This document shows positions 1 through 36,640 of a stretch of 36,640 bases of DNA, piece after piece. A model generated the notes under the pieces. The model made no database searches. It was not told where the DNA came from and worked only from the letters and a program-made list of their open reading frames with translations. The DNA is from Christensenellaceae bacterium. GTDB taxonomy: Bacteria > Bacillota > Clostridia > Christensenellales > Aristaeellaceae. Each line of letters opens with the position of its first letter. The stretch's first letter is position 1. A program made the position numbers and the translations under genes. The stretch spans positions 1-36,640 of the forward strand of contig JAAZPT010000191.1 in assembly GCA_012797085.1 (NCBI GenBank). Reading direction: 5' to 3'.

Positions 1-90
1 GCTGTGCTGACAATTTTGCCCATATTAATAGTTTATATTGCATCACAAAAATATGTGGACAAGGGCATATCTGTTGGTGGCTTGAAATAG
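1..90 (+). CDS. Carbohydrate ABC transporter permease, C-terminal fragment (truncated by window edge)
   Basis: Open frame from base 1: AVLTILPILIVYIASQKYVDKGISVGGLK*, typical MalG-type permease C-terminus, directly upstream of a solute-binding protein. Confidence 0.75.
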   Translation, partial: AVLTILPILIVYIASQKYVDKGISVGGLK

Positions 91-137
91 TTAACAAGCA
101 TGCCAAGGCATGTTTGAAATATAAGGAGGAAAAGAAT

Positions 138-1370
138 ATGAAAAAATTTATTGCTCTACTTTTAACCTTAGTAATGATGATATCCATAACAGCTGTTTAT
201 GCTGAGGATACAACAATTACTTATGCCTGCTTCTCAGCATCAGGCGCGCAGGAAGAAACACTAAAAAAGATGATAGAGGTTTTTGAAAGCAAAAACCCGG
301 GAATCAAGGTTGATGTACAACTAACAGGCTATAATGACTACTTTACAAAGCTTGCTACACAAATTGGCGGCGGTAATCCACCTGATGTTTTTGAAGTAAA
401 CATGGAAAACTTTCTTGCCTACATGCTTAGAGATGCTTGTGCTGACCTAAGTGAACTTGGCATAAATACAGCTAATTACTCTGAAGGAACATTAGAGGCT
501 GTTAAAAATGATGGTAAACTTTATGCTGTGCCTATGAGCTTTTCAACTTGCTTATTAATTTATAATAAAGACTTGTTTGATAAAGAGGGCGTAGCTTATC
601 CCACAGATGAATGGACCTGGGACGATATGCAAGCCGCAGCTGAAAAAATTACTGATAAAGATAATGATATATGGGGCGTTTTTCAACCGATATCATATCA
701 CGAGTTGTATAAATCCGTTGGAACAAATGGCGGCAGCTTGCTAAATGACGACTTTACCGAGTTCACGGTAAACTCTCCTGAAAACGTTGAAGTGCTTGAT
801 AAAATGCTAAAAAGAGTTCGTGGTGAAAACAGAGTTCAACCCACACAAGAGGATATGGCAGGTAGAGGAGATTGGGATTTGTTTACAGAAGGCAAACTGG
901 CAATGATTATTACAGGTATTTGGGCATTCCCAACATTTACAGAAAAATGCTCTTTCCCTTGGGATGTTGTAGTTGAGCCGGGCAATACACAAAAAAGCAC
1001 ATTCTTTTTTGCAAATGTAAACAGCATTTCTTCAGCATCACAAAATAAAGAGGCTGCTGCTAAGTTTATTGATGCTATGGGATCCGATCCTGATATTGTT
1101 AAATTAAGGTTGGATGCAAGTTGGGAACTTCCTACAATTGCAGATCAAAGCCAGCTTACACAATACTTGGAAATTTCACCTCCGGATAATAGAAAGGCAG
1201 TTTTTGACAGCATGAATTATGCTGCAGCTCCGCCGGCATTGCTTGAACAAGGTGCAGTTAGTGAAATTATTGCTAATGTACTAAGCACCCTTGAAACAAA
1301 TGAGCTTACAGCACAAGAAGCTCTTGATGAAATTCAGGCACAACTTGTAGATGCAGATTTACTAAAATAA
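138..1370 (+). CDS. Extracellular solute-binding protein, family 1 (sugar ABC transporter)
   Basis: Signal peptide MKKFIALLLTLVMMISITAVYA; SBP_bac_1-like body (GYNDYFTKLATQIGGGNPPDVFEVN). AGGAGG upstream makes ATG 138 more likely than the ORF-track start at 114. Confidence 0.9.
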   Translation: MKKFIALLLTLVMMISITAVYAEDTTITYACFSASGAQEETLKKMIEVFESKNPGIKVDVQLTGYNDYFTKLATQIGGGNPPDVFEVNMENFLAYMLRDACADLSELGINTANYSEGTLEAVKNDGKLYAVPMSFSTCLLIYNKDLFDKEGVAYPTDEWTWDDMQAAAEKITDKDNDIWGVFQPISYHELYKSVGTNGGSLLNDDFTEFTVNSPENVEVLDKMLKRVRGENRVQPTQEDMAGRGDWDLFTEGKLAMIITGIWAFPTFTEKCSFPWDVVVEPGNTQKSTFFFANVNSISSASQNKEAAAKFIDAMGSDPDIVKLRLDASWELPTIADQSQLTQYLEISPPDNRKAVFDSMNYAAAPPALLEQGAVSEIIANVLSTLETNELTAQEALDEIQAQLVDADLLK

Positions 1371-1382
1371 ATAACTAAAATC

Positions 1383-1424
1383 AAGCCCTTCACAATAAAT
1401 AAAATGTGAAGGGCTTATTTTATT
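1383..1424 (+). terminator. Rho-independent terminator after solute-binding protein
   Basis: AAGCCCTTCACA / TGTGAAGGGCTT 12-bp stem followed by ATTTTATT. Confidence 0.9.
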
Positions 1425-1465
1425 GCTCTTATGTTATAATATTTTAACAAGCATTTGGAGGATAT

Positions 1466-2890
1466 ATGGTAAAGCTGTTTAAAAATTTGTTAAAAACATA
1501 TTCCATATTGTTATTTATAGCAATTGTTGCAGGTATATTTGTGTCGGCTTTTAAACTCAAGGCTAATATTGCTTTATATATTGCTGCAACCCTTTTTATT
1601 TTAATTATGCTTGGTATTTCAAAGCTTATAAAAAACAATATCAGCTTAATAATAGTAAGTCTTTTTGCTTTGCTTGTAATGCTTTATATTATTTTCACAA
1701 TAAAGAATGTACAAATATCGGATTTTGAGCTTTTTTATAATGCTGGCTTGGATATTAAATATGGCAGACGGGATTATTTAGCTTTTGACAAGTTCTTTTT
1801 TTGGCCCTTTCAAGTGGGTTATTCAAGTTATATAGCTTTGCTTTTAAACATTTGGGAAAACGAAATGATTATTAAATTATCCAATGTTTTTTGGGCTATG
1901 TTTGCAAGCTTCAGTATTTACGGACTAACTTTAGAAACAACTAAAAACTTTAAAATGGCCAATTTGGCTTTTGTAATACATTTGTTTTTTCCGGCACGTT
2001 TAGTAATGCTGCCGGTTATAACAAATCAGTTTTTGGCCAGTGCTTTAATATACTTTGCCTTATATCTTTGGTTAAAATTAGATACTAACAATTTTTTAAA
2101 TATATTGCTTATAGCCTTTATATTAGCCCTCGCAAATGCAGCAAGGAGCATAGCCATTGTTAGCTTAGGGGCAATATGCCTTTTCGGTTTATTGAATGCT
2201 ATCAAGCTTAAAAGCTACAATCAGGAAATTTCAAAAATCCTAAAACTATGCTTGTGTTATGTTATTATTTTTACTTGTATATCATCAAGTTTTGCATGGA
2301 CGGGTTTAAGTCCTAGGGGCTTAAAAAATGATGCCCTGCTTTGGAAGTTTGCCACAGGTACAAACTACGAATACAATGGAGCATATAACCCTGCTTTATA
2401 CCAAAAAATATATGGCGATGAAGGAATGACGGAAGAGGAAAGAGAGTACCTAACAAAACAAGCCATAAAGGATAACTTATCTCAAACTGATAAAATGCTT
2501 GTTTTGCCCTATAAAAAAATAGAGAGCCATTTTTTAGGTGTGCAACCAACGGAGTATACATTTAATAACATAAAAAACAATACAATAAACCTGTTCGGTA
2601 AAAATTATAATACTTCGCAATTAATTGCAAACTATGTTTTGTTTGAAAGAATATTTTTCTTTATAATTTTAATTTTTACAATGATAACTTTAGTTAGTTT
2701 TAATAAATGCATTACCGATAAAATGTGGATATTTATAATAGTTTTTGCAGAATATACATTTATACATTTAATAATTGAAATGCAATCAAGGTATATGTTT
2801 TTCCTGTTCGGTTTTATGGCAGTGTTTGCAGCTGTGTTTATTATAAATTTGGAGAGTACTTTAAAAACCAAATTAAAAAGGATGCAATAA
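1466..2890 (+). CDS. Polytopic membrane protein, GT-C / ArnT-like glycosyltransferase family
   Basis: About 10 hydrophobic segments; first-loop acidic motif ISDFELFYNAG; TATAAT at 1435-1440 upstream. Confidence 0.6.
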   Translation: MVKLFKNLLKTYSILLFIAIVAGIFVSAFKLKANIALYIAATLFILIMLGISKLIKNNISLIIVSLFALLVMLYIIFTIKNVQISDFELFYNAGLDIKYGRRDYLAFDKFFFWPFQVGYSSYIALLLNIWENEMIIKLSNVFWAMFASFSIYGLTLETTKNFKMANLAFVIHLFFPARLVMLPVITNQFLASALIYFALYLWLKLDTNNFLNILLIAFILALANAARSIAIVSLGAICLFGLLNAIKLKSYNQEISKILKLCLCYVIIFTCISSSFAWTGLSPRGLKNDALLWKFATGTNYEYNGAYNPALYQKIYGDEGMTEEEREYLTKQAIKDNLSQTDKMLVLPYKKIESHFLGVQPTEYTFNNIKNNTINLFGKNYNTSQLIANYVLFERIFFFIILIFTMITLVSFNKCITDKMWIFIIVFAEYTFIHLIIEMQSRYMFFLFGFMAVFAAVFIINLESTLKTKLKRMQ

Positions 2891-2901
2891 GCATCCTTTT
2901 T
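2875..2901. terminator. Bidirectional terminator between convergent genes
   Basis: AAAAAGGATGC-AATAA-GCATCCTTTTT; overlaps the 3' ends of both convergent ORFs. Confidence 0.85.
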
Positions 2902-4133
2902 TAATATCTGTTGTCAAATATTCTTGTTGATTTCTTTTCGCTTCTTGGCAGTTCGCCTATACCAACAATTTTTACTATTACACTTATGCCGATTTTGTTT
3001 TTAAATCCTTGGTTAATTTCCCTTTCAAGGCTTGTAATATCTACATCTTTTTTAGCCTCAACAAATAGGGTACAAATATCCTTGCCATAAAGGTGATCAA
3101 GCATAAACTGGTACTCGCTGGAAGCGTCCGGTATCTGTGATATCATTTCGTCAATTTGGCTTGGGAATATATTTACACCCTTTACCTTAACCATATCATC
3201 AGTTCTGCCAAGTATTGTATCTATTAAGGGATAATTCAGGCCGCAACTACAAGGTTTTGCAATTTTTCTTGTTAAGTCGTGGGTTCTATAACGTATTAAG
3301 GGAGCCCCTTCCTTTGCAAGCGTAGTTATTACCAGCTCGCCTGTTTCGCCATCGGGCAGCACTTCACCGGTTTTAGGGTTAATTATTTCTATGTAAATAT
3401 AGTCGGTCCACATATGTATGCCCTCTTGTTTAGCACAACTTACACCAATACCCGGGCCATATACTTCAGTTAGGCCATAAATATCGTATAGCTCAACACC
3501 AAGCTCATTTGCTATACGTTTTCTCATTTTTTCGCCCCAACGTTCACTGCCTATAAGCCCTTTTGTTAGCTTAAGCTCATCGCGTATACCGCGTTTTTCA
3601 ATTTCTTCGGCTAATAATAATGCATAGGATGATGTGGCACAAAGCACCGTTGAGCCTAAGTCTTTCATCATTTTTAATTGCTTATCCGTGTTGCCCGGGC
3701 CCATAGGTATTGCCATGGCACCAAGCTTCTCCGCTCCGGCTTGAAAACCTATTCCTGCAGTCCATAAGCCGTAGCCGGGTGTTATATGTATCCTATCCTT
3801 GCTTGTTACACCTATAACTTCATAACAGCGGGCAAACATTTCAGCCCAGTCATCAACATCTTTTTGAGTATAGGGTATTATTACCGGTGTGCCTGTTGTG
3901 CCGGATGAAGAGTGTATTCTTACAATCTTATCCTCATCCACTGCTTGTAAGCCTAAGGGATAGGCATTCCTTAAATCCGCCTTTTCTGTAAAGGGTAATG
4001 CTAAAAAGTCTTCAAAGCTTTCAAGCTTTTCAACATCCTTAAACTTTTGAGAGTAAAAACCATTACCGGCTTTAAGCTTATAAAATTGTTCTTGAATTAT
4101 TTTAAATTGATTATCTTCCATATTATTGTCCAA
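2901..4133 (-). CDS. Phenylacetate/arylacetate-CoA ligase (PaaK family)
   Basis: IHSSSGTTGTPVIIPYT AMP-binding motif, YDIYGLTEVYGPG, RYRTHDLT, GRTDDMVKVKGVNIFPSQI. Confidence 0.93.
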   Translation of the reverse strand: MDNNMEDNQFKIIQEQFYKLKAGNGFYSQKFKDVEKLESFEDFLALPFTEKADLRNAYPLGLQAVDEDKIVRIHSSSGTTGTPVIIPYTQKDVDDWAEMFARCYEVIGVTSKDRIHITPGYGLWTAGIGFQAGAEKLGAMAIPMGPGNTDKQLKMMKDLGSTVLCATSSYALLLAEEIEKRGIRDELKLTKGLIGSERWGEKMRKRIANELGVELYDIYGLTEVYGPGIGVSCAKQEGIHMWTDYIYIEIINPKTGEVLPDGETGELVITTLAKEGAPLIRYRTHDLTRKIAKPCSCGLNYPLIDTILGRTDDMVKVKGVNIFPSQIDEMISQIPDASSEYQFMLDHLYGKDICTLFVEAKKDVDITSLEREINQGFKNKIGISVIVKIVGIGELPRSEKKSTRIFDNRY

Positions 4134-4138
4134 CTTTC

Positions 4139-4711
4139 TTAATTGTTTATAACCATATCAATGGCTTTAATATTTAAATCTACAAACTTTGGTTTTACGA
4201 TGTTTTTTACAGCATTTTTTAAGCTGTCAACACTATAATTTATTAATTTATATTTTATGGCATAGGCCACCAATGCAACATTTCTAATTTTGCTGTTATT
4301 AAGTTCCTTTGCAATTTTGTCCGTATTAACACTAATAATTTTAAAACCTTTGTTATCTAAATAATTAAAATAGTCCTTAAAAAGCATATCCTTTGTATTA
4401 TCAAGGCTGAAGGGTTTAATTATTTTTTCATTTATTAAAAACTTTGTATTTTCATTGCAATAGGGTAAGGTCCTTATGGCTTCTATCACTTCAAAGGCTA
4501 TTACTAAATCTGCTTTACCCTTTGGCATAAGAGGGCTGCATACACCTTTATTTATGCGTATATGGCTTACAACGCTTCCGCCTTTTTGTGCCATGCCTAT
4601 TGTTTCAGCGGTGTCAATGTCATCACCATTTAACATGGCCATTTGGGCAATAAGTTTACTTGCTAAAACTGTGCCTTGCCCACCAACGCCTACACATAGT
4701 ATATTCATCAC
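4139..4711 (-). CDS. iorB: Indolepyruvate:ferredoxin oxidoreductase, beta subunit
   Basis: ILCVGVGGQGTVLASKLIAQ, typical 2-oxoacid oxidoreductase gamma-type domain; adjacent to iorA. Confidence 0.9.
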   Translation of the reverse strand: MMNILCVGVGGQGTVLASKLIAQMAMLNGDDIDTAETIGMAQKGGSVVSHIRINKGVCSPLMPKGKADLVIAFEVIEAIRTLPYCNENTKFLINEKIIKPFSLDNTKDMLFKDYFNYLDNKGFKIISVNTDKIAKELNNSKIRNVALVAYAIKYKLINYSVDSLKNAVKNIVKPKFVDLNIKAIDMVINN

Positions 4712-6490
4712 TTACACCTCCCTTTGATTTATGGCTTTTACAGGGCAAAGACCCTTACACAAACCACAACCGTTACACATATCCTCATCAATTACAACTT
4801 TATCGTTTTTAAAAGCTATGGCAGGGCAACCTATTTCCCTTATACATTTGTTACATTTTATACACTTCTCGTTAATATAATAAGGAGCTTTTGCCTTACT
4901 TAGAAAAACACAGGGAGCTTTAAAAATTATTGCTTTAACCCCTTGTTTCGCAGAAATTTCCTTTACGGCTTCAATGGCTTTATCCTGCTCAAATGGGCTT
5001 AAAGTAATAACTTCATCCAAGCCTACAGCTTCTAAAACCTTAGGTATAGATATTGCTTTTGCTACATCACCGCTCAATGTAAAGGGTATTCCCGGGTGGG
5101 GTTGATTGCCTGTCATTGCTGTGGTTGAATTATCAAGCACTATTATTGTAATATTAGCCTTGTTATAAACTGCATTTACAATACCTGTTAATCCGGAAGC
5201 AAAAAATGTAGAGTCACCTATAAAGGAAAAACATATTGCACTCTCGTCAACTTTGTTTATACCTTGGGCAAGGGTAATATCTGCACCCATGCAAAGGCAG
5301 GTATCAACCATGTTTAATGGCATGGCATTACCCAATGTATAGCAACCTATATCCCCGTTAAATATGGCATTTTTACCCTTCATTGCCTGTTTTACGGCAT
5401 AGAAGCTTGCCCTATGGGGGCAACCGCTACATAGGCTTGGTGGACGAACCGGCAAGGGTATATCTATACTCAAACCGTTACTTGTTTCAGCTATATTAAG
5501 GAATTTTGCAATGTTTTCCGGAGTGTTTTCTCCGGCTAAGCTGTTTGTTTTGTCAAGCTTACCGTGTATTTTTACATTTAAATTATATTTGCCGGCAATT
5601 ATTAATAATTCTCGCTCAATATAAGGATCCAGCTCTTCAAAAATAAAAACCTCGCTTACATTGCTTAAAAATTCAATGGCCAACTTTTCAGGAAAGGGGT
5701 AAGGTGTGCCTATTTTTAATAAATTATAAGCGTTGCTGCCGTTGAGTGCTTCATTTACATAGGCATAACTTATACCGTTTGTGGCGATGCCGATTTTTTG
5801 ATTATTATTTATATGTTTATTAAAGGAACTTTTGCTAAACTCATCACTTAAGCTAAAGCGAAGTTCTTCCAAAGCGATATGGTTTAAGTAGGATGCTTTT
5901 GGGAATATCACCCAACGGGCAGTATCCTTAACAAAAGTACCTTTTTTGATTGTATTGTTATAATCAAATACATCAAAGCTTTTATAAGCATGGCAAACCC
6001 TTGTTGTAGGGCGCAATATTACGGGCCTTTTTATTTTTTCTGATAACTCAAAGGCAAATATTGTCATATGGTATGCTTCTTCAGGGCTTGAGGGATCAAG
6101 TACGGGAAGCTTGCTATAGGCTCCAAATGTGCGAGTATCCTGCTCTGTTTGTGAAGATATGGGGCCGGGGTCATCGGCAACAACTATGCACATGCCACCT
6201 TCTACTCCTACATAGGCAAGGCTCATCAGCGGATCACTTGCAACATTTAACCCAACCTGCTTCATTGTTACAATTGTTCTTGCACCGCAATAAGAGGCAC
6301 CGGCTGCAATTTCCAGGGCTGCCTTTTCGTTTGTACTCCACTCCACATACAAACCATTAGGTTTGTTATTAGCTATTGCCTCCATAATCTCGGTTGATGG
6401 AGTACCGGGATAACCGCTTGCCAAGGCTATGCCGGAATGTATGGCGGCTAAGGCTATGGCTTCGTTGCCAAGTAAAAATCTTTTTTCCAT
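4712..6490 (-). CDS. iorA: Indolepyruvate:ferredoxin oxidoreductase, alpha subunit
   Basis: LLGNEAIALAAIHSGIALASGYPGTPSTEIME, PPSLCSGCPHRASFYAVK, NGDIGCYTLG, two C-terminal 4Fe-4S motifs (CIKCNKCIREIGCP, CNGCGLCKGLCP). Confidence 0.95.
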   Translation of the reverse strand: MEKRFLLGNEAIALAAIHSGIALASGYPGTPSTEIMEAIANNKPNGLYVEWSTNEKAALEIAAGASYCGARTIVTMKQVGLNVASDPLMSLAYVGVEGGMCIVVADDPGPISSQTEQDTRTFGAYSKLPVLDPSSPEEAYHMTIFAFELSEKIKRPVILRPTTRVCHAYKSFDVFDYNNTIKKGTFVKDTARWVIFPKASYLNHIALEELRFSLSDEFSKSSFNKHINNNQKIGIATNGISYAYVNEALNGSNAYNLLKIGTPYPFPEKLAIEFLSNVSEVFIFEELDPYIERELLIIAGKYNLNVKIHGKLDKTNSLAGENTPENIAKFLNIAETSNGLSIDIPLPVRPPSLCSGCPHRASFYAVKQAMKGKNAIFNGDIGCYTLGNAMPLNMVDTCLCMGADITLAQGINKVDESAICFSFIGDSTFFASGLTGIVNAVYNKANITIIVLDNSTTAMTGNQPHPGIPFTLSGDVAKAISIPKVLEAVGLDEVITLSPFEQDKAIEAVKEISAKQGVKAIIFKAPCVFLSKAKAPYYINEKCIKCNKCIREIGCPAIAFKNDKVVIDEDMCNGCGLCKGLCPVKAINQREV

Positions 6491-6499
6491 TAATTCACA

Positions 6500-6745
6500 T
6501 CCTTTTTAAAATAAAAAAACACCCATCAACATAGGACAGTGTTGCTGCGGTGCCACCTAAATTCATTATAAATAATGCTCTTTATCGTATACTACATATA
6601 CGTTTGCTGTATCGGGCAAACCCGTTCATTATAGAATACCTCATAGGCCCATTCAATGCTTTAAAGCCGCTTTCTTGCATCAACCGAAAGCTTTCTAAAG
6701 GTTTTTTAGCATTTACTATTTCTAATCATCGGCTATATTTATAGG
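6500..6745 (-). promoter_or_regulatory. T-box riboswitch leader upstream of iorA-iorB-paaK; specifier reads UGG (Trp)
   Basis: Reverse complement has T-box sequence TTAGGTGGCACCGCAGC (6560-6544), AGTA motif (6717-6714), AAUGCU/AGCAUU stem I helix, GAA-UGG-G specifier context (UGG at 6651-6649), then a short stem and T7 (ending near 6511). Confidence 0.92.
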
Positions 6746-6748
6746 GTA

Positions 6749-6777
6749 ATATTAACACAAAAACCAAACTCAATCAA
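6749..6777 (-). promoter_or_regulatory. Sigma-A type promoter for the T-box / ior operon
   Basis: Reverse complement TTGATT-17 nt-TAATAT immediately upstream of stem I. Confidence 0.65.
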
Positions 6778-6790
6778 ACAAAAAAATAAA

Positions 6791-6820
6791 AAAAGCCTTG
6801 TTTTAAACAAGGCTTTTTTT
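6791..6820. terminator. Terminator downstream of ftsH (symmetric)
   Basis: AAAAGCCTTGTTTTAAACAAGGCTTTTTTT. Confidence 0.85.
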
Positions 6821-8643
6821 TATTTATTTAATATTTGCATAAACTCATCACCGGTGATGGTTTCCTTTTCAAGTAGATAATTGGATAGTTCGTGCAATTT
6901 ATCGATGTTTTCCTCAAGGGATTTTTTTGCATTTTCATGGGATGTTTTTATTATGTTCAACACTTCTTCATCGATAAGCTTGCTTGTTTCGGAGGAGCAT
7001 GTTAATGTGCTGTCGCCACCAAGGTAACGGTTTTGAGAAGTTTCTAATGCCATCATGTTAAATCTTTCGCTCATACCGTATTTTGTAACCATTTGTCTTG
7101 ATATTTGTGTAGCTCTTTCTATATCGTTTGAGGCTCCCGTTGTAATTTGGTTGAATACTACTTCTTCAGCGGCTCTACCTCCACATAAAACCTCTATCTT
7201 CTGTAAAAGTTTTTCCTTTGTTAACAAGTAAGTATCGGCTTCTTCAACCTGCATTGTATAACCTAATGCACCGGAAGTTCTTGGAATTATTGTGATTTTT
7301 TGTACAGGGGCAGCATTTTTTTGCTTTGCAGCAACCAATGCGTGGCCAATTTCATGATAGGCAACAATACGTTTTTCTTCATCACTCAGTATGGCGTTCT
7401 TCTTTTGTTGTCCGGCTATAACAGTTTCAATTGATTCTTCAAGATCATGGGTTGAAACGGTATCACGATTCATCCTTACAGCACGCAAGGCTGCCTCGTT
7501 TACTATATTTGCAACCTCCGCTCCGGATACGCCGGCAGTCATCCTTGCAATAAGATGGTGGTCTATATTACCATCGGTTTTTACGCCTCTTAAATGAACC
7601 TTTAGTATATCTATTCTACCTTGTAAATCCGGTAATTCCATTCTAACTTGCCTGTCAAACCTACCGGGACGTAATAATGCGGGGTCTAATATTTCCGGCC
7701 TGTTTGTAGCTGCAAGTATTATAACACCTTTATTGCTTTCAAAACCGTCCATCTCGGTTAGCAATTGGTTTAATGTTTGCTCGCGCTCATCGTTTGATGT
7801 CATTGAGCCATCACGCTTTTTACCTATTGTATCAATCTCGTCTATAAACACTATACAAGGAGCATGTTTTGAGGCTTGGTCAAATAACTCTCTAACCTTT
7901 GCGGCACCACGGCCAACAAACATTTCTACGAATTCACTGCCTGATATTGCAAAAAACGGAACATCGGCTTCACCGGCAACAGCCTTTGCTATAAGGGTTT
8001 TACCTGTTCCCGGAGGGCCAACTAACAGCACACCCTTAGGGCATTTAGCACCAATTTCTTCGTATTTTTTGGGGTTTTTTAAGAAATCAATAATCTCAAT
8101 TAAAGATTCTTTGGCTTCCTCTTGACCGGCCACATCATCAAAGGTTTTTTTGCCTTCTTCAGGTTTATATACACGGGCAACCTTTTGACCGCCAATATTT
8201 AAACCTGCGCCGCCCATTCTTTTTTGAAAGTTTTTTGCCAAAAACCTTCCCATTAGCATGAACAAAACTATTGGGAATATATAGCTCATTAAAAAGCTTA
8301 AAAAGATGTTGGGACGCTCGGGAATAGCTTTACCGAAAGGTATATCCTTTTCGTGTAATTTTTCTATCAGTGTGGGGTCATCAACTACGCCGGTTTTAAA
8401 ATATAAATTTCGCTCCCCTTCCTTAACTACATAAGAAATTTGCGCATCTTCTATTTCAACGGCAACTACTTTGTTATCATCTAATGCATTTAAAAAGTCG
8501 CTGTAAGTTGATGTAACTTGTTTTTGGTATGCTATCATTGGAAATACTACCCAGTTTAATACAAAAATAACAATTAAAACTATGGCATAGTACGCTAATA
8601 GTCTTTTCCTTACTTCTTTATCATTGTTTGGCTTTATGTTCAT
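6820..8643 (-). CDS. ftsH: ATP-dependent zinc metalloprotease FtsH
   Basis: Walker A GPPGTGKT, Walker B CIVFIDEIDTIG, SRH, zinc motif HEIGH, two N-terminal TM segments. Start probably MNIKPNND (8643) or the upstream MGRNMN (8655). Confidence 0.95.
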   Translation of the reverse strand: MNIKPNNDKEVRKRLLAYYAIVLIVIFVLNWVVFPMIAYQKQVTSTYSDFLNALDDNKVVAVEIEDAQISYVVKEGERNLYFKTGVVDDPTLIEKLHEKDIPFGKAIPERPNIFLSFLMSYIFPIVLFMLMGRFLAKNFQKRMGGAGLNIGGQKVARVYKPEEGKKTFDDVAGQEEAKESLIEIIDFLKNPKKYEEIGAKCPKGVLLVGPPGTGKTLIAKAVAGEADVPFFAISGSEFVEMFVGRGAAKVRELFDQASKHAPCIVFIDEIDTIGKKRDGSMTSNDEREQTLNQLLTEMDGFESNKGVIILAATNRPEILDPALLRPGRFDRQVRMELPDLQGRIDILKVHLRGVKTDGNIDHHLIARMTAGVSGAEVANIVNEAALRAVRMNRDTVSTHDLEESIETVIAGQQKKNAILSDEEKRIVAYHEIGHALVAAKQKNAAPVQKITIIPRTSGALGYTMQVEEADTYLLTKEKLLQKIEVLCGGRAAEEVVFNQITTGASNDIERATQISRQMVTKYGMSERFNMMALETSQNRYLGGDSTLTCSSETSKLIDEEVLNIIKTSHENAKKSLEENIDKLHELSNYLLEKETITGDEFMQILNK

Positions 8644-8668
8644 ATTTCTACCCATCCTCCTTATTTTT

Positions 8669-8735
8669 TATGTTGACTTAACAACATGCTATGATATAAT
8701 TATAACAACACGTTGTTGTATTTAGAACAACATTT
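8669..8735. promoter_or_regulatory. Divergent overlapping tetR/ftsH promoters with TetR-like operator repeats
   Basis: + strand TTGACT-16-TATAAT (8673-8700); - strand TATAAT at 8704-8699 sharing palindrome TATAATTATA; inverted repeats TGTTG-N6-CAACA (8671-8686) and AACAAC-AC-GTTGTT (8704-8717); further AACAACA at 8726. Confidence 0.65.
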
Positions 8736-8741
8736 CTTTAA

Positions 8742-8775
8742 AATAGTGTAGTATTTTTAATAGTGTAGTATTTTT
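8742..8775. repeat. Perfect abutting 17-bp tandem duplication in tetR 5' UTR
   Basis: AATAGTGTAGTATTTTT at 8742-8758 and 8759-8775. Confidence 0.95.
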
Positions 8776-8787
8776 ATGGAGGATATT

Positions 8788-9372
8788 ATGAGATTAATTA
8801 AGGAATCAAGAATTAAAAATCAAACTAAACATAACTTTATGCAAGCTTTTTTGGACTTGTATCTTGAAAATAGCAAACAAAAAATATCTGTAAAAAGTAT
8901 TACTGAAAAAGCGGGATATAATAGAGGTACATTTTACAATTACTTTAATGATGTTGAAGATTTAAGAACTGCTATAGAAAATGAACTTATACCGGATGAG
9001 AAGGATTTTGAACTGATTCGCGATTTAATAAAGAATGATCCAAAAAAATCCTTAGATCATATGTTTACGCTGCTTAAAGCAAAAAGTGATGCTTTGCTTT
9101 ATATGATTAATAAAGAAGGCAACATGGAACTTTTTAATAAAATTTTAAACAATATAAAGCCGCAGCTTAAAAAAACTATAAGTCCTGATAAAAGCCTAAG
9201 TGAAAAAGAGATAGACTTTATTTTAGAAATCTATATTATAATATTGATTACATCATTAAAATTTGTAAATATTCATGCTAAAAATGATATAGAAAAACTA
9301 AGAACACCGGTTTGTAATATACTTGAAAACGGTGTGTTAAGGTATTTATATACCAATGAATACGATAATTAA
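8788..9372 (+). CDS. TetR/AcrR family transcriptional regulator
   Basis: N-terminal HTH SVKSITEKAGYNRGTFYNYFNDVEDL; GGAGG RBS at 8778-8782 favours ATG 8788 over the ORF-track start at 8776. Confidence 0.85.
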   Translation: MRLIKESRIKNQTKHNFMQAFLDLYLENSKQKISVKSITEKAGYNRGTFYNYFNDVEDLRTAIENELIPDEKDFELIRDLIKNDPKKSLDHMFTLLKAKSDALLYMINKEGNMELFNKILNNIKPQLKKTISPDKSLSEKEIDFILEIYIIILITSLKFVNIHAKNDIEKLRTPVCNILENGVLRYLYTNEYDN

Positions 9373-9383
9373 TTTTTTAAAGC

Positions 9384-9409
9384 AAAAACATCCCATTTGG
9401 GATGTTTTG
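9384..9409. terminator. Bidirectional terminator between convergent genes
   Basis: CAAAAACATCCCATTTGGGATGTTTTG. Confidence 0.75.
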
Positions 9410-9697
9410 TTAATTATTGTTTAAGTATTTTTCAAGATGCTCTTTACGTTCAGCAAGCTCCATTTTTTCCAAGGAATAGGGGTCAAGGAGTATAAAGTGA
9501 ATTACATTGCCTTTTTTATCATAGCCCACAATGGCTTCGCCATCTAAACTGTCGGCATGTTCTCGACGTACAATATAGCTGTCATTGCTATATAGCTCTA
9601 TTGCTATTTGTGCAAAATATTCTCTTTTTTTAATATATTCCTTTAGCTTATTGTTTGATATGTAATAAACATCAACTAAGGTCATATTGGGTACCAT
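9410..9697 (-). CDS. Small conserved-looking hypothetical protein, coupled to HAD phosphatase
   Basis: GGAGGGCTGATATG: start right after the HAD stop, likely MVPNMTLVDVYY; no family recognised. Confidence 0.6.
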   Translation of the reverse strand: MVPNMTLVDVYYISNNKLKEYIKKREYFAQIAIELYSNDSYIVRREHADSLDGEAIVGYDKKGNVIHFILLDPYSLEKMELAERKEHLEKYLNNN

Positions 9698-9698
9698 A

Positions 9699-10394
9699 TC
9701 AGCCCTCCATTTGCGCAATGGAAACAGCATCAAAAATATTTTTTACGGTATATGTGGCCTTTTCACTCGGCTCTGAAGAGTAAGGGGAAATATAAACGGA
9801 ATCTACTCCGGCATTATTTGCCGCTGCAATATCGGATGTTAAGCGATCTCCAATAACAAGTACTTTGCTTTTATCTGTAATTCCAGCATCTTTCATTGCA
9901 TCAAAAATCATTTTAGGGTCAGGCTTATGGGCTCCTACTTCTTCGCTGATGTAAGACTTATGTATATACGCATATAAGGGATTGCTCTCATTCATACGGG
10001 AATGTTGTACTTGAGCAATACCGTTTGTAATTATACAAATTTTATGGCTTTTGCTAACAGCTTTTACAAAATCAAGGGCACCGTCCAACAAAAAACGGCC
10101 TTGCATAAGCTCTTTTATAAAATGGTCCGCCATGTCCTTTGCTAAAGAGCCATCTTTACCAAGCTCTACTAAAAGCAATCTAAAACGCTCTATTTTTAAA
10201 GCCTCTTGTGTAATTTCCTTTCTTTCCAGAGCTTCCCAAAGGCTTAAATTTATTTCTGCATACCTTGTAACAGTTTTTTCATCCGAGGGTAAACCGAAAC
10301 TTTTTAATGTATTGCTTATTGCCACATGTTCGCTTTTATCAAAGTCTAAAAGAGTTCCGTCAGCATCCACCAATATCAGGGAGTATTTAAACAA
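9699..10394 (-). CDS. HAD hydrolase, YjjG-like noncanonical pyrimidine nucleotidase family
   Basis: DADGTLLDFD, ITNGIAQVQHSRM, VGAHKPDPKMIF, VIGDRLTSDIAAANNAG. Confidence 0.88.
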   Translation of the reverse strand: MFKYSLILVDADGTLLDFDKSEHVAISNTLKSFGLPSDEKTVTRYAEINLSLWEALERKEITQEALKIERFRLLLVELGKDGSLAKDMADHFIKELMQGRFLLDGALDFVKAVSKSHKICIITNGIAQVQHSRMNESNPLYAYIHKSYISEEVGAHKPDPKMIFDAMKDAGITDKSKVLVIGDRLTSDIAAANNAGVDSVYISPYSSEPSEKATYTVKNIFDAVSIAQMEG

Positions 10395-10541
10395 AATGGC
10401 ACCTCCAATATTTTGTATTAAAATTATAACAGAATAATGTTAAAATAACCATATCAAACACTCATTAAGCAGTTATGATGTAATTTGTTAAGGAATAAAT
10501 ATTATGTTATAATATATTATTATTTTTAAGGGAGTTATTGT

Positions 10542-11564
10542 ATGTTTTCAAAATTAGTGAATCGCTTTTATTATGGTAAAAGTGGTAAAGGTGATTATAC
10601 AAGGGGCGATATGCCTAAAAATAGAATAGAATTATTTTTTACAACATTAAAGGTAAGGTTTTCTGCTCTTATAAGGCTTAATTTAATATATTTTGTTGTT
10701 TGGCTGCCTATGATATTAGTGTTAATGAATGCTGTTACATTATGGATAGGCGGGCTAAGTACATTAAATGAGATGGCAGCAAACTTAAGTGTTGATGAAA
10801 TTGCCATAAGAACAGCGGAATTCAAGGTATTTCAACATAGTTTAATTTTAAGAACACTATTGTATTTAGTGCCTTGTATTTTAATAACCGGTCCTGTTAC
10901 TGCCGGAGTATCCTATGATGTTCGTAATTGGGCAAGGGATCAACATGCTTTTCTTTGGAGTGACTTTAAAGATGCCTTGAAGGAAAACTGGAAACAAGCC
11001 CTTGGAATTTCTGCAATAACATCTGTATTACCCTTATTATCCTACCTTTGCTATTATTTTTACGGCCAAATGGCGCGGAATAATATTGTGTTTTATGTTC
11101 CTCTTATTTTAGCTTTACTTGCAGCTCTTATGTGGTGGCTTGCTTTAACATATTTTTACTTTTTAATTATAGGCTATAAGCTTAAATTTAAGGATGTAAT
11201 TCGCAACGGTTTTCTTTTGGCAATTGCTCGCTTTCCTCAAACGTTGATTATAAAGCTTATGAGCCTTATACCAATAGCTATAGGTGTAATAATTGCTACA
11301 TTTGTTGGCATACAATGGGGTATGTTAGTACCGATAGCCTTTTACTTTATTATAGGTTTCAGCCTTATGCGCTTTATATATGCCAGCTATGCTGTAGCCG
11401 TATTTGATAAGCTGCTTAACCCAAGAATCGAAGGAGCACCTATAAATATGGGCCTTAGGGATGATAAATATAATGAAATTGAAGAAGAAATCAAGGCCGG
11501 CATGAAAGAAGAAAATGCCGTTTATATAGAAGTTGAAGATGATGAGCCTAAGGTGGATTTGTAA
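10542..11564 (+). CDS. YesL-like (DUF624-type) membrane protein
   Basis: Multi-TM protein; LNLIYFVVWLP...ITGPVTAGVSYDVRNWARDQHAFLWSDFKDALKENWKQA motif. Confidence 0.7.
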   Translation: MFSKLVNRFYYGKSGKGDYTRGDMPKNRIELFFTTLKVRFSALIRLNLIYFVVWLPMILVLMNAVTLWIGGLSTLNEMAANLSVDEIAIRTAEFKVFQHSLILRTLLYLVPCILITGPVTAGVSYDVRNWARDQHAFLWSDFKDALKENWKQALGISAITSVLPLLSYLCYYFYGQMARNNIVFYVPLILALLAALMWWLALTYFYFLIIGYKLKFKDVIRNGFLLAIARFPQTLIIKLMSLIPIAIGVIIATFVGIQWGMLVPIAFYFIIGFSLMRFIYASYAVAVFDKLLNPRIEGAPINMGLRDDKYNEIEEEIKAGMKEENAVYIEVEDDEPKVDL

Positions 11565-12301
11565 TGTATACGGATTTTGCAAGTGTTTATGACTCCTTGA
11601 TGCAAGATGTGGATTATGAAGCCTGGTCAAATTATTATATCTCTATAATGGACGGCATAAACAAAAATGCTAAAACTATTGTGGAATGTGCCTGTGGTAC
11701 CGGTAATTTAAGCCTATATTTTGCTCAAAGATATGAGCTTATAGCCCTTGACAGCTCCACACAAATGCTTGATATTGCCAGTCGAAAAGCAAGGGAGCAA
11801 GCTCTTGATATACGGTTTGTAAAACAAAAAATGCAAAATTTAAGCCTACATAAACCCGTTGATTTTGTACTTGCTACCTGTGATGGAGTAAACTATATTA
11901 CAAACAAAGATGATGCAATTTCTTTTTTTAAAAGAGCATTTAATTCTTTAAAGGCAGGCGGAGCATTGATATTTGATGTTTCATCAAAGTATAAGCTCAG
12001 CACAATATTGCCCTCTCAACTTTGGTTTGAAGACAGGGAGGATATAAGCTATTTTTGGATAAATGAGTATGATAAAAAGGAAAACCTGTTGCATTTAAAC
12101 CTCAGCATATTTGTAAAACAAAAGCTGGATTTGTATAAACGCATTGATGAATACCAAAAACAAAAGGCTTTTGATATTGATGAGTATAAACAAATGCTAA
12201 ATGTTTCAGGCTTTAGCAAAGTAAATATATATGGTGATAAAAACTTTAACTACCCGAAAGACAATGAAGAAAGGTTGCATATTATTGCAATACGCGAATA
12301 A
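11564..12301 (+). CDS. Class I SAM-dependent methyltransferase
   Basis: YDSLMQDVDYEAW, VECACGTGNLSLYFA motif I; start overlaps previous stop (TAATG). Confidence 0.88.
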   Translation: MYTDFASVYDSLMQDVDYEAWSNYYISIMDGINKNAKTIVECACGTGNLSLYFAQRYELIALDSSTQMLDIASRKAREQALDIRFVKQKMQNLSLHKPVDFVLATCDGVNYITNKDDAISFFKRAFNSLKAGGALIFDVSSKYKLSTILPSQLWFEDREDISYFWINEYDKKENLLHLNLSIFVKQKLDLYKRIDEYQKQKAFDIDEYKQMLNVSGFSKVNIYGDKNFNYPKDNEERLHIIAIRE

Positions 12302-13210
12302 ATGAGTAATACAATAAAATTTCCCTATAAAAACAACAAAGAAGATAGAATAGTTCATGCTACTATTGCCGATGGCCAAGCCTCTATATTAATTATAGAA
12401 GCAAAAAACACAATAGCAAAGGCGGCATCAATACACAATACAAGCCCGGTTTGCACAGCCGCCTTCGGCAGAACATTAATTGCCACAGCCATGTTGGGTG
12501 TAAGGTTAAAAAGCGATAAATCGTCAGTAACGGTAACTGTTGACGGTGGAGGACCCATAGGTAAAATTACTGCCGTATCAAACGGTAAAACATTAAAGGG
12601 TTACCTTAGTGTACCCAATATAATTGTGCCTAACAGAACGGACGGAAAGCTTGATGTGGCTGCAGTAGTCGGCACGGATGGCCTTATTACCGTTGTAAAG
12701 GATATGGGTATGAAAGCTCCCTATATTGGTCAAACGGAAATGGTCAGTGGCGAAATAGGGGAGGATTTTGCTCTTTACTTTATGAAAAGCGAGCAACAGC
12801 CTTCAATTGTATCCCTTGGTGTGCTTGTAAGCGGCGACCATGTTTTATCGGCGGGCGGTGTGCTTGTTGCTCCTTTACCCGGCTGCAGTGATGAGGTTTT
12901 AGATGCCCTGGAAGTCAGAACAATGCTTATGAGTGACATTAGCCATGACCTTTTGGATAATGATGGTGAAACACTTATAGAAAAATGGTTTGGTGGATTA
13001 GACCCTATAATTTTAGGTGTAAGCCCATTAGACTATGTTTGCGATTGCTCAAAGGAGAGAATGGAAAAAGCGCTTATTTCCCTTGGTAAAAAAGAATTAC
13101 AGGAAATTGCCGATGATGATCAAGAGGGTGTGGAAATGATTTGCCATTTCTGCCATAAAAATCACTATTTTAATAATGAAGAAATACTACAACTAATTAA
13201 AAAAATATAG
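12302..13210 (+). CDS. hslO: Redox-regulated molecular chaperone Hsp33
   Basis: N-terminal Hsp33 fold residues and C-terminal zinc switch CDCSKERME...CHFCHKNHYF. Confidence 0.95.
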   Translation: MSNTIKFPYKNNKEDRIVHATIADGQASILIIEAKNTIAKAASIHNTSPVCTAAFGRTLIATAMLGVRLKSDKSSVTVTVDGGGPIGKITAVSNGKTLKGYLSVPNIIVPNRTDGKLDVAAVVGTDGLITVVKDMGMKAPYIGQTEMVSGEIGEDFALYFMKSEQQPSIVSLGVLVSGDHVLSAGGVLVAPLPGCSDEVLDALEVRTMLMSDISHDLLDNDGETLIEKWFGGLDPIILGVSPLDYVCDCSKERMEKALISLGKKELQEIADDDQEGVEMICHFCHKNHYFNNEEILQLIKKI

Positions 13211-13220
13211 GGTGATAAAC

Positions 13221-14042
13221 ATGAAACTAATTGATTTTGATGCAAAGCTTACTACATATATAGAAGAAAATGCAAATTATGATGCCCTTGAAGGTTTAAG
13301 TGAGGAAAAAATGGCCGAAGTGCTTGATGAAATGTCTTTCACATTGTATGAGACCTTTATGAATGAGCCTAAGTCTTGGTTATCCGGAAAAAGACCGAAT
13401 GAATACTTTGATTCCTTCAGTAATGAAGAAATTATTGATATGTATTTAGAGTATTTTAAACAATTTGGCAGCCCACCGGATTTGCTTATTTCAAAAATGG
13501 TACAAATAGGCTTGGCTATTGAAAAGAATGTGTTTGATATTATTAATAATGGAAACAATTCCGAAAACATTAAAATGACAAGTATGGGTATATTAGAGGA
13601 TATGGGCAGTACTTTGCCTATGGATACCTATATAAAAATGCAGGTGAACAGAAGAAAACATGATGATATAGCCGACTTGGCCATGGAAATTTTAAAATAC
13701 ATGCCCAATGATGATGTTAAAAATAAAATGATTGAAGTATTTGAAATATCAAACGAATATGGCAAAGATGCCATGTTGGATATTTTAGCAAAACCCAACT
13801 GTGATGACATGGTTTTTAAATATGTTTTAAATACTTTTTCAATTGCTGAAGATAAGGAATTATATGCACATTATCTAAATAATATTGGCGACGACAGAGC
13901 TTTACCTACCTTGCTTGAAGCCGCCGAGTTTGCAAATTATGTAGACTGGCTTGAAATAAGGCTTGCAATTGAAAGTCTTGGAGGAACATGCCCTGAAAGG
14001 GATTTTAAAAACGATCCTATGTTTAGGGAGTTACATAAGTAG
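13221..14042 (+). CDS. Hypothetical helical (HEAT-like) protein
   Basis: Helical repeat character (DIADLAMEILKYMPNDDVKNKMIEVF...; DDRALPTLLEAAEFANYVDWLEIRLAIESLGG); RBS GGTGATAAAC before ATG 13221. Confidence 0.6.
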   Translation: MKLIDFDAKLTTYIEENANYDALEGLSEEKMAEVLDEMSFTLYETFMNEPKSWLSGKRPNEYFDSFSNEEIIDMYLEYFKQFGSPPDLLISKMVQIGLAIEKNVFDIINNGNNSENIKMTSMGILEDMGSTLPMDTYIKMQVNRRKHDDIADLAMEILKYMPNDDVKNKMIEVFEISNEYGKDAMLDILAKPNCDDMVFKYVLNTFSIAEDKELYAHYLNNIGDDRALPTLLEAAEFANYVDWLEIRLAIESLGGTCPERDFKNDPMFRELHK

Positions 14043-14063
14043 AATAAAGAAACAGGTGATTAT

Positions 14064-14753
14064 TTGATAACATTAAAAGAAGTAAAAAAGAACAGCAGTA
14101 TAAAAACCCTTGTAGAAGCCGGCAATCATTACCTTGATATGCTGGGTTATACTGACCATGGGCCAAGGCATTTGGGCTATGTAAGCAAGGTTGCAAGCTA
14201 TATTCTAAAAACCCTCGAATATTCTGACAGGGAAGCTGAATTGGCTAAAATAGCCGGTTGGGTACATGATGTCGGCAATGCTATAAATAGGGAAAACCAT
14301 GGATCCCTTGGTGCGACATTGCTTTTTCCCATATTAAAGGAAATGGAAATGCCTTTGGAAGATGCTGTTGCGGTTATAACTGCAGTGGGTAACCATGAAG
14401 AACAAAACGGTTCTGTAACTGATACCATAAGTGCAGCCCTTGTAATAGGCGATAAAAGTGATGCTCATAAGTCGAGGGTTAGAAGAAAACAGCCGGATTT
14501 AAGCGATATTCATGATAGAGTGAATTATTCCATACAAAAAAATGAGGTATTAGTTTTAAAGGAAGAAAGAGTAATAAGGCAAAACCTTGTTATGGATGAT
14601 GAGATTTCCAGTGTTTTTGAATATTGTAAAATTTATACTGATAGAATATCCATGTGCCAGGATGCAGCGGAATTCCTTGGTTGCAACTTTGAGTTGTTTA
14701 TTAATGAAAGGCCGGTGCATAGGCTAAGCAGGCACATAAAAACAACGCTCTAA
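14064..14753 (+). CDS. HD domain phosphohydrolase
   Basis: GPRHLGYVSKVASYIL, AGWVHDVGNAINRENHGSLGA, GNHEEQNG. Confidence 0.82.
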   Translation: MITLKEVKKNSSIKTLVEAGNHYLDMLGYTDHGPRHLGYVSKVASYILKTLEYSDREAELAKIAGWVHDVGNAINRENHGSLGATLLFPILKEMEMPLEDAVAVITAVGNHEEQNGSVTDTISAALVIGDKSDAHKSRVRRKQPDLSDIHDRVNYSIQKNEVLVLKEERVIRQNLVMDDEISSVFEYCKIYTDRISMCQDAAEFLGCNFELFINERPVHRLSRHIKTTL

Positions 14754-14768
14754 ACCAGAGGTGATTTA

Positions 14769-16544
14769 ATGGTATGTCCTGAATGTGGAACTTTTTTAGA
14801 TGATGAAAAAACTGTTGTTTGTACAGTTTGCGGTACTCCCCTTAACAAAGGTCCTCAAATAATTGACAGCGTTGAGGCTATCAGAGAGGGCAGAGAGGCT
14901 TATCCTGTTACAAAAAAGCATATTGAAGAACAGAAGGATAGCCCAAGCAGAGCTTATGCAAATGATGAGCTTTGGGATAGAGGGGGTTATTTGCCGTCAA
15001 AAATAAGCTCGCCCACAGTAAAAAGTGTTGAATATGACCCTAAAGAAGCTAAAAAACGATCCGTAAACTGGGTACACAGGGGTATAATTTTAAGTGTTGT
15101 ATTTATAATAATTGTGGCAGGTGTTTATTTGTTTTTTAAACAAACGGAACCGGGACAATTAATACTTGCAAGGTCTTTTAAAGCGGATAAGGCCCAAGCT
15201 TATTGGATGGTGGGGGATGAATTTGCCGATAAAGGTGATATTGTAAACGCAATAAGGGCTTATACTTTGGCGGATAGTAAGGACCCCAATAATGCGGACG
15301 GTTTGCTGTCTTTAGCCTCAATCTATGAGGCGGGTAATTTTTTAAGCCAGGCAGAGGCTATATACATGCGCATTATTAATGAAATAAGCCCTAACAGGCC
15401 TGAGCCTTACAGAGCCCTTTCCCGTATGCTAGTTGTGCAAAACAGAGATCCCGAGGCGGCTAATATACTTAAACTTGCTGCCGAAAATACCGGAATTAAG
15501 TCTTTTATGGATCAACGTACCGAGATGCTTCCCTCAACCCCTGCGGTTGATTTGCCCGGTGGTAGGTACAATAGCGAAAAAAGTATAAACTTAAGCTCAT
15601 CAGAAGGCTATGAAATTTATTATGTTATAAACAACGATGCTGCTACGTTGCCGCAAGATGGTGTTTTATATGACGGAAAACCTATAAAAATTCCGGAAGG
15701 CAACATAAAAATAAGGGCGGTAAGCACAAGTATAAACTTAGTTAGCGACCCCCTTGTTGTAAGTTATATTATAATTTACCCATCGCCGGCAGCGCCTTAT
15801 GTGCATTTGGCTCCGGGAACATATAGCAAGCCCAAAACAGTGGCCTTAAGCCCGGGAGACGATAACAAAGATGTAGTAATATACTACACAATAGACGGCT
15901 CAATACCTACTGAAAACTCGCCCATATATGACGGTACACCCATTAAATTGCCAAGTGGCAGGGTCTCTATAAAGGCTTTCTCAAAAAACGATAGAGGTAA
16001 AACAAGCAGTACAAGGGAAGTCGGGTATAAAATTGATGTAAAACCCTATCTTCAAAAACTATATAATAGTGAAGATTTATTCAATGGTATTAAACTATAC
16101 AGTACAACATCCGATGAATTTTTTACTCAATTTGGTCGTGCCGAATCAAGCCAGGATATAGATTACAGTACACTTATAAAAACAAGCGCAAAGCGCTATA
16201 ATTACCCTTGGGGCTATGCGGATTTTATTCTTGTAAGTAATAAATGGGTGCTTGCAGCCCTTGAAATGAACTCAAAAATAACGGCTGAGCCAAGGGGAGT
16301 AGGGTTCGGAGCAACAGAGGAAGAGATTGTTGCTCAGTTTAAGGATATGGGGCAGGCTCCTAATTTAGATGGAACGCGCGGCTTGTATTATAACTTGCCT
16401 GATGTAGGAAGGATACTTTTTGATGATAAGGGTACAAGGTATATACAGTATGCTTGTAGTTCCCCGGATAACAGTGTATGGGTGCTTGAGTATTATTTAA
16501 AGGATGGAGTAGTTAATAGAATTAAGCATTACTATTTACCTTAA
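14769..16544 (+). CDS. Zinc-ribbon / single-TM / TPR-like / two CHB_HEX_C-like repeat protein
   Basis: CPECGTFLDDEKTVVCTVCG; TM segment GIILSVVFIIIVAGVYLFF; TPR-like region; GGRYNSEKSINLSSSEGYEIYYVINND and PGTYSKPKTVALSPGDDNKDVVIYYTIDGSIPTENSPIYDG. Confidence 0.8.
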   Translation: MVCPECGTFLDDEKTVVCTVCGTPLNKGPQIIDSVEAIREGREAYPVTKKHIEEQKDSPSRAYANDELWDRGGYLPSKISSPTVKSVEYDPKEAKKRSVNWVHRGIILSVVFIIIVAGVYLFFKQTEPGQLILARSFKADKAQAYWMVGDEFADKGDIVNAIRAYTLADSKDPNNADGLLSLASIYEAGNFLSQAEAIYMRIINEISPNRPEPYRALSRMLVVQNRDPEAANILKLAAENTGIKSFMDQRTEMLPSTPAVDLPGGRYNSEKSINLSSSEGYEIYYVINNDAATLPQDGVLYDGKPIKIPEGNIKIRAVSTSINLVSDPLVVSYIIIYPSPAAPYVHLAPGTYSKPKTVALSPGDDNKDVVIYYTIDGSIPTENSPIYDGTPIKLPSGRVSIKAFSKNDRGKTSSTREVGYKIDVKPYLQKLYNSEDLFNGIKLYSTTSDEFFTQFGRAESSQDIDYSTLIKTSAKRYNYPWGYADFILVSNKWVLAALEMNSKITAEPRGVGFGATEEEIVAQFKDMGQAPNLDGTRGLYYNLPDVGRILFDDKGTRYIQYACSSPDNSVWVLEYYLKDGVVNRIKHYYLP

Positions 16545-16558
16545 TTAATTTATTATTA

Positions 16559-16590
16559 AAAAAGTAGGAAATTGATTTCCTACTTTTTAA
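16559..16590 (+). terminator. Terminator upstream of S10 operon
   Basis: AAAAAGTAGGAAATTGATTTCCTACTTTTT. Confidence 0.85.
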
Positions 16591-16704
16591 AACAAGAGCA
16601 TCAAAACACACGGATAAGTTGACGATATTATATGCTGTAATATGCTTAAGATAATACTTTAAAAACAAAATTTTTAAAAAATACAAATTATTTTCAAAAA
16701 AGTC

Positions 16705-16733
16705 TTGTATTTATTTTTAGTATGTAGTATACT
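16705..16733 (+). promoter_or_regulatory. S10 operon promoter
   Basis: TTGTAT-17 nt-TATACT. Confidence 0.75.
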
Positions 16734-16740
16734 AATCAAG

Positions 16741-16917
16741 CTGTCTGTTTAAGGATGAAGTGATAAGTTGCCGCGGGCCATACGGGTAATTATCATGGAC
16801 TAGCCCGTAAAATCGGGCGACAGGATAAGGCACCGGCCAGTGTGGCGATTCAACCTGCGATGAAATCAAAACACACGGCAGAGTGTACTAAAGACCTATT
16901 TATAAGGAGGAATAATA
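16741..16917 (+). promoter_or_regulatory. Structured 5' leader of rpsJ, putative ribosomal-protein autoregulatory leader
   Basis: About 175-nt GC-rich island in AT-rich surroundings; alternative stems TACGGG/CCCGTA and GCCCG/CGGGC; bulged hairpin GTGTG-gc-GATT...AATC-aaaa-CACAC. Confidence 0.65.
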
Positions 16918-17226
16918 ATGGCCAGTTCCAAAATTCGCATTAAATTAAAAGCGTATGAACACACTCTAATTGACCAAGCTGCAGAACGTATTGTAGAATC
17001 TGCAAAAAGAACTGGAGCTCGTGTTTCTGGGCCAATCCCACTTCCCACCGAGAAGGAAGTAGTAACAATTTTGCGCGCAGTTCATAAGTACAAAGATAGT
17101 CGTGAACAGTTCGAAAAGCGCACACACAAAAGGCTTATAGATATATTAAATCCAAGCCCTCGTACAGTTGACGCTATGATGAAGTTAGACCTTCCAGCAG
17201 GCGTTGAAATCGAAATTAAGCTTTAA
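16918..17226 (+). CDS. rpsJ: 30S ribosomal protein S10
   Basis: [37 protein letters not shown]-terminus. Confidence 0.98.
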
Positions 17227-17241
17227 TACGGAGGTGTTAAA

Positions 17242-17886
17242 ATGAAAAAAGCTATTTTGGGTACAAAATTGGGTATGACCCAAATATTTACCGAAAACGG
17301 ACACCTCGTACCTGTAACGGTTGTTGAGGCTGGTCCTTGTACAGTAGTGCAAGTTAAGACCATCGAAAAGGATGGCTATGAAGCGGTTCAAATAGGGTAT
17401 AAAGAATATCCGGAAAACCGTGCAAAAAAATTGGTAACAAAGCCACTTCAAGGTAAGTTTGCTAAAGCAGGTGTTGCTCCTACCCGTTTCTTGAGAGAGT
17501 TCAAACTTGAAAACTCAGCTGATTATAAAGTTGGCGATGTTATAAAGGCAGATACTTTCCAAGCTGATGATATTGTTGATGTAACAGGCATATCAAAAGG
17601 TCATGGATTTTCAGGAGTTATAAAACGTTGGAATTATAGCAGAGGGCCAATGTCTCACGGTTCCAAATACCGCCGTGGTGGAGGTTCATTAGGTTCAGGA
17701 TCAACCCCTTCACGTGTTTTCAAAAACAAACCTATGGCAGGTCACTATGGTGTAGACAAAGTAACAATTCAAAACTTAACAGTTGTTAAAGTTGATGCAG
17801 AGCGTAACCTAATATTGGTTAAGGGTTCTTTGCCAGGTGCTAATGGTTCTTTAGTTCAAATCAAAAGCGCCGTTAAAGCACAGTAA
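17242..17886 (+). CDS. rplC: 50S ribosomal protein L3
   Basis: [34 protein letters not shown]. Confidence 0.98.
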
Positions 17887-17914
17887 AAGTAAATTCTAAA
17901 AGGAGGAAGAAACC

Positions 17915-18538
17915 ATGCCAAAAACTGCGCTGTATAATATGGAAGGCAAAACAGTTGGCGAAATCGAACTTAGCGATGATATTTTTGCAAGCAAAATAAG
18001 CAAATCCGCTATGCATATCGTTGTTCGCTCAATACTTGCTAATAAACGCCGTGGCACACAAAGCGCAAAAACACGTAGTGAAGTACGTGGCGGCGGTCGC
18101 AAAATATATCGTCAAAAGGGCACAGGTAATGCTCGTCATCATGGCAATCGCGCACCTCAATTTGCACACGGTGGTGTAGTGTTCGCGCCAAAGCCTCGTG
18201 ATTATGTTGTTAAGGTTAACAAAAAAGTTCGTCGTTTAGCATTTAAGAGCGCTTTAACAAGCAAACTCAATAATGGCGAAATTATAATCTTGGACGAGTT
18301 AAAACTTGCAGCACCAAAAACAAAACTTATGGCTGAAGTTCTTAAAAACTTAAATGCCGATAAAAGAACATTGCTTGTAACATCAAGTGAAGATACAGAT
18401 GTTCGTCGTGCAGGCCAAAATATTGAAAAGTTGGAATATAACTTTGTTAATACAATTAATACATACGATGTATTAAAAGCAAATAAAGTTATCATAACAA
18501 AAGATGCTGTTAAACAAATCGAGGAGGTGTATGCATAA
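17915..18538 (+). CDS. rplD: 50S ribosomal protein L4
   Basis: RRGTQSAKTRSEVRGGGRKIYRQKGTGNARHH. Confidence 0.98.
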   Translation: MPKTALYNMEGKTVGEIELSDDIFASKISKSAMHIVVRSILANKRRGTQSAKTRSEVRGGGRKIYRQKGTGNARHHGNRAPQFAHGGVVFAPKPRDYVVKVNKKVRRLAFKSALTSKLNNGEIIILDELKLAAPKTKLMAEVLKNLNADKRTLLVTSSEDTDVRRAGQNIEKLEYNFVNTINTYDVLKANKVIITKDAVKQIEEVYA

Positions 18539-18843
18539 TGAAATTTTCACATGATATTATCATACGCCCGGTATTAACCGAGAAAGCCTATGATGGCATA
18601 GCCGATAAAAGATATGTTTTTGAAGTTGCTAAAACTGCTACAAAAACAGAAATTAAAAACGCATTGCAACAAATTTTTCCCAATATTAAAATTGAAAAAG
18701 TTAATACATTGCGTACAATAGGCAAAATTAAGCGCCAGGGTAAATACTCCGGTCGCAGGCCAGAAGTTAAAAAAGCTTATGTTCAACTTTCCAAGGATTC
18801 AAAAGGAATAGAATTCTTTGAAGGTATGGCAGAAGAAGAATAA
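18538..18843 (+). CDS. rplW: 50S ribosomal protein L23
   Basis: IIIRPVLTEKAYDGI...YVFEVAKTATKTEIKNAL. Confidence 0.97.
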   Translation: MKFSHDIIIRPVLTEKAYDGIADKRYVFEVAKTATKTEIKNALQQIFPNIKIEKVNTLRTIGKIKRQGKYSGRRPEVKKAYVQLSKDSKGIEFFEGMAEEE

Positions 18844-18864
18844 TAGCAGGGAGGAAAAGCAATC

Positions 18865-19704
18865 ATGGCGATTCGTCAATATAAGCCAACCTCGCCCGGC
18901 CGTCGTTTCATGTCGGTGCTCACATATGATGAAATTACAACAAATAAACCGGAAAAATCATTGCTTGAGCCGTTAAAGAAACATGCAGGCCGCAATAAGC
19001 AAGGTAAAATAACAGTTCGTCACCGTGGCGGTGGCAATAAAGTTAAATATCGTATTATAGACTTTAAACGCGATAAAAAAGAAATTCCAGCTCGTGTAGC
19101 TTCAATAGAGTATGATCCTAACCGTTCTGCATTTATTGCATTGCTAAACTACCTTGATGGTGAAAAACGCTACATCCTTTGCCCCTTAGGCCTAAAGGTT
19201 GGAGATGAAATTATCTCGAGTGAAGCGGATCACGTTGATATTAAGCCCGGCAACGCGTTACCTCTTAAAAATATTCCAACAGGTACTTTAATTCATAACA
19301 TTGAATTAAAAGTTGGTAGAGGCGGGCAATTAGTTCGTTCCGCAGGCAACAGTGCTCAGCTTTTAGCTAAAGAAGGTTCAAAGGCTCAAGTACGTTTACC
19401 CAGTGGTGAAGTTCGTTTAATTCCACTTAATGCAATGGCAACAATCGGCTCAGTAAGCAATCCGGATCATAGCAATGTAAGGATTGGTAAAGCAGGCCGT
19501 ATACGTCATTTAGGGTTCCGCCCGGCAGTTCGTGGTGTTGTAATGAACCCGGTAGATCACCCTCATGGTGGTGGTGAAGGTAAATCACCCGTTGGTATGC
19601 CGGCACCTCTTACTCCTTGGGGTAAGGTTGCACTCGGCCTTAAAACACGTAAGCGCAAAAAATATAGTAATAAAGATATTATCAGACGTGCAGGTAAACG
19701 TTAA
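18865..19704 (+). CDS. rplB: 50S ribosomal protein L2
   Basis: [37 protein letters not shown]. Confidence 0.99.
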
Positions 19705-19730
19705 GCGAGTAAGGAAGGAGGCAAGCATAA

Positions 19731-20012
19731 ATGAGTCGTTCTGTAAAGAAAGGACCTTATGTCCAAGCAGCATTGTTAAAGCGTGTTGAAGAAATGACAG
19801 AAAAAGGTCAAAAAAGTCCTATCAAAACATGGTCACGCGCTTCTACAATTTTCCCAACATTTGTTGGTCACACTATAGCCGTTCATGATGGCCGTAAACA
19901 TGTACCGGTATATATTACTGAAGATATGGTAGGTCACAAATTAGGTGAATTTGCCCCCACTCGTCTGTTCCGTGGACATGCAGGGGATAAAAAGACCGGT
20001 GGCAAAAAATAG
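19731..20012 (+). CDS. rpsS: 30S ribosomal protein S19
   Basis: [27 protein letters not shown]. Confidence 0.98.
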
Positions 20013-20025
20013 GAGGAAATAAATA

Positions 20026-20415
20026 ATGGCAACTAATACACGTAAAAAAGGCGAAAAACGTCTCGCCAATAGAGACAGACGCCCAAAGGCCCATGTCACA
20101 AACGTGCGTATCTCCTCCAGAAAAGTTAGGATAGTAATAAACCTAATACGTGGCAAAAAGGTAGATGAAGCACGTGCAATTCTTAAGTTTACACCCAAGG
20201 CTGCAAGCCCGATAGTGTTAAAACTACTTGATAGCGCAATTGCAAATGCAGTTAATAATAACGAATTAAATCGTCAAAATTTGTATATAGCTGAAATATA
20301 TGCAAATGAAGGTCCAACACTTAAAAGATTTATTGCACGCTCTCGCGGCAGTGCATCACCAATCTTAAAGCGTACAAGCCACATTTCTGTAGTACTTGAC
20401 GAGAAAGTAGACTAG
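20026..20415 (+). CDS. rplV: 50S ribosomal protein L22
   Basis: [41 protein letters not shown]. Confidence 0.97.
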
Positions 20416-20427
20416 GGAGGTTATCTA

Positions 20428-21096
20428 ATGGGTCAGAAAGTAAATCCGCACGGTGCTCGTGTAGGCATAATATTGCCATGGAGTACCCGCTGGTATGCTA
20501 ATAAAAAAGATTTTGCGAAGAACCTCGCCGAGGATTACAAAATTCGTGAATTCTTAAAAGAAAAATGCTTTAATGCTGGCATTAGTCATATAGATATTGA
20601 ACGTACAGCAAGCAGAATTACAGTTTTTCTACACGCTGCCAAACCCGGTTTAATTGCACGCAGCGGTGAAGAAATTGTTAAATTAAACGGTCTTGTAGCT
20701 GAAAAAATCGGCTCACCCGTTCAAATAAACATTATTGAAATTAAAAAGCCCGAAACAAATGCACAACTTGTTGCAGAAAGCATTGCACAACAGCTTGAAA
20801 AACGTATAAGCTTCCGTCGTGCTATGAAACAAGCTATACAACGCTCCATGCGTGCAGGCGTTAAAGGTATAAAAGTTAGTTTATCCGGCCGTGTTGGTGG
20901 TGCTGATATAGCTCGTACGGAGCACTACCATGAAGGTTCAATACCACTACAAACACTAAGGGCAAACATCAATTACGGTTTTGCTGAAGCTGAAACAACA
21001 TATGGTCGTTTAGGCGTAAAGGTTTGGATCTACAAAGGTCAAAAACTTCCAGCTGCAAGGCGTAATCCTGAAAAGAAAGAACAAGGAGGGAAATAA
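20428..21096 (+). CDS. rpsC: 30S ribosomal protein S3
   Basis: [36 protein letters not shown]. Confidence 0.98.
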
Positions 21097-21099
21097 GCC

Positions 21100-21651
21100 A
21101 TGTTAATGCCAAAAAGAGTAAAACGTCGTCGCCAATTTCGCGGACGTATGAAAGGTAAGGCAAGCCGCGGTAATTTCCTAGCCTATGGAGATTTTGGTTT
21201 GCAGGCACAGGCACCCGCATGGGTTACCAGCCAACAAATCGAGGCTGCGCGTATTGCGTTAACACGTTATATCAGGCGTGGTGGCCAAGTATGGATAAAG
21301 ATATTCCCCGACAAACCGGTTACAGAAAAACCTGCTGAAACTCGTATGGGTTCCGGTAAAGGTTCACCGGAGTACTGGGTAGCAGTAGTTAAGCCCGGCA
21401 GAGTATTATTTGAAATTAAGGGTGTTACAGAGGCAGTTGCTCGTGAAGCATTGCGTCTTGCATCACACAAATTACCCTTAAAATGTAAAATAATAAAGCG
21501 CGAAGGTTTAACGGATGCAGATATTGCTGCAGCAGCACAAAGGGCTGCTAAAAATAGGGCTGCTATTATAGATGCTGAAGAAGCAGCAGAAGTAGCAGAC
21601 GAAACCGCTGAAGTTGCGGAAAATAACGAAGAATCGGGTGGTGAAGCATAA
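21100..21651 (+). CDS. rplP: 50S ribosomal protein L16 with acidic Ala/Glu-rich C-terminal extension
   Basis: [25 protein letters not shown] core; [12 protein letters not shown] followed by ~40 extra residues ending [23 protein letters not shown]. Confidence 0.97.
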
Positions 21652-21842
21652 TGAAGGCTAAAGAATTTGCTGCAATGAACCCCGCCGAAATTCAGGAAAA
21701 GGTCAAGGAGCTTAAGAGCGAACTGTTCAACCTTCGTTTCCAGCTTGCGACCGGTCAGTTGCAAAACACAATGGTTATTACTAACGTAAAACGCGATATA
21801 GCACGTGCTAAAACGGTTTTACGCCAAAAACAAACAAAATAA
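21651..21842 (+). CDS. rpmC: 50S ribosomal protein L29
   Basis: [20 protein letters not shown]. Confidence 0.96.
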
Positions 21843-21892
21843 GCAGCACAAAGCAAGCTAAAGGAAATAAATAAAAGGAGGCAACAGCTTCA

Positions 21893-22153
21893 ATGACTGA
21901 AACAAGAGGCATTCGTAAGTCCAGAGTAGGCATGGTAGTAAGCGACAAAATGGATAAAACCGTGGTTGTTGAAATTAAAACTCGTGTAAGCCATCCCTTA
22001 TATGGAAAAATTATGAATAGAACAACAAAATTCAAAGCTCATGATGAACTAAATCAATGTGGTATTGGCGATAAGGTTCGTATTATGGAAACCCGCCCAA
22101 TAAGCCGTGACAAAAACTGGCGCATTGTTGAGATTCTTGAAAAGGCAAAATAA
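21893..22153 (+). CDS. rpsQ: 30S ribosomal protein S17
   Basis: [27 protein letters not shown]. Confidence 0.97.
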
Positions 22154-22248
22154 TAAAACTAAGCTTAATTGCTTCGTTTTGTCAATGTTAATCCAAGGAT
22201 CGATGCTGTACATATAGGGCATCGAACCCGAAAAAGGAGGAGAAACTT

Positions 22249-22620
22249 ATGATTCAGCCGCAAACACGGCTTAAAGTTGCCGATAATTCCGGTGCTAAAG
22301 AAATCATGTGCATACGTGTTTTAGGTGGTTCTTTCCGCCGTCACGGTTCAATTGGCGATATTATAGTAGCCAGTGTTAAAAGCGCACAGCCCGGTGGCAC
22401 TGTTAAAAAAGGTGATGTTGTAAAAGCTGTTATCGTACGTCAATGCAAAAGCATACGTAGGGTAGATGGCAGCTATATCAAATTTGATGATAATGCTGCA
22501 GTGCTTATAGACAACGCCAAAATGCCTCGCGGTACCCGTATATTCGGGCCGGTGGCACGTGAACTTCGTTCAGATAAAGATTTTATGAAAATAGTATCCC
22601 TTGCTCCAGAAGTATTATAA
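22249..22620 (+). CDS. rplN: 50S ribosomal protein L14
   Basis: [27 protein letters not shown]. Confidence 0.98.
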
Positions 22621-22635
22621 TGCGGAGGTATGATA

Positions 22636-22995
22636 ATGAGCTCTAAAATACATGTAAAAACGGGTGATCGTGTAGTTGTCATAACCGGTAGTGAAAACAT
22701 CCGCGGAAAAATGGGCAAAGTACTAAGCGTTAACCCTAAAAACCATCGCCTTATAGTTGAAGGCGTAGCTATGGTTACAAAACATCAAAAGCCTCGTCAT
22801 CAAGGCGAGCCCGGTGGAACATTCCAAAAGGAACGCTCCATAGATTCATCAAATGTTATGTTGGTTTGCCCCAAATGCAATAAACCCACCAAAATCGGTC
22901 GCCGTGAGGTAGAGGTTGAAAACCAAGATGGCAAAAAAATAAAAAAACGCGTTCGTGTTTGTAAAAACAAGGAATGTGGCAAAGAAATTGACTAA
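22636..22995 (+). CDS. rplX: 50S ribosomal protein L24
   Basis: [27 protein letters not shown]. Confidence 0.97.
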
Positions 22996-23009
22996 AGGAG
23001 GGAACTTAA

Positions 23010-23552
23010 ATGGCAACAAGAATTAGTGAATTATATAAAGCCGAAGTAGTTCCTGCCTTAATGCAGAAATTCGGCTATAAAAACATCATGCAAGTACCTA
23101 AACTTCATAAAATTGTTTTAAACATGGGCTTGGGCGATTGTAAAGACAACAGCAAAGCATTAAACAACGCTGTTGAAGAACTTGCTTTAATATCAAGCCA
23201 AGCACCTGTAGTAACAAAGGCTCGTAAAAGCGTTGCTAACTTTAAGCTTCGTCAAGGTATGAGCGTTGGTGCAAAGGTTACACTTCGTGGCAAACGTATG
23301 GAAGAATTCTATGACAAATTGGTAAATGTAGCTCTTCCTCGTGTTCGTGACTTCCGTGGCGTAAGCACAAAGGCCTTTGACGGCCGTGGCAACTACGCAT
23401 TAGGTATTCGTGAACAACTACTATTCCCCGAAATTAACTACGATAAAGTAGAAACTATTCGCGGTATGGAAATCATCTTTGTTACAAGTGCACAAACAGA
23501 TGAAGAATGTAGAGAATTGCTTGCCCTATTAGGCATGCCTTTCGCAAGGTAA
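23010..23552 (+). CDS. rplE: 50S ribosomal protein L5
   Basis: [46 protein letters not shown]. Confidence 0.98.
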
Positions 23553-23562
23553 GGAGAGAATT

Positions 23563-23748
23563 ATGGCTAAAAAAAGTTTAATAGTTAAGGCATCCCGTCC
23601 TGCTAAGTTCTCTACAAGAGCTTACACACGTTGCAACATTTGTGGTCGCCCCCATTCAGTGTTGCGCAAGTACGGAATTTGCCGTATCTGTTTCAGAGAA
23701 CTGGCCTATAAAGGTCAAATACCCGGTGTCCGCAAGGCCAGTTGGTAA
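23563..23748 (+). CDS. rpsN: 30S ribosomal protein S14, zinc-binding type (61 aa)
   Basis: [38 protein letters not shown]. Confidence 0.98.
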
Positions 23749-23777
23749 GCGGCATTTAATGCAAAGGAGGTCAAAGC

Positions 23778-24179
23778 ATGATTGTTAACGATCCCATCGC
23801 AGATATGCTTACACGTATTCGTAATGCACAAATAGCAAAGCATGATGCTGTGGTTGTACCTGCCAGCAATACAAAAAAGGCTATCGCCAAAATTTTGCTG
23901 GATGAAGGTTACGTCAAAAATGTTGAATTTATAAATGATGGTCCTCAAGGTTCAATAAAAATAACATTGAAATATGTTGACGGCAAAAATCAGCCGGTAA
24001 TAGGAGGACTAAGGCGTATTAGCAAACCCGGTTTGCGTATATATGCACAAAGCAGTGAACTGCCCCAAGTACTTGGTGGCTTAGGTATAGCTATTATAAG
24101 TACATCCAAGGGCGTTATGACAAGCCGTCAAGCTCGTAAAGAGAATGTGGGCGGCGAAGTATTAGCTTATATTTGGTAA
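23778..24179 (+). CDS. rpsH: 30S ribosomal protein S8
   Basis: [42 protein letters not shown]. Confidence 0.98.
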
Positions 24180-24210
24180 TAAACCTGACACGTCAAAGGA
24201 GGAGTGAATT

Positions 24211-24750
24211 ATGTCACGTATCGGTAAACTTCCGATTACAATTCCCGCGGGCGTGACGGTTACGGTGGATGATAAAAACATCGTAAAAGTGAAAGGACCT
24301 AAAGGTGAGCTTTCTCAGGCTGTCAACCGCGATATAAAACTTGATCAAAAGGATGGCGTTTTAACATTAACTCGTCCATCAGATGCAAAGCCACATAAAG
24401 CTATGCACGGTTTATACCGTAGCCTAGTTAATAATATGGTAATAGGTGTTAGTGAAGGTTATAGCAAAACACTAATTTTAGTTGGTACAGGTTATCGTGC
24501 CGAAGCAAAAGGTACAACCTTAACAATAAACCTTGGTTTCTCTCACCCTGTAGTTTTTGAGGCTCCAAAGGATATTACATTTACAACACCTGATCCTGCA
24601 AAAATTATTATAAGTGGTATTTCAAAACAACAAGTTGGCAACTTAGCAGCGGATATTCGTGCTCTACGTAAACCCGAACCATATCTTGGTAAAGGCGTTA
24701 AGTATGAAAATGAACACATTCGCCGTAAAGTTGGTAAAACAGGCAAATAA
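24211..24750 (+). CDS. rplF: 50S ribosomal protein L6
   Basis: MSRIGKLPITIPAGV; GTGYRAEAKG; RKPEPYLGKGVKYENEHIRRKVGKTGK. Confidence 0.98.
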   Translation: MSRIGKLPITIPAGVTVTVDDKNIVKVKGPKGELSQAVNRDIKLDQKDGVLTLTRPSDAKPHKAMHGLYRSLVNNMVIGVSEGYSKTLILVGTGYRAEAKGTTLTINLGFSHPVVFEAPKDITFTTPDPAKIIISGISKQQVGNLAADIRALRKPEPYLGKGVKYENEHIRRKVGKTGK

Positions 24751-24768
24751 AGTAAGGAGTGAACGCAA

Positions 24769-25137
24769 ATGTTTTCAAGACGTGATAGAAATGCAGATCG
24801 TATCATTCGTCATGCACGAGTACGTAAAAAAGTTAGCGGCACACCTGAAATGCCAAGACTTTGCGTATACCGTAGCTTGAACCATATTTATGCTCAAGTT
24901 ATAGATGATACAAAGGGTTGCACATTGGTAAGTGCATCAACCATGGAAAAAGAAATTAAAAGCCAAATAGCAGAAGTTTCAAAAACGGAAGCTGCTAAAA
25001 TTGTAGGTAAAATTATAGGCGAGCGTGCAGCTGAAGCCGGTATCGAAAAAGTTGTTTTCGACCGTGGCGGTTATGTATACACAGGTCGTGTACAAGCTGT
25101 TGCCGATGGTGCTCGTGAGGCCGGTCTTAAATTTTAA
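24769..25137 (+). CDS. rplR: 50S ribosomal protein L18
   Basis: [47 protein letters not shown]. Confidence 0.98.
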
Positions 25138-25155
25138 TAAAGGAGGAACACGTAC

Positions 25156-25668
25156 ATGCAAAGAGGTAATCGCATGAATCGCAGAGAACCAAGCGAGTTT
25201 AAAGAAAAGCTGGTTTCACTCAACCGTGTTACCAAGGTTGTTAAGGGCGGCCGTAATATGCGCTTTGCCGCATTGGTTGTTGTTGGCGATGAAAAGGGCC
25301 GTGTAGGCGCCGGTATCGGTAAATCAACAGAAATATCCGATGCTATCCGTAAAGGTGCAGCAATAGCCAAGAAAAACCTTATTACAGTTCCAATGGCTAA
25401 CACAACAATACCCCATGAAGTAATTGGTAGATTTAGTACAGCTAAAGTTGTTTTACTACCTGCTGAAGAGGGTGCCGGTGTTATAGCCGGTGGCGCTGCG
25501 CGTGCAGTATTGGAGCTTAGTGGTATTAAGGATATTAGAACAAAGTCCTTTGGTACAAGCAACAGGATAAACATGGTAAAGGCAACCTTGGAAGGTTTAA
25601 AAAATCTTCGTTCTCCGGAAATGGTTGCACAACTTCGCGGAAAGACCGTAGAAGAAATATTGGGCTAG
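25156..25668 (+). CDS. rpsE: 30S ribosomal protein S5
   Basis: [42 protein letters not shown]. Confidence 0.98.
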
Positions 25669-25678
25669 GAGGATAAAA

Positions 25679-25861
25679 ATGAAATTAAGAATTACATTAA
25701 TAAAATCCCCAATAGCTTGTAAGCAAAAACAAATTAAAACCGTTAAGGCATTAGGGCTAAGAAAAGTGGGCTACTCAGTAGAACAACCCGATAACCCATG
25801 CATTCGCGGTATGATCTTCCGTGTTAAACACATGGTAGAAGTAGCAGAGATTGAAGAATAG
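25679..25861 (+). CDS. rpmD: 50S ribosomal protein L30
   Basis: RITLIKSPIACKQKQIKTVKALGLRKVGYSV. Confidence 0.97.
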   Translation: MKLRITLIKSPIACKQKQIKTVKALGLRKVGYSVEQPDNPCIRGMIFRVKHMVEVAEIEE

Positions 25862-25876
25862 GAGGGAGTACAAATT

Positions 25877-26317
25877 ATGAGATTACATGATTTGAAACCC
25901 GCCGAGGGTTCAAGAACTGCACCTAAGCGCCTTGGTAGAGGCTCAGGCAGCGGTCTTGGTAAAACCTCAGGTAAGGGCCACAAGGGTGCAAAGGCTCGTA
26001 GTGGCGGCGGTAAAGGTCCTGGATTTGAAGGCGGACAAATGCCATTAATCCGTCGTGTTCCTAAGAGTGGTTTTACTAATATATTTAAAAAAGTTTACGC
26101 AATAGTTAACGTAGGTAGCTTGGAAATCTTTGAAAACGGCACAGTTGTGGATGTTGATGCACTAAAAGAAGCCGGTCTTATTAAAAAGACATACGACGGT
26201 ATTAAAATACTGGCAAAAGGCGATTTAACACGCAAACTCACTGTAAAGGCAGATAAATTCTCAGCTGCTGCAAAGGAAAAGATTGAGGCATCCGGCGGGA
26301 AAGCCGAGGTGAATTAA
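25877..26317 (+). CDS. rplO: 50S ribosomal protein L15
   Basis: [37 protein letters not shown]. Confidence 0.98.
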
Positions 26318-26319
26318 TT

Positions 26320-27582
26320 ATGTTTGAAACCATACGTAATGCATTTAAAGTTAAAGAAATAAGGCAAAAATTAATTTACACATTCTTTATGTTGTTAATT
26401 TACCGCCTTGTAAGCGTTATACCTGCACCCGGTGTAAACATTGCGGCTGTTAAAGCCAGCACTGGTTCAGGCCTGGATATGCTTGATATGATTAATATGA
26501 TGACAGGTAATGCCTTCCAACAGATGACAATTATGGCTATGGGTATTACTCCGTATATTAACTCAAGCATTATAATGCAACTTTTAACAATTGCAATACC
26601 TGCCCTTGAACGTCTTCAAAAAGAGGGCGAAGAAGGCAGGAAGAAAATTGCAAGAATTACACGCTATGTAACTATCGGCTTAGCTTTATTCCAGGCTATC
26701 GGTTTGGTATCAAGCCTCGGTTATATTAAACCCGGTTGGTTTAACAGCGTTTTAGTCGGTGTAAGCATGTCAGCCGGTACAGCCTTATGTATGTGGATGG
26801 GTGAAAGAATTACCGAAAAAGGCATTGGTAACGGTATATCCTTACTGATATTTGCAGGTATTATTTCAAACTTGTTCAACGGAACATTAAATCTAATCCG
26901 TACAGCAATTTCCAGAGGCTTATTAAGCGATTGGATTTCTGTATTTGCAGTTTTAATACTACTTGTTGTTATGATAGTATTAGTTACATTTGTTAACTTA
27001 GGCGAGCGCCGTATACCCGTTAACTATGCAAAAAGGGTTAGGGGTCGCAAAATGTATGGCGGCCAAAGCACTTATATGCCTATGAAGGTTGACGCAAGTG
27101 GCGTTCTACCTATGATATTTGCTTATTCCTTTATGGCATTCCCCAGCACAATTATTCAACTTACAGCACCTAATAGCGGTTTTGCACTTTGGTGGAATAC
27201 GTATATGAACCAAGGTTCTCCTGCTTATTTGTTAATTACAGCCTTATTAATATTCGGCTTTACATTCTTCTATTCATCCATTTCATATGATCCCGTAGAA
27301 ATTTCAAAAAATCTACAGGAAAATGGTGGCATGATACCCGGAATTCGCTCAGGTAAAGCAACAGTAAACTTTATTAACCGTGTTAAAAACCGTTTAACAA
27401 TGTTTAACGCTTTCTTCCTTGCAGTTGTAGCTACAATACCGACTGTGGCAACAATACAATTGCGAACAGCAATTCCCTTTGCAGCATCATCAATTTTAAT
27501 TGGTGTTAGCGTTGCTTTAGAAACAATGCGTCAGCTTGAAGGCCAACTTACAACCCGTAACTACGAAGGCTTTCTTAGATAG
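26320..27582 (+). CDS. secY: Preprotein translocase subunit SecY
   Basis: IMQLLTIAIPALERLQKEGEEGRKKI; NLGERRIPVNYAKRV; about 10 TM segments. Confidence 0.98.
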   Translation: MFETIRNAFKVKEIRQKLIYTFFMLLIYRLVSVIPAPGVNIAAVKASTGSGLDMLDMINMMTGNAFQQMTIMAMGITPYINSSIIMQLLTIAIPALERLQKEGEEGRKKIARITRYVTIGLALFQAIGLVSSLGYIKPGWFNSVLVGVSMSAGTALCMWMGERITEKGIGNGISLLIFAGIISNLFNGTLNLIRTAISRGLLSDWISVFAVLILLVVMIVLVTFVNLGERRIPVNYAKRVRGRKMYGGQSTYMPMKVDASGVLPMIFAYSFMAFPSTIIQLTAPNSGFALWWNTYMNQGSPAYLLITALLIFGFTFFYSSISYDPVEISKNLQENGGMIPGIRSGKATVNFINRVKNRLTMFNAFFLAVVATIPTVATIQLRTAIPFAASSILIGVSVALETMRQLEGQLTTRNYEGFLR

Positions 27583-27588
27583 TGCTAT

Positions 27589-27618
27589 ACCGGCGGGAAC
27601 TTTATGTTCCGCCGGTTT
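27589..27618 (+). promoter_or_regulatory. Strong intercistronic hairpin between secY and adk
   Basis: ACCGGCGGGAAC-TTTAT-GTTCCGCCGGT (one bulged G), followed by only TTTTGG. Confidence 0.7.
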
Positions 27619-27645
27619 TGGAACAAATTATTAGGAGGTAATTGT

Positions 27646-28269
27646 ATGAATGTAATCTTTTTAGGACCTCCGGGCGCAGGTAAAGGCACCCATGCTCAAA
27701 AAATTAGCCAAGAGTTTAGCATTCCTCAAATTTCCACAGGCGACATACTTCGTCAAGCCATAAAAGATGGCACGGAGGTCGGTTTAAAAGCCAAGGAATA
27801 TATGGATGCAGGTAAGCTTGTTCCTGACAGTGTAGTTATTGCTATTGCAGAGCAGCGTTTAAAGGCTGATGATTGCAAAAAAGGCTATATACTAGACGGG
27901 TTTCCACGCACAGTAGCTCAAGCTGAAGCCCTTGACAAAATAGCTGATATTGACTTTGTTGTTGATATAGATGTTGATGATGAAGTTATTGTTAAACGTT
28001 TAAGTGGCAGAAGGGTTTGCCCTGACTGCCAAACAGTTTATCATGTAGACTTTGAAGGATATTCACCGATTTGTGCTAAATGCGGTGGCAATGTAATTCA
28101 ACGTAAAGATGATAACGAAGATACTATCCGTGAACGCCTAAGCGTATACGCACAGCAAACAGCTCCCCTTATTGACTATTATAAAAAGGCTGGTAAACTT
28201 ATAGTAGTAGATGGTGCAAAACCGGTTAGCGAAGTTTTTGCTGATGTAAAAAAGGCTTTTGAGGCATAA
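27646..28269 (+). CDS. adk: Adenylate kinase (with zinc lid)
   Basis: MNVIFLGPPGAGKGTHAQKI; lid CPDCQTVYHV...CAKCGG; AGGAGG RBS places start at 27646 (the ORF track starts inside the hairpin). Confidence 0.97.
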   Translation: MNVIFLGPPGAGKGTHAQKISQEFSIPQISTGDILRQAIKDGTEVGLKAKEYMDAGKLVPDSVVIAIAEQRLKADDCKKGYILDGFPRTVAQAEALDKIADIDFVVDIDVDDEVIVKRLSGRRVCPDCQTVYHVDFEGYSPICAKCGGNVIQRKDDNEDTIRERLSVYAQQTAPLIDYYKKAGKLIVVDGAKPVSEVFADVKKAFEA

Positions 28270-28270
28270 A

Positions 28271-29044
28271 ATGATATTCATTAAAAACCCGGTACAAATA
28301 CAAAAAATGCGTGATGCCGGCAAGGTTTTATACGAGGTTTTGCAAAGGATAGTAAGCCAAGTTAAACCGGGCATTACAACTAAAGAGCTGGATATTTTTG
28401 CAGAAAATTTAATTAGGAAAGCAAATGCTATACCGAGCTTTTTAGGCTATATGGGTTTTCCGGCAAGCATATGTACAAGCATTAATCAACAGGTTGTACA
28501 TGGTATACCGAGTCATGATGTAGTGTTAAATGAAGGCGATATCATCAGTATAGATTGCGGAGTTATATTGGATGGCTGGCAATCGGATAGTGCCATTACC
28601 GTAGGTGTCGGGAAAATATCTGCTGAGGCTGAAAAGCTTATAAAAGTTACGGAAGAATGTTTTTTTGCCGGTGTAAGGCAGGCGGTTTTAGGTAAACGTT
28701 TAGGTGACTTGGGCGAGGCAATACAAAACCACGCCGAAAAAAACGGTTTTTATGTTATTAAAAACTATACCGGCCACGGTATAGGTAAGGATATGCATGA
28801 AGAGCCATCAGTTTACAATTATCGCACCAATCGCCGCGGCATACGTTTTATGAAAAACATGACCTTGGCAGTTGAGCCTATGATAGCCATCGGCACTTCG
28901 GAAACTAAAGTTTTAAATGATGAATGGACCGTAGAAACAACAGATGGATCCCTTTGCTCTCATTACGAACATACTATCTTAATAAATGATGGTTTGCCTG
29001 AATTATTATCTTACCCCGGCTTTACTTGGAAGGAGGACGCTTAA
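28271..29044 (+). CDS. map: Methionine aminopeptidase type I
   Basis: IDCGVILDGWQSDSAITVGVG; NYTGHGIGKDMHEEPSV; TLAVEPMIAIG. Confidence 0.97.
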   Translation: MIFIKNPVQIQKMRDAGKVLYEVLQRIVSQVKPGITTKELDIFAENLIRKANAIPSFLGYMGFPASICTSINQQVVHGIPSHDVVLNEGDIISIDCGVILDGWQSDSAITVGVGKISAEAEKLIKVTEECFFAGVRQAVLGKRLGDLGEAIQNHAEKNGFYVIKNYTGHGIGKDMHEEPSVYNYRTNRRGIRFMKNMTLAVEPMIAIGTSETKVLNDEWTVETTDGSLCSHYEHTILINDGLPELLSYPGFTWKEDA

Positions 29045-29046
29045 TT

Positions 29047-29334
29047 TTGAACGATACACCGTTTAATGTTGGGCGCATAGTTCTATCTACACAAGGTAGG
29101 GATAAGGGTCGCTTTTTTATAATTGTTGAAGTAGTAAACGATAATTTTGTTTTATTAGCCGATGGAGATTTAAGAAAACTTGAAAAACCCAAGCTAAAAA
29201 AAATAAAGCACTTGCGTGCAACAAAGTTTATAGCAAATAATTTTATTGATAAGCTCAATAATAAAGTTTTAGTTTTAAATAGCGATTTAAGAAAAGAGAT
29301 TAAACACTACACTGATGTTAAGGAGGTATGCTAA
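29047..29334 (+). CDS. KOW-domain RNA-binding protein (L14e-like), between map and infA
   Basis: [55 protein letters not shown] then TTG start. Confidence 0.85.
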
Positions 29335-29555
29335 TGGCAAAAAGTGATGTAATCGAAATGGAAGGCACGGTGGTTGAAACACTGCCCAATGCCATGTTCA
29401 ATGTGGAATTACCCAACGGTCATCGTATTTTAGCCCATATATCAGGCAAAATGCGAATGAATTATATAAGAATATATCCCGGTGATAAAGTAACCGTTGA
29501 AATGTCGCCCTATGATTTAACAAGGGGAAGAATCACCTGGAGAAGCAAGGGCTAA
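29334..29555 (+). CDS. infA: Translation initiation factor IF-1
   Basis: [47 protein letters not shown]. Confidence 0.98.
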
Positions 29556-29572
29556 AATATAAATCAAACTAA

Positions 29573-29700
<128 letters not shown>

Positions 29701-29701
<1 letters not shown>

Positions 29702-29728
29702 AAAAAGCTCCTATCAGGAGCTTTTTTA
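29701..29728 (+). terminator. Strong terminator ending the ribosomal operon
   Basis: AAAAAAGCTCCTATCAGGAGCTTTTTTAA. Confidence 0.9.
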
Positions 29729-29836
29729 ATATTAATCAGCTTGATAAAATTCAAAAACTATATTAAACTAAATATAGTTAAAATCCAAAATTATGTATTA
29801 AACTAACAATAGATTAAATGATTTTTAGGAGGCAAT

Positions 29837-30022
29837 ATGGCTAAAAACAAATGGGTAGCATTCTTTTTATGTTTATTCTTTGGGTTTATAGGTGCCCATA
29901 AGTTTTATGAGGGCAAGGTAATGTTAGGCATATTATACTGTTGCACAGCAGGTTTATTCGGTATAGGTATTGTAATAGATCTAATTAGTTTGTTTTTCAA
30001 ACCCAATCCATATTATCCATAA
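29837..30022 (+). CDS. TM2 domain-containing membrane protein
   Basis: KNKWVAFFLCLFFGFIGAHKFYEGKVMLGILYCCTAGLFGIGIVIDLISLF. Confidence 0.9.
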   Translation: MAKNKWVAFFLCLFFGFIGAHKFYEGKVMLGILYCCTAGLFGIGIVIDLISLFFKPNPYYP

Positions 30023-30048
30023 AAAGCTCGAAATACGGAGCTTTTTTA
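30021..30048 (+). terminator. Terminator after TM2 protein
   Basis: AAAAAGCTC-GAAATACG-GAGCTTTTTT. Confidence 0.85.
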
Positions 30049-30139
30049 TTGCTTGAAATTTTTAACGATTTATATTTAGTTTTACTGAGTTATGTATTAT
30101 TTATGCTCAGTTTATTAATTTTTAATTAAATGAACAGGG

Positions 30140-31093
30140 TTAATAATAATTATATAAAAAGTTATCAAGTGCTTCATTTATTTCTTGCTCATGCCCTGCC
30201 ATCATGTGCCCGCCATCCTCAAAAGCAATAAATGTGCAGTTGGGAAAACGGGGAGCAGCAAGCTTTGTTTTATCGAAGCTTGCTACAGAATCATCCTTGG
30301 CATGAAGTATTAATACAGGCATTTTTAGAGATTCTATAGGATATTCATCAAAATTCCTTTCCATATCAGGATTGGTTTTTTCGCCATCTAAAATTGCACC
30401 GACTTTCCTTTCCCTGATGGGTTGAATGTCCGCTACTGTAGATGGAGGCAGACCCATCAACGGCTCAAACAAAGGGCTGATAATATACATGGCAAAATCC
30501 GATATAAGAGGCTTGGGTGGTGCTTGGTATTGCAGGTAGCTTTCCGGCTTTTGAGACGGTGGCATTGCCGAGCAAAAGAGAATTAAGCCTTTAACACGCT
30601 CAGGATAATCAAGGGCGAAACGTATTGCAGGTGTGCCGCCTGCCGATGTTGCAAATACAAATACACTGTCTATATCCAAAAAATCGAGAAGCTCGTTAAA
30701 GGCATCAGCTTGTTCTTTTGGGGACCCGTCGCCTTTAATATCCGACCCCAAATAGCCAAAACGAGAGGGCGCTATAATACGGTTTGTTGATTTTCGAGCC
30801 TTTACACTCTCATAGGCTTGATCATAGCCGCCGAAAATTCCATGCACCGATAATATAGTTTCACCGCTGCCCTCATCAATGTAAGTTACATTGCCATAGG
30901 AGAGTGTTGCTGTTTGTACATCATAGTTAGATAGACGTTTATATGCTTTCTCAATGCCTTTTGATGAGCGAACACCTTGAACAGCAGCATAAAGCAAAAA
31001 TAGCAGTAGAATACCCAGTATTATCCAAATCATAAATGTTTTCTTTCTTTTTTGTTTAGTTATTTTAAAATTGTTTCCTCGCAAGACATTCAC
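30140..31093 (-). CDS. Membrane-anchored alpha/beta hydrolase
   Basis: N-terminal TM; SVHGIFGGYDQAY, nucleophile elbow ATSAGG, ILHAKDDSVASF, DGGHMMAG. Confidence 0.88.
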   Translation of the reverse strand: MNVLRGNNFKITKQKRKKTFMIWIILGILLLFLLYAAVQGVRSSKGIEKAYKRLSNYDVQTATLSYGNVTYIDEGSGETILSVHGIFGGYDQAYESVKARKSTNRIIAPSRFGYLGSDIKGDGSPKEQADAFNELLDFLDIDSVFVFATSAGGTPAIRFALDYPERVKGLILFCSAMPPSQKPESYLQYQAPPKPLISDFAMYIISPLFEPLMGLPPSTVADIQPIRERKVGAILDGEKTNPDMERNFDEYPIESLKMPVLILHAKDDSVASFDKTKLAAPRFPNCTFIAFEDGGHMMAGHEQEINEALDNFLYNYY

Positions 31094-31101
31094 CTCCGTG
31101 T

Positions 31102-31704
31102 CTAATCAGTTAGTAAATCAGGAGCAAAAAGCAGGTCGATTACATATTGAAAAAATGATTGAATACCCTCATCGGTATAAAGGTCAAAATCAAGCAAATC
31201 TTTTGTAACATTGCGAAGTAAGAATGCTGATTGAATTGTGGATAGCAACATAAAAGCTACGACATTTTTTTTATCTTTGGGAAAGCTGTCCGGTAGTGCA
31301 TTTATAATTCCTTTGAAACTGGTAACTGAATTGGTATTCATATTCGGGGAAGAGAGATCGCTTAGAATGGAAACCTTAACAATCTCCGGATTTTCCTTTA
31401 GAAATTTGAACACGCTGATTGTTCCGGAAAGAAGTTTGTCTTTCGGTTTGTCGTTTATTTCCTGATTGAACTTGAAGGAGAAAATGATTTGTTTAATAAT
31501 GCGTTCAACGCATATTTCAATAAGTTTTTTCTTTGACTCAAAATAATAGTTGATTAAGCCGATACTCACGCCGGCTTTATTGGCAATATTGCGTATTGTA
31601 ACCTGATCAAGGTTGCCGTTTGATTTTTGAATCAGTTCAGTTGTTGCATCAATGATGTTTTCTTTTACATCCACATCTGTATTTTGATTAAAATCCTTAT
31701 TCAT
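31102..31704 (-). CDS. TetR/AcrR family transcriptional regulator
   Basis: VTIRNIANKAGVSIGLINYYFESKKKLIE HTH. Confidence 0.9.
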   Translation of the reverse strand: MNKDFNQNTDVDVKENIIDATTELIQKSNGNLDQVTIRNIANKAGVSIGLINYYFESKKKLIEICVERIIKQIIFSFKFNQEINDKPKDKLLSGTISVFKFLKENPEIVKVSILSDLSSPNMNTNSVTSFKGIINALPDSFPKDKKNVVAFMLLSTIQSAFLLRNVTKDLLDFDLYTDEGIQSFFQYVIDLLFAPDLLTD

Positions 31705-31717
31705 ATATTCTCCTCCT

Positions 31718-31778
31718 ATTTGAACGCAGTTTGAACGATGTTCAAACTAATTATATTAAACAGTGTTCAAATTGTCAA
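31718..31778 (-). promoter_or_regulatory. Promoter and TetR operator upstream of the regulator/hydrolase operon
   Basis: Reverse complement TTGACA-17-TATAAT (31778-31750); perfect palindrome AGTTTGAAC-GAT-GTTCAAACT (31728-31748); outer half-sites ATTTGAAC (31718) and GTTCAAAT. Confidence 0.85.
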
Positions 31779-31857
31779 TAGACAGATTTATAATTAGGAA
31801 CATAGAAAACAAACTATTTAATTCGGTTTAAAACCTCAAGTTTAAAAAGCATTATAA

Positions 31858-31877
31858 AACCGCAGAGAACTGCGGCT
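31858..31877 (-). terminator. Terminator-like hairpin downstream of PHP phosphatase
   Basis: Reverse complement GCCGCAG-TTCT-CTGCGGTTTTAT. Confidence 0.6.
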
Positions 31878-31930
31878 TCAAATACAAATATTGTTAGTTT
31901 TTATGAAAAAAAGTGATTTTTGAGGAGCTT

Positions 31931-32659
31931 TTATAATTTATAACTGCTTGCTTTTAAAATATGTTTGTTAATTTTATCAATATCATTATTTAAAATAAGT
32001 TCTTCGTTAAAATTCATATCCTTTATAAGTTCCATTGCATAATTCCATTCTGCAAGGTGGCTTGCCTCGTGGGCATCGGAGCTTACAACAACGTTTACAT
32101 TATATTCCATACACAAGCCCAATATTGTTTTGTAGTTTTCAACACAGTTTAGGCGCTTATGTTGTTTTATAAAGGAACTGTTGTTGATTTCCAAGGCCAC
32201 ATCGTATTTTTTGGCAGCCTCTATCAACATTTTGTAGTTAAGGGGGGTATTGTCATCATCCGGGTGGCTTATAAATGCGACTTTAGGGTTTTGCATGCAA
32301 GCTATAAGGTTTTTTGTGTTGCCGTCGGCTCCTGCATCGGTGTAACAGAGCCCATGTATTCCTATTATTGCATAATCCAAATGGTTTATATATTTATCCT
32401 CTAAAGAGAGTGTTCCGTCATTTAATACATTTATTTCGCAGGAATGCAATAATTTAACACCATATATCTCTCTGGGCACAACATACAGGTTTGCATAATA
32501 TATGGGGTGTACAGTGCCCGGAATACCCGGCGCATGCTCGCTTATACCAAGTATTTTTAAACCTTTCTCTTGGGCGGAAAAGGCCATTTCCCTTATTGTG
32601 TTATAGGCATGGCCGCTAACTAAAGTATGGGTGTGTAAATCAGCAATTAAATCAATCAT
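31931..32659 (-). CDS. PHP-domain phosphatase (YcdX-like)
   Basis: IADLHTHTLVSGHAYNTIREM; ISEHAPGIPG; SSDAHEASHLAEW. Confidence 0.9.
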   Translation of the reverse strand: MIDLIADLHTHTLVSGHAYNTIREMAFSAQEKGLKILGISEHAPGIPGTVHPIYYANLYVVPREIYGVKLLHSCEINVLNDGTLSLEDKYINHLDYAIIGIHGLCYTDAGADGNTKNLIACMQNPKVAFISHPDDDNTPLNYKMLIEAAKKYDVALEINNSSFIKQHKRLNCVENYKTILGLCMEYNVNVVVSSDAHEASHLAEWNYAMELIKDMNFNEELILNNDIDKINKHILKASSYKL

Positions 32660-32677
32660 TTAAATTTCCTTTATATT

Positions 32678-33340
32678 TTACATTCTATATAATTTTATTC
32701 CGTTCATTTGCATGTTGTATAGTGCAAATGTGTTCATAAGCTCTCCGTTGTGGTTTGTTTCATCTATTGTATATGTTTCAACAGCCTCTATGGGTACTAT
32801 AATTTTTGCAATGCCGTTTAATTCGTCAAAATAGCTCTTTAAAGTCAATGCAAACTGCATTACACATATATCTGTAACCAAGCCCACAACTATAAAATTA
32901 ACTATGTTTTTGTTGTTTTTAAGCCACTCTTTAAACTTTAGGGCATGAAAACCGTTTGTGGAGTTCTTTTCCACCAATGTATCAACGTCTTTATTAAAGG
33001 CCAACTCTTTAACTAAAGCGGGCTCATTTGTTGTGTTTATGCAATGGGGCGGGTAACTGTTAAATTCGCTGGCATCTGCCGGATGGCAATCGGCAAAGTA
33101 CAGCTTTTTAAAGCCCTCGGCCTTGCTTAGCTGCTCAACATAGGGCAATATGTTTAAAGCTCTGGGGGAGCTTAATGCACCCTCGTTTACAAAGCCCTCT
33201 ATAACGTCAACAAATATTATAGCGGTATCTTCTTTTTTAAAACTATCCAAGTTGAGATTGGGCAATGCTTTAAAGCTTTCCTCAATATTTAGCAAGGACT
33301 CAACGGCTTTTTCCATATTTTTATAAAGTTCTAATTTCAT
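32678..33340 (-). CDS. Isochorismatase-family cysteine hydrolase (nicotinamidase-like)
   Basis: AIIFVDVIEGFVNEGAL; FADCHPADASEFNSYPPHC; VEKNSTNGF; VVGLVTDICVMQFA (D-K-C triad). Confidence 0.88.
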   Translation of the reverse strand: MKLELYKNMEKAVESLLNIEESFKALPNLNLDSFKKEDTAIIFVDVIEGFVNEGALSSPRALNILPYVEQLSKAEGFKKLYFADCHPADASEFNSYPPHCINTTNEPALVKELAFNKDVDTLVEKNSTNGFHALKFKEWLKNNKNIVNFIVVGLVTDICVMQFALTLKSYFDELNGIAKIIVPIEAVETYTIDETNHNGELMNTFALYNMQMNGIKLYRM

Positions 33341-33352
33341 AATTACCTCCTA

Positions 33353-33386
33353 AATAAAAAAACAGGCTTGTATTCCTACAAGCCTA
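33353..33386 (-). terminator. Terminator downstream of DUF3021-like gene
   Basis: Reverse complement AGGCTTGTA-GGAA-TACAAGCCTGTTTTTTT. Confidence 0.85.
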
Positions 33387-33413
33387 TTATACTATATTTT
33401 TTGCTTATTTACA

Positions 33414-33878
33414 TTATTTTTGCTTATTAACGTGTTTATTAATCTTTTTCAACTTAGCCTTTAAGGCATAATACTGAGTTACCCATATAATTATAAATAT
33501 GGCTGTAAATATGGTAAAGTACTGTATAAAACCCTTTAAGCTGTGCTCCATCCAATGGGCAAAATAAGCTGTAGGCAACATAATAAGGGCATTAATAGCA
33601 AAGTAAGTAGCTGTTTGTTTTGCTATGCTCCATTCGTCAATTTCCCAAATTACAGAGGTGGCGGCAAAGCCGAAACCTATCAATGCACTCATCAATGTTT
33701 GAAAAACTACAGCATTAATTTCATTGCCGAACTGTTTAACAAGGGAGGGCATAACTGCGGAATAATGGCCGTTTGCCACTGTAAGTGAAGCTGCTATTGT
33801 AATTAAATAGCCAATTGTAATACCAAGTGGTATACCTGATAATCCTCTTAAAATAATTTTCTTTTTCATATAAAACAC
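33414..33878 (-). CDS. DUF3021-like four-TM membrane protein (partner of LytTR regulator)
   Basis: Four TM segments; GIPLGITIGYLITIAASL...FGFAATSVIWEIDEWSIAKQTATYF; follows LytTR gene with minimal gap. Confidence 0.82.
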   Translation of the reverse strand: MFYMKKKIILRGLSGIPLGITIGYLITIAASLTVANGHYSAVMPSLVKQFGNEINAVVFQTLMSALIGFGFAATSVIWEIDEWSIAKQTATYFAINALIMLPTAYFAHWMEHSLKGFIQYFTIFTAIFIIIWVTQYYALKAKLKKINKHVNKQK

Positions 33879-33879
33879 C

Positions 33880-34320
33880 TCATATCCCTAATACTTCTTT
33901 AATTTTGCTAACGTAACGCCTGCTAGCAAATGCGTTTTCACCGTTTTTAAGCTCTAAACATAATGTACCTACAAAACTCAAATCAATGTTTTTAATAAAA
34001 TTCAAGTTTACAATTTCAGAGTTGGATATTCTTACAAACATTTTGTTGTTTAATCTTTCCTCTAACTCATAAAGCCTTAAACGTATTAAATACTTATCCT
34101 CGTTTGTTTGAGCGTAAACCTTTTGATTTTCCGTGTAAAACCTTATTATGTTGCTTGTATTTAATACCTGTAACTTGTCTTTACTAAAACCTGCAACTAT
34201 GGTTTTGTTGGTAATGTTCAGCTTTTGAACCAGCTCCATAATTTCTTCGTCAACATTTTTACATCTCACCAATACCTCGGTCTCATTTAAGTTGGGGTCA
34301 ACCTCCACTTTCACCAGCAT
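33880..34320 (-). CDS. LytTR DNA-binding domain transcriptional regulator
   Basis: IIRFYTENQKVYAQTNEDKYLIRLRLYELEERLNNKMFVRISNSEIVNLNFIKNID...FASRRYVSKIKEVLGI. Confidence 0.92.
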   Translation of the reverse strand: MLVKVEVDPNLNETEVLVRCKNVDEEIMELVQKLNITNKTIVAGFSKDKLQVLNTSNIIRFYTENQKVYAQTNEDKYLIRLRLYELEERLNNKMFVRISNSEIVNLNFIKNIDLSFVGTLCLELKNGENAFASRRYVSKIKEVLGI

Positions 34321-34380
34321 TTCGTCACCTCCTTAGCTAATAGTATAGGGATTATTTGTTTTATATCATCTGTATTTATA

Positions 34381-34408
34381 TAAGTGGTTGTTTTTTAATT
34401 GTAAGTGG
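34381..34408 (-). promoter_or_regulatory. Putative LytTR-binding direct repeats
   Basis: TAAGTGG at 34381-34387 and 34402-34408, 21-bp offset, upstream of the LytTR gene. Confidence 0.5.
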
Positions 34409-34435
34409 CAAAATTACTAAAAAATCAAAGCCTTA

Positions 34436-35671
34436 TTACATTATTTTTCTGCATTCCACATAATAACGTTTTTCATTAGCGGAGCCCATACTGAATGTTT
34501 TCCTGGGCAAAACGCCAAGTTTATGCACCGTATCAAACAGGCTGCTTTTATCTATATCTGGCAAAATAAAGCCTATATTGCTTTTACTTAATTGTTTAAT
34601 TTCCTCAAGGCCATGTATATAATCTATTTTAAGAGCCCTGGAAGTTGATAAAATCTGGTCTAAAACCCTTTGTAACACGGCAACGGGCAACAGCCTGCTT
34701 GCATAATCATAGGGGATATAAAGTTGCTTATCGGCAAATTTTATTATTATATCATCTTCACCGCTCTGTTTTAGACTTATAGGCAAATATTTTGAAAGCT
34801 CATTTATAAATCTTTCCGGCTCGGCATTATAAATAACCCTGTATATAGGCTCAAAAACAAGGGCATCATCATGTATATTGCATAGCTCTATTGTTGCAAA
34901 ACGGGCAGGATGATTTTCCCTTTGCTCAGGGCTTAAATTTGCCTTAATATTATTCCAATGGGCCTGGGCAACCTTCAAGCTGTGGTTGCCGTCGCCGACA
35001 CCATATAAAAAACCTCTTTTATTGCTGTTTTTTAAAGCGGTTAGGGAATTGTATATATGTTCCAAATCTTCCGTTTTATCCACTTTAAAAGCCTTAATAT
35101 GGCCGCCGTTTTTGTTTAAGCCATAGTCGTAAAGCACATCTAAACTGTCGGCTTTTGCATTTAAGGGCTCAATTACGGTTTTGTTTTTATCATCAAACAG
35201 CACCATAACATGAGATAGCTCTAAAGGAGCCTTTTCCCTTATTTCAAGTCTGGGGGGAATTCTTTCAAGAACAACTTCCTCGGTAGACTGTATAAGGGGC
35301 TTGTCCTCAGCGGCGCCATATTGCTCCAAATCGCAAACGCAAAGAAGACCGAGTTTAACTTTATTTTTAACCTGCCTTTGCAACAATATAAAGCTGTTGT
35401 TTATTTCCTTGCTCAATATGCCGTTGTTTAAGTAGTTTTCCATATTGCGCCAAATTTGCTCTTTATAATCTTTTCTTTTATTCAAGTAAACCTCGGGCAA
35501 TATCAAGTTTAATGTGGAGGGATTATCACCTACAAATTCCTTTAAACTTTCCCAATAGTTCAAATCCTGAGTATATTGATCGCAGGCAACAACTGCCCAT
35601 TTTTCCATGTTTATATTATCCTTTGGCAACAAAAAGTTAGCAGGGTAAATTCCTAACTTGTTCCAGTCCAT
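34436..35671 (-). CDS. DUF1015-family protein
   Basis: AVVACDQYTQDLNYWESL; VMVLFDDKNKTVIEPL; FLYGVGDGNHSLKVAQAHW; likely start MDWNKLGIYPAN. Confidence 0.85.
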   Translation of the reverse strand: MDWNKLGIYPANFLLPKDNINMEKWAVVACDQYTQDLNYWESLKEFVGDNPSTLNLILPEVYLNKRKDYKEQIWRNMENYLNNGILSKEINNSFILLQRQVKNKVKLGLLCVCDLEQYGAAEDKPLIQSTEEVVLERIPPRLEIREKAPLELSHVMVLFDDKNKTVIEPLNAKADSLDVLYDYGLNKNGGHIKAFKVDKTEDLEHIYNSLTALKNSNKRGFLYGVGDGNHSLKVAQAHWNNIKANLSPEQRENHPARFATIELCNIHDDALVFEPIYRVIYNAEPERFINELSKYLPISLKQSGEDDIIIKFADKQLYIPYDYASRLLPVAVLQRVLDQILSTSRALKIDYIHGLEEIKQLSKSNIGFILPDIDKSSLFDTVHKLGVLPRKTFSMGSANEKRYYVECRKIM

Positions 35672-35800
35672 AAAAAGCACCTACCTTTCCAATAATGTAA
35701 TAATTTTATATCAGAAACCATTTAATGTAAAGATAGGAATAACGCTATTAAACAAGGTTTTTAAAAATATTTACTTAAAAATTACAAAATAATTACATGC

Positions 35801-35982
35801 TGAAAAACAGCTGTAGAATATATATTGATTTTTAGTGTGTTATTTGATTTAATATGTTATAATAATAAAAAGTAGTAATGAAAACAAAGTAAATTGTATT
35901 TTTATGTTCAGCCTGATGTTCAAGGTGTTTTTGTTATAATAAAATGAAAAACAGCTGCAAAATGTATATTGATTTGGGGTGA
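35801..35982. repeat. Pair of imperfect direct repeats upstream of AAA ATPase
   Basis: TGAAAAACAGCTGTAGAATATATATTGATTTTTAGTG (35801) vs TGAAAAACAGCTGCAAAATGTATATTGATTTGGGGTG (35945), 144-bp offset. Confidence 0.85.
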
Positions 35983-35986
35983 TTTA

Positions 35987-36640
35987 ATGAATATACATAG
36001 GGACAAATATTTACAAAAGCTTATAAACCGTATGAACAACGGTTTAATTAAGCTTGTAACGGGAATAAGGCACAGCGGGAAATCCTACTTGATATTTAAT
36101 ATTTTTAAAAACTATCTGTTAAAAAATAAGGTGGATGAGGATCATATTATTACAGTTGAGCTGGATAGGGTAGAATATGTTCATTATAGGGAGCCTCTGG
36201 TAATTTTGGACTATATAAAAAGCCAAATAAAAGATGATAAGAACTATTACATTTTATTGGACGAAGTGCAGATGTTAAAACAGTTGGAGGCTGTTTTAGA
36301 TTCCTTATGGAGTATAAACAATGTTGATATATACCTTACCCTAAGCAATACAAATTATTTATCCGGCGATATATTAAGGGATTTTATGGGTCGTTGTGAT
36401 GAAATACATGTCTATCCCCTCACTTTTAAGGAGTTCAGCAATGTATATAATGGCGAGCGAGTTTGGAAAAATTATTATACCTATGGCGGCCTGCCTTTAG
36501 TTTGTACTATGGAAACCGAAGAAGAAAAAACGGAATACCTTACTAATTTGTTTGAAGAAAGCTATATAAAGGATATACTGGAAAGGAACAGCATAGAAAA
36601 AACTGAAGAATTAAACGATTTAATCAATATACTCGCCTCA
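35987..36640 (+). CDS. AAA-family ATPase (DUF4143-type), N-terminal part, truncated by window edge; not in supplied ORF track
   Basis: MNIHRDKYLQKLINRMNNGLIKLVTGIRHSGKSYLIFNIF (Walker A), NYYILLDEVQMLKQLE (Walker B), GRCDEIHVYPLTFKEF; open to window end (218 codons). Confidence 0.88.
   Translation, partial: MNIHRDKYLQKLINRMNNGLIKLVTGIRHSGKSYLIFNIFKNYLLKNKVDEDHIITVELDRVEYVHYREPLVILDYIKSQIKDDKNYYILLDEVQMLKQLEAVLDSLWSINNVDIYLTLSNTNYLSGDILRDFMGRCDEIHVYPLTFKEFSNVYNGERVWKNYYTYGGLPLVCTMETEEEKTEYLTNLFEESYIKDILERNSIEKTEELNDLINILAS

Follow-up and report, generated by a model that had tools for sequence, protein, structure and literature searches.

A predicted tryptophan T-box upstream of an indolepyruvate oxidoreductase and arylacetate-CoA ligase operon in a Christensenellaceae bacterium and its probable role in tryptophan salvage

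T-boxes turn genes on when the cognate amino acid is scarce. The indolepyruvate oxidoreductase IorAB, by contrast, is usually regarded, in archaea, as an enzyme of peptide fermentation, and in genomes from the gut and the rumen it is routinely annotated under aromatic amino acid catabolism. Several described systems come close to a combination of the two. The trpX gene of S. suis, which is preceded by a Trp T-box, is induced at low tryptophan (PMC9382623). In Bacteroides, an indolepyruvate oxidoreductase (IOR) adjoining an arylacetate-CoA ligase has been proposed to be biosynthetic; AMP-forming ligases favour acyl-CoA synthesis, and IORs take several arylpyruvates (PMC13285125). An aryl-acid route using IOR is attributed to M. 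maripaludis in work cited in PMC4162585. Here we describe a locus in a 36,640-nucleotide stretch of DNA from a Christensenellaceae bacterium (hereafter, the window) in which, as we consider very probable on the evidence below, a tryptophan-specific T-box switches on an iorA-iorB-paaK operon for the salvage of indoleacetate into tryptophan.

The leader RNA and the operon

The window contains a single Rfam match along its entire length (cmscan), to the T-box family RF00230. The match scores 113.4 bits (E 1.5e-24), well above the gathering cut-off of 93 bits, and covers the model in full (model positions 1-219). The leader occupies the minus strand of the ftsH-iorA interval, 5' of the operon, from which its end is separated by 38 nt; the span delineated in the initial annotation (6490-6780) thus comprises the leader together with flanking sequence (Table 1). 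The elements from which a T-box had originally been recognized, namely, the AGUA motif, the AAUGCU/AGCAUU helix, the GAA-UGG-G context and the UGGC bulge, are all present, and the covariance-model scan proposed at that time corroborates their assignment. In stem I, AAUGCU (6713-6708) pairs with AGCAUU (6660-6655). The T-box sequence proper, AGGUGGCACCGCAG, includes UGGC, and the antiterminator folds canonically, with UAGG and GCAG pairing with CUGUCCUA and a 7-nt bulge in between. The proposed folding of stem I yielded a mixed outcome: the helix and the specifier could be read, but stem I folded alone was no better than shuffled sequences (z -0.17). For a T-box, however, the covariance model, rather than the folding of stem I against shuffles, is the relevant test.

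Table 1. Features of the T-box leader and the downstream operon (positions within the window)
Feature	Positions	Strand	Basis
Strong bidirectional terminator, parts ftsH from the T-box transcript	6788-6820	.	-16.7 kcal/mol, z -5.1
T-box leader RNA, stem I to antiterminator	6529-6738	-	Rfam RF00230
AGUA motif, specifier loop, stem I	6714-6717	-	Sequence, Rfam alignment
Specifier codon UGG (Trp) in GAA-UGG-G	6649-6651	-	Sequence; aligned with same-genome T-boxes
T-box bulge UGGC, its C predicted to pair with G73 of tRNA-Trp	6552-6555	-	Sequence; tRNA-Trp of relatives
Antiterminator helix, UAGG/CCUA and GCAG/CUGU	6532-6559	-	RNA fold
Weak putative terminator hairpin, competing with the antiterminator, and U7 run	6513-6543	-	Sequence; fold -4.1 kcal/mol
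iorA, indolepyruvate:ferredoxin oxidoreductase alpha subunit	4712-6490	-	TIGR03336; Pfam TPP, POR_N, Fer4; alignment
iorB, beta subunit, IorB-like POR	4139-4711	-	PF01558; best NCBIfam NF005325
PaaK-like AMP-forming arylacetate-CoA ligase	2901-4133	-	TIGR02155; PF00501, PF14535

The hairpin predicted in front of the U7 run was not recovered by a simple terminator scan, and a promoter scan revealed no strong -35/-10 elements upstream of the leader. The weakness of this hairpin would fit a decayed or chance T-box-like sequence devoid of function. Nevertheless, the match scores 113 bits, both the specifier and the antiterminator are intact, and over 20 further genomes share the arrangement. We therefore regard such an explanation as highly improbable and treat the leader as a genuine T-box.

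Of the three genes originally assigned to the operon, IorA is confirmed at the level of an equivalog (727 bits against TIGR03336, cut-off 651), whereas the IorB-like and PaaK-like proteins are recognized by domain matches, below the equivalog cut-offs. IorB contains PF01558 but scores 167 bits against NF005325 (cut-off 230) and 139 bits against TIGR03334 (cut-off 206). The ligase scores 389 bits against TIGR02155 (cut-off 646) and is a homologue of PaaK that belongs to a separate subfamily; among solved structures, the phenylacetate-CoA ligases 4r1l and 2y27 are closest to it. The protein contains AMP-binding domains, from which activation of an arylacetate is predicted.

Amino acid specificity of the leader

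Nine T-boxes of the window's genome, with the downstream genes named from their sequences, provided internal controls. Their specifiers and variable bases include GUU/U for valS, AUC/U for ileS, UUC/U for pheS, UCC/C for serS, ACC/A for thrS and UAC/U for an aminotransferase gene. The signature of the iorA leader, UGG/C, recurs in the T-box of a TrpX-type importer (NF041285, 250 bits, below the cut-off of 390) in the same genome. The UGG of the iorA leader occupies the same model positions as that of the trpX-type leader and as the UAC and UUC specifiers of other T-boxes of this genome.

Given that the specifier register relative to GAA varies by one base (+1 in valS, -1 in ileS), the AUG and GGG frames also have to be weighed. 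The GGG (Gly) frame was rejected, the glycyl-tRNA synthetase T-boxes of relatives having A as the variable base. The AUG (Met) frame was rejected on the variable base, because C mismatches A73, which is found in both Met tRNAs of the window's genome. The tRNA-Trp gene was not found in this genome, which is 80% complete, but those of ten relatives all carry G73, matching the combination of UGG and C.

The methionine reading can be formulated more fully: AUG would be the specifier (-1 frame), and the operon would serve to make methionine from 3-methylthiopropionate via the CoA ester. Consistent with it, AUG occurs in the specifier loops of the T-boxes of the clade (see below), and the variable base is U in 14 of the 29 leaders, a base expected to pair with A73 of tRNA-Met. 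However, the remaining 15, that of the window among them, have C, a mismatch to A73. Furthermore, metS T-boxes from three relatives show a different context, GAAC-AUG-G, with variable base U, whereas UGG/U is found upstream of trpS and a TrpP-like gene in relatives, and UGG/C upstream of trpX and of trpB2, the latter preceded by a UGG T-box of its own in two relatives. Production of methionine can hardly be the function of the operon. The mixture of C and U is normal for Trp T-boxes, 46% of which have U as the variable base despite G73 in the tRNA (TBDB; PMC7778990). Taken together, the specifier, the variable base, the same-genome controls, the discriminator bases of the tRNAs and the other 28 T-boxes of the clade bear out the specificity first suggested for this leader: among AUG, UGG and GGG, only UGG fits the variable C, which supports its prediction as a Trp-specific T-box.

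Recurrence of the arrangement and parallel leaders

The IorA relatives from the same order fall into two clades, with 53-57% and about 40-45% identity to the window's IorA, respectively, and the gene order iorA-iorB-paaK is kept in the first of these. When 85,000 species genomes were searched with the PaaK alignment, 80 further loci came to light, in Clostridia, Eggerthellaceae, Treponema, Thermoplasmata archaea and other taxa. Carriers that have been cultured include Parasporobacterium paucivorans DSM 15970 (L260) and Desulfosporosinus acididurans (L235). By pattern scans, T-boxes were tied to the IorAB/PaaK clade of the window at 29 of 95 loci, and none was detected by this approach at the other 66. 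All 29 carry UGG in the specifier loop. Eighteen are located directly 5' of iorA and four directly 5' of paaK, five precede the TrpP-like gene of the cluster, one precedes a methyltransferase-like gene, and one is divergent. In the phylogeny of 93 IorA sequences, every Trp T-box belongs to one clade and both Tyr T-boxes to its sister clade (SH-aLRT 100 for each branch). T-boxes are scattered across the Trp clade, so that either these leaders are frequently gained or lost, or divergent ones were missed by the scan.

Some of the loci show peculiarities. At one of them (L047, genome G006, 2596-3020), a terminator-like segment, GGGCAGACTTTT, occurs twice, on either side of approximately 300 nt that separate the T-box from iorA, as though an element had been inserted here. 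At another (L053, G060), IorA contains a long insert and an in-frame TAG, there is no adjoining paaK, and the genome encodes indoleglycerol-phosphate synthase (IGPS, trpC). In addition, a T-box whose specifier context is GAG-UGG-G and whose variable base is U precedes genes for a small protein and an aldo/keto reductase-like protein (L177, G070).

Genes related to tryptophan are found in the vicinity of the operon. Five Trp T-box clusters encode TrpP-like transporters (PF17099 above the cut-off in both proteins tested), TrpX-like substrate-binding proteins are encoded directly behind paaK in G006, and trpB2 follows the iorA-iorB-paaK operon at locus L286. Parallel arrangements exist for tyrosine and phenylalanine. 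In two genomes, G003 and G038, the genes for an AMP-forming ligase and for IorAB of the sister clade are preceded by Tyr T-boxes (UAC). The operon in G003 (L058) encodes, in this order, an AMP-forming CoA ligase, IorA, IorB and an aminotransferase, which together would cover every predicted step from hydroxyphenylacetate to tyrosine. Canonical PaaK is found under Phe T-boxes (UUC) in G021 (L131) and G006 (L149), and G021 carries all three kinds of leader.

Aminotransferase genes also are found under Tyr T-boxes (UAC) in three genomes (L118, L137 and, in the window's genome, L002); the L002 enzyme is a candidate for the last step. Furthermore, T-boxes reading Leu (CUG or CUC, variable base U) are located directly 5' of single class I acyl-CoA ligases at L287, L288, L289, L290 and L291 (G064, G028, G043, G042 and G008, respectively), although the leader in G043 has variable base A and may read differently. 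These leaders may indicate a Leu-controlled salvage of branched-chain acids.

The initial annotation had also raised the question of whether the genome can synthesize tryptophan de novo, and the answer is mixed. The genes were sought family by family, and neither IGPS nor chorismate synthase was found in the window's genome, where absences are weak evidence because the assembly is 80% complete. IGPS also is missing from 13 of the 14 order relatives carrying the window's IorA clade. However, among genomes with the T-box and the operon, IGPS is present in 9 of 28, compared to 48 of 118 sampled across the class. These counts do not demonstrate that the operon and de novo synthesis exclude each other and are uninformative as proof. 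Given that about a third of the T-box genomes keep IGPS, the operon is better viewed as a salvage route that is not always a replacement and that in many hosts exists alongside de novo synthesis.

Direction of the pathway and comparison with known systems

Under the proposed mechanism, a shortage of tryptophan would cause uncharged tRNA-Trp to base-pair both with the UGG of stem I and with the UGGC of the antiterminator, switching on iorA-iorB-paaK. The PaaK-like ligase would then use ATP to convert indole-3-acetate to indoleacetyl-CoA, which IorAB, with reduced ferredoxin and CO2, would reductively carboxylate to indolepyruvate, and an aminotransferase encoded elsewhere would yield tryptophan. 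The T-box with its UGG/C signature, the operon and the recurrence of both are seen in the sequences themselves; the response to tRNA-Trp, indoleacetate as the substrate and the direction of the enzymes are what we infer from the genes and their leader. Alternatively, the T-box could be specific for tryptophan but recruited for Trp-derived compounds, with IorAB and PaaK acting oxidatively or as a general aryl-acid enzyme system. Such a role would agree with the customary view of IorAB as a fermentation enzyme of archaea and with the acceptance of several arylpyruvates by IORs. However, T-boxes act at scarcity, when degradation of tryptophan makes no sense; the ligase is of the AMP-forming type; and the same T-boxes are found on Trp importers in shared clusters, with paralogous Tyr and Phe versions elsewhere. 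We therefore consider this alternative unlikely. The recurrence of the Trp T-box across the clade, along with the Trp importers and the Tyr and Phe parallels, lends good support to the reductive reading, as does the failure to find IGPS in the window's genome. Thus, IorAB and the AMP-forming ligase most likely run reductively, from indoleacetate via indolepyruvate to tryptophan, in line with the anabolic direction put forward initially.

More broadly, we lean towards the view that Bacillota anaerobes use amino acid-specific T-boxes to turn activated acids, as needed, into amino acids by reductive carboxylation: Trp via the first IorAB clade and PaaK, Tyr via a ligase, the second IorAB clade and an aminotransferase, Phe via PaaK and, perhaps, Leu via class I acyl-CoA ligases under CUG/CUC T-boxes. 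If so, enzymes annotated as fermentative would be biosynthetic scavengers of the waste acids of other microbes. Already for tryptophan, the pairing of the T-box with IorAB recurs in many gut and rumen bacteria, where enzymes annotated for breakdown most likely make tryptophan. The T-box would provide a sequence-level readout of both the direction and the amino acid specificity of IorAB, which can part biosynthetic from fermentative enzymes, could change predictions of auxotrophy and points to cross-feeding on indoleacetate, hydroxyphenylacetate and phenylacetate.

The kinds of parts involved are already known; what appears to be new is their combination, a Trp T-box on a predicted reductive indoleacetate-to-Trp operon. 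In the literature searched, no paper joined a T-box with indolepyruvate and Wels 2008 does not mention such a pairing, although an earlier notice is possible in Vitreschak 2008 or Gutierrez-Preciado 2009. The leader shares the UGG in stem I, the UGGC T-box and the antiterminator with the trpX T-box of S. suis (PMC9382623), which, however, serves genes for Trp biosynthesis or uptake, whereas that of the window precedes genes for an indolepyruvate oxidoreductase and an arylacetate-CoA ligase and has a weak terminator. With the aryl-acid pathway of Methanococcus maripaludis, as cited in PMC4162585, the locus shares IOR and the conversion of aryl acids to aromatic amino acids; that pathway is archaeal and is not known to involve a T-box, whereas the window represents Bacillota, with an AMP-forming PaaK-like ligase and predicted control by tRNA. 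A further counterpart, the Bacteroides IOR (PMC13285125), likewise stands beside an AMP-forming arylacetate-CoA ligase and has been proposed to have a biosynthetic role; no T-box was reported there, and its regulation does not disclose an amino acid specificity, unlike in the window, where the leader points to tryptophan.
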